A program made the translations under genes and the position numbers. Below are positions 1-64,000 of a stretch of 64,000 bases of DNA, piece by piece. Every line of letters begins with the position of its first letter. The first letter of the stretch is position 1. The stretch comes from Pseudomonas hormoni (GTDB lineage: Bacteria; Pseudomonadota; Gammaproteobacteria; Pseudomonadales; Pseudomonadaceae), in the NCBI RefSeq assembly GCF_018502625.1, contig NZ_CP075566.1:6265001-6329000 (forward strand), written 5' to 3'. The notes beneath the pieces are model-generated. The model searched no databases and was not told the origin of the DNA. It worked only from the letters and a program-made list of their open reading frames with translations.

Positions 1-218
1 CGGCCATAGGCCGGCGCGGTGTCGATCAGGTTGATGCCCAGGTCGCGCGCGAGCTTGAGCAGCATGCGCGCTTCGTCATCGCCGGGAATCTGAAAGCCAT
101 TGGGGTATTTCACGCCTTGATCGCGGCCGAGTTTGACCGTGCCGAGGCCCAGTGGTGAAACCAGCAGGCCGGTACTGCCCAATGGGCGATGCAAATCGTG
201 CAGGGTGGGTTGGCTCAT
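1..218 (-). CDS. Aldo/keto reductase, N-terminal part (runs off the window)
   Basis: This is the first 72 codons of an aldo/keto reductase on the minus strand; the rest lies beyond base 1. The visible part has the family's opening, with the segment GSTGLLVSPLGLGTVKLG near residues 14-31 and LIDTAPAYG near residue 65, which carries the conserved Asp and catalytic Tyr of the NAD(P)H-dependent (alpha/beta)8 barrel. The ATG is at 218. It overlaps the stop of the upstream FAD oxidoreductase gene by four bases (ATGA), so the two are translationally coupled. The substrate cannot be told from this fragment. Confidence 0.85.
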   Translation of the reverse strand, partial: MSQPTLHDLHRPLGSTGLLVSPLGLGTVKLGRDQGVKYPNGFQIPGDDEARMLLKLARDLGINLIDTAPAYG

Positions 219-1390
219 GGCAACAGTTGCTCCCAGGCCGGGACGCCCATTGGCGGTTTTGGCAATTCGGGCAGCGGCGCCGGGTGGCTTGGCTGAATGC
301 CGTCGCGTTGCAAGGCATTGATCACGCGGTCGGCGAAGTCCGGTGCCAGCGCCAGTTTGGTGGGCCAGCCGACCAGGAGCCGGCCTTCTTCGGCGAGGAA
401 TGCGTTGTCCGGACGGGTCAGGCCTGATTGCAGCGGCTCGGCGCGGTCCACGCGCAAGGTCGCCCATTGCACGGTGCTCAGGTCGATCCATGGCAGCAAC
501 TGGCCGAGTTCTTTCTGCGCGGTGGCAATTTGTTCGGCGGGTTCGCGGGCAACACCTTCGGCTTCGGCAATGTCGCCACCCATGTACCAGACCCATTGGC
601 CGTCGGCGGCCGGGTGAGTGGTGACGGTGATGCGCGGTTTGGTGCCGCCGCCCAGGCAGTGGGCGTACAGCGGTTTGAGGCTCGGGCCTTTGGCGATGAT
701 CATGTGCAACGGTCGGCGTTGCATGGCAGGCTGGCTCAGGCCCAGCGCTTCAAGCAGCGCCGCGGTGCCGGCACCGGCGCTCAAGACGATGCGCTGGGCG
801 CGGATCTCGCGCCCGTCGACCTTCAGGCCCACCAGAACGCCACCGTCCAGCAGCGGTTCGATGTTCTGACCGGCGAGCAGGCCGTCACCCGCCAGATCGG
901 CCAGGCGCTGGATCAGGCTTGGCACGTCGATCACCAGTTCCGCCAGGCGATAGACCTTGCCCTTGAAGCGCTTGTCTTGCAGGGCCGGCGGCAATTGATC
1001 GCCCTTGACCTGGTCGACGCGGCCACGCACGGCTTTGCTGGCGAAGAAACTGGTGAGGTTGCCGGCGATCGTGCCGGGAGACCAGAGATAGTGGGCTTCG
1101 GACAACAGACGCACGCCGGACAAGTCCAGTTCGCCGTCGCCGGCCAGGGCTTCACGCCAGCGACGCGGCATGTCGGCGATGGCTTCCGAAGCGCCGGTCA
1201 GGGCGCCATGCAGTGCGTATTTGGCACCGCCGTGAATGATCCCCTGGGACTTCACACTCTGTCCGCCACCGAGCGTGGCGCTTTCCACCAGCACGGTCGA
1301 AAAACCCTGGCGGCGCAGGCGCGCATTCAGCCAGAGGCCGGCGACACCAGCGCCGACAATCAGAACGTCGGTGGAAATAACGGATGGCAT
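215..1390 (-). CDS. FAD-dependent oxidoreductase (DAO family)
   Basis: A 391-residue flavoprotein. The N-terminus has the dinucleotide-binding motif VLIVGAGVAGLWLNARL (residues about 9-25), followed by an acidic residue at the end of the second strand (VLVES), as expected for FAD binding. The overall form fits the D-amino-acid oxidase/glycine oxidase superfamily, which oxidises amines or hydroxy acids. It has no signal peptide, so it is probably cytoplasmic. It lies directly upstream of the aldo/keto reductase with a four-base overlap, suggesting a two-enzyme redox operon. From memory, PAO1 has the same pair (PA4991-PA4992). The substrate is unknown. Confidence 0.85.
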   Translation of the reverse strand: MPSVISTDVLIVGAGVAGLWLNARLRRQGFSTVLVESATLGGGQSVKSQGIIHGGAKYALHGALTGASEAIADMPRRWREALAGDGELDLSGVRLLSEAHYLWSPGTIAGNLTSFFASKAVRGRVDQVKGDQLPPALQDKRFKGKVYRLAELVIDVPSLIQRLADLAGDGLLAGQNIEPLLDGGVLVGLKVDGREIRAQRIVLSAGAGTAALLEALGLSQPAMQRRPLHMIIAKGPSLKPLYAHCLGGGTKPRITVTTHPAADGQWVWYMGGDIAEAEGVAREPAEQIATAQKELGQLLPWIDLSTVQWATLRVDRAEPLQSGLTRPDNAFLAEEGRLLVGWPTKLALAPDFADRVINALQRDGIQPSHPAPLPELPKPPMGVPAWEQLLP

Positions 1391-1486
1391 GCAGCGACCT
1401 CAGTGTTCAAGACGAGGGCGCAGTATACAGACTCGAAGAAAAGGGGATTTGTTGGTGATCAATGTCTATTGAGCAATGGAGACCCC

Positions 1487-1621
1487 TGTGGCGAGGGAGC
1501 TTGCTCCCGCTGGGTGGCCGAAGCCGCCCCAAACCCTGACCCCCGAGGAATGTCTGACACACCGGGACAGCCAGGTTTACGACTGCTTCGCAGCCGAGCG
1601 GGAACAAGCTTCCTCGCCACA
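1487..1621. repeat. REPIN, type A (GTGGCGAGGGAGC family)
   Basis: Two inverted REP units, TGTGGCGAGGGAGCTTGCTC at the left and its near complement ending in CCTCGCCACA at the right, separated by a variable middle. It lies between the 3' end of the SMR gene and the 5' end of the FAD oxidoreductase gene. The same arrangement occurs at 4288, 23171, 33969, 53725 and 61827. Confidence 0.9.
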
Positions 1622-1639
1622 GGGGGGGTGTATTTTCAG

Positions 1640-1972
1640 TTAGTGCCCTGCGGTTTTGGAGAAGAGCTGGATCACCACGACACCCAGCACAATCAACGCC
1701 ATCCCCAGCATCGCCGGCACATCCAGCTTCTGCCCGTAGATAAACAGCGCCGCAACGCTGACCATCACGATCCCCATGCCAGCCCACACCGCATAAGCCA
1801 CACCCACCGGAACGCTGCGCACCACCAGCGTCAGCATCCAGAAGGCGATGCCGTAACCGACGATAACCAGAATCAGTGGCAGCGGCGTACTGATGCCTTT
1901 AACCGCTTTCATCGAAACAGTCGCGATCACTTCGGCGCAGATGGCGATGGCCAGGTAGTAGTAAGCGGTCAT
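1640..1972 (-). CDS. Small multidrug resistance (SMR) family exporter
   Basis: A 110-residue, four-helix membrane protein. It begins MTAYYYLAIAICAEVIATVS, which carries the membrane-embedded Glu in helix 1 (AEVIAT) that binds proton and cationic drug in EmrE. Helix 3 shows the family's AVWAG pattern. Length matches the usual 105-115 residues. The ATG at 1972 is preferred over an upstream in-frame ATG at 2014 because it fits the family N-terminus. It probably exports quaternary cations or guanidinium-like compounds as an antiparallel dimer. The divergent LysR gene 91 bases away is the obvious candidate regulator (inference). Confidence 0.9.
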   Translation of the reverse strand: MTAYYYLAIAICAEVIATVSMKAVKGISTPLPLILVIVGYGIAFWMLTLVVRSVPVGVAYAVWAGMGIVMVSVAALFIYGQKLDVPAMLGMALIVLGVVVIQLFSKTAGH

Positions 1973-2063
1973 GGGTGCATCCTCGTGTGAAGTGTTGCTT
2001 TCTGAGGTCGGCATTCTAGTGATTCTCCAGATGCGGTAAAGTCATTACCTATCTGTCCTGAAG

Positions 2064-2978
2064 ATGGGTTTGCCCATGAACGTGCAATGGAATCTGGAAC
2101 AACTACGGCTGTTCGTCAGCGTCGCCGAGCAGCGCTCGTTTTCCGCCGTAGCGCGGGATCAGCGCAAGGCGCAATCGGCGGTCAGCAGTTCGATTGCACT
2201 GTTGGAAGAAGACTTGGGCGTGAGCCTGTTCGACCGCAGCAGCGGTCGTCAGCCGAAACTCACTGAGGCCGGCAATGCCTTGCTGGATGAGGCGCGGGAA
2301 GTGCTGCGTCAATGCGAACGGCTCAATGGTCGGGCGCTGGCGATGATGCGCGGCCAGGAGGCCCGTCTGCGCGTGGCTCAGGATGAGGCGATGCCCTATC
2401 AACCGATCATCGAAAGCTTCGAAGCACTTGCCAAGCAATTCCCCAGCCTCGAAGTGCAATTGACCAGCGCAGCCCAGGGCGATGTGGCGCGCAAGCTGGT
2501 GGAGCGCCGGGCCGATCTCGGTTTGTTGTTCTATCACGATCAGATTCCCGAGGCGCTCGAACGGCGCGTGCTGGGCAGCGTCGAAATGGTCACGGTGTGC
2601 GGTGTCGGGCATCCATTGGCGACGCAGGCTCGGGTCGATTGCCAGCAACTGGCGCAGCATCGGCAGCTGCTGATGTCGACCCAGTCCAGTGTTTATCCCG
2701 GCAGCGAGCCGGCCAGCCCGCAGGTCTGGCGGGCCGACAGCTTCTACGTGATGGCCGAATGGCTGGTGCGTGGCCTCGGCTGGGCCTGGCTGCCGCGACA
2801 CGTGGTGCAGTATCCGGCGTATCAGGGGCTAATGATCGAACTGGCCAGTGAATGGACACCGCCGGCGCTGGTGGTGGAACTGGTCTGGCGTCGCGACGAA
2901 CCCCTTGGCCCGGCGGCCCGTTGGCTGGCGGAACGTTTTGCCGTGCACTTGCAGGCGATCGGCGAGAAAAGCCGATAA
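2064..2978 (+). CDS. LysR-family transcriptional regulator
   Basis: A 304-residue LysR protein. The N-terminal winged helix-turn-helix is clear: LEQLRLFVSVAEQRSFSAVA followed by QSAVSSSIALLEEDLGVSLF, residues about 8-60. A periplasmic-binding-like effector domain follows from about residue 90. The start could be the ATG at 2064 or the one at 2076 (MNVQWNLEQL); the second would give the more usual LysR N-terminus. It is divergent from the SMR exporter gene, and LysR proteins commonly control the neighbouring divergent gene. The effector is unknown. Its stop lies 11 bases before waaA. Confidence 0.9.
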   Translation: MGLPMNVQWNLEQLRLFVSVAEQRSFSAVARDQRKAQSAVSSSIALLEEDLGVSLFDRSSGRQPKLTEAGNALLDEAREVLRQCERLNGRALAMMRGQEARLRVAQDEAMPYQPIIESFEALAKQFPSLEVQLTSAAQGDVARKLVERRADLGLLFYHDQIPEALERRVLGSVEMVTVCGVGHPLATQARVDCQQLAQHRQLLMSTQSSVYPGSEPASPQVWRADSFYVMAEWLVRGLGWAWLPRHVVQYPAYQGLMIELASEWTPPALVVELVWRRDEPLGPAARWLAERFAVHLQAIGEKSR

Positions 2979-2989
2979 ACTCCGCCGCC

Positions 2990-4270
2990 ATGAATAGAAC
3001 TCTCTACACCGCGCTGTTTTACCTGGGGCTGCCACTGGTAGCGATTCGGCTGTGGCTGCGCTCGCGCAAGGCGCCGGCGTATGCCAAGCGCATCGGCGAG
3101 CGTTTCTCCCTCGGGCTGCCGGCGATGAAGCCGGGCGGCATCTGGGTGCACGCGGTGTCCGTGGGCGAAAGCATTGCGGCGGCGCCGATGATTCGCGCGT
3201 TATTGCAACGCTATCCGACGCTGCCGATCACCGTGACCTGCATGACACCGACCGGGTCCGAACGCATCCACGCATTGTTTGCCAACGAACCGCGCATCCA
3301 GCACTGCTATTTGCCTTATGACTTGCCGTGCGCAGCGGCGCGATTTCTTGATCGGGTCCAGCCAACACTGGCGGTGATCATGGAGACCGAACTCTGGCCC
3401 AACCATATCCACCAATGCGCCAAACGCGGGATTCCTGTGGCGCTGGCCAATGCACGGCTGTCCGAGCGTTCTGCCAAAGGCTATGGCCGTTTCGGCAAAC
3501 TGACCCAGCCGATGCTCGCCGAGATGAGTCTGTTCGCGGTGCAGACCGAAGCCGAAGCCCAGCGCTTCCGTGATTTGGGTGCCCGTGCAGAAACCGTTGA
3601 AGTGACCGGCTCGATCAAGTTCGACCTGACCATCGACCCGCAACTGCTCCAGCGTGCCGCCGAGCTGCGCGGGCAATGGCAGGCCCAGGAGCGTCCGGTG
3701 TGGATCGCCGCCAGTACGCACGACGGTGAGGACGAAGTGGTCCTTGCGGCGCATCGCCAGTTGCTTGCCGGTCATCCCGATGCGTTGCTGATTCTGGTGC
3801 CGCGTCATCCCGAGCGATTCAATTCGGTGTTCGAGTTGTGCAAGCAACAGGGGTTCGCCACGGTGCGGCGCTCCACCGGCGAGCCGGTGATCGCGGGGAC
3901 TTCGGTTTTGCTCGGCGACACCATGGGCGAGTTGCTGTTTCTCTATGCCTTGGCTGATAGCGCGTTTGTAGGCGGCAGTCTGGTGCCGAACGGTGGCCAC
4001 AATTTGCTGGAACCCGCCGCCCTGGCGAAACCGGTGCTTAGTGGGCCGCACCTGTTCAACTTCCTCGAAATCGCCGCGCAGTTGCGCAGCGCGGGAGCGT
4101 TGCAGGAAGTGGAGGATGCCGAAGGATTGGCGCTGGCGGTGCAGCGACTGTTCGAATTGCCGCGCGATGCGCAGCGAATGGCGGAGGCGGGGTTGAAAGT
4201 GATGCGCACCAATCAGGGCGCGTTGCAGCGGTTGCTGGATGGGTTGGGGCGGTTGATCGACAAAACTTGA
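2990..4270 (+). CDS. waaA: 3-deoxy-D-manno-octulosonic acid (Kdo) transferase
   Basis: A 426-residue glycosyltransferase (GT30) that transfers Kdo from CMP-Kdo to lipid IVA in lipopolysaccharide core synthesis at the inner face of the cytoplasmic membrane. It begins with a membrane anchor (MNRTLYTALFYLGLPLVAIR). The segment WVHAVSVGES near residue 48 contains the conserved base Glu. METELWPN and PNGGHNLLEPAA are also family motifs; the last is the nucleotide-sugar binding region. The ATG at 2990 begins right after the LysR gene and matches the family N-terminus; the open frame extends upstream into lysR but is not coding there. Confidence 0.96.
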   Translation: MNRTLYTALFYLGLPLVAIRLWLRSRKAPAYAKRIGERFSLGLPAMKPGGIWVHAVSVGESIAAAPMIRALLQRYPTLPITVTCMTPTGSERIHALFANEPRIQHCYLPYDLPCAAARFLDRVQPTLAVIMETELWPNHIHQCAKRGIPVALANARLSERSAKGYGRFGKLTQPMLAEMSLFAVQTEAEAQRFRDLGARAETVEVTGSIKFDLTIDPQLLQRAAELRGQWQAQERPVWIAASTHDGEDEVVLAAHRQLLAGHPDALLILVPRHPERFNSVFELCKQQGFATVRRSTGEPVIAGTSVLLGDTMGELLFLYALADSAFVGGSLVPNGGHNLLEPAALAKPVLSGPHLFNFLEIAAQLRSAGALQEVEDAEGLALAVQRLFELPRDAQRMAEAGLKVMRTNQGALQRLLDGLGRLIDKT

Positions 4271-4287
4271 ATCTGCCATAGATCAAT

Positions 4288-4420
4288 TGTGGCGAGGGAG
4301 CTTGCTCCCGCTCGGCTGCGAAGCAGTCGTGAAATCAGCCTATGCGGTCTACCTGACAGACCGCATGCTCAGGGTTTGGGGCCGCTTCGCAGCCCAGCGG
4401 GAGCAAGCTCCCTCGCCACA
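4288..4420. repeat. REPIN, type A
   Basis: Inverted pair of REP units, TGTGGCGAGGGAGCTTGCTC... and ...GCTCCCTCGCCACA, sitting between the convergent 3' ends of waaA and the TolC-family gene. A smaller inverted repeat (GCGGTCT/AGACCGC) lies in the loop. Confidence 0.9.
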
Positions 4421-4436
4421 GGGGTGGGGGTTGCCT

Positions 4437-5870
4437 TTACGGCCGGGCTTTGAGCTGCTCCGCTGCTGCCTTGGCCAGATCCGGTGGCAGGAAGTCTTTA
4501 TCCGGGTTGTAGTCAGCCTTGAGATAGCGTTTCAGGTCCTGCAAATCCCCCGGGTTCAACGTGCCGGCGGCCTGCTTCAAACGCAGGTTGTCGAGGATGT
4601 AGTCGTAGCGGGTGTTGTTGTAGTTGCGCACCGAGGTGTACAGCTGACGCTGGGCATCGAGCACATCGACGATGTTTCGTGTTCCCACCTGATAACCGAT
4701 TTCAGTCGCTTCCACCGCGCTCTGGTTGGAGATGATCGACTGCTTGCGCGCCTGCACCTGCTCCACATCGGTGTTCACCGCGCGGTGCAGGTTGCGGGTG
4801 TTTTCCACAATTTGCCGGCGCAGGCCTTCACGCTGTTGTTCAGTCTGGTCCAGGCGCGAGTACGACTCGCGAACCTGAGAGCTGGTCAGGCCGCCGCTGT
4901 AGATCGGGATGTTCAGTTGCAAGGCCAGGGTGCGCTGCTCGACAGGGCCGCCATAAGACTGGCCGAAGGCATTCGGGTTGCTGAAACCGAAGGCGTCGTT
5001 GTCGCCCTTCTCATACTTGGCCACTGCATCCACCGTTGGTGCGTGGCCGGCCTTGCGCTGCTTGAGGGTTTCTTCAGCGGCGCTGACCGCGTAGTTGCTG
5101 GCCAGCAGATTCAGGTTCTGTTTGGCGGCGGTGTCGACCCAGGCCTTGGCATCGTTGGGGGCCGGCGGCAGGATCGGCAAGGTGTGGACGATGCCCTGAA
5201 TCGAGTTGTACTGACGGTTGGTCAGGGTGATCAACGCTTCAAACGCATCATCCACCTGACGCTGGGCAACGATCCGGTTGGCCCGTGCCGTGTCGTAACT
5301 GGCCTGCGATTGCAGCACGTCGGTCTTGTCCGAAAGGCCGACGTCGAAGCGTTCATTGGATTGATCGAGTTGGCGTTTGAACGCCGCTTCCTCAGCCTTG
5401 GTCGAGGCCAGATTGTCCTGGCTGCGCAGCACGTTGAAGTAGTTTTCAGCGGTTTGCAGAATCAGGTTTTGCTCGGTCGCGGAGAGTTGCAGCGCGGCCT
5501 GCTCATTGACGTCCTTGGCGGCCTGATACTGGAACCAGCGATCGGCACGGAACAGTGGCTGTGCCAGCGTTGCCTGATAAGAGTTGGCGCTGCGGTTGGC
5601 AATCGCCGAGGGTTGATTGATGTCGGTGCGCACGTTGGCCACCTGGGCGCCGCCCGAGATATTCGGCAGCAACCCGGCGCGGGCCTGGGGCACGACTTCT
5701 TTCTGGGCGCCGTATTGGGCGCGGGCAGCGGCCAGGTCGGCGTTGTTGTCCACCGCTTCCTGGTAGACGCTGACCAGATCGGTATTGGTCGATAAGGGCG
5801 CTTCTGCTGCCCAGGCCATTCCATTGGACGCACAAGACACGGCAACGGCCAGTGAGAGTTTGCGCAGCAT
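4437..5870 (-). CDS. tolC: TolC-family outer membrane channel protein
   Basis: A 477-residue outer-membrane efflux protein. It has a signal peptide (MLRKLSLAVAVSCASNGMAW, cleavage expected near AWA-A), then two TolC-type repeats with long alpha-helical stretches, such as SATEQNLILQTAENYFNVLR near residue 140 and EVGYQVGTRN-like segments (GYQVGTRNIVDVLDAQRQLY) near residue 370. TolC proteins form trimeric tunnels that serve type I secretion and RND/MFS efflux. No inner-membrane or adaptor gene is adjacent. In enterobacteria tolC is next to nudF/yqiB/cpdA/parE, and this window keeps that neighbourhood a few genes apart. The specific partner is unknown. Confidence 0.92.
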   Translation of the reverse strand: MLRKLSLAVAVSCASNGMAWAAEAPLSTNTDLVSVYQEAVDNNADLAAARAQYGAQKEVVPQARAGLLPNISGGAQVANVRTDINQPSAIANRSANSYQATLAQPLFRADRWFQYQAAKDVNEQAALQLSATEQNLILQTAENYFNVLRSQDNLASTKAEEAAFKRQLDQSNERFDVGLSDKTDVLQSQASYDTARANRIVAQRQVDDAFEALITLTNRQYNSIQGIVHTLPILPPAPNDAKAWVDTAAKQNLNLLASNYAVSAAEETLKQRKAGHAPTVDAVAKYEKGDNDAFGFSNPNAFGQSYGGPVEQRTLALQLNIPIYSGGLTSSQVRESYSRLDQTEQQREGLRRQIVENTRNLHRAVNTDVEQVQARKQSIISNQSAVEATEIGYQVGTRNIVDVLDAQRQLYTSVRNYNNTRYDYILDNLRLKQAAGTLNPGDLQDLKRYLKADYNPDKDFLPPDLAKAAAEQLKARP

Positions 5871-6032
5871 GAGGCGATCCCTAGAAATTGATATGACGCT
5901 GATAATTTAGGCGCCAAGGTACGGCGCGGCCCGTACAGCGTCAAGGCGCGGTACGGCGTAGCGAGTGTAGTTGCGCGTACGTGCGGCAACAATCCTGTAA
6001 TTGCGCCATTCATCATGGTGTTTACTGCGGTG

Positions 6033-6062
6033 TTGGCGTTCTTTGCTACTTGTGTCTAGACT
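6033..6062 (+). promoter_or_regulatory. Candidate sigma-70 promoter for thiC
   Basis: TTGGCG at 6033-6038 and TAGACT at 6057-6062, with an 18-base spacer, just ahead of the TPP aptamer. This would start transcription near 6069, so the whole aptamer lies in the leader. Judged by eye only. Confidence 0.4.
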
Positions 6063-6071
6063 GGCCGGGTT

Positions 6072-8230
<2,159 letters not shown>

Positions 8231-8264
8231 TCTGATCCGAAAGGTCGGGGCCTGAGAGGGCCCC

Positions 8265-8339
8265 ATCGCCAGCAGGCTGGCTCCCACACTGGATTTGTGG
8301 TGTTCACAAGTCCCCTGTGGGAGCCAGCCTGCTGGCGAT
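8265..8339. repeat. REPIN, type B (ATCGCCAGCAGGCTGGCTCC family)
   Basis: ATCGCCAGCAGGCTGGCTCC on the left and GGGAGCCAGCCTGCTGGCGAT on the right form a nearly perfect inverted pair with a short loop, between thiC and cytX. A second copy is at 12602. Confidence 0.9.
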
Positions 8340-8381
8340 AGCGATCAACACAACAACAAATGTCCCTCTGAGATAACACCC

Positions 8382-9674
8382 TTGAGCATTCAACCCAGCA
8401 CTTATTCCCCTGACATCGCGGTGCCGATCGACAAACGTGTCTTCGGCGGCCGTGATCTGTTTTCCCTGTGGTTCTCCCTCGGCATCGGCCTGATGGTTTT
8501 GCAGACCGGCGCTCTGCTCGCGCCAGGCCTGGGCCTGTCCGGTTCGCTGCTGGCGATCTTCCTCGGCACGCTGGTCGGCGTTCTGCTGCTGGCCGCTGTC
8601 GGCGTGATCGGCAGCGACACCGGCCTGTCGTCGATGGCCGCGCTCAAACTCAGCCTTGGCAAGCGTGGCGCGAGCCTGCCGGCGGTGCTGAACCTGCTGC
8701 AACTGATCGGTTGGGGCTCGTTCGAAATCATCGTGATGCGCGACGCTGCCAGCCTGCTGGGCGCCCGTGCGTTCAGCGAGGGCAGTCTGTTCTCCAGTCC
8801 GCTACTCTGGACTTTATTCTTCGGTGCCTTGGCGACCTTGCTGGCCGTCAGCGGTCCGTTGACCTTCGTGCGGCAGATCCTGCGCAAGTGGGGCATCTGG
8901 CTGTTGCTGGCCGCGTGCATCTGGCTGACCTGGAACCTGTTCGCCAAGGCCGACCTGGTGGCGTTGTGGGCGCAGGCCGGTGACGGTTCGATGCCGTTCG
9001 CAGTGGGCTTCGACATTGCTATCGCGATGCCGCTGTCGTGGCTGCCGCTGATTGCCGACTACTCGCGTTTCGGCAAGCGTGCGAAGAATGTCTTCGGCGG
9101 TACGGCGATCGGCTTTTTTATCGGTAATTTCTGGCTGATGAGCCTGGGCGTGGCCTACACCCTGGCGTTTGCGCCGAGCGGTGAAGTGAATGCCTTGCTG
9201 CTGGCATTGGCGGGCGCGGGTCTGGGGATTCCGCTGCTGCTGATTCTGCTCGATGAGTCGGAAAACGCGTTTGCCGACATTCACTCGGCGGCCGTTTCCA
9301 GCGGGATTCTGTTGCGCTTGAAAGTCGAGCACCTGGCATTGGCCATCGGCGTGGTCTGCACCCTGATCGCCTTGCTGGCGCCACTGGCTCAGTACCAGAA
9401 CTTCCTGTTGTTGATCGGTTCGGTGTTTGCGCCGCTGTTCGGCGTGGTGCTGGTGGATCACTTCATCTTGCGCAAGCGCTCTGTTCAAGTGGCGTCAGCC
9501 GCATTGCGCTGGCCGGCGTTGCTCGCCTGGTTGGGCGGGGTGAGCACTTATCATTTGCTGGCCAATCTGTATCCGGACATCGGCGCAACCCTGCCGTCGT
9601 TGATTCTGGCAGGGCTGCTGCAGCTGGTGCTGGGCCGGGCCTTCAGTTACGGCCGGGAAACAGCTCGGGCTTGA
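8382..9674 (+). CDS. cytX: CytX-type cytosine/hydroxymethylpyrimidine permease
   Basis: A 430-residue membrane protein with about 12 hydrophobic helices, of the nucleobase:cation symporter-1 (cytosine permease/CytX) family. The N-terminus shows the family form DIAVPIDKRVFGGRDLFSLW. Its place right after thiC suggests import of hydroxymethylpyrimidine or a related pyrimidine for thiamine synthesis; the substrate is inferred. The start is a TTG at 8382 with GAG at 8370-8372 upstream. An ATG at 8360 is out of frame and stops after three codons. The stop codon overlaps the end of the convergent lipoprotein gene by 32 bases. Confidence 0.85.
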   Translation: MSIQPSTYSPDIAVPIDKRVFGGRDLFSLWFSLGIGLMVLQTGALLAPGLGLSGSLLAIFLGTLVGVLLLAAVGVIGSDTGLSSMAALKLSLGKRGASLPAVLNLLQLIGWGSFEIIVMRDAASLLGARAFSEGSLFSSPLLWTLFFGALATLLAVSGPLTFVRQILRKWGIWLLLAACIWLTWNLFAKADLVALWAQAGDGSMPFAVGFDIAIAMPLSWLPLIADYSRFGKRAKNVFGGTAIGFFIGNFWLMSLGVAYTLAFAPSGEVNALLLALAGAGLGIPLLLILLDESENAFADIHSAAVSSGILLRLKVEHLALAIGVVCTLIALLAPLAQYQNFLLLIGSVFAPLFGVVLVDHFILRKRSVQVASAALRWPALLAWLGGVSTYHLLANLYPDIGATLPSLILAGLLQLVLGRAFSYGRETARA

Positions 9675-10389
9675 GAATGCCGTTCAGGCGTGGGTAGGGG
9701 ATCTTCAGTTCGACGTGGCCCAGCGCGTAAGGCGCGATGGTGCTCACTTCGTACTTGAGGATCACCCCGCCGTAGGTCAGCGCCACGTTCTGGGTTTTCT
9801 GGAACGGCCACTGCTTCACGAACTCCGGTTCCTGATCGAGCTTGGTGCTGATCAGCCAACTGTTGTGCGCCACCTGCGCCGCTTTCCAGAACGCTTCTTC
9901 CTGCCCCGGCACCAACATGTCGGACAAGGTCAGCACTTTATGCTGCTGGCGCGAATAGTTGATGAAACTGCGGCCCGGCGTGCCATGCGCGCCGCCGGTG
10001 TCCAGGTAGCTGGAAAATTCGACGATCACCAAGCCGTCATGCTGCTCACGTACTTTCGCTTGCAGGTAACTGCTGTAGCGTGGGCCGGCGGTGCGCAAAA
10101 ACTCATCGCGATACGCCGCCAGCGTCGGTGCCACCGGGGCGTCGGGCGAGGTGCGGGTCATTTGCAGCAGGCGTTTTTCGACGATGCCGTCTAGCTGAGG
10201 CTCGGCGGGGAAGCGCAGGGTATCGATGTTCACCAACGGGCAGTCGGGGGTTGTGCATCCCGGCTTCAGCGTTTCTGTGGCATCGCGGGTGGTTTCCAGC
10301 GGCGCCCGGTAGTTGGGCTGGAACAGACTCTGGCAAGCGCCCAGGGTCAGGGCGATTGCGGCCACGGAGGCGATTTTAAAAAGCGACAT
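9643..10389 (-). CDS. Lipoprotein with RsiV/DUF3298-type domain
   Basis: A 248-residue predicted lipoprotein. The signal peptide ends in the lipobox LGAC with Cys19 as the acylated residue. The mature part contains SSYLDTGGAHGTPGRSFINY near residue 128 and a C-terminal segment ending in IPYPRLNGILKPEL, which resembles the DUF3298/RsiV-type periplasmic domain seen in PdaC and the anti-sigma factor RsiV. Its role is unknown. It is transcribed towards cytX and overlaps that gene's 3' end by 32 bases. It is divergent from nudF, with about 206 bases between them. Confidence 0.8.
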   Translation of the reverse strand: MSLFKIASVAAIALTLGACQSLFQPNYRAPLETTRDATETLKPGCTTPDCPLVNIDTLRFPAEPQLDGIVEKRLLQMTRTSPDAPVAPTLAAYRDEFLRTAGPRYSSYLQAKVREQHDGLVIVEFSSYLDTGGAHGTPGRSFINYSRQQHKVLTLSDMLVPGQEEAFWKAAQVAHNSWLISTKLDQEPEFVKQWPFQKTQNVALTYGGVILKYEVSTIAPYALGHVELKIPYPRLNGILKPELFPGRN

Positions 10390-10595
10390 GGGCGTCCTTC
10401 ATAAAACAGGGAAAGGCGAAAAGTTACCCGCTTCGACTCTCAACGAAGCAGTCAGTTCGCCACTAAGCTAATTAGAGTTGGTTTAGCCCTCACCGTCCAT
10501 CCCGCTGACGGGAAAGGGGCTGCATCAAACGGCGCGGGCGCGTTAGGATGGCGCGAAGTCGAGGCAGGAGCCTCGGAGCAGATACGAGGATTGCC

Positions 10596-11213
10596 ATGAC
10601 TGATTTTGCCAACGCCATTCCGACCGCCGTCGATATCGTCCGGCGCGAAAAGTGCTACGAGGGCTTTTACAAGCTCGACCGTGTGCACTTGCGCCACGAG
10701 TTGTTCGCCGGTGGCATGAGCCGCGAAATCAATCGTGAAGTGTTTGTTCGCCACGATGCCGTCTGCGTACTGCCTTACGATCCGCAGCGCGACGAAGTGG
10801 TGCTGATCGAGCAGTTTCGCGTCGGTGCCATGGGCAAGACCGATAACCCGTGGCTGATCGAACTGGTCGCCGGTCTGATCGACAAGGAAGAAGTGCCGGA
10901 AGAGGTTGCTCACCGCGAAGCGCAGGAGGAAGCTGGGCTTGTATTCGGGGCGCTGTGGCCGATGACCAAGTATTTTCCATCGCCGGGCGGCAGCAATGAA
11001 TTCGTGCATTTGTACCTGGGGCGTTGCGAGACAACCGGGGTCGGCGGCCTGCATGGGCTGGAGGAAGAAGCAGAAGATATCCGCGTTACGGTCTGGGCGT
11101 TCGAAGACGCGCTGCAAGCCGTACGCGACGGACGAATTGCCAACGCGGCCAGCATCATTGCCTTGCAATGGCTGGCATTGAACCGCGTTGAAGTGAGGGG
11201 GTTATGGTCGTAA
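10596..11213 (+). CDS. nudF: ADP-ribose pyrophosphatase (Nudix hydrolase)
   Basis: A 205-residue Nudix enzyme that splits ADP-ribose to AMP and ribose-5-phosphate. The Nudix box is complete: G93-LIDKEE, then REAQEEAG at residues 107-114. The N-terminal antiparallel sheet region (YEGFYKLDRVHLRHELF) is typical of NudF/ADPRase dimers. The ATG at 10596 follows ACGAGGA. It starts a block of genes in the order nudF-yqiB-cpdA-yqiA-parE, the same as in Escherichia coli. The stop overlaps the yqiB start by 10 bases. Confidence 0.94.
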   Translation: MTDFANAIPTAVDIVRREKCYEGFYKLDRVHLRHELFAGGMSREINREVFVRHDAVCVLPYDPQRDEVVLIEQFRVGAMGKTDNPWLIELVAGLIDKEEVPEEVAHREAQEEAGLVFGALWPMTKYFPSPGGSNEFVHLYLGRCETTGVGGLHGLEEEAEDIRVTVWAFEDALQAVRDGRIANAASIIALQWLALNRVEVRGLWS

Positions 11214-11656
11214 ACAAGTTGCGCGATCGTTATAGGGTGGACCTCGTGGGGCTGCAAGCTTCTTGCGAGGCCAACTACGCGCGCCTGATGCGACTGCTGC
11301 CGGACATGCGCAACGAACCGGCGGCGCGGCGCATTGCCGTGACCCACGGCGACCAGATGCTCGGCGTGCTGGCCCTCGAAGTGCTGCAGGTCTGTCCGTA
11401 CACCACCACCCTGCAAGTGCGTCAGGAACACAGCCTGCCGTGGCTGCCGGTGCCGCAACTGGAAGTTCAGGTCTATCACGACGCCTGCATGGCCGAAGTG
11501 GTCAGCGCCGAACATGCGCGACGCTTTCGCGGCATCTATCCTTACCCGAACGCCGCGATGCATCAGCCGGACGAAAAGGCCCAGCTGAACATGTTTCTGG
11601 GGGAGTGGCTCAGTCATTGCCTGGCCTTGGGGCATGAGTACGAAGTCGTTCGTTAA
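11204..11656 (+). CDS. yqiB: DUF1249 family protein (YqiB-like)
   Basis: A 150-residue soluble protein of the DUF1249/YqiB family. Its function is not established. Visible family features are NYARLMRLLPDMR near residue 23, HDACMAEVVSAEHARRF near residue 91, and IYPYPNAAMHQPDEKAQLN near residue 111. The ORF overlaps nudF by 10 bases, and the order nudF-yqiB-cpdA is conserved with enterobacteria. This points to co-translation, but no biochemical role follows from the context. Confidence 0.9.
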   Translation: MVVNKLRDRYRVDLVGLQASCEANYARLMRLLPDMRNEPAARRIAVTHGDQMLGVLALEVLQVCPYTTTLQVRQEHSLPWLPVPQLEVQVYHDACMAEVVSAEHARRFRGIYPYPNAAMHQPDEKAQLNMFLGEWLSHCLALGHEYEVVR

Positions 11657-11760
11657 CGTTGTTGTGAACTGCGTCAGGTTCGCGCGTTTCCTCTTTTGAT
11701 CATCCCCCAGCATAATTGCGGCACTCATCCAATCCCGTGATTCAGCCCTGGGAGAACGCC

Positions 11761-12576
11761 TTGCCGAGCGTATCCACATTGACCACCGCCGATTCGGCGT
11801 TGCTGGTGCAACTGTCCGACAGCCATCTGTTTGCCGAGGCCGACGGTACGTTGCTGGGCATGAATACGCGCGACAGCCTGCAAAAGGTCATCGAACTGGT
11901 CAGGCTGCAACAGCCGCAGATCGACCTGATCATCGCCAGTGGCGATCTTTCCCAGGACGGGACGCTGGAGTCGTACCAGCAGTTTCGCGACCTGACCCGC
12001 CAGCTCGATGCGCCGGCACGCTGGATTCCCGGTAATCACGATGAACCACGGATCATGGCCGAGGCCGCGGTGCAGAGCGCGCTGCTGGAGCCGGTGGTGG
12101 ACGTCGGTAATTGGCGCGTCACATTGCTCGACTCGGCCGTGCCGGGATCGGTGCCGGGGTTTTTGCTGGATGAGCAGTTGCAGCTGCTGGCTCGCTCGTT
12201 GAGCGAGGCGCCGGAGCGGCATCATCTGGTGTGTTTCCACCATCATCCGGTGTCGATCGGGTGTGCGTGGATGGAGCCGATCGGGTTGCGCAATCCTGAG
12301 GCGTTGTTTGCCGTGCTGGATCGGTTTCCGCAGGTGCGCGCGGTCCTGTGGGGACATGTGCATCAGGAAATCTACCAGTTGCGTAACGGCGTGCGTCTGA
12401 TTGCCTCGCCTTCAACCTGCATTCAGTTCGAGCCAGGCAGCGATGATTTCAAAGTGGGTGAACAGGCGCCGGGGTATCGCTGGTTGCGGCTGCTGCCGGA
12501 TGGTCAGCTCGAAACCGGCGTGGAACGCGTGACCGGCTTCGATTTCACGGTCGATTATGGCTCCAACGGCTACTGA
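11761..12576 (+). CDS. cpdA: 3',5'-cyclic-AMP phosphodiesterase CpdA
   Basis: A 271-residue class III cyclic nucleotide phosphodiesterase of the calcineurin-like metallophosphoesterase superfamily. The metal ligands are in order: DSHLF (Asp, His), GDLSQDG, GNHDEP, HHHPVSIG and GHVH. In Pseudomonas CpdA lowers cAMP and so tunes Vfr/CRP signalling. The start is taken as the TTG at 11761, five bases after a good GGAGA; an upstream in-frame start at 11716 lacks this spacing. It follows yqiB with a gap of about 100 bases. Confidence 0.93.
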   Translation: MPSVSTLTTADSALLVQLSDSHLFAEADGTLLGMNTRDSLQKVIELVRLQQPQIDLIIASGDLSQDGTLESYQQFRDLTRQLDAPARWIPGNHDEPRIMAEAAVQSALLEPVVDVGNWRVTLLDSAVPGSVPGFLLDEQLQLLARSLSEAPERHHLVCFHHHPVSIGCAWMEPIGLRNPEALFAVLDRFPQVRAVLWGHVHQEIYQLRNGVRLIASPSTCIQFEPGSDDFKVGEQAPGYRWLRLLPDGQLETGVERVTGFDFTVDYGSNGY

Positions 12577-12601
12577 ATAACTGAATATCTGCGGTGCTGC
12601 C

Positions 12602-12674
12602 ATCGCCAGCAGGCTGGCCCCACATTGAATCTGCGTCGTGCACAAATCCCTGTGGGAGCCAGCCTGCTGGCGAT
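12602..12674. repeat. REPIN, type B
   Basis: ATCGCCAGCAGGCTGGCCCC on the left and GGGAGCCAGCCTGCTGGCGAT on the right form an inverted pair between cpdA and yqiA. It matches the element at 8265; the left arm lacks one T of the CTGGCTCC core. Confidence 0.88.
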
Positions 12675-12770
12675 AACGTCCGCTCAGACGACATCAATTC
12701 CACGGATATCCCCGATTCCCCCGACACCCTGTAAACTCCGCCTTCTTTACCCGACGCACAGGGAGTTCAA

Positions 12771-13379
12771 ATGTCCGGTTCGATCCTTTATATCCACGGT
12801 TTCAACAGCGCGCCTTCGTCGAAAAAGGCCACGCAGTTGATCGAAGTGATGGAGCGTCTGGGCTTGAGCGATCACCTGCGCGTTCCAGCCTTGCATCACC
12901 ATCCGCGCGAGGCCATCGGTCAGCTGGAACAGGCGATTGCCGAGCTGGGGCGGCCACTGCTGGTCGGCAGCTCACTCGGCGGCTACTATGCGACTCACCT
13001 GGCCGAGCGCCATGGCTTGAAAGCCCTGTTGATCAACCCCGCCGTCAGTCCGCACCGGATGTTCGACGGGTATCTGGGGACGCAGAAAAACCTGTATACC
13101 GATGAAGCCTGGGAATTGACCCACGACCACGTGACGGCCCTGGCCGAGCTGGAAGTGCCGGCGCCCCGGGACCCGCAGCGGTATCAGGTGTGGTTGCAGA
13201 CCGGCGACGAAACGCTGGATTATCGCCTCGCCCAGCAGTATTACCGGGCCTGTGCCTTGCGCATCCAGGCCGGCGGCGACCATAGTTTCCAGGGTTTTGC
13301 CGGGCAATTGCCGGCAATGCTGAGTTTTGCCGGCATCGGCGCAGATTTGTATCAGGCGATTGATTTCACAGCACTGTGA
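12771..13379 (+). CDS. yqiA: YqiA-family esterase (alpha/beta hydrolase)
   Basis: A 202-residue alpha/beta hydrolase. The nucleophile elbow is GSSLGG with Ser68. The segment ILYIHGFNSAP at the N-terminus supplies the oxyanion region, TGDETLDY carries the likely acid, and GGDHSFQGF carries the catalytic His. E. coli YqiA hydrolyses short-chain acyl esters; the natural substrate is unknown. The gene is 55 bases upstream of parE, as in enterobacteria. ATG at 12771 is preceded by CAGGGAG. Confidence 0.92.
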   Translation: MSGSILYIHGFNSAPSSKKATQLIEVMERLGLSDHLRVPALHHHPREAIGQLEQAIAELGRPLLVGSSLGGYYATHLAERHGLKALLINPAVSPHRMFDGYLGTQKNLYTDEAWELTHDHVTALAELEVPAPRDPQRYQVWLQTGDETLDYRLAQQYYRACALRIQAGGDHSFQGFAGQLPAMLSFAGIGADLYQAIDFTAL

Positions 13380-13433
13380 GTCGTCGCCTCTATTTCACAG
13401 AACACTCTTTTTACAGGCGGACGACGAGACCCC

Positions 13434-15338
13434 ATGGCCACTCCCAGCGCTAGCTCTTATAACGCAGACGCCATCGAAGTCCTCTCGGGCCTCGACCCGG
13501 TGCGCAAACGCCCCGGCATGTACACCGACACCAGTCGGCCGAACCACCTTGCCCAGGAAGTCATCGACAACAGCGTCGACGAAGCCTTGGCCGGGCACGC
13601 GACGTCGGTGCAGGTCATCCTGCACGCCGACCACTCCCTGGAAGTCAGCGATGACGGCCGTGGCATGCCGGTGGACATTCACCCGGAAGAGGGTGTTTCC
13701 GGGGTCGAGCTGATCCTCACCAAGCTTCATGCGGGTGGCAAGTTTTCCAACAAGAACTACCAGTTCTCCGGCGGTCTGCACGGGGTGGGTATTTCCGTGG
13801 TCAACGCCTTGTCGACCGAAGTCCGGGTGCGCGTAAAGCGTGACGGCAACGAATACCAGATGACCTTCGCCGACGGTTACAAGAAAACCGAACTGGAAGT
13901 GGTCGGCACCGTCGGCAAGCGCAACACCGGCACCAGCGTATTCTTCGCACCGGACCCGAAATACTTCGATTCACCGAAATTCTCCATCAGCCGTCTCAAG
14001 CACGTGCTCAAGGCCAAGGCCGTTCTGTGTCCGGGGCTGCTGGTCAGTTTTGAAGACAAGGCCACCGGCGAGAAAGTCGAATGGCATTACGAAGACGGCC
14101 TGCGCTCCTACCTGGTCGACGCGGTCAGCGAATTCGAACGCCTGCCGGACGAGCCGTTCTGCGGCAGCCTGGCCGGTAACAAGGAAGCGGTCGACTGGGC
14201 GCTGCTGTGGTTGCCGGAAGGTGGCGACAGCGTGCAGGAAAGCTACGTCAACCTGATCCCGACGGCCCAGGGCGGTACTCACGTCAATGGCTTGCGCCAA
14301 GGCTTGCTCGACGCCATGCGCGAATTCTGTGAGTTCCGCAGCCTGCTGCCGCGCGGCGTGAAGCTGGCGCCGGAAGACGTCTGGGAACGCATCGCCTTCG
14401 TCCTGTCGATGAAAATGCAGGAACCGCAATTCTCCGGCCAGACCAAAGAACGCCTGTCGTCCCGTGAAGCAGCGGCGTTCGTGTCCGGTGTGGTCAAGGA
14501 TGCGTTCAGCCTGTGGCTCAACGCTCACCCGGAAACCGGCATGCTCCTGGCGGAACTGGCGATCAACAACGCCGGCCGTCGATTGAAAGCGAGCAAGAAG
14601 GTCGAGCGCAAGCGCATCACAGCGGGGCCGGCACTGCCGGGCAAGCTCGCCGATTGCGCCGGGCAGGACCCGATGCGTTCCGAGCTGTTCCTGGTGGAAG
14701 GCGACTCCGCCGGCGGTTCCGCCAAACAAGCGCGGGACAAAGAGTTTCAAGCCATCCTGCCGTTGCGCGGCAAGATCCTCAACACGTGGGAAGTCGATGG
14801 CAGCGAAGTGCTGGCCAGCCAGGAAGTGCACAACATTGCCGTGGCGATCGGTGTCGATCCGGGCGCGGCGGACATGAGCCAGCTGCGTTACGGCAAGATC
14901 TGCATCCTCGCCGACGCCGACTCCGACGGTCTGCACATCGCCACACTGCTGTGCGCGCTGTTCGTCCAGCATTTCCGCCCGTTGGTGGATGCCGGTCACG
15001 TCTACGTGGCCATGCCGCCGCTGTACCGTATCGACCTGGGCAAAGAGATTTACTACGCCCTCGACGAGGCTGAACGGGATGGCATCCTCGATCGTCTGGT
15101 GGCCGAGAAGAAACGCGGTAAACCGCAGGTCACCCGATTCAAGGGTCTGGGTGAAATGAACCCGCCGCAACTGCGCGAAACCACCATGGACCCGAACACC
15201 CGGCGTCTGGTGCAACTGACCCTGGACGATTTCGAAGCGACTTCGGAAATGATGGACATGTTGCTGGCGAAGAAGCGCGCCGGCGATCGTAAATCCTGGC
15301 TCGAATCCAAAGGCAACCTGGCCGAGGTTCTTGGCTGA
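13434..15338 (+). CDS. parE: DNA topoisomerase IV subunit B
   Basis: A 634-residue ATPase subunit of topoisomerase IV, which unlinks daughter chromosomes. It has the GHKL ATPase (EVIDNSVDEALAGHA with the catalytic Glu; GGLHGVGISVVNALS), the transducer domain, and the TOPRIM domain: EGDSAGGSAKQARD and the metal-binding DADSDG. The partner gene parC lies three genes downstream, separated by two small genes that overlap one another. The stop TGA shares its last base with the start of the next gene. Confidence 0.98.
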   Translation: MATPSASSYNADAIEVLSGLDPVRKRPGMYTDTSRPNHLAQEVIDNSVDEALAGHATSVQVILHADHSLEVSDDGRGMPVDIHPEEGVSGVELILTKLHAGGKFSNKNYQFSGGLHGVGISVVNALSTEVRVRVKRDGNEYQMTFADGYKKTELEVVGTVGKRNTGTSVFFAPDPKYFDSPKFSISRLKHVLKAKAVLCPGLLVSFEDKATGEKVEWHYEDGLRSYLVDAVSEFERLPDEPFCGSLAGNKEAVDWALLWLPEGGDSVQESYVNLIPTAQGGTHVNGLRQGLLDAMREFCEFRSLLPRGVKLAPEDVWERIAFVLSMKMQEPQFSGQTKERLSSREAAAFVSGVVKDAFSLWLNAHPETGMLLAELAINNAGRRLKASKKVERKRITAGPALPGKLADCAGQDPMRSELFLVEGDSAGGSAKQARDKEFQAILPLRGKILNTWEVDGSEVLASQEVHNIAVAIGVDPGAADMSQLRYGKICILADADSDGLHIATLLCALFVQHFRPLVDAGHVYVAMPPLYRIDLGKEIYYALDEAERDGILDRLVAEKKRGKPQVTRFKGLGEMNPPQLRETTMDPNTRRLVQLTLDDFEATSEMMDMLLAKKRAGDRKSWLESKGNLAEVLG

Positions 15339-16327
15339 TGCGGGTTGGCTTTGCCCTGGCGTGTGCGTTACTTCTGACCTCTGTTTCGGCGTTTGCCGAA
15401 CCGGCACCGGAGTTGCGCCTGTTGTCCGAGCACCCTGTCGAGGGCATGCGCGGTGGCAACCTGTCGGGGCTGGCCCAGTGCGGCAAGGATTTGTGGACCA
15501 TTTCCGATCGCGACGACGATCAGATCTACCGACTCGAGACCGGCGACACGGTCTGGCAGGCTGAAGCCGTGCGCATCGGTGTGCCGCCAGTGCCGGACAG
15601 CGGTTTGCCCTGGGGCCTGCGTTCGCGGACCTGGGCGGCGTCTTTCGTGCGGGGCGGGGATCTGGATTTCGAAGGCATCACCTGCGACAGCGCCGGTAAT
15701 CGCTACATCGTCAGCGAGTCCCACGCAGCGGTGCTGCAAGTGCCGCTCGTTGGGCCGACGTCCTGGCTGAAGATCTCGCCGATGCTGGTTCGCGAAGCTC
15801 GGGCCAGTGGCATGTTGTTGCACTTCAACGCATTGTTCGAAGGCCTGGCGATCAATCCGGCCGGCGATCAGTTGTGGTTGGCCGCCGAACGTGAACGCCG
15901 TGGTCTGCTGTTGATCAAGCGCCAGCAAACGGTCTGGGATTGCGATGGCGGCTGTGTGCTGCTGAGCGAAGCCGGGATGGAAATGCAGCCTGCGAAATTT
16001 CCCAAGGCCAGAGCGGTGTCGCGGGATTTTGCCGATCTGTCATTGTTCAACGGCAAGCTGTTTACCCTTGAGCGCAATGCGTTCGAGATTTGCCGCCGTG
16101 ACGCGGTGACGGCCAAGGTCGAGCGTTGCTGGTCGTTTGCCGACGAGGCGTTGCAGCAGAACCGCCGTTATCCACAGGGTTATGGCCTGACGGAAGCGCT
16201 GATCATCGACGCTGATGGCGCCTGGGTCGGCATCGACAACAACGACGGTGCCCGTTCCGATGGCGAGTACCGCCCGATCGTCTGGCGCTTCGCCGCGCCT
16301 GAAGGTGGCTGGAGCGCCAAGCCATGA
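15338..16327 (+). CDS. Secreted esterase-like phytase-family protein
   Basis: A 329-residue exported protein with signal peptide MRVGFALACALLLTSVSAFA. It belongs to the 'esterase-like activity of phytase' group, a beta-propeller-like fold. Visible pieces are LSGLAQCGKDLWTISDRDDD near residue 41 and the segment LDFEGITCDSAGNRYIVSES near residue 108, and a C-terminal GYGLTEALIIDADGAWVGID. The substrate is unknown. It begins on the last base of the parE stop and overlaps the following protease gene by four bases. The parE-X-Y-parC arrangement is, from memory, also that of P. aeruginosa. Confidence 0.82.
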   Translation: MRVGFALACALLLTSVSAFAEPAPELRLLSEHPVEGMRGGNLSGLAQCGKDLWTISDRDDDQIYRLETGDTVWQAEAVRIGVPPVPDSGLPWGLRSRTWAASFVRGGDLDFEGITCDSAGNRYIVSESHAAVLQVPLVGPTSWLKISPMLVREARASGMLLHFNALFEGLAINPAGDQLWLAAERERRGLLLIKRQQTVWDCDGGCVLLSEAGMEMQPAKFPKARAVSRDFADLSLFNGKLFTLERNAFEICRRDAVTAKVERCWSFADEALQQNRRYPQGYGLTEALIIDADGAWVGIDNNDGARSDGEYRPIVWRFAAPEGGWSAKP

Positions 16328-16848
16328 CCCCGCAAACGCCAGGCAAACGCGCCGGTCGCGTGTTTATGGTGTTGGCCTGGTGCGCGGCGCTGTTTCTGGC
16401 GACGCGGTTTTTCGGCCAGTGGGAGGAGCGTCAGCAAAATCCCAATGTCGTCGTCAGCTCGGAACAGGGCGAAGGTTTTATCGAAGTGAAACTGGCCAGC
16501 AACACCCAGGGGCACTTCGTCGCCAGCGGCCAGATCAACGGCCAGCCGGTGGATTTCATGCTGGATACCGGGGCAACCGATGTGGCGATCCCGGCGGAAA
16601 TGGCCGAACGGCTGAAACTTGAACAAGGCTTCGGGGTGACCCTGAGCACCGCCAACGGTCGCACCGAGGGTTATCGAACCCGTGTCGACCGGCTGCAACT
16701 GGGCGACATTGTGCTGCGTGATGTGCGCGCCATCGTCGTACCCGGCCTGGATGGCAAGCAAGTGCTGCTCGGTATGAGCGCGCTGAACAAACTTGAATTT
16801 ACCCAGCGCGGTGGCACCATGCTGCTGCGCCAGACAACGAACCGATGA
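16324..16848 (+). CDS. Membrane-anchored retropepsin-like aspartic protease
   Basis: A 174-residue protein with one N-terminal membrane helix ([18 protein letters not shown]) and a single aspartic protease half-domain. The catalytic motif is [10 protein letters not shown] near residue 79. A later segment, [16 protein letters not shown], matches the TIGR02281/gag-asp clan. Such proteins act as homodimers, each supplying one Asp. Its position in the periplasm or on the membrane is inferred from the anchor. The start overlaps the previous stop (ATGA), and parC follows after eight bases. Confidence 0.88.
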
Positions 16849-16855
16849 GGCCCGC

Positions 16856-19123
16856 ATGAGCGACTCCCTTGATCTCAGCCTGGACGGTGTAGAACGCCGG
16901 TCACTGGCTGACTTCACCGAAAATGCCTACCTCAACTACTCCATGTACGTGATCATGGACCGTGCCTTGCCGCATATCGGCGACGGCCTGAAACCGGTAC
17001 AGCGTCGCATCATTTATGCGATGAGCGAGTTGGGGCTGGACGCCGATTCCAAGCACAAGAAATCGGCGCGTACCGTCGGTGACGTGCTCGGCAAGTTCCA
17101 CCCGCACGGCGATTCGGCCTGCTACGAAGCCATGGTCCTGATGGCCCAGCCGTTCAGCTACCGCTACACGCTGGTCGACGGTCAGGGTAACTGGGGTGCG
17201 CCGGATGATCCCAAGTCCTTCGCCGCCATGCGTTACACCGAAGCGCGGCTGTCGCGTTATTCCGAAGTGCTGCTCAGCGAACTGGGCCAGGGCACGGCGG
17301 ACTGGGGCCCGAACTTCGACGGCACCCTCGACGAACCGCTGGTGTTGCCTGCACGGTTGCCGAACATTCTGCTCAACGGCACCACCGGCATCGCCGTGGG
17401 CATGGCCACTGACGTACCGCCGCACAACCTGCGGGAAGTCGCGACCGCCTGCGTACGTTTGCTCGATGAGCCAAAAGCCACGGTCGAACAGCTCTGCGAA
17501 CACATTCAGGGCCCGGATTACCCGACCGAAGCGGAAATCATCACCCCGCGTGCCGATCTGCTGAAAATGTACGAAACCGGCAAGGGCTCGGTGCGCATGC
17601 GCGCCGTGTACCACATCGAAGACGGCGACATCATCGTCACCGCGCTGCCGCATCAGGTGTCTGGCGCCAAGGTGCTGGAGCAGATCGCGGCCATGATGCA
17701 GGCCAAACCGTCCAAGGCCCCGCAGATTGCGGACCTGCGCGACGAATCCGACCACGAAAACCCGTGCCGGATCGTGATCATTCCGGGCGCACGCAAGAAT
17801 TTTGACCACGACGCGCTCATGCAGCACCTGTTCGCCAGCACCGAGCTGGAGTCGAGCTACCGGGTCAACATCAACATCATCGGTCTGGACGGCAAGCCGC
17901 AGCTGAAAAACCTGCGGGCGTTGCTGGTGGAATGGCTGGAGTTCCGCGTTCAAACCGTGCGTCGTCGCCTGCAATTCCGCCTCGACAAGGTTGAGCGTCG
18001 TCTGCACCTGTTGGACGGTTTGTTGATTGCCTACCTCAACCTGGATGAAGTGATCCACATCATCCGCACCGAGGAGCACCCGAAAGCCGCGCTGATCGCG
18101 CGTTTCGCCCTGAGCGAAATCCAGGCCGAGTACATTCTCGACACCCGTTTGCGTCAGTTGGCGCGACTGGAAGAAATGAAGCTGCGTTCCGAGCAGGATG
18201 AACTGCTCAAGGAGCAAGCCAAGCTGCAAGCCCTGCTGGGCAGCGAAGCCAAGTTGAAAAAACTGGTGCGCACCGAGCTGATCAAGGATGCCGAAACCTA
18301 TGGCGACGACCGCCGCTCGCCAATCGTCGAGCGCACCGAAGCCAAAGCCCTGACCGAACACGATCTGCTGCCAAACGAAAAAGTGACGGTCGTACTGTCG
18401 GAGAAAGGCTGGGTGCGCTCGGCCAAGGGCCACGAAATCGACGCCACCGGCCTCTCTTACAAGGCCGGGGACGGATTCAAGGCCTTGGCGCCGGGTCGTT
18501 CCAACCAGTTTGCGGTGTTTATCGACTCCACCGGTCGCAGCTATTCGGTGGCCTCGCACACATTGCCATCGGCCCGTGGCCAGGGCGAACCGTTGACCGG
18601 TCGTCTGACACCGCCGCCTGGCGCGACGTTTGAGTGCGTGCTGATGCCGGAAGACGATTCGCTGTACGTGATCGCCTCCGACGCCGGTTATGGGTTCGTG
18701 GTCAAGGGCGAAGACTTCCAGGCCAAGAACAAGGCCGGTAAAGCGCTGCTGAGTTTGCCGAACAACTCGAAGGTCATTCTGCCGCGCCCGGTGGCTGATC
18801 GTGAGAACAACTGGCTGGCCTCGGTGACCACCGAAGGTCGCCTGCTTATCTTCAAAATCAGCGATCTGCCACAATTAGGTAAGGGCAAAGGCAACAAGAT
18901 CATCGGGATTTCCGGTGAGCGTGTGGCCAGTCGCGAAGAATATGTCACGGACATCGCTGTGCTGCCGGAAGGCGCCACCCTGGTGTTGCAGGCCGGAAAA
19001 CGTACCTTGTCACTGAAAGCGGACGACCTCGAACACTACAAAGGTGAGCGTGGACGTCGTGGTAACAAACTTCCACGAGGCTTCCAGAGGGTAGATGCGC
19101 TGCTCGTCGAAAACCTCAATTAA
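16856..19123 (+). CDS. parC: DNA topoisomerase IV subunit A
   Basis: A 755-residue DNA-cleaving subunit of topoisomerase IV. The catalytic tyrosine is Tyr127 in [11 protein letters not shown]. The quinolone-resistance region reads [13 protein letters not shown], with Ser87 and Glu91 in their wild-type form. The C-terminal half carries the beta-pinwheel domain blades that wrap DNA. The ATG at 16856 is chosen over in-frame codons upstream because it gives the normal N-terminus ([20 protein letters not shown]) and lies just after the preceding stop. Confidence 0.98.
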
Positions 19124-19132
19124 GCGTCCTAG

Positions 19133-19172
19133 AGCGCTCGATCTGCGATTTAACGCGTAGATCGACGCTTTG
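19133..19172 (+). terminator. Hairpin after parC, possible terminator
   Basis: TCGATCT at 19138-19144 pairs with AGATCGA at 19159-19165, with an outer AGCG/CGCT extension. It is followed only by a short T run, so it may be a weak terminator. Confidence 0.4.
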
Positions 19173-19300
19173 CCGCTGGAGTCGGAACGCATATTCACGG
19201 ATGATATGGCCTTTCCAAGCGCCGGCGTGGCCGAGCGTTCTTCATATTTATTGAGTATTTTCACTGTGGTGAGCCTTGTGGCAACCACCTGGATGGGACG

Positions 19301-20014
19301 ATGACTGCTCTGCGCCTTCCTTTTATTTTGATGCTCGCCGGCGTTCTTGGCCTGGCGGGTTGCAGCACTCACCAACCGGTGTCGCTGTATCAGCTGGACA
19401 GCGGAAATCCGGCTCAGCCTGCGCAAAGCGCGGGCATGGCGGTATTGCTCGGCCCGGTAACGGTTGCCGACTACCTGCAACGTGAAACATTGCTGCAGCG
19501 TCAGCCGGATGGCAGCCTGCAGGCTTCGACCGATGGTCGTTGGGCTGGCAGCCTTTCTTCCGACATTGATCAGCTGTTGCTGCGTCAGGTAGCGGGTCAT
19601 CTGGACAGTCAGCGCGTAGTACTGGCGCCGGCAACTGTGGGCTTCACGCCGGATGTTCAGGTGCTGCTGACCATCACGCGCCTGGATTCGGGTGAATCGC
19701 AACCGGCGATCCTTGATGCGCAATGGCGTTTGATCGACCGTCGCGGTCAGGTTCGCGATAACCGCATCATTCACTTGCAGGAGCAACACGCCGGCGGCAC
19801 TGCCGCGCAGGTTCAGGCTCAGGGTGTGTTGTTGCAGAAACTCGCCGAACAGCTGTCGACCGCGCTCAAGCCATTGGCTAACCAGCCACCGATTGCGGAA
19901 GCGCCAAAAAAACCGGCTGCCAAGCCTGCGGCACCGGCGGCGGAACAGGAAAAGCAGCCGAAGATCCCGATGGCTTCACCGATCCGCACCGATATGGAAG
20001 TATTCAGGTTCTAA
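19301..20014 (+). CDS. PqiC/YmbA-family lipoprotein
   Basis: A 237-residue lipoprotein. The lipobox is LAGC with Cys21 acylated. The mature domain, with YQLDSG near residue 30 and a long beta-rich body, matches the ABC-type transport auxiliary/PqiC (YmbA, DUF330) family. The last 50 residues are rich in Pro, Ala and Lys, followed by IRTDMEVFRF. In enterobacteria PqiC works with PqiAB, an MCE-type lipid transport system spanning the periplasm. No pqiA or pqiB is adjacent, so this is an orphan copy. It is followed by a rho-independent terminator at 20036. Confidence 0.8.
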   Translation: MTALRLPFILMLAGVLGLAGCSTHQPVSLYQLDSGNPAQPAQSAGMAVLLGPVTVADYLQRETLLQRQPDGSLQASTDGRWAGSLSSDIDQLLLRQVAGHLDSQRVVLAPATVGFTPDVQVLLTITRLDSGESQPAILDAQWRLIDRRGQVRDNRIIHLQEQHAGGTAAQVQAQGVLLQKLAEQLSTALKPLANQPPIAEAPKKPAAKPAAPAAEQEKQPKIPMASPIRTDMEVFRF

Positions 20015-20035
20015 GCCTGGATTGATTTCAAGCAG

Positions 20036-20065
20036 AGCCCGCAGAGATGCGGGCTTTGTTGTTTC
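20036..20065 (+). terminator. Rho-independent terminator after pqiC-like gene
   Basis: AGCCCGCAGAGATGCGGGCT hairpin followed by TTGTTGTTT. Confidence 0.75.
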
Positions 20066-20100
20066 TGCGGGGTGAGATCTTCAGTGCTTCTGATGGCCTC

Positions 20101-20192
20101 TTCGCTGGCAAGCCATGCTCCTACAGGTGTTGTGTCGTTCACGTGATGTGCGTACGCCCACGGAACCTGTAGGAGCATGGCTTGCCAGCGAA
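20101..20192. repeat. REPIN, type C (TTCGCTGGCAAGCCATGCTC family)
   Basis: TTCGCTGGCAAGCCATGCTC followed by CTACAGG on the left, and CCTGTAGGAGCATGGCTTGC followed by CAGCGAA on the right, form a long perfect inverted repeat between two convergent genes. Confidence 0.9.
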
Positions 20193-20210
20193 GGCGGCAT
20201 GAAAGGCAAC

Positions 20211-20246
20211 AAAAAAGCCCGCAGACGATCACTCGTCTGCGAGCTT
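20211..20246 (-). terminator. Rho-independent terminator of the AhpA/YtjB gene
   Basis: On the minus strand GCAGACGA and TCGTCTGC (20221-20240) form the stem core, extended by GCTC/GGGC. They are followed by a run of six Ts (AAAAAA at 20211-20216 on the plus strand). Confidence 0.8.
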
Positions 20247-20267
20247 CTTCACATCAGGGCTTAACGC

Positions 20268-21794
20268 TTACGCCCGACGCTCATGCATCCGCGCCAGTTG
20301 CCGCTCAAGCATCGACGGATAAGGCTCCATCAACCGCTCTACACAGCAAGCCCCCTCAGGGCTGGCAATCGGACGGATCCGCGCACGCTGGCGAATCAGC
20401 GCGTCGTCGCTGATCTTGCGCTCCACCAGCAGCAGGTTGCGGCTGTGTTGCGACAGCGCCAGGGCGTCCTGGGCGGTTTCGGTCAGCAGCAGGTCAATCT
20501 GGCTCAAACCGAACAATTCGTCGCCCAGGGTCAGGCCCAGCTGCAATTGCAGGGTGATGCCGCTATCCGCGACTTCGATCTGCAACTGATGGCCCAGTGC
20601 CCGCAGCAACTCGCCGCAGCAAATGGCGTTGGTCAGGTAGTCGTCGCCGCTGTCTTCGGTGTGGAACACCATCAGCGTGCTGCCATCGTTCAGGCTATGC
20701 AGTTCGCCCTCATAGAGCGAAGCGGCCTGGTCGAGGCAGTCACGATAGCGTTTCAGCAATTCTTCCAGGCGCGCCCGCGGCAGGCGACGCAGCTGATCCT
20801 GGGCGCCCAGTTGCACCGCCAGCACCGCGCTGTGTTGCGGCACGTTCGATACCTGCGGTTTGACCACTGGTTTCGGGGCGCTCGCTACCGTCTCGTCACG
20901 CAGATCGGCAAACGCATCATCGTCGTCTTCATCTTCTACGGTGCTGACGATGTGCCGTGGCGCAGGCTTGAGGCCCGCAACCGGCTTGGTTTCATCGAAG
21001 CTCGGATCACGCAGATTGCGCACTTCGAAAGACGGCTCGCTGTCGTTGGCGTCTTCGTAATCGCTTTCGTCGTACTCGGGTTCCGGCTCAGGCTCGGCCG
21101 GTTCCGGCGCGAAGTTGGCGTGCAGCTGGCGAGCCAGGTCGCCGATCTCGTCCTGACGCCCGGTTGCCGGGGTGTATTCGTCGATATTGCGCAGCCACAC
21201 ACGCAATTGAAGCAGCGGCGTGGAGATGTGCCGACCCAGGCGCAGGCTCAAGGCCAGGCTCAAGGCCAACAGAATCGCACTCAAAATGCCCATACTTTGC
21301 AGGCTGATGGTCATCGGCTGCTGGAATTGATCCATGTCCAGGCTGATGCGCAGTTGCCCGGCAGTCACGTCCTGAAAGGTGATCTTGCTCTGGTACATGC
21401 CCTCGGCTTCGCCCAGCAGGCTGTGCTTGGGGCGCTGACCGGCTTCGGCGAGGATGCGGTTATCCACGCTGTAGATGGCGGCGTGAGCCACCAACTTATT
21501 TTTAGTCAGGTTGTTGAGCAGCACGTTGAGGCTGAGGATGTCGTTGGACACCAACAGTTCCGTGGCGGACGTGGCGGTCTGCGTGGTCAGGCTTTCGCCC
21601 AGGGCATCCGCCTGCTCGTGCATGGCCTGCTTGAACTGCAAACCCATCACGCAGGCGTAGATCACCAGGGCCAGAGCGACCAGGATCACGTTATGGCTGG
21701 CGATGCGCAATGCAATCGGTACACGGCGGTGGCGCAGTGCACGGAAGATCAGCAGAAAGAAGTTATCGGTTTTTACTGGCGTGGGCCGGTTCAC
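20268..21794 (-). CDS. AhpA/YtjB (Smp)-family membrane protein with C-terminal cyclase-like domain
   Basis: A 508-residue inner-membrane protein. The N-terminal third resembles YtjB/Smp: a helix near residues 25-50, a periplasmic segment, then a second helix near 165-185 followed by a HAMP-like linker (SLRLGRHISTPLLQLRVWLR). An acidic, low-complexity stretch covers about 230-310. The last 180 residues have the layout of a class III nucleotide cyclase domain (LPRARLEELLKRYRDCLDQA, then SLNDGSTLMVF like the family's GDG-F element), but the metal-binding Asp residues are not evident. E. coli Smp is only about 214 residues. The gene is divergent from serB, as smp is in E. coli. Confidence 0.8.
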   Translation of the reverse strand: MNRPTPVKTDNFFLLIFRALRHRRVPIALRIASHNVILVALALVIYACVMGLQFKQAMHEQADALGESLTTQTATSATELLVSNDILSLNVLLNNLTKNKLVAHAAIYSVDNRILAEAGQRPKHSLLGEAEGMYQSKITFQDVTAGQLRISLDMDQFQQPMTISLQSMGILSAILLALSLALSLRLGRHISTPLLQLRVWLRNIDEYTPATGRQDEIGDLARQLHANFAPEPAEPEPEPEYDESDYEDANDSEPSFEVRNLRDPSFDETKPVAGLKPAPRHIVSTVEDEDDDDAFADLRDETVASAPKPVVKPQVSNVPQHSAVLAVQLGAQDQLRRLPRARLEELLKRYRDCLDQAASLYEGELHSLNDGSTLMVFHTEDSGDDYLTNAICCGELLRALGHQLQIEVADSGITLQLQLGLTLGDELFGLSQIDLLLTETAQDALALSQHSRNLLLVERKISDDALIRQRARIRPIASPEGACCVERLMEPYPSMLERQLARMHERRA

Positions 21795-21929
21795 TTGAGC
21801 TCGGCTCTTTTGTCCGTGAAGTTGACGCGCAGTATAGCGACAGGCCCTAGACCGGCAAAGCGCTCACGGTGCCCGATGGTCACTGAAAGTGGGTAGAATG
21901 CGGTTTTTTTCCACCTGCGGGGGTGCGCC

Positions 21930-23144
21930 TTGCGCGAAATCGTCCTGATAAACATCACGGGAGTCGACCGTCCGGGTCTGACTGCGGCCATTACCGGCGT
22001 TCTGGCCCAGGGTGGTGTGAACATTCTCGACATCGGTCAGGCGGTGATCCACGACACCCTGTCGTTCGGCATCCTGGTTGAAATTCCTGACACCGAGCAA
22101 GGCAAGTCGGTGCTCAAGGACATTCTGTTCACGGCTTACAAACTCGATCAGCAGGTGCGTTTCACGCCGGTGTCCGAAGAGGATTACCAGCAGTGGGTCG
22201 GCAATCAGGGCAAAAAGCGCCACATCGTGACGCTATTGACCCGCAAAGTGACTGCCGGGCAATTACAGGCCGTGAGCTCGATCACCGCCAAATATGGCCT
22301 GAACATCGACCACATCGATCGTCTGTCCGGGCGCATGCCGCTGGACACGCCGGCCGACAAAGGCAAGGGCTGCATCGAGTTTTCGGTGCGTGGTGAAGCG
22401 GCGGATCCGCAAGCGCTGCGGGCCGAATTCCTCAGCGTCGCCCAGGAATTGAACGTCGACATCGCCTTCCAGGAAGATTCGCTGTTCCGTCGCAACCGTC
22501 GTCTGGCGGTGTTCGACATGGACTCGACACTGATCGAAGCCGAAGTCATCGACGAATTGGCCAAGGCCGCGGGCGTCGGCGACCAGGTTTCGGAAATCAC
22601 CGAGCGGGCGATGGCCGGTGAACTTGACTTCCGCGCCAGCTTCAAGGAGCGTCTGGCCTTGCTCAAAGGTCTGGACGTCAGCGTGCTGGATTCGATCGGC
22701 GCCTCCCTGCGCCTGACCGAAGGCGCCGAAACCCTGTTCGCCGAACTCAAGCGTCTGGGCTACAAGACCGCGATCTTGTCGGGTGGCTTCACTTACTTCG
22801 CCAAGCAATTGCAGGCCAAGCTGGGCATCGACTACGTATTCGCCAACGAACTGGAAGTGGTTGATGGCAAGGTCACCGGCGTGGCGGTCGAGCCGATCGT
22901 CGATGCGCAGCGCAAGGCGGATCTGCTGAAGGAGCTGGCGCACAAGGAAGGTTTGCGTCTGGAGCAGACTATCGCGGTCGGCGACGGCGCCAACGATTTA
23001 CCGATGCTGGCGATTGCCGGGCTGGGTGTGGCATTCCGCGCCAAGCCGCTGGTCAAGCAGTCGGCGAAGCAGGCGATTTCCACGCTGGGGCTGGATGGCG
23101 TGCTGTATCTGCTGGGCTTTCGGGATCGTGACGGGCAGCTCTGA
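21930..23144 (+). CDS. serB: Phosphoserine phosphatase SerB
   Basis: A 404-residue enzyme that makes L-serine from phosphoserine. The N-terminal half holds two ACT-type regulatory domains (REIVLINITGVDRPGLTAAI at the start, HIVTLLTRKVTAGQLQAVSS near residue 96). The C-terminal half is a HAD phosphatase with DMDSTLIEAEVIDE (nucleophile and acid Asp), SGGFTYFA and GDGANDLPML. The start is a TTG at 21930 with a weak GGGGG upstream; no in-frame ATG gives the ACT domain its full length. Confidence 0.95.
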   Translation: MREIVLINITGVDRPGLTAAITGVLAQGGVNILDIGQAVIHDTLSFGILVEIPDTEQGKSVLKDILFTAYKLDQQVRFTPVSEEDYQQWVGNQGKKRHIVTLLTRKVTAGQLQAVSSITAKYGLNIDHIDRLSGRMPLDTPADKGKGCIEFSVRGEAADPQALRAEFLSVAQELNVDIAFQEDSLFRRNRRLAVFDMDSTLIEAEVIDELAKAAGVGDQVSEITERAMAGELDFRASFKERLALLKGLDVSVLDSIGASLRLTEGAETLFAELKRLGYKTAILSGGFTYFAKQLQAKLGIDYVFANELEVVDGKVTGVAVEPIVDAQRKADLLKELAHKEGLRLEQTIAVGDGANDLPMLAIAGLGVAFRAKPLVKQSAKQAISTLGLDGVLYLLGFRDRDGQL

Positions 23145-23170
23145 GTTTCCCACAGGTCTTAGAGCGCTTT

Positions 23171-23263
23171 TGTGGCGAGGGAGCTTGCTCCCGCTGGGCT
23201 GCGAAGCGGCCCCCAAAAAAGGACTGCTACGCAGTCCTGACGGGAGCAAGCTCCCTCGCCACA
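23171..23263. repeat. REPIN, type A (short-loop copy)
   Basis: TGTGGCGAGGGAGCTTGCTC on the left and GAGCAAGCTCCCTCGCCACA on the right, between the convergent 3' ends of serB and the PilZ-like gene. The loop includes GGACTGC...GCAGTCC. Confidence 0.9.
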
Positions 23264-23279
23264 GATATCGGATTCACCC

Positions 23280-25067
23280 TCAAAGCGTCTTCCACAACGA
23301 ATCAAACTCCTCCTCGTTTCCGACCACGCCGCTCCCCGCGGCGTTTTCGTTTCTGGCAGCCTCCAGCGAACGATAGGCAAACTGATTAAAACTGTTGGTG
23401 CTCGCCACCCGCCGATCCAGTCCGGCCCGGCGCTCCTCGCCGTTGGTGTTGATCAGCACCTTGTTGCCTTCCTGAAAGGGCAGGCGCGGGGCGAGCAAGG
23501 TGGCCGGCAGGTCTATCGCGCTGATCGCGGGCAGTAGCAGGCCGCGCAAATATTGGCTGTGGTCGTCACGGGTGCGCACCAATTGCAGGCCGCAAGGTTC
23601 GGCGTAGGGCGCGACTTGCTCGATACCCATTTGCGTACCGCCGCCGCGAACCTGGCGGATCCAGCGCACCACCGCGATGCTCCAGCCCGACCCCGCCGTA
23701 TCTTCGATGCCGACCATCTCGCCCGCCTGTAACTCGGCCGGTACGTCGCCGGGCCACGCCAGGCAATAACCGCCCGGACTGTGATTGATCACCGGCAAGG
23801 CGTAGGTCGGAAAGTGACGGTTGCGGTCGGAGGCCTCGTGACTGTCGTCGTTCTGCAGTTGCGGGTATTCGATTTCTTCGTAGGGCAGCAGCGTGTCGGC
23901 GGTGCCTTGTGGCGCCGCGTCGAAGGCATGGTGCCATTGGTCTTTTTCCCGGGCGGCGGGCGAGGTCGCCGCGAACTGCGCGCGGCCGGCACCGGGATGT
24001 TTCAGGATCTCGCTGAACGGACGTTGGCCGCCCAGATAGAAGTGCAGCGCGCTCATGCCCACGCACAAGGTCAAGGTGCCTTGACTGGCCGTGCGCTGAA
24101 AACTGCGTTCGACCGCCTGGCCCCAGGCGGCATTCAGGTGTTGCAGCGTATCCAGGCTCAGACCTGCCGGCACGGGCAGTGGCACCGGACTGTCGATCTC
24201 TTGCAGATGGGCCTCAATGGCTGCGACCAGCGGCTGCGGATCAAATCCCAGCAAGCTTTCCTGTTGCTCGGGCCGAAATTTCGAACGGTAACGCGGCCCG
24301 ATGTCGAGCTCCGGCGCGACGCCAAACAGTCCGTCGGCCGCAGATTCCGGTTGCAGCTTGATCAATTTGCTCCACGGCTCCAGCACTTCGGCGAGTCGCG
24401 CGATCTGATTCTGGCGCAGCTGATTGCAGCGTGCGGCGCCCAGCAGCAGGGCGACCACGTATGTCTGTTCGATGCTCAGGGTTTGCGTCTGGCTGGCCAG
24501 TTCATCGCGCAGGCTCAGGTGCTGGAGCCGATGGGAACAGGCAATCCGATACAGCTGATGCAGTTCCAGCCACACACCTTCCGGCGCCGGGCAATAGAGC
24601 TGGGTGGCGCGGATCAGTGGTCCGCAGAGGCAATGGATCGCCCGTTGCAATGCCTGGGCCAGCAGCGGCGCGCGGTCCTTGCTGAAGCGCGGCAAGATGC
24701 GCACGACGATCTGTTTATAGCCAATCGCCAAATGACTTTGCAGTGCCTGGCAGAGGTTGGCGATCTTGCGCGAGCGCTCGTCGAGGACTATCGACTGGTG
24801 CAGGAAATGCCGCTCCAGGTGCTTGCAGACGTAATACACCTCGGGCCGCAGTAACTCGAGCAGTTGCAGGCGATTGTCGCTGGGCGTCAGCAGTTGGTTC
24901 AGTTCGCTCAAGCCTTGATAGAGCTGGCGAGCGGTTTCGCCGATATTGGCTTTGGGCAGGTCGGCGATCCAGCGCTTGAGGTCGCGCGGGGTGGCTTCGC
25001 AGAACGACAGGCGCAACTGTGCAGGAATCGGGGCGCGTAGCAGAAGGTGAGGACTGGTCTCATTCAT
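23280..25067 (-). CDS. Large protein with C-terminal PilZ-like region (PA4958-like)
   Basis: A 595-residue soluble protein. The first 450 residues are mainly helical, with many Leu/Gln/Arg and no catalytic motif I recognise. The C-terminal region, about 470-570, contains LPVINHSPGGYCLAWPGD and GEMVGIEDTAGSGWSIAVVR, which resemble the beta-barrel of a PilZ cyclic-di-GMP domain, then INTNGEERRAGLDRRVASTN. The RxxxR part of a classic PilZ motif is not in the usual place, so nucleotide binding is uncertain. From memory it corresponds to PAO1 PA4958, which sits next to fimX; here no fimX is present. The ATG at 25067 fits; the frame stays open upstream to 25253. Confidence 0.65.
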   Translation of the reverse strand: MNETSPHLLLRAPIPAQLRLSFCEATPRDLKRWIADLPKANIGETARQLYQGLSELNQLLTPSDNRLQLLELLRPEVYYVCKHLERHFLHQSIVLDERSRKIANLCQALQSHLAIGYKQIVVRILPRFSKDRAPLLAQALQRAIHCLCGPLIRATQLYCPAPEGVWLELHQLYRIACSHRLQHLSLRDELASQTQTLSIEQTYVVALLLGAARCNQLRQNQIARLAEVLEPWSKLIKLQPESAADGLFGVAPELDIGPRYRSKFRPEQQESLLGFDPQPLVAAIEAHLQEIDSPVPLPVPAGLSLDTLQHLNAAWGQAVERSFQRTASQGTLTLCVGMSALHFYLGGQRPFSEILKHPGAGRAQFAATSPAAREKDQWHHAFDAAPQGTADTLLPYEEIEYPQLQNDDSHEASDRNRHFPTYALPVINHSPGGYCLAWPGDVPAELQAGEMVGIEDTAGSGWSIAVVRWIRQVRGGGTQMGIEQVAPYAEPCGLQLVRTRDDHSQYLRGLLLPAISAIDLPATLLAPRLPFQEGNKVLINTNGEERRAGLDRRVASTNSFNQFAYRSLEAARNENAAGSGVVGNEEEFDSLWKTL

Positions 25068-25141
25068 GCCGTGAACAAACTCCAACCGGGAAAATGGGCA
25101 GTGAATGACCTGACTGTAGCAGTTCTGGTCGGCGACCGTTT

Positions 25142-25187
25142 GTCTGTCAGCCGAGTGAGGTTCGGGCGTGCTACTAATCTGACAGAC
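25142..25187. promoter_or_regulatory. 9-bp inverted repeat upstream of the lectin gene
   Basis: GTCTGTCAG at 25142-25150 and CTGACAGAC at 25179-25187 are exact reverse complements, 28 bases apart. They lie in the 199-base gap between the PilZ-like gene and the divergent lectin gene. This could be an operator or a hairpin. A second hairpin-prone element, CTGCC/GGGCAG, lies near 25220. Confidence 0.4.
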
Positions 25188-25266
25188 GTGCGACTGGATA
25201 CGCACGGTCGTACGGCCTGCTGCCTGTGCCGGGCAGGTCTCTCGTAACTTCAAGGAGATGAAGTTT

Positions 25267-25668
25267 ATGTCTAGATACGTAGTGGCAAATCAATGGGGCG
25301 GTAGTTCTGCACCCTGGCATCCGGGCGGAGACTGGACGTTAGGCGCGCGGGACAACCAGAAGGTTGTCGCGATCGAGATCAAGTCGAGCGATGGCGGCAA
25401 GAGCTTCACCGGCACCATGACGTACTCGGGTGAAGGTCCCATTGGCTTCAAGGCTCAGCGCACGGGCCAGAACCAGTACAACGTTGAAAATCAGTGGGGT
25501 GGCAACGACGCTCCATGGCATCCGGGTGGCAAGTGGGTCATCGGAGGCCGGGACAATCAGAACGTTGTCGCGTTGAGCGTGACCTCCAGTGATGGAGGGA
25601 AAAACCTCAGTGGCACCAATACCTACGCGAACGAAGGGCCGATCGGCTTTCGCGGGCAGATAGAGTAG
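25267..25668 (+). CDS. OAA-family high-mannose lectin (PFL-like)
   Basis: A 133-residue lectin made of two tandem repeats of about 66 residues. Each repeat has NQWGG near its start, then APWHPGG, the RDNQ-VVA segment, SSDGGK, and ends EGPIGF. This is the signature of the Oscillatoria agardhii agglutinin homologues, including the P. fluorescens lectin PFL, which bind the branched core of high-mannose glycans. It has no signal peptide. The start is the ATG at 25267, nine bases after AAGGAG; an in-frame ATG at 25258 lies directly on that ribosome site and is unlikely. It stands alone between unrelated core genes. Confidence 0.93.
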   Translation: MSRYVVANQWGGSSAPWHPGGDWTLGARDNQKVVAIEIKSSDGGKSFTGTMTYSGEGPIGFKAQRTGQNQYNVENQWGGNDAPWHPGGKWVIGGRDNQNVVALSVTSSDGGKNLSGTNTYANEGPIGFRGQIE

Positions 25669-25689
25669 CGGCACCACCGAAATGTCCGA

Positions 25690-25711
25690 CCCCACGAAGA
25701 CGTTCGTGGGG
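25690..25711. terminator. Hairpin between the lectin gene and psd
   Basis: CCCCACGAA and TTCGTGGGG form a 9-bp stem with a four-base loop. The flanking bases are not T-rich on either strand, so it is a weak candidate terminator for the convergent lectin and psd genes. Confidence 0.45.
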
Positions 25712-25725
25712 TTCGGATCAGGGGA

Positions 25726-26586
25726 TCAGGCTTTTGGCAGGCCCATGCCCTGGCCCATCTGCACCGGCGAACCGGCCGCCAGTTCTTCAGCCCACTGCAC
25801 TTGATCAGGGCCGAACAGCACAACAGCCGTCGAACCCAGCTTGAAACGACCCAGTTCCGCACCTTTTTCCAGGTGGATCGGCGCACGAGCCGCTTCGTCG
25901 TAGCGGAAGGTTTTCAGTTCGCGCTTCGGTGGGGTCACCAAACCAGCCCAGACGGTTTCGATCGATGCGACGATCATCGCGCCCACCAGCACCACGGCCA
26001 TCGGCCCGCGCTCGGTGTCGAAAATGCACGCCACACGCTCGTTGCGGGCAAACAATTCCGGAACGTTTTCAGCGGTGGTCTGGTTGACCGAGAAAATCCG
26101 CCCCGGAATGTAGACCATCTCGCGCAATGTGCCGGCCAGCGGCATGTGCACGCGGTGGTAATCCTTCGGTGACAGGTAAATGGTCGCGAAATCACCGCCC
26201 ATGAACGGCGCTGCGTTGGCAGCGTCACCGCCCAGCAACTCCAGCACGCTGAAGCTGTGGCCCTTGGCCTGGAACACGCGACCGTGTTCGATCGGGCCGA
26301 GCTGGCTGACCGCGCCGTCGGCCGGGCTGAGGATCGCGCCCGGGGTTTCGTCCAGCGGACGAGCGCCGTCTTTCAACGCGCGGGTGAAGAACGCGTTGAA
26401 GTGCTCATAGGCGGTCAGGTCTTCGACCAGGGCCTGGGACATGTCCACTTGATAACGCTTGGCGAACCACGCGGTGAACGCATTCTTGAACCAGCGCACA
26501 CGGCATTCGGCGATGCAGCCGGCCAGTCGCGAGAGCAAGTGGTGGGGCAGCAGGTATTGGCTGAGGATAAACAAACGCTTATTCAT
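25726..26586 (-). CDS. psd: Phosphatidylserine decarboxylase proenzyme
   Basis: A 286-residue membrane-associated enzyme that makes phosphatidylethanolamine from phosphatidylserine. The self-cleavage motif LGST is in [15 protein letters not shown] near residue 250; the Ser becomes the pyruvoyl group. SPADGAV and the YHRVHMP segment carry the Asp and His of the processing site. It is the last gene of a minus-strand run HDOD-rhdA-psd, 18 bases after rhdA. Confidence 0.97.
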
Positions 26587-26604
26587 TAACTGTCCTTAAA
26601 AACC

Positions 26605-27420
26605 TTAAATCTCTACAGGCGTATCGGGATGGTTACCCCATTCGCCCCAGGAGCCGGCGTAGCCTTTGACCCGCGGATAACCGAGGGACTTGGCCACCAG
26701 ATAGGTGAAGCCAGAACGGTGGTGAGTCTGGCAGTGGGTAATCACTTCTTTGTCTTTGCTGATCCCGAGTTTTTCCAGGATCTGCGGCATGTCCTTGCGG
26801 ATGCGCAGGTTGCGCGCCCGGTCCATGCCCGCGGTCCATTCGAAATTGACCGCGCCGGGAATGTGTCCGCCCTTGGCCGCGAGGACTTTCTCGCCGGAGT
26901 ACTCCAGCGGCCCGCGCGCGTCCCAGATCGCCAGGTCGGCGGCGCCGAGACGGCTTTGCAGGTATTCGCGGGTGGCGGTGGGTTCGTCGTGCAGGGTCAG
27001 CGCAACCGGGCCGCCGACCGTGGGCGGGATCTGGATCGACATGGGCGAGCCTTCTGCCAGCCAGGCCGTCAGGCCGCCGTCGACATAGTGGTACTTGCTG
27101 TGGCCGATGACGTCCAGCAGCCAGATAAAACGCCCGGCCCAACCGCCGCCTTCGTCGTCATACACGACGTAGACCGCATCGGGATTGTGGCCCAGCTCAC
27201 CGAACAACGCTTCGAGTGCCGCGTGCGGCGGCATCAAGCCTGGCGCAGGCGGCTGGCCGAGTTGCGTACGTTTCGGATCGACAAAACGCGCTCCGGGAAT
27301 ATGCCCTTCGGCATAGCGGGCGCTGCTGGTCAGGTCCACCAGAATCAGATCGCGGGCGTCGAGGCGAGGGAGCAAGTCGCTCGGTTCGATCACCAGCGGC
27401 AAGCCAGAGAAGTCAGACAT
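26605..27420 (-). CDS. rhdA: Thiosulfate:cyanide sulfurtransferase (rhodanese) RhdA
   Basis: A 271-residue tandem-domain rhodanese. The C-terminal domain has the active-site loop CQTHHRSG near residue 230, the same form as Azotobacter vinelandii RhdA; the N-terminal domain lacks the Cys. It transfers sulfur from thiosulfate to cyanide or other thiophilic acceptors. The ATG at 27420 is preferred over an upstream in-frame start at 27438 because MSDFSGLPLVIEPSDLLPRL is the usual N-terminus. It is cotranscribed with psd (18-base gap) and lies 39 bases after the HDOD gene. Confidence 0.95.
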   Translation of the reverse strand: MSDFSGLPLVIEPSDLLPRLDARDLILVDLTSSARYAEGHIPGARFVDPKRTQLGQPPAPGLMPPHAALEALFGELGHNPDAVYVVYDDEGGGWAGRFIWLLDVIGHSKYHYVDGGLTAWLAEGSPMSIQIPPTVGGPVALTLHDEPTATREYLQSRLGAADLAIWDARGPLEYSGEKVLAAKGGHIPGAVNFEWTAGMDRARNLRIRKDMPQILEKLGISKDKEVITHCQTHHRSGFTYLVAKSLGYPRVKGYAGSWGEWGNHPDTPVEI

Positions 27421-27459
27421 GTGAGGTCTCCAGAGCACAAAGGGAAGGATTGTAGCGGG

Positions 27460-28998
27460 TCATTGGCCGCGATGGCTAAAGCTGTGCAGGGCTTTCTCGA
27501 TGCACTGCGCGGTTTTGCCAAAGGCCTGCACGGTGATTTCAGAAAACGGCCCGCCGCCCTGATCCGCCACCACGATCATGATCACGCGGCCGTTGCTGAC
27601 CAGCGAGCGCAACAGCAGGTGTTCGCCACCGAACTGCGAACGCAGGCCGGCCGGCAGCAGCGCCGAAAACTGCGCGTTGTTGACCGGTGTCAGGCGCACT
27701 TGGGCCTGTTGCGAAAGCAGGCGTTGCAGCACGGTGCTTTGGCTGACCACGAAATTCAGGCCGGCGGTTTCTTTCGGCAACCCGGCGATCTGGTGCACGC
27801 GCAGGTTGGCGTGCGTGCGGTCGGCCATCAGGATCATCACTCGACGCATGCCGCACGCGACCAGCGCGTCACGGGCCGAGTTGGTCAAGTGCATGGCATT
27901 GGTGAAACGACTCGGTTCTACCAGCAGCTCGGCGCATTGTGTGCGCCACTTGGCCAGGTCCTCGGCGGTCGGCGCCGGGGCGGGCAGCAGACCGGCGTGA
28001 ACGCGATTCATGCCCCACGGCCAGAGCAGCGCAACGGCCGGGTGCCAAAGGTCTGGCATACCGTGTTGACGCGCACTGTTGGCGGCCTGCTGGTGCAATT
28101 GCTGCTGCACCTCGTCCATCGGCATTTGCAGGTAAAGGCTGGTCAGGTATTGCCAGCGTTCGCTGTGCGGACTGTCCCAGGCCTGTTGCGCCGACAGTGC
28201 CAGACCGTTGGCCAGCAACACGGTATTGGCCGGTTGATTGAGCCAGCGGCGAAGGGTCGGATCGTCATCAAGACGGTTCTGTTGGCGCAACGGATGATCG
28301 CTGTCGCGCGCAATGCGCAGGACTTTCACCAGTTCCCGCTGCTCGTTGAGCAACAGCTTGTAACCCTGTTGCACCCAGATCGGCAGGTGCCAGATCTCCA
28401 CCAGCGCCTGAGCGATTTCCAGCAGGCGAACGCCGAATAATTGTTTCTCGACTTTGCGCGCCGACTCGCCTTTATGGATGACCCGCAGCTCCCATTCTTC
28501 GAGCAACTGCGGATGGGTCAACGCCATGGGCCACAGCGGTGAAAGAAACAGCAGGCTGCCCCAGTGGATGTCTTGCCATAGCCGCGCCAGGCGGGCGGCG
28601 AAAAAGCCGTTGGCTTGTTGGGTCGCGTGCTGGCTGATCAACTGCAGCTGACGCAGGGCCACGGGAATTTGCGATTCCGGTTCCGCGGGCAGCCGGGCGA
28701 GCAGTTCTTCGGTGCGCTTCAAACCGAGGCGATTGATCGCCACCTCAAGGTTTTCCGCAGGCTCGGTCATGCTGCCGTGGGTGTGCCGGTTGGCTTCGCG
28801 GATCACACTCAAGGCCAGGGCGGGGCTCTCTTGCATCTGCTCGGCGATATCGCGCAGCGAGCTGCGGTTGTCGCGGATAGCCTTGCAAACCAAGTCATGG
28901 CTGGCCTGCGGAACCGGCAGGCGCACACCATCGAGAAGCTTGACCCAGCCTTCGAGTGTGGTCGGTTTTGGAGTTGGGACGTTCGTTTCGTTAGCCAT
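27460..28998 (-). CDS. HDOD-domain signalling protein
   Basis: A 512-residue protein. Residues about 20-210 form an HDOD domain, recognisable by the opening LLDGVRLPVPQASHDLVCKA and by LGLKRTEELLARLP in the middle. HDOD proteins are relatives of HD phosphohydrolases that generally lack the metal site and act as signalling scaffolds. The C-terminal 150 residues are distinct and may form a GAF-like sensing region (MADRTHANLRVHQIAGLPKE). It is divergent from motA by 166 bases and upstream of rhdA-psd. Its target is unknown. Confidence 0.82.
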   Translation of the reverse strand: MANETNVPTPKPTTLEGWVKLLDGVRLPVPQASHDLVCKAIRDNRSSLRDIAEQMQESPALALSVIREANRHTHGSMTEPAENLEVAINRLGLKRTEELLARLPAEPESQIPVALRQLQLISQHATQQANGFFAARLARLWQDIHWGSLLFLSPLWPMALTHPQLLEEWELRVIHKGESARKVEKQLFGVRLLEIAQALVEIWHLPIWVQQGYKLLLNEQRELVKVLRIARDSDHPLRQQNRLDDDPTLRRWLNQPANTVLLANGLALSAQQAWDSPHSERWQYLTSLYLQMPMDEVQQQLHQQAANSARQHGMPDLWHPAVALLWPWGMNRVHAGLLPAPAPTAEDLAKWRTQCAELLVEPSRFTNAMHLTNSARDALVACGMRRVMILMADRTHANLRVHQIAGLPKETAGLNFVVSQSTVLQRLLSQQAQVRLTPVNNAQFSALLPAGLRSQFGGEHLLLRSLVSNGRVIMIVVADQGGGPFSEITVQAFGKTAQCIEKALHSFSHRGQ

Positions 28999-29047
28999 GT
29001 CTGGACGCGACCATCGTCTGCATTACCTATGCCTGGAGCGGGCCAAA

Positions 29048-29075
29048 TTGGCTTTTCGCCTGAACTGGCTATAGT
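29048..29075 (+). promoter_or_regulatory. Candidate sigma-70 promoter for motAB
   Basis: TTGGCT at 29048-29053 and TATAGT at 29070-29075, 16 bases apart. The start would lie about 80 bases before the motA ATG. Judged by eye. Confidence 0.4.
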
Positions 29076-29164
29076 CTGGCGCAGTTTTGCCGATAAGTAG
29101 AAGAAGAGATTTTTTAACTTCCGAATATGACCTTGAACCCGACTCAGTAAGTGCTCTCCTACCT

Positions 29165-30016
29165 ATGGCTAAAATAATCGGCATCATCGTCGTATTCGCG
29201 AGCGTGCTCGGCGGATACGTGCTCTCCCACGGCAAAATTGCCGCCCTGATTCAACCTTTCGAGGTGATGATCATCGGTGGTGCGGCCCTTGGCGCATTCC
29301 TCCAGGCCAACCCCGGTTACATGACCATGCACGTGCTCAAGAAGTCCTTGAGCATGTTCGGGTCGCGGTTCAATCACGGCTACTATCTTGAAGTATTGGG
29401 GCTGATCTACGAGATCCTCAACAAGAGTCGCCGCGAAGGCATGATGGCCATCGAAGGCGACATCGAAGATGCCGCCGCGAGCCCCATCTTCGCCAAGTAC
29501 CCGTCGGTGCTCAAGGACGAGCGCATGACCGCGTTCATCTGCGATTACCTGCGCATCATGTCCTCCGGCAACATGGCTCCCCATGAGCTGGAAGGCCTGT
29601 TCGACATGGAACTCTACAATCTCAAGGAAGACCTGGAGCACCCATCCCACGCGGTGAACGGCATCGCCGACGCCATGCCAGGTTTCGGTATCGTCGCGGC
29701 GGTATTGGGTATTGTGGTGACCATGGCGTCCCTGGGCGAAGGCGACCAGAAATCCATCGGTCTGCACGTCGGTGCGGCACTGGTCGGTACCTTCTTCGGT
29801 ATTCTCGCCGCGTACGGTTTCTTCGGTCCGCTGGCCCACTCCCTGGCCCACGATGCCAAGGAAGAACTTAACGTCTACGAAGCCATCAAGGCCTCGCTGG
29901 TGGCTTCGGCTTCCGGCATGCCGCCATCGCTGGCGGTGGAGTTCGGGCGCAAGGTTCTGTACCCGGCGCACCGTCCTAGCTTCGCTGAGCTGGAACAAGC
30001 GGTTCGCGGTCGCTAA
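29165..30016 (+). CDS. motA: Flagellar stator protein MotA
   Basis: A 283-residue inner-membrane protein with four hydrophobic helices: two near the N-terminus (AKIIGIIVVFASVLGGYVLS and PFEVMIIGGAALGAFLQANP) and two near residues 175-230. The large cytoplasmic loop contains the charged residues that contact FliG. MotA and MotB form the proton-driven stator. The ATG at 29165 matches the family start (MAKIIGIIVV); the frame is open upstream from 29087 but that part has no family match. MotB follows three bases later. Confidence 0.97.
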   Translation: MAKIIGIIVVFASVLGGYVLSHGKIAALIQPFEVMIIGGAALGAFLQANPGYMTMHVLKKSLSMFGSRFNHGYYLEVLGLIYEILNKSRREGMMAIEGDIEDAAASPIFAKYPSVLKDERMTAFICDYLRIMSSGNMAPHELEGLFDMELYNLKEDLEHPSHAVNGIADAMPGFGIVAAVLGIVVTMASLGEGDQKSIGLHVGAALVGTFFGILAAYGFFGPLAHSLAHDAKEELNVYEAIKASLVASASGMPPSLAVEFGRKVLYPAHRPSFAELEQAVRGR

Positions 30017-30019
30017 GTC

Positions 30020-31045
30020 ATGGAAAATAACCAGCCGATAATCATCAAGCGCGTCAAGCGCATCGCCGGCGGGCATCACGGGGGCGCCTGGAAAATCGCC
30101 TTCGCCGACTTCGCGACGGCGATGATGGCGTTCTTCCTGGTGCTGTGGCTGCTGTCCACCGCGACACCGGAACAGAAGATCGCCATCGCCGGTTACTTCA
30201 AGGACCCGGTCGGCTTTTCCGAAAGCGGCACGCCGTACATCATCGATCTGGGCGGCACGCCGACCCTGGCGCCGGAGAACACCCTCAACCCTGAAGTGAA
30301 ATCCCAGCCGCAGCCGGACAAGGTGACCATCGACGCCGAACAGGTCGAAGGCATGGCTGAGATGGTGGAGAAGGAACGCCTCGAACTGCTGCTGCAAGAA
30401 CTGCAGAACAAGGTCGAAGAGAACCCGCAGCTGAAGAAATTCAAGGACCAGATTCTGTTCGAAATCACGCCGGACGGCCTGCGCATCCAGATCGTTGACG
30501 CCGAAAACCGCCCGATGTTCGACTCCGGCAGTGCGCGTCTGAAGCCGTATTTCGAAGACATCCTGCTGGCCATGGCCGACACCATCAAAGCGGTGCCGAA
30601 CAAGATCAGCATCAGCGGCCACACCGATGCCAAGCCGTACTCGGGCACCGGCGATTTCGGTAACTGGGAGCTCTCGGCCAACCGGGCCAACGCCGCACGT
30701 CGTGCGTTGGTGGCGGGCAGTTATCCGGATCAGCAAGTCGCTCGCGTCGTCGGTTATGCCTCGTCGGCGTTGTTCGATCGCGAGAACCCGCTCAACCCGG
30801 TCAACCGCCGAATCGACATTATCGTGCTGACCAAGAAAGCCCAGCGTGCCATCGAAGGCTCGCAAGGCGCGGAGCCGACGCCAGAGGCGACGCAAGGGCA
30901 GGGCGGCCCGGGTGAAGTGCCGGCCACGCCAGCCGACCCGAACGCATTGCCGGCCGATAAAGAACCGCTGCCGGCCCATGAACTTCGCGAGCGTTTGAAC
31001 CTGTTCGATGACCCGGCGCCGAAACCGGGTGGACCAGCGAAGTAG
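30020..31045 (+). CDS. motB: Flagellar stator protein MotB
   Basis: A 341-residue protein with one membrane helix (FADFATAMMAFFLVLWLLST, residues about 29-48) that contains the conserved proton-carrying Asp, then a plug and linker, then an OmpA-type peptidoglycan-binding domain (SISGHTDAKPYSG near residue 195 and NRRIDIIVL near residue 262). The C-terminal 60 residues are rich in Pro, Ala and Gly. Together with MotA it powers swimming. A strong terminator follows directly. Confidence 0.97.
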   Translation: MENNQPIIIKRVKRIAGGHHGGAWKIAFADFATAMMAFFLVLWLLSTATPEQKIAIAGYFKDPVGFSESGTPYIIDLGGTPTLAPENTLNPEVKSQPQPDKVTIDAEQVEGMAEMVEKERLELLLQELQNKVEENPQLKKFKDQILFEITPDGLRIQIVDAENRPMFDSGSARLKPYFEDILLAMADTIKAVPNKISISGHTDAKPYSGTGDFGNWELSANRANAARRALVAGSYPDQQVARVVGYASSALFDRENPLNPVNRRIDIIVLTKKAQRAIEGSQGAEPTPEATQGQGGPGEVPATPADPNALPADKEPLPAHELRERLNLFDDPAPKPGGPAK

Positions 31046-31053
31046 TGAGCCAC

Positions 31054-31083
31054 AAAAAAGCCGACAGTGATGTCGGCTTTTTT
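31054..31083. terminator. Rho-independent terminator after motB
   Basis: AAAAAAGCCGACA, four-base loop, TGTCGGCTTTTTT: a perfectly symmetric hairpin with A and T runs, able to stop transcription from either side. Confidence 0.9.
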
Positions 31084-31128
31084 GCGGCACTGCTTTGGAA
31101 GCTACTTCATTTTCAGCTGGGCACGGTC

Positions 31129-31527
31129 CCTGTGGGAGCTGGCTTGCCTGCGATGGGGACCTCATGGCTGGCGTGATTTTGTGGTGGTGTACATATCCGT
31201 TGCTGCGGTTACGGCGGCTAATGGTTTCGCCCTTACGGCGAGTCACTTGGAGAAGCGCCAAGTAACCAAGCGCTTTTGCCCCTTTCGTTCGGAGCCTCGC
31301 CTAGGCTCGGCATGCCCTCCTTCCGGTCCTGCTCCGTGGGCCCGCCGCCATCGGCCATCCATGGCCGGGGGCGGCTAACCCGGCATCCCTGCCGGGTTGC
31401 CCACTGCGCAGAACCTCCACTCGGCGTGAGGGGGCGACTACCGCCAATGCAACCGAGGCGGCCTACCGGCCGGCCTGTCATTTGAAGCGTTCGCGTTCCC
31501 CTGTGGGAGCTGGCTTGCCAGCGATGG
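31129..31527. repeat. Repeat-like intergenic element bounded by two direct REP units
   Basis: The boundaries are two direct near-copies of CCTGTGGGAGCTGGCTTGCC-type REP units, at 31129-31156 and 31500-31527. Between them are about 340 bases with several palindromes: GAGCCT/AGGCTC near 31300, CGGCCATCCATGGCCG at 31352-31367, and AACCCGGCATCCCTGCCGGG at 31377. No convincing protein is encoded: the open frames have no ribosome sites and odd composition. Sequences of this kind recur between genes in Pseudomonas genomes (from memory). Its origin and role are unknown. Confidence 0.6.
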
Positions 31528-31753
31528 TCGTCAACGATGACGCGTGCTGCCTGAATGAACGCGGCGCACTTAAGTCCATCGCCGCAAGAATGAATTTGCA
31601 TCTGCCTGATCACGGTAAAAACCAAGGAATGAGGGCATGTCCGAGAAAGGTGTAGGAAGTCTCCGAGACGTATAAACCATGTTTTTCTTCGCTTAAGGCT
31701 CGCCTATAGTTTGTCCGTCGCCGATGAATCGGTGATGGACCTTAGCCGGTCGT

Positions 31754-31783
31754 TTGAGAGGAATGCACGAGCGCCCGTATAAT
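31754..31783 (+). promoter_or_regulatory. Near-consensus sigma-70 promoter
   Basis: TTGAGA at 31754-31759 and a perfect TATAAT at 31778-31783, 18 bases apart. Transcription would start near 31790, giving a leader of about 160 bases that contains the three-way-junction RNA before the small gene at 31952. Confidence 0.65.
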
Positions 31784-31819
31784 CGCGGTGCTATTTGCTG
31801 CCTGACATATCTGTCTATG

Positions 31820-31893
31820 GTGGCTGTGCGTGGGACATCTTCGGGTGTGCCGGGTTCCTCTGACCGGTCGGCTAACCCACGTACAGCTGCCAC
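31820..31893 (+). ncRNA. Predicted three-way-junction structured RNA in the leader of the small gene
   Basis: Pairing by eye gives a compact fold. P1: 31820-31834 pairs with 31876-31893, 15 base pairs with one G-U and a three-base bulge (GCT at 31886-31888). P2: ACATC-TTCG-GGTGT at 31835-31848, a hairpin capped by a UUCG tetraloop. P3: GCCG at 31849-31852 with CGGC at 31869-31872, and an inner GGT/ACC. It lies 37 bases after a strong promoter and 58 bases before the next ATG. It may be a cis-acting leader or a processed small RNA. The shape recalls phage C4-type antisense RNAs, but I could not compare it with a model. Confidence 0.55.
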
Positions 31894-31951
31894 TCCATTC
31901 GATTAGCCGCGAAAAGGGTGGGAGTTTCATCTTTCAGAAGGAATTCATGCC

Positions 31952-32221
31952 ATGTCCAGATACCACCCGCTCCAAGGCAACTTCAGCGTCGGCCCGACGC
32001 TATACATCGACACCGAAGCCCGCGCTTCCGATCTTCTTGAAACCGCCGTCCATCGACTCAAAGCCGCACGTAATCTGCTCAACAGCGTCACCTGCCTGTG
32101 CATCAAAAACGCCGAAGGACACGACCTGGAGCATTTCGCCAACGCTGCGCACATGTTGATTCAGGACGGCTGTGACGCCTTGGATGTGCTGGGCTGGAAG
32201 CTGGAAAAAGCTGTACGTTGA
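31952..32221 (+). CDS. Small protein of unknown function (89 aa)
   Basis: An 89-residue soluble, probably helical protein with no signal peptide. It contains TLYIDTEARASDLLETAVHR near residue 16, LLNSVTCLCIKNAEGHDLEH near residue 42, and a C-terminal DALDVLGWKLEKAV. I recall small Pseudomonas proteins of the DUF3077/DUF6124 sort with this size and setting, but cannot place it firmly. The ATG at 31952 follows AAGGA (31938-31942) by nine bases. The gene is a single unit, with its own promoter, structured leader and terminator. Confidence 0.7.
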   Translation: MSRYHPLQGNFSVGPTLYIDTEARASDLLETAVHRLKAARNLLNSVTCLCIKNAEGHDLEHFANAAHMLIQDGCDALDVLGWKLEKAVR

Positions 32222-32230
32222 AAACGAGAA

Positions 32231-32255
32231 AGCCGCGATATTCGCGGCTTTTTTG
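32231..32255 (+). terminator. Rho-independent terminator of the small gene
   Basis: AGCCGCGA, three-base loop, TCGCGGCT, then a run of Ts. It lies between convergent genes and may also serve rsgA poorly. Confidence 0.88.
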
Positions 32256-32272
32256 TGTCTGCGGGAAGCAGT

Positions 32273-33304
32273 TTAGTAGCTGCTCTCCGGCAAACTGGCG
32301 ATGATCGAGCGGTAGCTGTTCATCCGTTGCTGCTGCACGCGGCCTTCTTCCAGTGCCTTGAGCAATGCACAACCCGGTTCGCGGTCGTGCTTGCAGTCAC
32401 GGAAGCGGCAGGTGCCGATCAAGTCGTTGAACTCGATGAAACCGGCTTCGACGTCGGCGCGGCTGACGTGTCCCAGGCCGAATTCGCGGATACCCGGGGA
32501 GTCGATCAACTCACCGCCACCGGGGAAGTGGAACAGCCGCGCGGTCGTCGTGGTGTGAGTGCCCTGGCCGGACAACTCGGACAGCGGGCCGACACGGGTT
32601 TCGACTTCCGGCAGCAGGCTGTTGACCAGCGACGACTTGCCGACGCCGGACTGGCCGACGAACACGCTGATGCGCCCGTCCAGTTGTTCTTGAAGTTGCT
32701 CCATGCCATTGCCGTGGTGCGCCGACACTTCCAGTACCGGATAACCCAGCGTGCGGTAAACCGCGAGCAGGGCATTCAGCGCCGGGGCGTTCTGCTCGTC
32801 GATCAGGTCGAATTTGTTGAGCAGCAGCAGCGGCCGAATGCCGGCGTGCTCCGCCGCGACCAGATAACGGTCGATCAGGTTGGCGTGAGGCTCGGGCAGC
32901 GGCGCGAAGACGATGACGATCATGTCGACGTTGGCGGCTACAGGCTTGAGCTGGCCACGGCTGTCCGGACGGCAGAGTTCGGTTTTTCGCGGCAGTTGCG
33001 CCACGATCACACCGATACCCTGGTTGCCGGCACGCCAGACCACCTGATCGCCGGTCACCAGCGCCGGCAGGTTGGCGCGCAAGTGACAACGGAACACTTC
33101 ACCGGCCAGTTCGCCCTCGAGGGCTTCGACTTCGACCTGCACACCGAAGTGCGCGATCACCAGGCCCGTCTGTTCCGGACCCAGGTCGCCACCCTCAAGT
33201 GCCTCGACAGCCGAGGACTCGCGTTTGGCGGCGCGGGCAGCGCGTTCGCCCTGAATCTTTTCGATGCGCCAGTTTTGACGACGATTGAGTTGGCGTTTGG
33301 CCAT
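32273..33304 (-). CDS. rsgA: Ribosome small subunit-dependent GTPase A
   Basis: A 343-residue circularly permuted GTPase that checks late 30S ribosome assembly. The order of motifs is permuted: NKFD (G4) comes first, near residue 161, then the P-loop [15 protein letters not shown] near residue 217, then DSPG. An N-terminal OB-fold precedes the GTPase domain. The C-terminal zinc finger is visible as [14 protein letters not shown]. It is divergent from orn, as in many gammaproteobacteria. Confidence 0.96.
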
Positions 33305-33411
33305 GGGTGTTCCGTATCAAGAATGCAGCGATTAAGTAAAACGGCCGCGAGTTTAGCACGCCCGGCCACCTCCCTAGGCTAAACTGCGCAGCATTGCCTA
33401 GGAGCCGACAC

Positions 33412-33954
33412 ATGCAAAACCCGCAGAATCTGATCTGGATCGACCTGGAAATGACCGGTCTGAACCCTGATACCGACGTCATCATCGAGATGGCCACCAT
33501 CGTCACCGACAGTGACCTGAACACCTTGGCCGAAGGGCCGGTGATCGCGATCCATCACAGCGATGAAATTCTCGCCGGCATGGACGAGTGGAACACCCGT
33601 CAACACGGCGGCTCGGGCCTGACTCAGCGCGTGCGCGACAGCCGCATCAGCATGGCCGAAGCGGAAGCCGAGACCATTGCCTTCCTGGAGAAGTGGGTGC
33701 CAAAGGGCAAGTCGCCGATCTGTGGCAACAGCATCTGCCAGGACCGTCGCTTCCTTTATACGCACATGAAATCCCTGGAAAGCTTCTTCCACTACCGCAA
33801 CCTCGACGTCTCGACCCTGAAAGAACTGGCCGCGCGCTGGGCGCCGGACGTACGCGACAGCTTCAAAAAGGGCAGCACCCACCTGGCCCTGGACGACATC
33901 CGCGAATCCATCGCCGAGTTGCAGCATTACCGCAAGCATTTCATCAAGTTCTGA
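33412..33954 (+). CDS. orn: Oligoribonuclease
   Basis: A 180-residue DEDDh 3'-5' exonuclease that degrades two-to-five-base RNA, including pGpG from cyclic-di-GMP breakdown. [10 protein letters not shown] gives the first Asp and Glu. LDDIRESI near the end carries the last Asp, and the nearby THLALDD supplies the general-base His. The ATG at 33412 follows TAGGAG; an upstream in-frame start at 33394 is not supported. Confidence 0.97.
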
Positions 33955-33968
33955 TGCTGCCGGCCCCT

Positions 33969-34100
33969 TGTGGCGAGGGAGCTTGCTCCCGCTCGGCTGC
34001 GAAGCAGCCGCAACCCAGCCGATGCGGTACATCTGAACGAGCAAGGTGTCTGGTTTTGGGGCCGCTTCGCGACCCAGCGGGAGCAAGTTCCCTCGCCACA
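33969..34100. repeat. REPIN, type A
   Basis: TGTGGCGAGGGAGCTTGCTC on the left and GGGAGCAAGTTCCCTCGCCA on the right, between orn and the TRIC-like gene. One arm has a C-to-T change in the CTCCC core. Confidence 0.88.
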
Positions 34101-34181
34101 GGTCTCGGTGTCTGCTCTTGCCCTCTTTTGGTGCCGGGACTAAATGGCTAGACTGCGCGCCTTCCTGCAAGGACCGCCACC

Positions 34182-34793
34182 ATGTTGCTGATGCTTTACC
34201 TGATCGCCATTACCGCCGAAGCCATGACCGGCGCCCTGTCCGCCGGTCGTCGTGGCATGGACTGGTTTGGCGTGGTGCTGATCGCCTGCATCACTGCGTT
34301 GGGCGGCGGTTCGGTGCGCGACGTGCTCCTCGGCCATTACCCGCTGACGTGGGTGAAACACCCGGAATACCTGGTGCTGACATCGATTGCAGCCATGTTC
34401 ACGGTCTTCGCTGCACGCTGGATGCGTCACTTGCGCTCACTGTTTCTGGTACTCGACGCCGTGGGTCTGGTGGCGTTTACCCTGATCGGCTGCATGACCG
34501 CCCTGGAAATGGGTCATGGCATGTTGGTGGCCTCGGTCAGCGGCGTGATTACCGGCGTATTCGGCGGCATCCTGCGCGACATCTTCTGCAACGACATCCC
34601 GCTGATCTTCCGCCGCGAGCTCTACGCCAGCGTGTCGTTCGCGGCGGCGTGGTGCTACATGCTGTGTCTATATCTGAACGTGCCGGGAGAACAGGCGATT
34701 CTGATCACCCTGTTCGGCGGCTTCCTGTTGCGGTTACTGGCGATCCGTTTCCACTGGGAAATGCCCAAGTTCGTTTATAACGACGAAGCCTGA
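34182..34793 (+). CDS. TRIC-type/UPF0126 membrane channel protein (YadS-like)
   Basis: A 203-residue protein with about seven hydrophobic segments. It has two related halves, each with a glycine-rich motif followed by the R-D pair: GGGSVRDVLLG near residue 46 and GGILRDIFC near residue 132. This is the trimeric intracellular cation channel/UPF0126 pattern. Bacterial members conduct potassium in vitro; the physiological role here is not known. The last 19 bases overlap the convergent queG end. Confidence 0.9.
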   Translation: MLLMLYLIAITAEAMTGALSAGRRGMDWFGVVLIACITALGGGSVRDVLLGHYPLTWVKHPEYLVLTSIAAMFTVFAARWMRHLRSLFLVLDAVGLVAFTLIGCMTALEMGHGMLVASVSGVITGVFGGILRDIFCNDIPLIFRRELYASVSFAAAWCYMLCLYLNVPGEQAILITLFGGFLLRLLAIRFHWEMPKFVYNDEA

Positions 34794-35854
34794 CGTTCGG
34801 CGTGTTGCTTCAACGCCCATTCCACATGCTCGCGGACCAGTTCCGACGGATAATCGCGCCGCGCCTTCAACGCTTCCAGCACCGGAATGCTCGACGGCGC
34901 ATTCCCCAGGCCCACCGCCAGATTGCGCAACCAGCGCTCGTAACCCGCGCGCCGTAACGGCGAGCCTTCAGTGCTGCTGAGGAATTTGTCCTCGTCCCAC
35001 ATGAACAGCTCCGCCAATTCGGCGTTGTCCAGGTTGTGCCTTGGCTTGAAGTCGCTTTCACCGGACGGGCGGGCGAAGCGGTTCCACGGGCAGACGATCT
35101 GGCAGTCATCGCAGCCGAAGACCCGATTGCCGATCAATGGCCGCAAGTCTTCGGGAATCGCGCTTTTCAGTTCGATGGTCAGGTAAGAGATGCAGCGTCG
35201 GGCATCCAGCACATAAGGACCGACAAAGGCGTTGGTCGGGCAGATGTCGAGGCACGCGGTGCAGCGCCCGCAATGTTCGGTGCTATGGGGCGGGTCGACC
35301 GGCAGCGGCAGGTCGACAAACAGTTCGCTGAGGAAGAAGTAACTGCCGGCCTTGCGATTCAAGACCAGTGTATTTTTGCCGATCCAGCCAAGGCCAGCCT
35401 GCTCGGCGATGGCTTTTTCCAGCACCGGCGCACTGTCGACAAAGGCACGAAAACCGAACGGCCCGATCTCGGCCTGAATTTTATCGGCGAGTTGTTGCAC
35501 GCGTTTACGGATCAATTTGTGGTAATCGCGGCCCAAGGCATAACGCGAGACGTAGGCTTTTTCCGGTTGGGCCAGGCGCTTGGCCATTTCGGTGTCGCCC
35601 GGCAGGTAATCCATGCGCAGGGACACCACCCGAAGCGTGCCGGGCACCAGCTCTTCCGGGTGTGAGCGTTTGCTGCCGTGGGCGCCCATGTAGTCCATTT
35701 CGCCGTGGTAACCGGCCGCAAGCCAGCGCTCCAGGTGCTGCTCATGCTCGGCCAGGTCCAGGCCGCTGATGCCGACTTGCTGAAAGCCCAGCTCGCGGCC
35801 CCAGTCCTTGATGGATTGGGCGAGGGCGGGCAGGTCTGTGGTAATAGCGGGCAT
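34775..35854 (-). CDS. queG: Epoxyqueuosine reductase QueG
   Basis: A 359-residue cobalamin-dependent enzyme that does the last step of queuosine synthesis in tRNA. Two ferredoxin-type clusters are visible: CGRCTACLDICPTNAF and CDDCQIVCPWNRF. The C-terminus has the HEAT-like region ending near YPSELVREHVEWALKQH. The ATG at 35854 (MPAITTDLPALAQSIKDWGR) is preferred over an upstream start at 35926, which lies in the leader of the divergent nnr gene. Confidence 0.96.
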   Translation of the reverse strand: MPAITTDLPALAQSIKDWGRELGFQQVGISGLDLAEHEQHLERWLAAGYHGEMDYMGAHGSKRSHPEELVPGTLRVVSLRMDYLPGDTEMAKRLAQPEKAYVSRYALGRDYHKLIRKRVQQLADKIQAEIGPFGFRAFVDSAPVLEKAIAEQAGLGWIGKNTLVLNRKAGSYFFLSELFVDLPLPVDPPHSTEHCGRCTACLDICPTNAFVGPYVLDARRCISYLTIELKSAIPEDLRPLIGNRVFGCDDCQIVCPWNRFARPSGESDFKPRHNLDNAELAELFMWDEDKFLSSTEGSPLRRAGYERWLRNLAVGLGNAPSSIPVLEALKARRDYPSELVREHVEWALKQHAERQASSL

Positions 35855-35917
35855 GAGGCGAGAGAAACCGGAGCTGAGGTGCGTATAATTCTGCCAGACA
35901 TCGGAGCCCGAAGACGC

Positions 35918-37417
35918 ATGCCGCACACTAAAGATGATTTACCCGACGCGCTGTATAGCGCCGCGCAAGTGCGAGCCCTCGATGCGAGCCTGATTGCGGC
36001 GGGCACGCCGGGCTTCGAATTGATGCAGCGTGCGGCGCGGGCGACCTGGCGTGCGCTGGTCCGGCAGTGGCCGTCGGCCCACGAACTGACGGTGGTCACC
36101 GGTCACGGCAACAACGCCGGTGATGGCTATCTGGTAGCGGTCTTGGCCCGGCGTGCCGGCTGGCATGTGCGCGTGTTGGCGGCCGGTGATCCTCAGCGTT
36201 TGCAGGGCGATGCCGGGCTGGCCCGAGCCGAGGCCCTTTCCGAAGGCGTTGCCATTCAAGCCTGGAGCGCGCAATCGGAGTTGCGCGGAATCGTGTTGGA
36301 CGCCTTGCTTGGCACCGGTCTGACAGGCGAGGTGCGAGAGCCTTACGCCAGTGTCATCGCCGCGATCAATGCCAGCGAACTGCCAGTTGCCGCAGTGGAT
36401 ATTCCTTCGGGACTGTGTGCCGATACAGGACGTGTGCTCGGCGTGGCCGTTCGGGCGGATCTGACCGTGACTTTCATTGGTTTGAAGTTGGGTCTGTTCA
36501 CGGGCGAAGCGGCGGACGTGGTGGGTGAGTTGGTTTTCAATGATCTGCAGGCATCCCCCGAGTCATTCAACGGGGTCGCCATCAGTGCGCGTCGCCTGAC
36601 GGCCGGCAATTTGCCGCGTCTGGCGCATCGCGCGCCGACGGCCCATAAAGGCAAATTCGGCCATGTCTTGTTGATTGGCGGTGATCGCGGTTTCGGCGGT
36701 GCCATTCTGTTGAGTGCGCAAAGCGCCCTGCGCAGTGGTGCTGGCATGGTATCGGTCGCCACCCGAAGCGAGCATGTGCCGGCGGCACTGGCGCGAATCC
36801 CCGAAGCCATGGTGCTGGGCACTTCGTCAGCCAATCAGTTGATGGGATTGCTGCAAAAAGTTTCCGTACTGGTAGTGGGGCCGGGCCTCGGGCAGGCTTC
36901 GTGGGGCCGCAGTCTGTTGTCGGCGGCGGCCAATGCGCCGTTGCCACAGGTCTGGGACGCGGATGCGCTGAACATGCTGGCCGAAGAACGCGTGAGCTTG
37001 CCCAGGGACTGCGTGATCACTCCGCATCCGGGGGAAGCGGCGCGGTTGCTCGGGATCAGTGCCGCTGAAGTACAGGCCGACCGTCCATCCGCCGCTCAAG
37101 CATTGAGCAAAAAATATACAGCTGTAGTGGTTTTGAAAGGCGCTGGCAGCCTGATCGCCAGTCCCGACGGGCGTCTGGCGTTGTGTCATCAAGGCCACCC
37201 GGCCATGGCCACCGCCGGTCTGGGCGATGTGCTGGCTGGGCTGGTTGGCGCATTGCTCGCGCAAGGCATGAATGCGTTCGACGCCGCTTGCCTGGCGGTC
37301 TGGCTGCACGCCAATGCCGGCGCGCAACAAGGTAAATCGGGCCGTGGGCTGGCGGCCAGTGATCTGATTCCAGCCATTCGTCAGTTGTTGGAGGAGCAAG
37401 CACCGTGTCTGAAGTAA
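35918..37417 (+). CDS. nnr: Bifunctional NAD(P)H-hydrate epimerase/dehydratase
   Basis: A 499-residue two-domain repair enzyme for hydrated NAD(P)H. The N-terminal YjeF epimerase domain has GHGNNAGDGYLVAV near residue 64. The C-terminal ADP-dependent dehydratase domain has VLLIGGDRGFGGAILLSAQS near residue 250 and ATAGLGDVLAGLVGA near residue 431. The ATG at 35918 follows CGGAG; a TATAAT at 35884-35889 may be the -10 of its promoter. The open frame extends upstream to 35678, but that part is antisense to queG. The last 13 bases overlap tsaE. Confidence 0.96.
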   Translation: MPHTKDDLPDALYSAAQVRALDASLIAAGTPGFELMQRAARATWRALVRQWPSAHELTVVTGHGNNAGDGYLVAVLARRAGWHVRVLAAGDPQRLQGDAGLARAEALSEGVAIQAWSAQSELRGIVLDALLGTGLTGEVREPYASVIAAINASELPVAAVDIPSGLCADTGRVLGVAVRADLTVTFIGLKLGLFTGEAADVVGELVFNDLQASPESFNGVAISARRLTAGNLPRLAHRAPTAHKGKFGHVLLIGGDRGFGGAILLSAQSALRSGAGMVSVATRSEHVPAALARIPEAMVLGTSSANQLMGLLQKVSVLVVGPGLGQASWGRSLLSAAANAPLPQVWDADALNMLAEERVSLPRDCVITPHPGEAARLLGISAAEVQADRPSAAQALSKKYTAVVVLKGAGSLIASPDGRLALCHQGHPAMATAGLGDVLAGLVGALLAQGMNAFDAACLAVWLHANAGAQQGKSGRGLAASDLIPAIRQLLEEQAPCLK

Positions 37418-37875
37418 CCCTGTACCTGGCTGATGAAGAGGCGATGACCGCATTTGGCGAGCGCATCGCAAAAACCACTCAAGGGCACGGTCTGATTTTT
37501 CTGGAAGGGGATCTGGGGGCGGGGAAAACCACGCTGTCGCGGGGCATCATCCGGGGTCTGGGGCATGTCGGTGCGGTGAAAAGTCCGACGTTCACGCTGG
37601 TCGAGCCCTACGAGATCGGTGACATCCGCGCCTTTCATTTCGATCTCTATCGCTTGGTCGACCCTGAAGAACTGGAGTACCTCGGCATCCGCGACTACTT
37701 CGAAGACGATGCGTTGTGCCTGATCGAATGGCCTCGCAAGGGTGCAGGCTTTTTGCCAAAGCCCGACCTGACCATTACCATTAGCCCGCAAGACAGCGGG
37801 CGTTCGCTGAAAATTTTGTCCCAGGGCTCGCGTGGCGAGTCGTGGTGTGCCGCTTTGGCATTGGAATCCAATTAA
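37405..37875 (+). CDS. tsaE: tRNA threonylcarbamoyladenosine ATPase TsaE
   Basis: A 156-residue P-loop ATPase needed with TsaBCD for t6A at tRNA position 37. The P-loop is EGDLGAGKTTLSRG near residue 33. The following SPTFTLVEPYE and HFDLYRL segments, and the C-terminal EWP, are family landmarks. It overlaps nnr by 13 bases, and amiB begins at the next base after its stop. Confidence 0.96.
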   Translation: MSEVTLYLADEEAMTAFGERIAKTTQGHGLIFLEGDLGAGKTTLSRGIIRGLGHVGAVKSPTFTLVEPYEIGDIRAFHFDLYRLVDPEELEYLGIRDYFEDDALCLIEWPRKGAGFLPKPDLTITISPQDSGRSLKILSQGSRGESWCAALALESN

Positions 37876-39303
37876 ATGATGGGGTCAGGTATGCGCTTTC
37901 GCGCAATGGTAGCTGCCGTAGGGATGTTGTTTTTGGCGGTGACCGTCGACGCTGTGGCTGAAACAAAGGTCAACAGCGTTCGCCTGTGGCGGGCGCCGGA
38001 CAACACACGGTTGGTGTTCGATCTGACCGGGCCGGTGCAGCACAGCGTGTTCACCCTGACATCCCCGGATCGACTGGTTATCGACATCAATGGCGCGTCC
38101 CTCGGGGCACCACTGAACGTCAATGCTTCGAATACGCCCATCACCGCCATGCGCTCGGCCCAACGCACGCCGACCGACTTGCGTGTGGTCATCGACCTGA
38201 AAAAAGCCGTCACGCCCAAAAGCTTCACCCTGGCGCCGAACGCCCAGTACGGCAATCGCCTGGTGGTCGATCTGTTCGATAACGCCGCCGACGCCGCGCC
38301 GATCCCGCCACCGACCAACGTCGCGACGGTTGCCCCGGTCCCGGTCACCCCGGTAGATCCACCGGTCAAGCTGCCGCCCGCTCCGGCCGGCAAGCGCGAC
38401 ATCATGGTGGTCATCGATGCCGGCCACGGCGGTGAAGACCCGGGCGCCTCTGGCTCTCGCGGTCAACGTGAAAAAGACGTGGTGCTGGCCATCGCCCGCG
38501 AATTACAGCGTCAGGTCAACGGCATGAAAGGCTTCCGCGCCGAACTGACCCGCACCGGCGACTACTTCATCCCGTTGCGCGGCCGTACCGAAATCGCCCG
38601 CAAGAAGGGCGCCGACCTCTTCGTCTCGATCCACGCCGACGCCGCGCCTTCGGCCGCTGCGTTCGGTGCGTCGGTGTTCGCCTTGTCTGATCGTGGCGCC
38701 ACGTCTGAAACAGCCCGCTGGCTGGCCGACAGTGAAAACCGCTCCGACTTGATCGGCGGTGCCGGCAACGTCAGCCTCGACGACAAGGACCGCATGCTCG
38801 CAGGCGTTCTGCTCGACCTGTCGATGACCGCGTCCCTGACCTCCAGCCTGAACGTTGGCCAAAAAGTGCTGAGCAACATTGGTCGCGTGACGCCACTGCA
38901 TAAACAGCGCGTGGAACAAGCCGGGTTCATGGTGTTGAAGTCCCCGGACATCCCGTCGATCCTGGTGGAAACCGGGTTCATCTCCAACGCCAACGAAGCG
39001 TCGAAACTCGCGGCGGCCAGTCACCAGCAAGCGCTGGCACGCTCGATCAGCAGCGGCGTACGTCAGTTCTTCCAGCAGAATCCACCGCCGGGCACTTACA
39101 TTGCCTGGCTGCGTGATTCCGGCAAGATCGCCCAAGGTCCACGGGATCACCGGGTCAGCCCGGGCGAAACCCTGGCGATGATTGCCGTGCGTTATCAGGT
39201 GTCCCCGGCCACCTTGCGCAGTGCCAATAACCTGAAGAGTGACGAGCTGAAAATCGGTCAGACCCTGACCATTCCCGGCACTGAACTGGCGTCCAAAGAA
39301 TGA
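37876..39303 (+). CDS. amiB: N-acetylmuramoyl-L-alanine amidase AmiB with LysM
   Basis: A 475-residue periplasmic amidase that splits septal peptidoglycan during division. It has a signal peptide ending near AVAE, an AMIN domain (about 30-130), a Pro/Val-rich linker, then the zinc-dependent Amidase_3 domain: [15 protein letters not shown] (first zinc His), LFVSIHADA (second), and the ETGFISN segment (catalytic Glu). A LysM repeat ([20 protein letters not shown]) closes the protein. EnvC/NlpD-type activators are needed in E. coli. The ATG at 37876 or 37891 could be used. Overlaps mutL by four bases. Confidence 0.96.
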
Positions 39304-41210
39304 ATCAGGCCGTGATCAACAGCGCTCGCATCGAGCTGCTCAGCCCACGACTGGCGAACCAGATTGCCGCCGGTGAGGTGGTCGAGCGCCCGGCTTCGGT
39401 GATCAAGGAGTTGCTGGAAAACAGCCTCGACTCCGGCGCCAAGCGCATCGATGTCGACGTGGAGCAGGGCGGCGTCAAGCTGCTGCGGGTTCGCGACGAT
39501 GGCAGCGGCATTTCTGCCGATGACCTGCCGCTGGCCCTGGCGCGACACGCCACCAGCAAGATCCGCAACCTGGAAGATCTCGAACAGGTCATGAGCCTCG
39601 GGTTTCGCGGGGAAGCGCTCGCCTCGATCAGCTCTGTGGCGCGCCTGACCCTGACCTCCCGCACCCGCGATGCCGACCAGGCCTGGCAGGTTGAAACCGA
39701 AGGCCGAGACATGGCGCCCCGCGTGCAACCGGCCGCTCATCCGGTGGGCACTTCGGTGGAAGTGCGCGACCTGTTTTTCAACACCCCGGCGCGGCGCAAA
39801 TTCCTCAAGACCGAAAAAACCGAATTCGATCACCTGCAAGAAGTGATCAAGCGTCTGGCCCTGGCGCGCTTCGATGTGGCGTTCCATTTGCGCCATAACG
39901 GCAAAACCATCCTCAGCCTGCACGAGGCCCGCGATGATGCGGCCCGCGCCCGGCGTGTGGCGGCGATTTGCGGCTCGGGGTTCCTCGAACAGGCGCTGCC
40001 GATCGAAATCGAGCGCAATGGCCTGCATTTGTGGGGTTGGGTTGGCTTGCCGACGTTCAACCGCAGCCAGGCGGACTTGCAGTATTTCTTCGTCAACGGC
40101 CGTGCCGTGCGCGACAAACTGGTGGCTCACGCGGTGCGCCAGGCGTATCGCGACGTGCTGTTCAACGGCCGCCATCCGACGTTTGTGCTGTTTTTCGAAG
40201 TCGATCCTGCGGGCGTCGACGTCAACGTGCACCCGACCAAGCACGAAGTACGCTTCCGTGACGGACGCATGGTTCACGACTTCCTCTACGGCACCCTGCA
40301 CCGCGCTTTGGGCGATGTGCGGCCGGAAGATCATCTGGCGGCGCCGGTGGCGACGGCCATTGTTCGACCGACCGGCATCGATGCGGGTGAATTCGGTCCC
40401 CAAGGCGAAATGCGCCTCGCGGCCAATGCGCTGCTGGAGCAGCCTCAGGCACAACCGTCGTTCAACACCGCTGCGGGTTCCGGCGCTGGCGCCGGTTATC
40501 AGTATCAATACACGCCGCGTCCTCAGTCGGGTGTGCCTGCAGCTGAAGCCCAGGCGGCGTATCGTGAATTTTTTGCGCCGTTGCCAGAAGCCAACGCTAT
40601 CGCGCTTCCGGCCGGTCAGGACGATATTCCGCCGCTGGGTTATGCATTGGCGCAGCTCAAAGGCATCTACATTCTTTCGGAAAACGCCCAGGGCCTGGTG
40701 CTGGTGGACATGCACGCCGCTCACGAGCGGATCATGTACGAACGCCTGAAAGTCGCCATGGCCAGCGAAGGCTTGAGTGGCCAGCCGCTGTTGGTGCCGG
40801 AATCTTTGGCCGTGAGCGAGCGCGAAGGTGATTGCGCCGAAGAAAACGTCGCGTGGTTCCAGCGTCTGGGCTTTGAATTGCAGCGTCTGGGCCCGGAAAC
40901 GCTGGCCATCCGGCAGATCCCAGCCTTGCTCAAGCAGGCGGAAGCCAATCGACTGGTGAGCGACGTGTTGTCGGATTTAATGGAATACGGCACCAGCGAC
41001 CGGATTCAGGCGCACCTGAACGAATTGCTTGGCACCATGGCCTGCCACGGTGCGATTCGGGCGAATCGGCGTCTGGCCCTGCCGGAAATGAACGGTCTGC
41101 TGCGTGATATGGAAAACACCGAACGCAGCGGTCAATGCAACCATGGCCGACCGACCTGGACCCAATTGGGTCTGGACGATCTGGACAAACTGTTCCTGCG
41201 CGGTCGTTGA
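39300..41210 (+). CDS. mutL: DNA mismatch repair protein MutL
   Basis: A 636-residue GHKL ATPase and latent endonuclease. The N-terminal motifs are [20 protein letters not shown] and [10 protein letters not shown], then [10 protein letters not shown]. The C-terminal region has [12 protein letters not shown] near residue 470, a form of the DQHA(X)2E(X)4E nickase motif found in species without MutH, as is known for pseudomonads. It is within the amiB-mutL-miaA-hfq superoperon. Its stop shares one base with the miaA start. Confidence 0.97.
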
Positions 41211-42181
41211 TGAGCCAGCTCCCTCCTGCGATTTTCCTGATGGGCCCGACCGCAGCGGGCAAGACCGACCTGGCCATCGAGCTCACCAAAGTCCTGCCTT
41301 GCGAGTTGATCAGTGTCGATTCGGCGCTGGTTTATCGCGGCATGGACATCGGCACCGCCAAGCCTTCGAAAGAGATTTTGGCCGAGTTCCCTCACCGTTT
41401 GATTGATATTCTTGATCCGGCGGAGAGCTATTCCGCTGCGGATTTTCGCCGTGACGCCCTCGAGGCCATGGCCGACATCACCGCACGCGGCAAAATTCCG
41501 CTGCTGGTGGGCGGCACAATGCTCTATTACAAGGCTTTGGTTGAAGGTCTGGCGGATATGCCCGCCGCCGATCCTGAAGTCCGCGCGCAAATCGAAGAAG
41601 AAGCCGCACGCCTTGGCTGGCAAGCCCTGCACGACCAATTGGCGATCATCGACCCGCAATCCGCCGCGCGTATTCACCCGAACGATCCCCAGCGCCTCAG
41701 TCGAGCGCTGGAAGTTTATCGAGTCAGCGGTCAGAGCATGACCGAGCTGCGACAGCGACAAAGTGCGCAAAGTACTGAAGCAGCCGCTTCGGGACTGCAA
41801 CAATTGCCCTATACTGTCGCGAACTTGGCCATTGCTCCGGCAAATCGCCAGGTACTGCACGAGCGAATTAAACAAAGATTCACGTTAATGTTGGAACAGG
41901 GATTCATTGACGAGGTCGTAGCCCTGCGTGAGCGAAGTGACCTGCATTCAGGGTTGCCGTCTATACGTGCGGTAGGCTACCGACAAGTCTGGGACTACCT
42001 GGATGGCAAGCTGACACAAGCCGAGATGCAGGAGCGTGGAATCATTGCCACGCGCCAATTGGCAAAACGTCAGTTCACCTGGCTGCGCAGTTGGGCTGAT
42101 TTACACTGGTTGGACAGCCTGGATTGCGACAATCTGCCGCGCGCCTTGAAATACCTGGGGACCATCTCCATATTGAGCTGA
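41210..42181 (+). CDS. miaA: tRNA dimethylallyltransferase MiaA
   Basis: A 323-residue enzyme that adds an isopentenyl group to A37 of tRNAs reading UNN codons. The P-loop is [15 protein letters not shown], followed by [20 protein letters not shown], and the Arg-rich [15 protein letters not shown] near the C-terminus. The ATG at 41210 overlaps the mutL stop by one base. Confidence 0.97.
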
Positions 42182-42276
42182 GTCCTTGCAATTGCCGTCT
42201 ATCCTTGGGGGTGTGACGGCCACAAGCCATCTGTTTACCTATTTTTTTATATTGAATCCTTAAAGGAGTGCGGCAC

Positions 42277-42537
42277 ATGTCAAAAGGGCATTCGCTACAA
42301 GACCCTTACTTGAATACTTTACGTAAAGAGAAAGTTGGGGTGTCCATCTACCTGGTCAACGGGATCAAACTGCAAGGCACGATCGAGTCTTTCGACCAGT
42401 TCGTTATCCTGCTGAAGAACACCGTCAGTCAGATGGTTTACAAACACGCTATCTCTACAGTGGTGCCGGTTCGTCCAATTCGTCTGCCTAGCGCAACCGA
42501 ATCCGAGGCAGGCGACGCTGAGCCAGGTAACGCCTGA
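42277..42537 (+). CDS. hfq: RNA chaperone Hfq
   Basis: An 86-residue Sm-like hexameric RNA chaperone. Sm1 is seen in [20 protein letters not shown], and Sm2 in [13 protein letters not shown]. The tail is short and acidic. ATG at 42277 follows AAAGGAG; an in-frame ATG at 42268 is too close to that site. The 95-base gap after miaA with a T-rich stretch and TATATT may hold an internal promoter, as is known for hfq elsewhere. Confidence 0.98.
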
Positions 42538-42549
42538 TAGGAGTCTCCT

Positions 42550-43851
42550 TTGTTCTTTGAGCGCCACGGTGGTGGTGAGCGAGTAATCCTCGTTCACTTG
42601 GATGGACAGGACCCTGAGGCGCGCGAAGATCCGCAGGAGTTTCAGGAATTGGCTAATTCGGCCGGCGCCGAGACCGTTGCGTTTTTTAACGTGCCGCGTC
42701 ATCGGCCAACCGCCAAATTCCTGATCGGTAGCGGCAAGGTCGAGGAGCTACGCGACCTGGTCCATGCCGAGAAGGCAGATCTGGTGATCTTCAACCACAT
42801 CCTCACGCCCAGTCAGGAACGTAACCTCGAACGTGTTTTCGAGTGTCGCGTGATCGACCGCACCGGTCTGATTCTCGATATATTCGCCCAGCGCGCCCGT
42901 ACCCATGAAGGCAAGCTCCAGGTAGAACTGGCCCAGCTTGACCACATGAGCACCCGGCTGGTTCGTGGCTGGACTCACCTTGAGCGTCAAGGTGGCGGTA
43001 TCGGCATGCGTGGCCCGGGTGAAACCCAACTGGAAACCGACCGCCGCTTGCTTCGGGTTCGCCTGCGACAGATCAAAGGCCGGCTTGAAAAAGTGCGTAG
43101 CCAGCGCGAACAGTCGCGACGTGGTCGTACGCGTGCGGATATCCCTACCGTGTCTTTGGTGGGGTATACCAACGCCGGTAAATCCACGCTCTTCAATAAC
43201 GTGACGAAATCCGACGTGTACGCGGCTGACCAGTTGTTTGCCACGCTGGACCCGACCTTGCGCCGTCTGGAACTGGACGACCTGGGGCCGATTGTCCTGG
43301 CTGACACGGTGGGTTTCATTCGCCACTTGCCCCACAAGCTGGTCGAGGCATTTCGGTCTACCCTCGAAGAGTCGAGCAACTCGGACCTGCTGTTGCACGT
43401 GATCGATGCGGCCGAACCGGATCGCATGTTGCAGATCGAGCAGGTGATGGTGGTGCTGGGCGAGATTGGCGCCCAGGACTTGCCGATCCTCGAGGTCTAT
43501 AACAAACTCGATTTGCTTGAAGGCGTTGAGCCACAAATCCAGCGCGACGAAAACGGCAAGCCTCAACGGGTCTGGCTGTCGGCGCGTGATGGCAGTGGTC
43601 TGGAATTGCTTGAGCAAGCCATTGCCGAGTTGCTGGGCAGTGAGTTGTTTATCGGTACCTTGCGCTTGCCGCAACGATTCGCTCGACTGCGTGCGCAGTT
43701 CTTCGAACTCGGAGCGGTGCAGAAAGAAGAACACGACGAAGAAGGTGTCAGCTTGCTGGCCGTTCGATTGCCGCGCTCGGAGCTCAATCGACTGGTCAGC
43801 CGTGAAGGCGTTGTGCCGACAGAGTTCATCGAGCAACACACTTTGCAATAA
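42550..43851 (+). CDS. hflX: Ribosome-rescue GTPase HflX
   Basis: A 433-residue GTPase that splits stalled ribosomes. The HflX N-terminal domain is followed by the glycine-rich ERQGGGIGMRGPGETQLETD segment near residue 146, then the G domain: GYTNAGKSTLFN near residue 206, DTVGFIRHLP and NKLD. The start is a TTG at 42550 placed seven bases after AGGAG, 12 bases after the hfq stop. Confidence 0.96.
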   Translation: MFFERHGGGERVILVHLDGQDPEAREDPQEFQELANSAGAETVAFFNVPRHRPTAKFLIGSGKVEELRDLVHAEKADLVIFNHILTPSQERNLERVFECRVIDRTGLILDIFAQRARTHEGKLQVELAQLDHMSTRLVRGWTHLERQGGGIGMRGPGETQLETDRRLLRVRLRQIKGRLEKVRSQREQSRRGRTRADIPTVSLVGYTNAGKSTLFNNVTKSDVYAADQLFATLDPTLRRLELDDLGPIVLADTVGFIRHLPHKLVEAFRSTLEESSNSDLLLHVIDAAEPDRMLQIEQVMVVLGEIGAQDLPILEVYNKLDLLEGVEPQIQRDENGKPQRVWLSARDGSGLELLEQAIAELLGSELFIGTLRLPQRFARLRAQFFELGAVQKEEHDEEGVSLLAVRLPRSELNRLVSREGVVPTEFIEQHTLQ

Positions 43852-43947
43852 AAGCCTGAGAAAGCGGTTGTGCCGCGGTGACAGGCATTCTGTAGCATTG
43901 GTCGGCGCGCCGTGGGTGCGTCTTTGCTTTATCAGATGGAGAGCGCT

Positions 43948-45117
43948 ATGGCTTGGAATGAGCCGGGTGGCAACTCGAATAATCAGGATCCTTGGGGTGG
44001 CAAGCGCCGCAATAACGGCGACCGCAAGGGGCCACCGGATCTCGACGAGGCCTTCCGAAAGCTGCAGGAAAGCCTGAACGGGTTGTTCGGTGGTGGTAAG
44101 AAACGCGGTGATGACGGCGGTGGTTCGGGCAAGAGTGGCGGCTTCGGCGGCCTGCTCGGCATCGGCCTTGTCGTATTGGCGGCCGTTTGGCTGTACAGCG
44201 CGGTCTACGTCGTCGACGAGCAGGAGCAAGCCGTGGTGCTGCGCTTCGGCAAGTACTACGAAACCGTCGGCCCGGGCCTGAACATCTATTTCCCGCCGCT
44301 CGATCGCAAGTACCTGGAAAACGTCACGCGTGAGCGTGCCTATACCAAGCAGGGTCAAATGCTGACTGAAGACGAAAACATCGTCGAAGTGCCGCTGACC
44401 GTGCAGTACAAGATCAGCAACCTGCAGGACTTCGTGCTGAGCGTTGATCAGCCCGAAATCAGCCTGCAGCACGCGACCGAAAGTGCCTTGCGCCATGTGG
44501 TGGGCTCCACCGCGATGGATCAGGTACTGACTGAAGGTCGTGAATTGATGGCCAGCGAGATCAAGGAGCGTCTGCAACGCTTCATGGATACCTATCGCAC
44601 CGGTATCACTGTCACGCAGGTCAACGTACAGAGCGCAGCGGCACCGCGTGAAGTGCAGGAAGCCTTCGATGACGTGATCCGCGCCCGTGAAGACGAGCAG
44701 CGTTCGCGCAACCAGGCTGAAACCTATGCCAACGGCGTCGTGCCGGAAGCCCGTGGTCAGGCCCAGCGCATCATCGAAGATGCCAATGGTTACCGTGACG
44801 AAACCGTCTCGCGCGCCAAGGGTGAGGCCGATCGCTTCACCAAACTGGTCGCCGAGTACCGCAAGGCACCTGAAGTCACCCGCCAGCGTCTGTACCTGGA
44901 CACCATGCAGGAAGTCTTCAGCAGTACCAGCAAGGTTCTCGTGACCGGCAACAAGAATGGCCAGAGCAATCTGCTGTACTTGCCGCTGGACAAGATGGTC
45001 GAAAGTGGCCGCAACACCAGCACAGCAGTGACTGGCGCGGCAGCCACCGGCAATGAAGCGAATGTGCGTGCAGCCGATCTGCAGCAACAGCAAGCACGTA
45101 CCAGGGAGAGTCGCTGA
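43948..45117 (+). CDS. hflK: FtsH protease regulator HflK
   Basis: A 389-residue inner-membrane SPFH/band-7 protein that forms the HflKC cage around FtsH. The N-terminus is Gly/Asn-rich and cytoplasmic (MAWNEPGGNSNNQDPWGGKR), then one membrane helix near residue 75 (LLGIGLVVLAAVWLYSAVYV), then the SPFH domain (VDEQEQAVVLRFGKYYETVG). The ATG at 43948 follows GGAGAG and begins the conserved N-terminus. hflC starts on its last stop base. Confidence 0.96.
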   Translation: MAWNEPGGNSNNQDPWGGKRRNNGDRKGPPDLDEAFRKLQESLNGLFGGGKKRGDDGGGSGKSGGFGGLLGIGLVVLAAVWLYSAVYVVDEQEQAVVLRFGKYYETVGPGLNIYFPPLDRKYLENVTRERAYTKQGQMLTEDENIVEVPLTVQYKISNLQDFVLSVDQPEISLQHATESALRHVVGSTAMDQVLTEGRELMASEIKERLQRFMDTYRTGITVTQVNVQSAAAPREVQEAFDDVIRAREDEQRSRNQAETYANGVVPEARGQAQRIIEDANGYRDETVSRAKGEADRFTKLVAEYRKAPEVTRQRLYLDTMQEVFSSTSKVLVTGNKNGQSNLLYLPLDKMVESGRNTSTAVTGAAATGNEANVRAADLQQQQARTRESR

Positions 45118-45986
45118 TGAGCAATAAATCGCTGATCGCCCTTATTGTCGGCGTCGTCGTGGCGATCGCAGCCTGGAACTGCTTCTACATCGTGGCTCAG
45201 ACCGAGCGTGCGGTGTTGCTGCAGTTCGGTCGCGTGGTTCAGGCCGATGTTCAACCGGGCCTGCATGTGAAAGTGCCTTACGTTAACCAGGTGCGCAAAT
45301 TCGACGCACGCCTGATGACGCTGGATGCACCGACACAACGCTTCCTGACGCTGGAAAAGAAAGCCGTCATGGTCGATGCCTACGCCAAATGGCGCGTGAA
45401 AGATGCCGAGCGCTTCTACACCGCGACCTCCGGCCTCAAGCAGATTGCTGACGAACGTCTTTCCCGTCGTCTGGAATCGGGCCTGCGTGACCAGTTTGGC
45501 AAGCGCACGCTGCACGAAGTGGTGTCCGGTGAGCGCGATGCGTTGATGACCGATATCACGGCGTCACTGAACAAGATGGCGGAAAAAGAGCTGGGCATCG
45601 AAGTTGTCGATGTTCGGGTCAAGGCCATCGATCTGCCGAAAGAAGTGAACCGCAGCGTTTTCGAGCGCATGAGTTCCGAGCGTGAGCGTGAAGCTCGCGA
45701 GCACCGCGCCAAGGGTAACGAGCTGGCGGAAGGCATTCGTGCCGACGCCGATCGTCAACGCCGCGTGTTGCTGGCCGAAGCCTATCGTGAATCCGAAGAG
45801 GTTCGCGGTGATGGTGATGCCCAGGCCGCTGCGATCTACTCCAAGGCCTACGGCCAGGATCAGGAGTTCTACGGTTTCTACCGTAGCCTGCGCGCCTACC
45901 GTGAAAGTTTCGCGAACAAATCCGACGTCATGGTCCTCGACCCAAGCAGCGACTTCTTCCGTTACCTGGAAAAAGCCAAGCCTTGA
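45117..45986 (+). CDS. hflC: FtsH protease regulator HflC
   Basis: A 289-residue SPFH/band-7 partner of HflK with an N-terminal helix (SLIALIVGVVVAIAAWNCFY) and periplasmic SPFH domain (QTERAVLLQFGRVVQADVQP). It modulates FtsH proteolysis of membrane proteins. It overlaps hflK by one base. A terminator-like hairpin follows at 46009. Confidence 0.96.
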   Translation: MSNKSLIALIVGVVVAIAAWNCFYIVAQTERAVLLQFGRVVQADVQPGLHVKVPYVNQVRKFDARLMTLDAPTQRFLTLEKKAVMVDAYAKWRVKDAERFYTATSGLKQIADERLSRRLESGLRDQFGKRTLHEVVSGERDALMTDITASLNKMAEKELGIEVVDVRVKAIDLPKEVNRSVFERMSSEREREAREHRAKGNELAEGIRADADRQRRVLLAEAYRESEEVRGDGDAQAAAIYSKAYGQDQEFYGFYRSLRAYRESFANKSDVMVLDPSSDFFRYLEKAKP

Positions 45987-46008
45987 TACGACGTTGACCT
46001 GAATCATC

Positions 46009-46039
46009 CCCCGCCTGGCGGCTAAAGCCTCGGGCGGGG
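46009..46039 (+). terminator. Hairpin after hflC
   Basis: CCCCGCC and GGCGGGG flank an inner GGCTAAAGCC hairpin, followed by TGATCCTTT. Probably ends the hfl operon, possibly incompletely. Confidence 0.55.
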
Positions 46040-46072
46040 TGATCCTTTGGGAAAACGTGTGTATGATGCGGC

Positions 46073-46096
46073 AGCCGGGAAATCCCCGGCTTTTTT
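46073..46096 (+). terminator. Rho-independent terminator upstream of hisZ
   Basis: AGCCGGG, short loop, CCCGGCT, then six Ts. It is the second hairpin in the 315-base gap between hflC and hisZ. A TATGAT sequence lies just ahead of it at 46062. The rest of the gap (46097-46301) has no gene that I can support. Confidence 0.75.
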
Positions 46097-46301
46097 GCGT
46101 CTGCACGTTTGATTGCTGTTGTTTATGCAGGCGCCCGAGCTGAATGACTCGACAGGTTTTTCGAGGAAAGTGATTGGCGAAGCTTATTTTCAGGCTTTTC
46201 GCCGCGTTGTTTATGCGTGGCTTGTAACAAAGCCGATCATTTTCTGCTTCACTCAAGGCTCGCCCATAGGCTGGCCGCCCGGACCATAGGGGAATGGCGT
46301 A

Positions 46302-48834
<2,533 letters not shown>

Positions 48835-48854
48835 TAAGTCGTTGATGTAAAACA

Positions 48855-48884
48855 CAAAGGCCCCTTAATCGGGGCCTTTGTCGT
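48855..48884 (+). terminator. Rho-independent terminator after purA
   Basis: CAAAGGCCCC, TTAATC loop, GGGGCCTTTG, then TCGTTT. Confidence 0.85.
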
Positions 48885-48984
48885 TTATGCCTGTTGGACG
48901 GCATGACCTTTGCTGTGATCTTCATTAAGAGCATGTCTTCTGGCGTGCCATCAATTTAATGGCGTTAAAGCAGAGGGATATCAA

Positions 48985-50919
48985 GTGTCGGCGGTTCTCT
49001 CATTGTTACAAAGCCGTCTATTGCGGCCCGTGTTCGTTACCCTTGGTATCGCCCTTTTGGTGCAGGTGCTGGTGGCTGTTGCCCTGACTCGGAGCACAGT
49101 GACTGCACTGGAAGCCGATCTGGGTGTGCGCCTAGGTGCCGACAGTCAAAAACTTTCCGGCGAGCTGGAGCAGGCGGGACGTGAAGTCACGTCGAGCCTC
49201 GACAACCTCTCCTCCAGTACGCGTCAGCGTCTCACGGCTGGTTTGTCCTCGCGACTGGAGGAAGAACAGGCCCAGCTGCGTGCGACACTGGAAAAGGACC
49301 TGAAGGACTCCGCCAATGATATGGCGCAGCTTCTCGCTTCGGTCGCGCCCCGCGCCATGTGGGACAGCGACGTTCCTACCCTGTCCGAATTTGCCCGCCG
49401 GGCCCAGCGCAATCCCAACGTGCTGTTCGTGGTGTATGACGACGCAACGGGTCAGCACCTGACGCGCTACCTCAACCGCGAAAACCCGATCAACAAGGCC
49501 CTTCTGGAGAAAGGCCAGGGCGAGCGCGCGCTGGATAAAGTGCTGGATGCGGCGAAGAACGATCCTTCGGTCTACTACCTCGAAGCCTCGATCAACCCTA
49601 ATGGCGTGGAAATCGGCAAGGTTTTGATGGGCGTTTCCACCGCCTCGGTGGAAACCGATCTGGCAGCGCTGGACAAGCGCTTCTCGGCACTGATCGCCAG
49701 CAGTGATCAACTGGTCGGTGACAGCCTCAAAGGCGCGGCAGCTGACAGCGCCACCGCGATGCGGGCGCGTCTGACCTCTGCTCAGTCCACCGCCTCTGAA
49801 ATGAAAGCCAACACCACCAGCACCGTGCAAGAAGCCGCGGCGACCTTGCGCTGGCGCATCGGAATGGGCCTGGCGTTGGTCGGTTGCGGCGTGTTGCTGT
49901 TGCTGGCCGTGGTCTTGGGTCGTCGTGTGGTCAACCGCTTGAAGATGCTGATTGCCGCGATGGATGACTTGGCGGCAGGCGAGGGTGACCTTACCAAGCG
50001 CGTGCAGATCAACAGCAAGGATGAAATCGGCGACATGGCCTCGGCGGTCAATCGCTTTGTGGATAAGTTGCAGCCAATCGTGCGTGAAGCAGGCGATGTG
50101 GCCCAGCGCACGGGCGTTGAAATCGGTGCCATGACCCTGCGTAACGCCGGTGCCGATGCGGCAGCGGGCATGCAGCGTGACGAGGTTGCCGAGAGCCTGC
50201 GCGCATTGTCGCAAATGGCTGATGAAGCGCAATCTGAAAGTCACGCAATGCAGGCGGCCTTGCAGCAGGTGGTGGACATCCGTTCGGCCACCGATGAAAA
50301 CACCCGGACCTCGGCGAAAGTCGGCAGCCTGATCGAAGCGTTGGCCGGGCAGGTCGATACCGGTGCGAAAGTCATTGAGCGACTGGCGCAGCAGAGTGAA
50401 CAGATTGAGGTGGTGTTGACCGTGATTCACGGGATCGCCGAGCAGACCAACCTGCTGGCGCTGAACGCGGCCATTGAAGCGGCGCGTGCCGGCGAGACCG
50501 GCCGCGGGTTTGCCGTGGTGGCGGACGAGGTGCGAGCGCTGGCGAGCAAGACCCAGAGTTCCACGGGCGACATTCAGGCGCACATCGTGGCCTTGCAGCA
50601 AGGTGCGCGTGAGGCGGTAGCGGCGATTGGACAGGCCGGGCGTCAGGCCAGCGAAGGTCTGCTGGTATTGCGCGACAGTGCGCGGTTGCAGCAATCGGTG
50701 CAGGTGTCAGTCGAGCAGGTGCATGCGGCGATTGGTCTGGCGACGCAGGCAGCAGCGCATCAGGCTCAGGGCGCGCAGGCGGTGCGGGGTCGGGTTGAAA
50801 CCATCCATGCACAGGCTGAGAAAGCGGCTCAGGCGGTGGTGGAAACCACGGCCAGCGGCAAAGTGCTGGATGGCCTGGCGGCGCAGTTGAAGGCGAGCCT
50901 GGGGCAGTTCAGGGCTTAG
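48985..50919 (+). CDS. Methyl-accepting chemotaxis protein
   Basis: A 644-residue chemoreceptor. One membrane helix near residues 15-35 and a second near 290-312 ([20 protein letters not shown]) bracket a periplasmic region of about 250 residues that I cannot assign to a known ligand-binding family; it contains [20 protein letters not shown] near residue 147. A HAMP domain follows, then the cytoplasmic coiled coil with the conserved hairpin tip [19 protein letters not shown] near residue 485. The start is a GTG at 48985 after AGAGGG. It is a single gene. The ligand is unknown. Confidence 0.92.
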
Positions 50920-50944
50920 GATTTGTATTGGCGGGTCTGACGCC

Positions 50945-51026
50945 TTCGCGGGCAAGCCTCGCTCCTACAGGGGATTACGCACTTCCTGTAGGAGCGAGCG
51001 GTGCGACGATTCGACTTGCCCGCGAA
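50945..51026. repeat. REPIN-like pair, type C variant with altered right arm
   Basis: TTCGCGGGCAAGCCTCGCTC and CTACAGG on the left face CCTGTAGGAGCGAGCGGTGC and GACTTGCCCGCGAA on the right. The right arm has about 12 extra bases (GGTGCGACGATTCGA) inside the otherwise matching complement. Confidence 0.8.
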
Positions 51027-51031
51027 GCTTT

Positions 51032-52597
51032 TCAGCGGCTCAAATACATCCGTGTTGTTAACAGGTAAACAGGCAATCCCGACACCAAAATCAACAACGC
51101 CGCATAAGGCGCCGCCGCCGCAAACTCCACATTCGCCGTATGCGCCCAAACTTCCGTCGCCAACGTATTCAGTCCGGTCGGACTCAGCAGCAGCGTCGCC
51201 GTCAGCTCCTTCATCGCATCCAGAAACACCAGCGCAAACGCCGCGCCTAGCGCCGGAAAAATAATCGGCAATGTCACCCGACAAAACGCACTGAAGGACG
51301 ACGCCCCCAGCGTACGGGCCGCCTCTTCCAGCTGCGGCGCAGCCTTGTTCAATGCCGTACGAATCGGCGACTGAGCCAGCGGCAGAAACAGCAGCGCATA
51401 AGCGATCAGCAACAACGCCGATGTCTGGTACAGCATCGGCACGTAATGCAGCGCGAAATACACCAGCGTCAGCGCAATCACCAATCCTGGTAGCGCATGC
51501 AACAGATACGGCAGGCGCTCGGCCCAGATCGCCAATTGGCCTTTGTAGCGCACCACCAGCAAACCCACCGGCACGGCCAGCACCAGGCACAGCGCCGCAC
51601 CGCCCAGCGACAACGCCAGAGATGAAAGCAACGCTTCGCTGATCGCCGCCACCGGGAACGCCGCCGACGAGCCGACCGCCAGCCAGTACGCCAGCATCCC
51701 GAGGGGAATGCCGCTGCCGATGATCGCCAGTGCCAGGCAGTAAACTTGTCCGGCGACAGCCCAAGGCCCTAATCGAACCTGTTCCGCTTGCCGTGCGGCG
51801 CCTTGTCCGGTGCGCACGTGCCGACCTTTGCCGCGTACTCTCAGCTCCAGCCACAGCAGCATCAGGCAAAGCGCCAGAAGCACTGCCGAAAGCATCGCCG
51901 CGTTGGCGTTGCTGAATTCCAGTTCGAACTGCTGATAGATCGCCGTGGTGAACGTCTGTAAGCCGATAATCGACAGCGCGCCGAATTCCACGAGCATGTG
52001 CAGTGCAATCAGCAGCGAGCCGGCGAGCAGCGACGGCCAGAGCAGCGGCAGCGTAATTCTGAAAAACACGCCCCAGCGATTTTGCCCAAGCGTCCGTGCG
52101 GATTCTTCGAGAGAAGGGTCAAGATTGCGCAGCGTCGCCGCAACCGGCAGAAAAATCAGCGGATACTTGGACAGGGTCATCACCAGAATCGCCCCGCCCA
52201 AGCCTTCGAAATGAGCGCTCAACGAAACCCAGGTGAAGCTGCTGACAAAGGCCGGCACCGCGAACGGCAAACACAGGATCACGCCCCACAAACGCCGTCC
52301 CGGCAAGTTGCTGCGTTCAAGCAGCCAGGCCAGCGAGAGGCCGATCACGCCACAGGAGACTGTCACACCGACCATCAACTCCAGCGTATTGCGCAGCAGA
52401 CCGAACACATAAGGCCGCCACAACAGGTGTAGCGCTTCAGCCCAGCCCGCTTGCCAGGTTTTGAGCCCGACATACAGCAGCGGCAACAAGCTGAGCACCA
52501 CCAGCAGCAAAACCGGCAGCAGCAGCCAGATCGACGGTCGCTTGCGCCGTGGCACATAACCCCCGCGCAAGGCGGGGGCAGAAAACGATGCGCTCAT
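51032..52597 (-). CDS. Iron(III)-type ABC transporter permease (fused, FbpB/HitB-like)
   Basis: A 521-residue inner-membrane protein with two similar halves of about six helices each. Each half has an EAA-type loop for the ATPase: EESARTLGQNRWGVFFRITL near residue 165 and EEAARTLGASSFSAFCRVTL near residue 421. This is the layout of ferric-ion permeases of the FbpB/SfuB type. It overlaps the solute-binding gene by one base. No ATPase gene is next to it, so the ATPase must be encoded elsewhere. Substrate is inferred from family and partner. Confidence 0.9.
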   Translation of the reverse strand: MSASFSAPALRGGYVPRRKRPSIWLLLPVLLLVVLSLLPLLYVGLKTWQAGWAEALHLLWRPYVFGLLRNTLELMVGVTVSCGVIGLSLAWLLERSNLPGRRLWGVILCLPFAVPAFVSSFTWVSLSAHFEGLGGAILVMTLSKYPLIFLPVAATLRNLDPSLEESARTLGQNRWGVFFRITLPLLWPSLLAGSLLIALHMLVEFGALSIIGLQTFTTAIYQQFELEFSNANAAMLSAVLLALCLMLLWLELRVRGKGRHVRTGQGAARQAEQVRLGPWAVAGQVYCLALAIIGSGIPLGMLAYWLAVGSSAAFPVAAISEALLSSLALSLGGAALCLVLAVPVGLLVVRYKGQLAIWAERLPYLLHALPGLVIALTLVYFALHYVPMLYQTSALLLIAYALLFLPLAQSPIRTALNKAAPQLEEAARTLGASSFSAFCRVTLPIIFPALGAAFALVFLDAMKELTATLLLSPTGLNTLATEVWAHTANVEFAAAAPYAALLILVSGLPVYLLTTRMYLSR

Positions 52598-53607
52598 CAG
52601 TTCAAGCCAACGTCACGTTCCAGGTCCAGGGCTTCTTCGGCGTTGCCGAGGTCGGCTGGTGTGACTTTCGGCGCTTGCAGTTCGCTGAACGGCTTGAGGC
52701 CGCGATCCGATTGCATACCTTTGTGCAGCGGGTATTCGGCGGTGGTCTGGGTGATCACGCGCTGACCTTCTTCGCTGGCCATGTAGGCGAGGAATTGCTG
52801 GGCTTCTTTTGGATGTTTGCTGGATTTCAGTACGGCAGCGCTGGAAACGGTGATCAGCCCGCCGACGTCACCGCCGGTGAAGTAGTGCAGTTTCGAATCG
52901 AGCTGGCCTTTTTCACGCTGCAAGGCGAACCAGTAATAGTTGTTCACCAGCACGGTGGCGACTTCGCCGTTTTCCACGGCTTTGAGCGCAACCATGTTGT
53001 TGCTGTAAGTCTTGCCGAACGCGCGAAGGCCGGTCAGCCATTCTTCGGCTGCGTCCATGCCGTGCACCTTGATGATCGCCACGGCTTGTTCCTGGAACGC
53101 GCCGCTGGTGGGCACGAAACCGACCTTGCCTTGCCATTTCGGGTTGGAAAATTCCATCACCGATTTCGGCAGGTCTTTTTCATCAATCAGTTTGGGATTG
53201 AATGCGACAACGCGGACTCGCGCAGTAATCCCGATCCAGGTGCCATTGCCGGCGACGTAGTCTTTTGGCAAAACGGCAAGGGTGGCAGCATCGGTTTGTG
53301 CCAGCAGGCCTTGTTCGCCAAGCTTGTTCAATGGTGGCGATTCTTCGGTGTAGATCACGTCGGCGGGGGAGCGATCGCCTTCTTCGACGACCTGGCTGGC
53401 AAGCTGGTTGCTGCTGCCTTTGCGCACATTGACGTGGATGCCGGTCTTGGCTTCAAAGGCTTTGGCGACCGCGTCGCCGACTTCCTTGTGTTGACCGTTG
53501 TAGAGTGTCAGGGAAACTGAATCAGCAGCCTGGGTGAGGGGGGTAGCGAGTGCCAGGCCGAGCAGGGTGAAGGTCAGGCCGCGGCGCAGGGTATTTCGAA
53601 ACATCAT
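52597..53607 (-). CDS. Iron(III)-type ABC transporter substrate-binding protein (FbpA/HitA-like)
   Basis: A 336-residue periplasmic binding protein. Signal peptide: MMFRNTLRRGLTFTLLGLAL and ATPLTQA-A. The mature protein begins DSVSLTLYNGQHKEVGDAVA, the form of ferric-binding proteins; NNYYWFALQ near residue 227 matches the Tyr-Tyr pair that holds iron in FbpA, and an upstream Tyr in DVIYTEES fits too. It is first in the minus-strand operon with the permease. A possible Fur site lies upstream. Thiamine- or 2-aminoethylphosphonate-type binding proteins are less likely alternatives. Confidence 0.88.
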   Translation of the reverse strand: MMFRNTLRRGLTFTLLGLALATPLTQAADSVSLTLYNGQHKEVGDAVAKAFEAKTGIHVNVRKGSSNQLASQVVEEGDRSPADVIYTEESPPLNKLGEQGLLAQTDAATLAVLPKDYVAGNGTWIGITARVRVVAFNPKLIDEKDLPKSVMEFSNPKWQGKVGFVPTSGAFQEQAVAIIKVHGMDAAEEWLTGLRAFGKTYSNNMVALKAVENGEVATVLVNNYYWFALQREKGQLDSKLHYFTGGDVGGLITVSSAAVLKSSKHPKEAQQFLAYMASEEGQRVITQTTAEYPLHKGMQSDRGLKPFSELQAPKVTPADLGNAEEALDLERDVGLN

Positions 53608-53647
53608 TCGCAGGGTTCCTCACTGTCGCATTGCAAAAACTTGCAAC

Positions 53648-53666
53648 AATGATAAACGATATTGTT
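53648..53666. promoter_or_regulatory. Possible Fur box upstream of the iron ABC operon
   Basis: AATGATAAACGATATTGTT, 41 bases upstream of the binding-protein start, is AT-rich and matches about 9 of 15 positions of the TGATAATNATTATCA-type Fur core by eye. This fits an iron-repressed operon but is weak evidence alone. Confidence 0.35.
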
Positions 53667-53724
53667 TCTCAAGTGCGCCTTGCGGGGCTGGAAGGGCTTT
53701 GCTAGACGGCCTGCCGCAGATTTC

Positions 53725-53847
53725 TGTGGCGAGGGAGCTTGCTCCCGCTCGGCTGCGAAGCAGTCGTTGATCCTGAGAGCACGGTGTAAATATTGACATG
53801 GGTGGGGAGCGCTTCGCACTCCAGCGGGAGCAAGCTCCCTCGCCACA
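53725..53847. repeat. REPIN, type A
   Basis: TGTGGCGAGGGAGCTTGCTC on the left and GAGCAAGCTCCCTCGCCACA on the right, in the gap between the ABC operon and the tRNA genes. The region 53608-54506 holds no protein gene that I can support; it contains this repeat and two tRNA units. Confidence 0.9.
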
Positions 53848-53885
53848 AAAGGCAGCATCGATATATTTTCAAACGCCAGAAACGC

Positions 53886-53909
53886 AAAAACCCGCTTTAG
53901 CGGGTTTTT
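53886..53909 (-). terminator. Terminator of the second tRNA-Leu unit
   Basis: ACCCGC, short loop, GCGGGT with A/T runs on both sides, downstream of the tRNA on the minus strand. Confidence 0.85.
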
Positions 53910-53942
53910 GTGAAATTCCAGAGAAAGCTCTGAAATTTGAAT

Positions 53943-54030
53943 TGGTGCCCAGAAGAAGACTCGAACTTCCACGACCTTGCGGTCACCAGCACCTGAAGCT
54001 GGCGTGTCTACCAATTTCACCATCTGGGCA
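53943..54030 (-). tRNA. tRNA-Leu (anticodon CAG)
   Basis: 88 bases including an encoded CCA end. On the minus strand it begins TGCCCAGATGGTGAAATTGG, has the D-loop AATTGGTAGACA, the anticodon arm CCAGC-TTCAGGT-GCTGG with anticodon CAG, a long class II variable arm (TGACCGCAAGGTC), the T-arm GGAAGTTCGAGTCTTC-type segment, and a 7-bp acceptor stem TGCCCAG/CTGGGCA. It is identical to the copy at 54196. Confidence 0.97.
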
Positions 54031-54063
54031 TAATCTTCAGCGTTGCCGCTGTTGATGTGGCGC

Positions 54064-54092
54064 ACTATACGGAGAGCGTTTTGATCTGTAAA
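54064..54092 (-). promoter_or_regulatory. Sigma-70 promoter for tRNA-Leu copy at 53943
   Basis: On the minus strand TTTACA (54087-54092), a 17-base spacer and TATAGT (54064-54069), followed by a GC-rich discriminator (GCGCC). This is the layout of a growth-rate-controlled stable RNA promoter. Confidence 0.75.
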
Positions 54093-54131
54093 CCCCTGAT
54101 TTGGTTTTAATAAATCGGAACCTTAGAATGC

Positions 54132-54157
54132 AAAAAACCCGCTTTCGCGGGTTTTTG
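54132..54157 (-). terminator. Terminator of the first tRNA-Leu unit
   Basis: ACCCGC, TTTC loop, GCGGGT with T run on the minus strand, between the two tRNA genes. Confidence 0.85.
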
Positions 54158-54195
54158 TGCGAGCCTTGAAATTGATCTAATCTCAAGCTCGAAAT

Positions 54196-54283
54196 TGGTG
54201 CCCAGAAGAAGACTCGAACTTCCACGACCTTGCGGTCACCAGCACCTGAAGCTGGCGTGTCTACCAATTTCACCATCTGGGCA
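54196..54283 (-). tRNA. tRNA-Leu (anticodon CAG), identical copy
   Basis: Base-for-base the same 88-base gene as at 53943, with the same anticodon CAG, long variable arm and encoded CCA. It reads CUG, the dominant Leu codon in this GC-rich genome, which explains the extra dosage. Confidence 0.97.
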
Positions 54284-54316
54284 GTATCGGCAACGTCTCC
54301 GTCGTCGATGGCGCGC

Positions 54317-54345
54317 ACTATACGGAGCGTCTTTTTAACTGTAAA
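54317..54345 (-). promoter_or_regulatory. Sigma-70 promoter for tRNA-Leu copy at 54196
   Basis: On the minus strand TTTACA (54340-54345), 17-base spacer, TATAGT (54317-54322), GC-rich discriminator. The -35, -10 and spacer end (CTCCG in one copy, CTCCG in the other) are the same as in the neighbouring unit, so promoter and gene were duplicated together. Confidence 0.75.
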
Positions 54346-54506
54346 CCCCCGACATCAAAAAAACCTGAAAAATATTACCAGTGGCATTCAAGTAAGCTTT
54401 TCGGTGTCGATAAAGGGCTTTAGATGGGCTCTCATAGCTTGAAATTTCCCGTTTCATTACGCCTATGCCAAACTAACCCGCATATAGACAAGGTGAAAAC
54501 TCTCTA

Positions 54507-57197
54507 ATGGCCGATTGGCAGTCCCTCGATCCCGAGGCCGCTCGTGAAGCGGAAAAATACGAAAACCCTATTCCTAGCCGCGAACTGATCCTTCAGCACC
54601 TTGCTGATCGGGGTTCGCCTGCTAACCGCGAGCAACTGGTCGAAGAGTTTGGTCTGACCACAGAAGACCAGATCGAAGCCCTGCGCCGCCGCCTGCGCGC
54701 CATGGAGCGCGATGCTCAGCTTATTTACACCCGTCGCGGCACGTATGCGCCGGTGGACAAGCTCGACCTGATCCTGGGTCGCATCAGCGGTCACCGTGAC
54801 GGCTTCGGTTTCCTGGTCCCGGACGACGGCAGTGACGATCTGTTCATGAGCCCGGCGCAAATGCGTCTGGTGTTCGATGGCGACCGTGCCCTGGCGCGTG
54901 TTTCCGGTCTGGACCGTCGCGGTCGCCGTGAAGGCATGATCGTCGAAGTGGTAACCCGTGCTCACGAGACCATCGTAGGTCGTTACTTCGAAGAGGGCGG
55001 TATCGGCTTCGTGGTGGCGGACAATCCAAAGATCCAGCAGGAAGTGCTGGTCACGCCGGGTCGCAATGCCAACGCCAAGATCGGTCAGTTCGTCGAAGTG
55101 AAGATCACTCACTGGCCGACGCCACGCTTCCAGCCGCAAGGCGACGTGGTTGAAGTCGTGGGCAATTACATGGCGCCGGGCATGGAAATCGATGTCGCCC
55201 TGCGCACTTACGATATTCCGCACGTCTGGCCTGAAGCGGTCTTGAAAGAAGCCGCCAAGCTCAAGCCTGAAGTTGAAGAGAAAGACAAAGAGAAGCGCAT
55301 CGACCTGCGTCATCTGCCGTTCGTGACCATCGACGGTGAAGATGCGCGCGACTTCGATGACGCGGTCTACTGCGAAGCCAAACCGGGCAAGCTGCGCCTG
55401 TTCTCCGGTGGCTGGAAGTTGTACGTGGCGATTGCCGACGTCTCCAGCTACGTGAAGATCGGTTCGGCGCTGGACAACGAATCCCAGGTTCGCGGCAACT
55501 CCGTTTACTTCCCGGAGCGCGTAGTGCCGATGCTGCCCGAGCAGCTGTCCAACGGCCTGTGCTCGCTGAACCCGCACGTCGATCGCCTGGCCATGGTCTG
55601 CGAAATGACCATCTCCAAATCCGGCGAGATGACCGACTACTGCTTCTACGAAGCGGTGATTCACTCCCATGCCCGCCTGACCTACAACAAGGTCAGCGCG
55701 ATGCTGGAAACGCCGAAACTCACCGAGGCGCGTCAGCTTCGTGGCGAGTACAACGACGTTCTGCCGCATCTGAAGCAGCTTTACGCACTGTACAAAGTGC
55801 TGCTGGCCGCTCGTCACGTGCGTGGCGCGATCGATTTCGAAACGCAGGAAACCCGGATCATCTTCGGGACCGAGCGCAAGATTGCCGAAATCCGTCCGAC
55901 CGTTCGTAACGACGCGCACAAGCTGATCGAGGAATGCATGCTGGCGGCCAACGTGGCCACCGCCGAATTCCTGAAAAAGCACGAAATTCCTGCGCTGTAT
56001 CGCGTCCACGATGGTCCGCCACCGGAGCGTCTGGAAAAACTGCGCGCGTTCCTCGGTGAGCTCGGCCTGTCCCTGCACAAAGGCAAGGATGGCCCGTCGC
56101 CGAAGGATTACCAGGCCTTGCTGGCGAGCATCAAGGACCGTCCGGATTTCCATCTGATCCAGACCGTGATGCTGCGTTCGTTGAGTCAGGCGGTGTACAG
56201 CGCTGATAACCAGGGCCACTTCGGCCTGAATTACGAAGCCTATACCCACTTCACCTCGCCGATCCGCCGCTACCCGGACTTGCTCACGCACCGGGCGATC
56301 CGCAGCGTCATCCATTCGAAAATGGACACCCCGCACGTTCGCCGTGCCGGCGCGATGACCATTCCGAAAGCGCGCATCTATCCGTACGACGAAGCGACCC
56401 TGGAGCAGCTCGGCGAGCAATGCTCGATGAGCGAACGCCGTGCCGACGAAGCGACCCGCGACGTGGTGAACTGGCTCAAGTGCGAGTTCATGAAAGACCG
56501 CGTGGGCGAGTCGTTCCCGGGTGTGATCACTGCCGTGACCGGTTTTGGCCTGTTCGTCGAACTGACCGACATCTACGTCGAAGGCCTGGTGCACGTCACC
56601 GCGCTGCCGGGCGATTACTACCACTTCGACCCTGTGCATCACCGCCTCGCCGGTGAGCGCACTGGCCGCAGCTTCCGCCTTGGCGACACCGTTGAAGTGC
56701 GCGTGATGCGCGTCGACCTCGATGAGCGCAAGATCGACTTCGAGATGGCTGAAAAAACCATCAGCGCGCCGATCGGCCGCAAGAAGCGCGGGACTGAAAA
56801 AACTGAGCCCGCCGCTAAGACAACGGCGAAAACCGCAGCAGAGCCGGCGCCTGCGAAAACCGGTCGTCGTCCTGCCAAGGAAAAGGCGGTCGAAGCGTAT
56901 CGCCCGAGCGACGCTGCGGCGAAAAACGCTGAGCTGCGCAAAAGCCGTGAACTGAAGCAGGCGTTGCTGTCTGAAGCGAAAAGCGGTGGTAAAGCGGCGT
57001 CTGGGGGAAAGACCGGACGGTCGGCGCCTGACAAGGCTCCCGGCAGCAAGCCGAGCAAACACCGTAAAGGCCCGCCAAAGCGGGCTCGGCCCCAGCCAAA
57101 AGCGGCGGGGCGCGTAAACCTAAGGCCAAGTCATGAGTCAGTTGGAAAAAATCTACGGCGTGCATGCGGTCGAAGCATTGCTGCGTCACCACCCTAA
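54507..57197 (+). CDS. rnr: Ribonuclease R, with a probable frameshift near the end
   Basis: As it stands, 896 residues. RNase R is a 3'-5' exonuclease that degrades structured RNA. In order: a winged helix (SRELILQHLADRG), two cold-shock domains, the RNB catalytic domain (TIDGEDARDFDDAVYCEAKP with the Asp ligands near 275) and an S1 domain (FPGVITAVTGFGLFVELTDI). A Lys/Ala/Pro tail follows from about 755. In this reading the tail changes at KGPPK (about residue 858) to an Arg-rich, non-repetitive string and runs 65 bases into rlmB. One extra A at 57077-57079 restores a Lys/Ala-rich tail ending exactly at the rlmB ATGA. Confidence 0.9.
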   Translation: MADWQSLDPEAAREAEKYENPIPSRELILQHLADRGSPANREQLVEEFGLTTEDQIEALRRRLRAMERDAQLIYTRRGTYAPVDKLDLILGRISGHRDGFGFLVPDDGSDDLFMSPAQMRLVFDGDRALARVSGLDRRGRREGMIVEVVTRAHETIVGRYFEEGGIGFVVADNPKIQQEVLVTPGRNANAKIGQFVEVKITHWPTPRFQPQGDVVEVVGNYMAPGMEIDVALRTYDIPHVWPEAVLKEAAKLKPEVEEKDKEKRIDLRHLPFVTIDGEDARDFDDAVYCEAKPGKLRLFSGGWKLYVAIADVSSYVKIGSALDNESQVRGNSVYFPERVVPMLPEQLSNGLCSLNPHVDRLAMVCEMTISKSGEMTDYCFYEAVIHSHARLTYNKVSAMLETPKLTEARQLRGEYNDVLPHLKQLYALYKVLLAARHVRGAIDFETQETRIIFGTERKIAEIRPTVRNDAHKLIEECMLAANVATAEFLKKHEIPALYRVHDGPPPERLEKLRAFLGELGLSLHKGKDGPSPKDYQALLASIKDRPDFHLIQTVMLRSLSQAVYSADNQGHFGLNYEAYTHFTSPIRRYPDLLTHRAIRSVIHSKMDTPHVRRAGAMTIPKARIYPYDEATLEQLGEQCSMSERRADEATRDVVNWLKCEFMKDRVGESFPGVITAVTGFGLFVELTDIYVEGLVHVTALPGDYYHFDPVHHRLAGERTGRSFRLGDTVEVRVMRVDLDERKIDFEMAEKTISAPIGRKKRGTEKTEPAAKTTAKTAAEPAPAKTGRRPAKEKAVEAYRPSDAAAKNAELRKSRELKQALLSEAKSGGKAASGGKTGRSAPDKAPGSKPSKHRKGPPKRARPQPKAAGRVNLRPSHESVGKNLRRACGRSIAASPP

Positions 57198-57900
57198 ACG
57201 CGTCAAGCAGATCTGGCTGGCTGAAGGCCGCAGCGAGCCGCGTGTACAGGCGCTGATCGCACTGGCGAGCGAAAATCGCGTGCCCGTCGGCAACGCCGAG
57301 CGTCGTGAACTCGACGCCTGGGTTGATGGCGTGCACCAAGGCGTTGTGGCGGACGTGAGTCCGAGCCAGGTCTGGGGCGAGGCCATGCTCGACGAGCTGC
57401 TCGATCGCTCCGAAGGCGCACCGCTGCTGCTGGTGCTCGACGGCGTGACCGATCCGCACAACCTTGGCGCTTGCCTGCGTTCGGCCGATGCGGCCGGCGC
57501 GTTGGCGGTGATCGTTCCGAAAGACAAGTCAGCCACGCTGACCCCGACGGTACGAAAAGTCGCCTGTGGCGCGGCGGAAGTGATTCCGCTGGTCGCCGTG
57601 ACCAACCTGGCGCGCACTCTGGAAAAACTCAAGCAGCGCGGCTTGTGGGTCGTCGGTACGGCGGGCGAAGCCGAGCAGAGCCTGTATCAGCAAGACATGA
57701 CCGGCCCGACCATCCTGATCATGGGTGCGGAAGGCAGCGGCATGCGTCGCCTGACTCGCGATCTTTGCGACTACCTGGTGCACCTGCCGATGACTGGCAG
57801 CGTCAGCAGTCTCAACGTTTCCGTGGCGACCGGTGTTTGCCTGTTCGAGGCTCAGCGCCAGCGCAGCGTCAAAGCTGCCGGATCTGCCAAAAAGTCATAA
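57133..57900 (+). CDS. rlmB: 23S rRNA (guanosine-2'-O-)-methyltransferase RlmB
   Basis: A 255-residue SpoU-family enzyme that methylates G2251 of 23S rRNA. The N-terminal substrate-binding domain is followed by the knotted SAM-binding domain: LDGVTDPHNLGACLRSADA near residue 99, MGAEGSGMRRLTRD near residue 197 and the LPMTGSVSSLNVSVA tail. The ATG at 57133 is directly after the intended rnr stop. rnr-rlmB-rpsF is a conserved order. Confidence 0.96.
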   Translation: MSQLEKIYGVHAVEALLRHHPKRVKQIWLAEGRSEPRVQALIALASENRVPVGNAERRELDAWVDGVHQGVVADVSPSQVWGEAMLDELLDRSEGAPLLLVLDGVTDPHNLGACLRSADAAGALAVIVPKDKSATLTPTVRKVACGAAEVIPLVAVTNLARTLEKLKQRGLWVVGTAGEAEQSLYQQDMTGPTILIMGAEGSGMRRLTRDLCDYLVHLPMTGSVSSLNVSVATGVCLFEAQRQRSVKAAGSAKKS

Positions 57901-57915
57901 GTTGTACACGATCCA

Positions 57916-58009
57916 AATGTGGGAGCGGGCTTGCTCGCGAAAGCGGTGTGTCATTCAGCAAAAATGTTGAATGTCAGACGCGATTCGCGAGCAAGCCCGC
58001 TCCCACATT
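57916..58009. repeat. REPIN, type D (TGTGGGAGCGGGCTTGCTCG family)
   Basis: AATGTGGGAGCGGGCTTGCT on the left and AGCAAGCCCGCTCCCACATT on the right, with a loop containing the smaller pair ATTCAGC/ATGTTGAAT. It lies in the 318-base gap between rlmB and rpsF, with the rpsF promoter after it. Confidence 0.9.
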
Positions 58010-58071
58010 GGTTCTGTGCCAATGCAAAGATTGGTGGTGTGAACGAACTGTTCAAATAATCACCAATTGCC

Positions 58072-58100
58072 TTGCACCTCTTCTGTCCCTTCTCTACAAT
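58072..58100 (+). promoter_or_regulatory. Candidate promoter for the rpsF operon
   Basis: TTGCAC at 58072-58077 and TACAAT at 58095-58100, 17 bases apart. Transcription would begin near 58107, leaving a leader of about 110 bases with a CCGCTTTTGAGCGG hairpin at 58178-58191, where S6:S18 autoregulation would be expected. I cannot confirm the S6:S18 binding motif by eye. Confidence 0.5.
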
Positions 58101-58218
58101 TGCGCCCCTTGCTGTGACGGCAGGCACGCATGTGTCTATCGCAAGCAAGTCCATAAGTGTCATTCACTCCTTGTCTGACCGCTTTTGAGCGGCAGGCTAC
58201 AACCCGTAAGGAGCATTC

Positions 58219-58641
58219 ATGCGTCATTACGAAATCATCTTTTTGGTCCACCCGGATCAAAGCGAGCAAGTCGGCGGCATGGTTGAGCGTTACACCAAGC
58301 TGATCGAAGAAGACGGCGGCAAAATCCACCGTCTGGAAGATTGGGGCCGTCGTCAACTGGCCTACGCAATCAACAATGTTCACAAGGCTCACTACGTGAT
58401 GCTGAACGTTGAGTGCACTGGCAAGGCCCTGGCCGAGCTGGAAGACAACTTCCGCTACAACGATGCAGTGATCCGTAACCTGGTCATCCGTCGCGAAGAA
58501 GCCGTTACCGGCCAATCCGAGATGCTCAAGGCTGAAGAAAACCGCAGTGAGCGCCGTGAGCGTCGCGACCGTCCTGAGCACGAAGGCGCCGAAAGCGCTG
58601 ATAGTGATGACAGCGACAACAGCGATAACGCTGACGAGTAA
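58219..58641 (+). CDS. rpsF: 30S ribosomal protein S6
   Basis: A 140-residue S6 protein that pairs with S18 in the small subunit platform. The fold part is complete from [20 protein letters not shown] to about residue 100. The last 40 residues are highly charged and end in a Ser-Asp-Asn run ([13 protein letters not shown]), the usual tail that RimK-type ligases can extend. ATG follows TAAGGAG. First gene of rpsF-rpsR-DUF2232-rplI. Confidence 0.98.
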
Positions 58642-58669
58642 TCCACGGACCTTTTGAGGAGCCTATTAC

Positions 58670-58900
58670 ATGGCACGTTTCTTCCGTCGTCGTAAATTCT
58701 GCCGCTTCACCGCTGAAGACGTGAAAGAGATCGATTACAAAGATCTCAACACTCTGAAAGCTTACGTATCCGAGACCGGCAAAATCGTTCCAAGCCGCAT
58801 CACCGGTACCAAAGCACGTTATCAGCGTCAGCTGGCCACCGCTATCAAGCGCGCCCGCTTCCTGGCCCTGCTGGCCTACACCGACAGCCACGGCCGCTGA
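58670..58900 (+). CDS. rpsR: 30S ribosomal protein S18
   Basis: A 76-residue S18 protein: [20 protein letters not shown] at the start and [20 protein letters not shown] near the end. Binds S6 and rRNA helices 22-23. ATG follows TGAGGAG. Confidence 0.98.
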
Positions 58901-58936
58901 GACCGGGCAGTCGACACGTAGCAAAGGATTGAAAGC

Positions 58937-59830
58937 ATGCGTGCCTTAGCTGAGTTCATCATGCGCGGCCGTATGCAGGCCACTCTCGTAGTGGCCGGAT
59001 GCGCAACATTGCCGTTGTTGTATTGGTTGGGTGCTGCCGCCGGATGCCTTGTGCTCCTGCGGCGCGGATTGAAGGACGCCCTTGGCGTACTTGCTCTGGG
59101 ACTGCTGCCGGCGTTGATCTGGTGGCTTTACTCCGACGACCCACGGGCACTTCTGGTGCTGCTGGGGTCTTCGAGCCTTGCGTTGGTTTTGCGCGCAAGC
59201 GAGTCCTGGAACCGCGTGCTGCTGGTCAGCATAGCGATGGGAGTGGTGTTTGCAGTGGTGCTGGGGACAGTTTTTGCTCCCCAAATCGAGATGCTGGCGC
59301 AGGCCTTGATAAAGGTCATGCCGTCGCTACTCGGTGATGTCTACCAGAAGTTGTCGGTAGACGAGCAAGCGCATTTTGCGTCCCTGATTGCACCAGTCCT
59401 GACCGGCCTGATTGCGGCCTTGTTGCAAATCGTCAGTGTGCTGAGCCTGATTGTCGGGCGCTACTGGCAGGCGTTGTTGTACAACCCGGGTGGTTTTGGT
59501 CGCGAGTTTCGCGCCATCCGCTTCCCGCTGGGGCTGGCGATGTTACTGCTGGCGTTCATGCTTCTGGGGCCGAACATCGGTCCACAGATGGCCATGTTGA
59601 CGCCGTTGTGCAGTGTACCGCTGGTGTTCGCCGGGCTGGCCCTGATTCACGGGCTGGTGGCGCAAAAGCGACTGGCCAGATTCTGGCTGGTGGGGTTGTA
59701 CGTCACGCTGTTGCTGTTCATGCAGCTGATCTATCCGTTGCTGGTGGTCTTGGCCATCGTCGACAGCCTGATTGATTTTCGCGGTCGTTCGACGCCGAAA
59801 GACGTCGATAGCGCGAACGGTGAAGGTTAA
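58937..59830 (+). CDS. DUF2232 family membrane protein
   Basis: A 297-residue integral membrane protein with about eight hydrophobic segments, for example TLVVAGCATLPLLYWLGAAA near residue 16 and LGLAMLLLAFMLLGPNIGPQ near residue 197. It fits the DUF2232/YybS-like family found between rpsR and rplI in many pseudomonads. Function unknown. It starts 36 bases after rpsR and ends 19 bases before rplI, so it is probably expressed with these ribosomal genes. Confidence 0.88.
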   Translation: MRALAEFIMRGRMQATLVVAGCATLPLLYWLGAAAGCLVLLRRGLKDALGVLALGLLPALIWWLYSDDPRALLVLLGSSSLALVLRASESWNRVLLVSIAMGVVFAVVLGTVFAPQIEMLAQALIKVMPSLLGDVYQKLSVDEQAHFASLIAPVLTGLIAALLQIVSVLSLIVGRYWQALLYNPGGFGREFRAIRFPLGLAMLLLAFMLLGPNIGPQMAMLTPLCSVPLVFAGLALIHGLVAQKRLARFWLVGLYVTLLLFMQLIYPLLVVLAIVDSLIDFRGRSTPKDVDSANGEG

Positions 59831-59849
59831 AAGTTAAGAGGATTTTCAC

Positions 59850-60296
59850 ATGCAACTGATCCTTCTGGAAAAAGTCACCAACCTGGGCAACCTGGGTGAC
59901 AAAGTGAACGTTAAGGCTGGTTACGGTCGTAACTACCTGCTGCCTTACGGCAAAGCTACCGCTGCGACCGCTGCCAACCTGGCCGCGTTCGAAGAGCGTC
60001 GCGCTGAGCTGGAAAAAGCCGCAGCAGACCGTAAAACTTCGGCTGAAAGCCGTGCCGCCCAACTGGCTGAGCTGGAAGTGACTATCACTGCCACTGCCGG
60101 TGACGAAGGCAAGCTGTTCGGTTCGATCGGTACTCACGACATCGCTGATGCACTGACCGCCTCTGGCGTTGAAGTTGCAAAAAGCGAAGTTCGTCTGCCG
60201 AACGGCACCATCCGCAACGTAGGCGAATTCGACGTAGCCGTGCACCTGCACGCCGAAGTTGAAGCCACCGTACGCGTTGTCGTGGTAGCAGCTTAA
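59850..60296 (+). CDS. rplI: 50S ribosomal protein L9
   Basis: A 148-residue L9 with the usual two-lobed layout: [20 protein letters not shown] and [17 protein letters not shown] at the N-terminus, a long helix ([20 protein letters not shown]), and a C-terminal RNA-binding lobe. ATG follows AAGAGGA. A strong terminator comes next. Confidence 0.98.
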
Positions 60297-60342
60297 GCAA
60301 CACTTGATCGGCTGGCGGCTTGTCCGTCAGACGGTTAACATC

Positions 60343-60379
60343 GGGCACGATCCTGTTTACAGGTCGTGCCCTTTGTCTT
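60343..60379 (+). terminator. Rho-independent terminator after rplI
   Basis: GGGCACGA and TCGTGCCC enclose an inner CCTG/CAGG pair, followed by TTTGTCTTT. dnaB begins about 40 bases later, so dnaB has a promoter nearby or depends on readthrough. Confidence 0.85.
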
Positions 60380-60418
60380 TCTGAACCCCCCTGCTTTTCT
60401 TAAATAAACCTAGTGGCC

Positions 60419-61813
60419 ATGAACGATATTTCCGCTCCCGAGCAATACGATCTGCAAACCGCTTCCCTGAAGGTGCCTCCGCATTCCATCGAGGCCGAAC
60501 AGGCTGTGCTCGGTGGTCTGATGCTGGACAACAACGCCTGGGAACGCGTGCTCGATCAAGTCTCCGACGGCGATTTCTATCGGCATGACCACCGCCTGAT
60601 CTTCCGCGCGATCGCCAAGCTCGCCGACCAGAACTCCCCGATCGACGTCGTGACCCTTGCCGAGCAATTGGACAAGGAAGGTCAGACCTCGCAGGTCGGT
60701 GGTCTCGGTTACCTCGGCGAGTTGGCGAAAAACACACCGTCCGTCGCCAACATCAAGGCCTATGCGCAGATCGTCCGCGCGCGGGCAACCTTGCGGCAAT
60801 TGATCGGCATCGCTACCGAGATTGCCGACAGCGCCTTCAACCCGGAAGGCCGCACCGCTGAAGAGATTCTCGACGAAGCCGAGCGGCAGATCTTCCAGAT
60901 CGCCGAGGCCCGGCCGAAAACCGGTGGCCCGGTGAGCGTGAATGACCTGCTGACCAAGGCCATCGACCGCATCGACACCTTGTTCAACACCGACAACGCC
61001 ATCACTGGCTTGTCGACCGGTTACACCGACCTCGACGAGAAGACCAGCGGCTTGCAACCGTCCGACCTGATCATCGTCGCCGGCCGTCCATCGATGGGTA
61101 AAACCACCTTTGCGATGAACCTGGTGGAAAACGCCGTGTTGCGCAGCGACAAGTGCGTGCTGGTGTACTCGCTTGAGATGCCAGGCGAATCGCTGATCAT
61201 GCGTATGTTGTCGTCCCTCGGCCGTATCGACCAGACCAAGGTCCGTGCCGGTCGCCTGGATGACGACGATTGGCCGCGCCTGACGTCGGCGGTCAACCTG
61301 CTGAACGATCGCAAGTTGTTCATCGACGATACGGCGGGTATCAGCCCTTCGGAAATGCGCGCGCGGACCCGGCGTCTGGTGCGAGAGCACGGCGACGTCG
61401 CCCTGATCATGATCGACTACCTGCAATTGATGCAGATTCCAGGTTCCGGTGGTGACAACCGGACCAACGAGATTTCCGAGATCTCCCGTTCCTTGAAGGC
61501 CCTGGCCAAGGAATTCAATTGCCCGGTGGTGGCGTTGTCACAGCTCAACCGCTCTCTTGAGCAGCGACCGAACAAGCGTCCAATCAACTCCGACCTCCGG
61601 GAATCCGGAGCGATCGAGCAGGATGCCGACGTCATCATGTTCGTGTACCGGGATGAGGTTTATCACCCGGAAACCGAGCACAAAGGCATCGCCGAGATCA
61701 TTATCGGCAAGCAGCGGAACGGCCCGATCGGTACGTCGCGACTGGCGTTCATCGGCAAGTACACCCGCTTCGAAAACCTGGCGCCGGGTAGCTACAACTT
61801 CGACGACGAATAA
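60419..61813 (+). CDS. dnaB: Replicative DNA helicase DnaB
   Basis: A 464-residue hexameric 5'-3' helicase. The N-terminal primase-contact domain starts with PHSIEAEQAVLGGLMLDNNA. The RecA-like domain has the Walker A GRPSMGKTTFAMN near residue 223 and the Walker B IMIDYLQLM near residue 330. The ATG at 60419 is assumed; a GTG at 60413 in the same frame is possible. There is no strong Shine-Dalgarno sequence. No intein interrupts it. Confidence 0.97.
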   Translation: MNDISAPEQYDLQTASLKVPPHSIEAEQAVLGGLMLDNNAWERVLDQVSDGDFYRHDHRLIFRAIAKLADQNSPIDVVTLAEQLDKEGQTSQVGGLGYLGELAKNTPSVANIKAYAQIVRARATLRQLIGIATEIADSAFNPEGRTAEEILDEAERQIFQIAEARPKTGGPVSVNDLLTKAIDRIDTLFNTDNAITGLSTGYTDLDEKTSGLQPSDLIIVAGRPSMGKTTFAMNLVENAVLRSDKCVLVYSLEMPGESLIMRMLSSLGRIDQTKVRAGRLDDDDWPRLTSAVNLLNDRKLFIDDTAGISPSEMRARTRRLVREHGDVALIMIDYLQLMQIPGSGGDNRTNEISEISRSLKALAKEFNCPVVALSQLNRSLEQRPNKRPINSDLRESGAIEQDADVIMFVYRDEVYHPETEHKGIAEIIIGKQRNGPIGTSRLAFIGKYTRFENLAPGSYNFDDE

Positions 61814-61826
61814 CCCAGAAGAAACC

Positions 61827-61959
61827 TGTGGCGAGGGAGCTTGCTCCCGCTCGACTGCGCAGCAGGCGCAAAGCCAGAACAGACGGTCTATCTGGAAATA
61901 TCCGGTCGCTGGTTTTGGGGCTACTTCGCAGCCCAGCGGGAGCAAGCTCCCTCGCCACA
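61827..61959. repeat. REPIN, type A
   Basis: TGTGGCGAGGGAGCTTGCTC on the left and GAGCAAGCTCCCTCGCCACA on the right, in the 277-base gap between dnaB and ygiQ. Confidence 0.9.
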
Positions 61960-62090
61960 GGGGGTGTGCATGATTTCAGGCCCTGTGCCCGAAACAGTCA
62001 CCGCAATTTCCGACCATAGCCGTCGGAATTGGTTATTTTTTGTGCTATATTCCGCGCCCGCGATTTTTCATCTCAACACCGGTCATCGTC

Positions 62091-64000
62091 ATGCAAACAG
62101 CCAAGCCGTTATTTGACTATCCCAAGTACTGGGCCGAATGCTTCGGTCCAGCGCCATTCCTGCCGATGAGCAGGGAGGAGATGGATCAGCTTGGCTGGGA
62201 TTCCTGCGACATCATCATCGTCACCGGTGATGCCTACGTTGACCATCCGTCGTTCGGCATGGCGATCATCGGCCGGCTGCTGGAGTCCCAGGGCTTCCGC
62301 GTCGGGATCATTGCCCAGCCGAACTGGCAGTCCAAAGACGACTTCATGAAGCTCGGCGAGCCGAACCTGTTCTTCGGCGTCGCGGCCGGCAACATGGATT
62401 CGATGATCAACCGCTACACCGCCGACAAGAAAATCCGTTCCGATGACGCCTACACCCCCGGTGGCCTGGCGGGCAAACGTCCGGATCGCGCGAGCCTGGT
62501 TTACAGTCAGCGTTGCAAGGAAGCCTACAAGAACGTCCCTATCGTTCTCGGTGGCATCGAAGCCTCCCTGCGCCGCATTGCCCACTACGATTACTGGCAG
62601 GACCGGGTGCGCAACTCGATCCTGATCGACGCCTGCGCCGACATCCTGCTCTACGGCAACGCCGAGCGCGCGATCGTCGAAGTCGCCCAGCGTCTGTCCT
62701 ACGGTCACAAGATCGAAGACATCACCGACGTGCGCGGCACCGCGTTCATCCGTCGCGATACGCCGAAAGACTGGTACGAAGTCGATTCCACGCGTATCGA
62801 TCGTCCGGGCAAGATCGACAAGATCATCAACCCGTACGTCAACACGCAAGACACCCAGGCCTGCGCCATCGAGCAGGAAAAAGGTCCGGTTGAAGACCCG
62901 ACTGAAGCCAAGGTCGTGCAGATCCTGGCCAGTCCGAAAATGACCCGCGACAAGACCGTGATTCGTCTGCCATCGGTTGAAAAAGTCCGTGGCGACGCGG
63001 TGCTTTATGCTCACGCCAACCGCGTGCTTCACCTGGAAACCAACCCGGGCAACGCCCGTGCGCTGGTGCAGAAGCACGGTGAAGTCGACGTCTGGTTCAA
63101 CCCGCCGCCGATTCCGATGACCACTGAAGAAATGGACTACGTGTTTGGCATGCCTTACGCACGTATCCCGCACCCGGCGTACGGCAAGGAAAAAATCCCG
63201 GCCTACGACATGATTCGCTTCTCGGTGAACATCATGCGTGGCTGCTTCGGTGGCTGCACTTTCTGCTCGATCACGGAGCACGAAGGCCGGATCATCCAGA
63301 ACCGTTCCGAAGAGTCGATCATTCGCGAAATCGAAGAGATCCGCGACAAGGTCCCAGGCTTCACCGGCGTCATTTCCGACCTCGGCGGCCCGACCGCGAA
63401 CATGTACCGCATCGCCTGCAAGAGCCCGGAAATCGAATCCGCGTGCCGCAAGCCGTCGTGCGTGTTCCCCGGCATCTGCCCGAATTTGAACACCGACCAC
63501 TCGTCGCTGATCCAGCTCTATCGCAGCGCCCGTGCCTTGCCGGGTGTGAAGAAGATTTTGATCGCTTCCGGCCTGCGTTACGACCTCGCGGTCGAGTCGC
63601 CGGAATACGTCAAAGAGCTGGTGACCCACCATGTCGGTGGCTACCTGAAGATTGCCCCGGAACACACCGAGGAAGGTCCGCTCAACCAGATGATGAAACC
63701 GGGCATCGGCAGCTATGACAAGTTCAAGCGCATGTTCGAGAAGTACTCCAAGGAAGCCGGGAAAGAGCAGTACCTGATTCCGTACTTCATCGCCGCTCAC
63801 CCGGGCACCACCGACGAAGACATGATGAACCTGGCTCTGTGGCTCAAGGGCAATGGCTTCCGCGCCGACCAGGTGCAGGCGTTCTACCCGTCGCCGATGG
63901 CCACCGCCACCGCGATGTACCACTCGGGCAAGAACCCCCTGCGTAAGGTCACTTACAAGAGCGACGCCGTGACCATCGTCAAGAGCGAAGAGCAGCGTCG
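62091..64000 (+). CDS. ygiQ: YgiQ-family radical SAM protein (N-terminal 636 residues, runs off the window)
   Basis: The open frame begins at ATG 62091 ([20 protein letters not shown]) and is still open at 64000. The radical-SAM cluster motif is [12 protein letters not shown] (CX3CX2C) near residue 384. The N-terminal extension, with [20 protein letters not shown] and [18 protein letters not shown], is typical of YgiQ, which is usually about 740-770 residues. The reaction catalysed is not established. About 100 or more residues lie beyond the window. It is preceded by a type A REPIN and a short AT-rich gap. Confidence 0.95.

Follow-up and report, generated by a model that had tools for sequence, protein, structure and literature searches.

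A probable C4-family antisense RNA ahead of a small-protein gene in Pseudomonas hormoni, with many chromosomal copies that carry different loop codes

The stretch of the Pseudomonas hormoni chromosome analyzed here (the window, 64 kb) was found to contain a compact unit between motB and rsgA in which a structured leader precedes a ribosome site, an 89-codon open reading frame (ORF), and a terminator. The structured part of the leader is a C4-family antisense RNA with two segments complementary to sequence at and near the ribosome site of the small gene; it is predicted to be excised from a transcript shared with that gene and would probably block its translation. C4 RNA is a regulator of phage lysogeny and belongs to an established antisense RNA family. 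This known phage regulator has likely spread into many chromosomal copies, each with a code of its own. The analysis showed the C4 fold, its complementarity to flanking targets, the co-change of C4 with those targets, and 18 C4 RNAs above the curated score with 18 different b' loops in one genome. The features of the unit are listed in Table 1.

Table 1. Features of the C4 unit in the window
Feature	Position	Strand	Basis or remark
Predicted -10 box TATAGT, likely the true promoter	31705..31710	+	Kept in most ortholog rows and in C4-less orthologs
5' leader hairpin, core 31720-31733	31717..31736	+	Folding, 15 sequences
Small hairpin GACC-TTAGCC-GGTC with a1 in the loop	31738..31751	+	Folding, 15 sequences
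a1, TTAGCCG	31742..31748	+	Exact complement of C4 a'
b1, holds the earlier-claimed '-35'	31753..31764	+	Complementary to the b' loop; co-changes with b' among orthologs
Hairpin resembling a terminator, T-rich tail; lies after a1b1 and before C4	31770..31797	+	-10.3 kcal/mol; claimed 'TATAAT' in the loop
C4 antisense RNA, RF01695 match	31813..31897	+	Covariance model; junction at 31818-31892
b' loop of C4, GTTCCTCTGA	31854..31863	+	Loop of the second C4 hairpin
a' of C4, CGGCTAA	31869..31875	+	Junction strand
a2, TTAGCCG	31903..31909	+	Exact complement of a'
b2, TCAGAAGGAA	31934..31943	+	Over the Shine-Dalgarno site; pairing with b' needs one extra A
89-residue protein gene	31952..32221	+	ORF; predicted fold a beta hairpin with two long helices
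Rho-independent terminator hairpin and T run	32229..32256	+	-21.9 kcal/mol, z -5.8

A preliminary description of this DNA had claimed a three-way-junction leader with a 15-bp closing stem, and had proposed that it be searched against Rfam and examined for covariation. The leader matched the Rfam model of C4 antisense RNA (RF01695) at 75.2 bits, above the cut-off of 45 (E 3.4e-14). Folding bore out the closed three-way junction (-42.7 kcal/mol, z -4.9), and equal stability was reached in none of 200 shuffles. The closing stem, the UUCG hairpin, and a second, GC hairpin are all present, with 17 pairs in the stem. The claimed ribosome site, ORF, and terminator were found as well, and NCBIfam matches for the four neighbors tested (motA, motB, rsgA, and oligoribonuclease) agree with the claimed position of the unit. 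In the covariation analysis, 19 of 26 pairs of the C4 fold changed on both sides and 99.2% of cells were paired, a result seen in none of 500 shuffles that ignore relatedness among loci (88 distinct rows; 98 rows including three partial or reverse-strand matches). A fold made without an alignment was poor. In the lowest-energy fold at the window, the second hairpin is shifted and half of a' (four bases) is paired, with an unpaired probability of ~0.25; the C4-type fold lies 0.7 kcal/mol above it. When the C4 cores of 89 loci were folded in isolation, most of a' stayed free of pairing in 87 and most of b' in 85. The leader had earlier been offered as a cis-regulator, a processed small RNA, or a C4-like antisense RNA. 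It is the last option that the covariance model, the covariation, and the matched targets bear out; the other two may hold in part, because C4 is expected to arise by processing of the same transcript that carries its target gene.

How closely is each C4 matched to its own targets? In the window, where both downstream targets lie near the ribosome site of the 89-residue ORF, a' is complementary to a2 exactly and b' to b2 with one extra A. The wider comparison used a non-random sample of 89 distinct C4 loci, made up of the P. hormoni copies except L019, the 30 best scorers of a genus survey, 29 loci from seven genomes, and orthologs. These remained from 98 model matches after three partial or reverse-strand matches and six duplicates were dropped. 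a' was fully complemented by a2 in 82 of the 89 loci and by a1 in 83. Non-cognate pairs drawn from other a' classes gave an exact a2-a' complement 12 times in 6934, and a control region gave one in 0 of 89 cases. An ORF of at least 50 codons lies behind C4 in 81/89 loci and starts 44-58 bases past C4 in 75/81, and b2 lies over the Shine-Dalgarno window in 72 of the 75 loci whose start codon comes 40-60 bases past C4; these three counts carry a wrong frame for L010 instead of the 89-residue ORF of the window. In permutation tests that ignore relatedness among loci, a C4's own targets outmatched others for each of a1, a2, b1, and b2 (0 of 5000 partner permutations each), and b matching persisted within a single a' class of 80 loci (0 of 5000). 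The cognate target was best or tied best for a2 in 85 and for a1 in 80 of the 89 loci; for b' it was best in only 48 (b2) and 32 (b1).

The P. hormoni genome itself holds 19 C4 matches, 18 of them above the cut-off, and these 18 display 18 different b' loops and 14 a' sequences. Most of the copies lie beside a sequence that fits their own code. Among pairs that share a full a' match, the mean b' score was 18.6 for cognate pairs (n=13) and 10.9 for non-cognate pairs (n=10). The b'-b2 score at the window, 14.5, was the lowest of the 13 cognate pairs, level with L018. Cofold binding energies were close to zero for cognate and non-cognate pairs alike, by a method that is unable to draw loop pairing. 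One of the copies, L009 (genome positions 3174919-3175005), is a well-formed C4 with no ORF at the usual distance, and its C4 may act in trans because its a' fully matches a2 of L004. Another two, L013 and L016 (6220972-6221794), are tandem C4 units ~650 bases apart with similar genes.

The leader upstream of C4 carries a second set of targets, a1 and b1, and here the promoter had been placed earlier. The string TTGAGA-18-TATAAT is present and agrees with the consensus at 11 of 12 bases (shuffled sequences hold a mean of 0.4 promoter-like sites), but the ortholog alignment speaks against a promoter role. TTGAGA occurs in three of 13 ortholog rows and elsewhere changes together with the C4 loop. 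For example, the three TTGAGA rows have the loop CCTCTGA with GAGAGGAA upstream and CAGAAGGAA or CAGACGGAA downstream, and rows G129, G114, G049, and G005 have the loop CATCTGT with CAGATGAT upstream and CAGATGAGA downstream. Because the upstream and downstream variants follow the C4 loop variants across rows, the hexamer is part of b1. TATAAT sits in the loop of AGCGCC...GGCGC, which is followed by T's, and it is missing in four of the 13 rows (G038, G101, G070, and G044) and in L079. The better promoter candidate is likely TATAGT, 73 bases upstream of TATAAT, which is retained even where C4 is gone. It matched at five or more of six bases in 46 of 82 leaders as against 12 of 82 shuffled ones, and 27 of the 46 begin 37 bases before a1.

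Two further elements lie in the leader. The first is a hairpin that presents a1 in its loop. Of its four pairs at the window, two have changed on both sides, one of them in 3 and the other in 1 of 15 sequences, and a1 is mostly in a hairpin loop in only 36 of 82 leaders when 24 bases are folded alone. The second is a terminator-like hairpin of -8 kcal/mol or lower within the last 75 bases before C4, found in 54 of 89 loci as against 8 of 89 shuffled sequences and 4 of 87 elsewhere. The T run of this hairpin is broken at the window (ATTTG) and reads TTTTT in 10 of 13 ortholog rows; the window hairpin was absent from a terminator scan. The c4-a1b1 model (RF03163) scored 20.6 bits at the window, below its cut-off of 46.7, and was above the cut-off at 5 of the 19 P. 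hormoni C4 loci. The Rfam model of IsrK (RF01394) gave no match at the window and a match exactly at the cut-off at L001 (50.0 vs 50 bits). At two loci of other members of the order (L125 and L128), isrK overlaps c4-a1b1 directly before C4.

In phage P1, c4 has a1b1 upstream and a2b2 downstream, b2 covers the ribosome site of the ORF that follows, and the operon under c4 control contains the cell-division inhibitor icd. The window unit resembles c4 of P1 and P7 in a fold above the curated cut-off, in a1b1 upstream and a2b2 downstream, and in the location of b2 on a ribosome site. It differs from them in being chromosomal, in having an 89-residue protein as its target instead of icd/ant, and in having 18 copies above the cut-off in one genome whose b' loops are all distinct. 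Passages of two papers state that c4 repression acts around the ant ribosome site (PMC12197685) and that Ant synthesis is repressed in trans by c4 RNA (PMC8546580). A second precedent is the Salmonella prophage Gifsy-1, for which parts of PMC4825925 describe a short terminated RNA, IsrK, that opens translation of its own read-through mRNA, with a processed RNA, STnc1160, downstream. The layout at this orf45-anrP locus, which the window unit would share, runs from a promoter through a short leader with a terminator to a processed read-through RNA and a small ORF; the processed RNA, at the position of C4, shares complementary sequence with the leader (PMC4825925). Unlike Gifsy-1, the window has no isrK match and no antirepressor gene after the small ORF. 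The same passages liken the IsrK locus to CI RNA, seqA, and seqC of P4, an antisense RNA with targets upstream and downstream in its own transcript (PMC4825925). The P4 system, which the window unit resembles in this arrangement of targets, is described there as one of transcription termination.

By analogy with P1 and Gifsy-1, C4 would repress the gene and an IsrK-like leader would relieve that repression. Transcription would start after TATAGT. Some transcripts would stop at the terminator-like hairpin and yield a short leader RNA with a1b1, and those that read through would include C4 and the mRNA. C4 would then be cut from the read-through transcript, pair with a2 and b2, and silence the gene. 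As the short leader holds the target sequence too, it would titrate C4 away and free the gene again, much like the short IsrK that opens its own read-through mRNA in Gifsy-1. Across the 19 P. hormoni loci, duplex energies of cognate pairs were below those of non-cognate pairs by 4.3 kcal/mol downstream and by 9.1 kcal/mol in the upstream leader (0 of 20000 permutations each; the upstream and downstream windows are of unequal length). The larger cognate gain of the leader fits a closing role of C4 and an opening role of the leader. In Gifsy-1, extra STnc1160 failed to counter IsrK and growth arrest became more pronounced, according to parts of PMC4825925. A simple titration in Gifsy-1 is disfavored because the extra STnc1160 strengthened IsrK-mediated growth arrest.

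An alternative, considered unlikely, is that C4 acts mainly on transcription; it would bind nascent a1b1 and set the passage of polymerase through the terminator-like hairpin, in the manner of P4 CI RNA. The larger cognate gain of the upstream target, the terminator-like hairpin after a1b1 in 54 of 89 loci, and the P4 layout in the passages of PMC4825925 are consistent with such a switch. However, a pure transcription switch does not need a2, which is kept as exactly as a1 (82 vs 83 of 89), and 35 of the 89 loci lack a hairpin at the -8 kcal/mol threshold. The element could also be a purely cis-acting structured leader, an attenuator or a ligand sensor with no antisense action, as the presence of a well-structured element in the 5' leader of a gene might suggest. 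This reading is very improbable: a self-contained sensor does not predict the co-change of loop and target across loci, and the C4 family is an established antisense RNA. The idea of a decaying prophage remnant with no function draws on the known occurrence of C4 in phages and on three P. hormoni copies (L004, L009, and L012) that have no ORF at the usual place. It is extremely unlikely in view of the compensatory changes in the fold and a dN/dS of 0.09-0.17 in eight C4-bearing orthologs (0.09-0.23 against all 13). The neighbors, moreover, are unchanged in 10 of 13 orthologs (motB and/or rsgA within ~1.5 kb; protein identity at least 76%), and this also leaves the earlier impression of a mobile or recently gained unit without support.

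Relatives without C4 bear on a further alternative, a pair like a type I toxin-antitoxin system in which C4 would serve as the RNA antidote to a harmful small protein. An antisense RNA beside a small protein in many copies per genome would be in keeping with such a pair, and so would the presence of icd in the c4-controlled operon of P1. The pair is nevertheless improbable. Seven relatives (L071, L072, L074-L076, L078, and L079) have an intact ORF and no C4 before it; their proteins are 72-92% identical to that of the window, with a dN/dS of 0.10-0.23 in the five tested. Relatives that lost C4 and still keep the gene intact argue against a lethal protein that C4 restrains, and the protein gave no match in Pfam, NCBIfam, or PADLOC. 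Control of these orthologs by a C4 in trans was considered and rejected, since six of the seven genomes lack the exact a' pattern and its one match, in G088, lies by eye outside any C4-like sequence. A looser a' pattern was not commoner than a reversed control in most of these genomes. The breakpoints vary, with the terminator-like hairpin kept in L079 and lost in the other six, a difference that suggests at least two losses of C4. The a1 sequence TTAGCCGG is retained in the leader of all seven, so the leader may have another role. These C4-less orthologs provide ready natural comparisons.

What kind of protein would the antisense RNA control? The product of the window gene had been called an orphan. 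This holds insofar as it belongs to no Pfam or NCBIfam family, but it has 12 paralogs in its own genome and relatives throughout the genus. No antirepressor gene lies downstream of the window C4, and the 89-residue protein has no such domain. Its predicted structure is a beta hairpin with two long helices (pLDDT 89); a search with this model found no match at E 0.001 in the PDB or among viral models, and a sequence search of the PDB found nothing below E 0.2. Among the best 80 of at least 555 genome loci that encode relatives of the protein, C4 was directly upstream on the same strand in 46, elsewhere in the locus in eight more, and present as a cut-off fragment in one. A plasmid search gave no match. 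A phage search gave one match of 32%, in an unannotated 7.4-kb record with no C4 match in the stretch examined. Two of the P. hormoni paralogs, L028 and L029 (genome positions 3233484 and 1404847), have TATAGT and no C4 directly upstream. Their a1 (TTTGGCGA) is that of the C4-bearing paralogs L002, L005, and L006, and because a1 is shared, the C4 RNAs from these three loci could conceivably act on L028 and L029 in trans.

C4 mostly stands ahead of small proteins, including DUF6124, DUF3077, Bro-N, and unnamed ones. In the 81 C4-linked ORFs, DUF6124 accounted for 19, DUF3077 for 8, and Bro-N for 7, and the remainder had no convincing family. DUF6124 and DUF3077 are Pfam families of small Pseudomonas proteins that, like the window protein, stand behind C4 RNAs; the window protein matches neither. 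In profile comparisons, the window family had a weak relation to DUF3077 (12% probability) and a negligible one to DUF6124 (0.3%), so that neither relation is clear. The two DUF families themselves may be distantly related, to judge by a profile-comparison probability of 61%. An unnamed family of ~52 residues also lies behind C4 (L035, L041, L048, and others; 14 aligned), and the one member searched had no match in NCBIfam or PHROG. At L061, L093, L052, L051, L057, L095, and L121, C4 precedes proteins of 172-175 residues that look similar to one another. The one Bro-N example searched matches phage antirepressor families, and the Bro-N units are a possible link between phage and chromosomal C4 units.

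C4 was above the cut-off in 183 of 199 Pseudomonas genomes surveyed, many with at least 20 copies, and seven relatives had 18, 24, 30, 32, 32, 41, and 50 matches at E 0.001. Among 145 genomes drawn from the order, C4 was found in 20 including that of P. hormoni, and the other 19 carried one to six. Searches of 14 control genomes found none. Parts of PMC2864571 list both c4 and c4-a1b1 for phages, and among bacteria c4 for Proteobacteria and c4-a1b1 for gamma-Proteobacteria. No report of multi-copy C4 in Pseudomonas, or of a link between C4 and DUF3077 or DUF6124, was found in a search of open-access papers. The overall picture looks like a multi-copy chromosomal C4 with co-changing codes, tied to DUF6124, DUF3077, and unnamed small-protein families of uncharacterized function. 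A broader proposal, held tentatively and at somewhat less than even chances, is that the C4/IsrK circuit has become in Pseudomonas a genus-wide set of mutually insulated three-part RNA switches, tens per genome, in which a leader activates, C4 represses, and the target lies at the ribosome site, each with its own code and each with one small helical or Bro-N protein. If true, it would possibly exceed any other natural collection of orthogonal antisense switches known from one bacterial chromosome, would show the takeover of a phage circuit by its host, and would offer a natural set of such switches for use. It would also give a handle on the small-protein families, which could be expressed or silenced by their own RNA. 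Bacterial C4 copies could be mistaken for prophage leftovers. In IMG/VR contigs (L133-L150; 23 loci found), C4 was upstream of the gene in 12 of 15 loci tested. Because many of these loci are near a contig end, they may represent flanking host sequence or cargo of proviruses.

Two minor observations concern sequences outside the C4 unit. The pattern TTAGCCG...AGAGGAA has one occurrence in the P. hormoni genome outside the locus, where it falls on the ribosome site of a catalase gene (identified by a partial reading that scored below the cut-off of the NCBIfam catalase HPII model). A role of this gene as a trans target was rejected as coincidence, as the site is also present in genomes with other b' codes (G129, G002, G101, and G061) or without the locus C4. 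TTAGCCGG lies just upstream of catalase, independently of C4, in 12 of the 15 Pseudomonas genomes in which the start was read, of 19 in total (L268 and L271-L288). The other observation concerns the repeat-like neighbor reported earlier. It proved to be a dispersed repeat of ~300 bases at 31180-31480 of the window, with 51 matches in the genome, itself included, and it is this repeat, outside the C4 unit, that contains the Rfam TwoAYGGAY match. Copies of the repeat often occur in inverted pairs ~500 bases apart.
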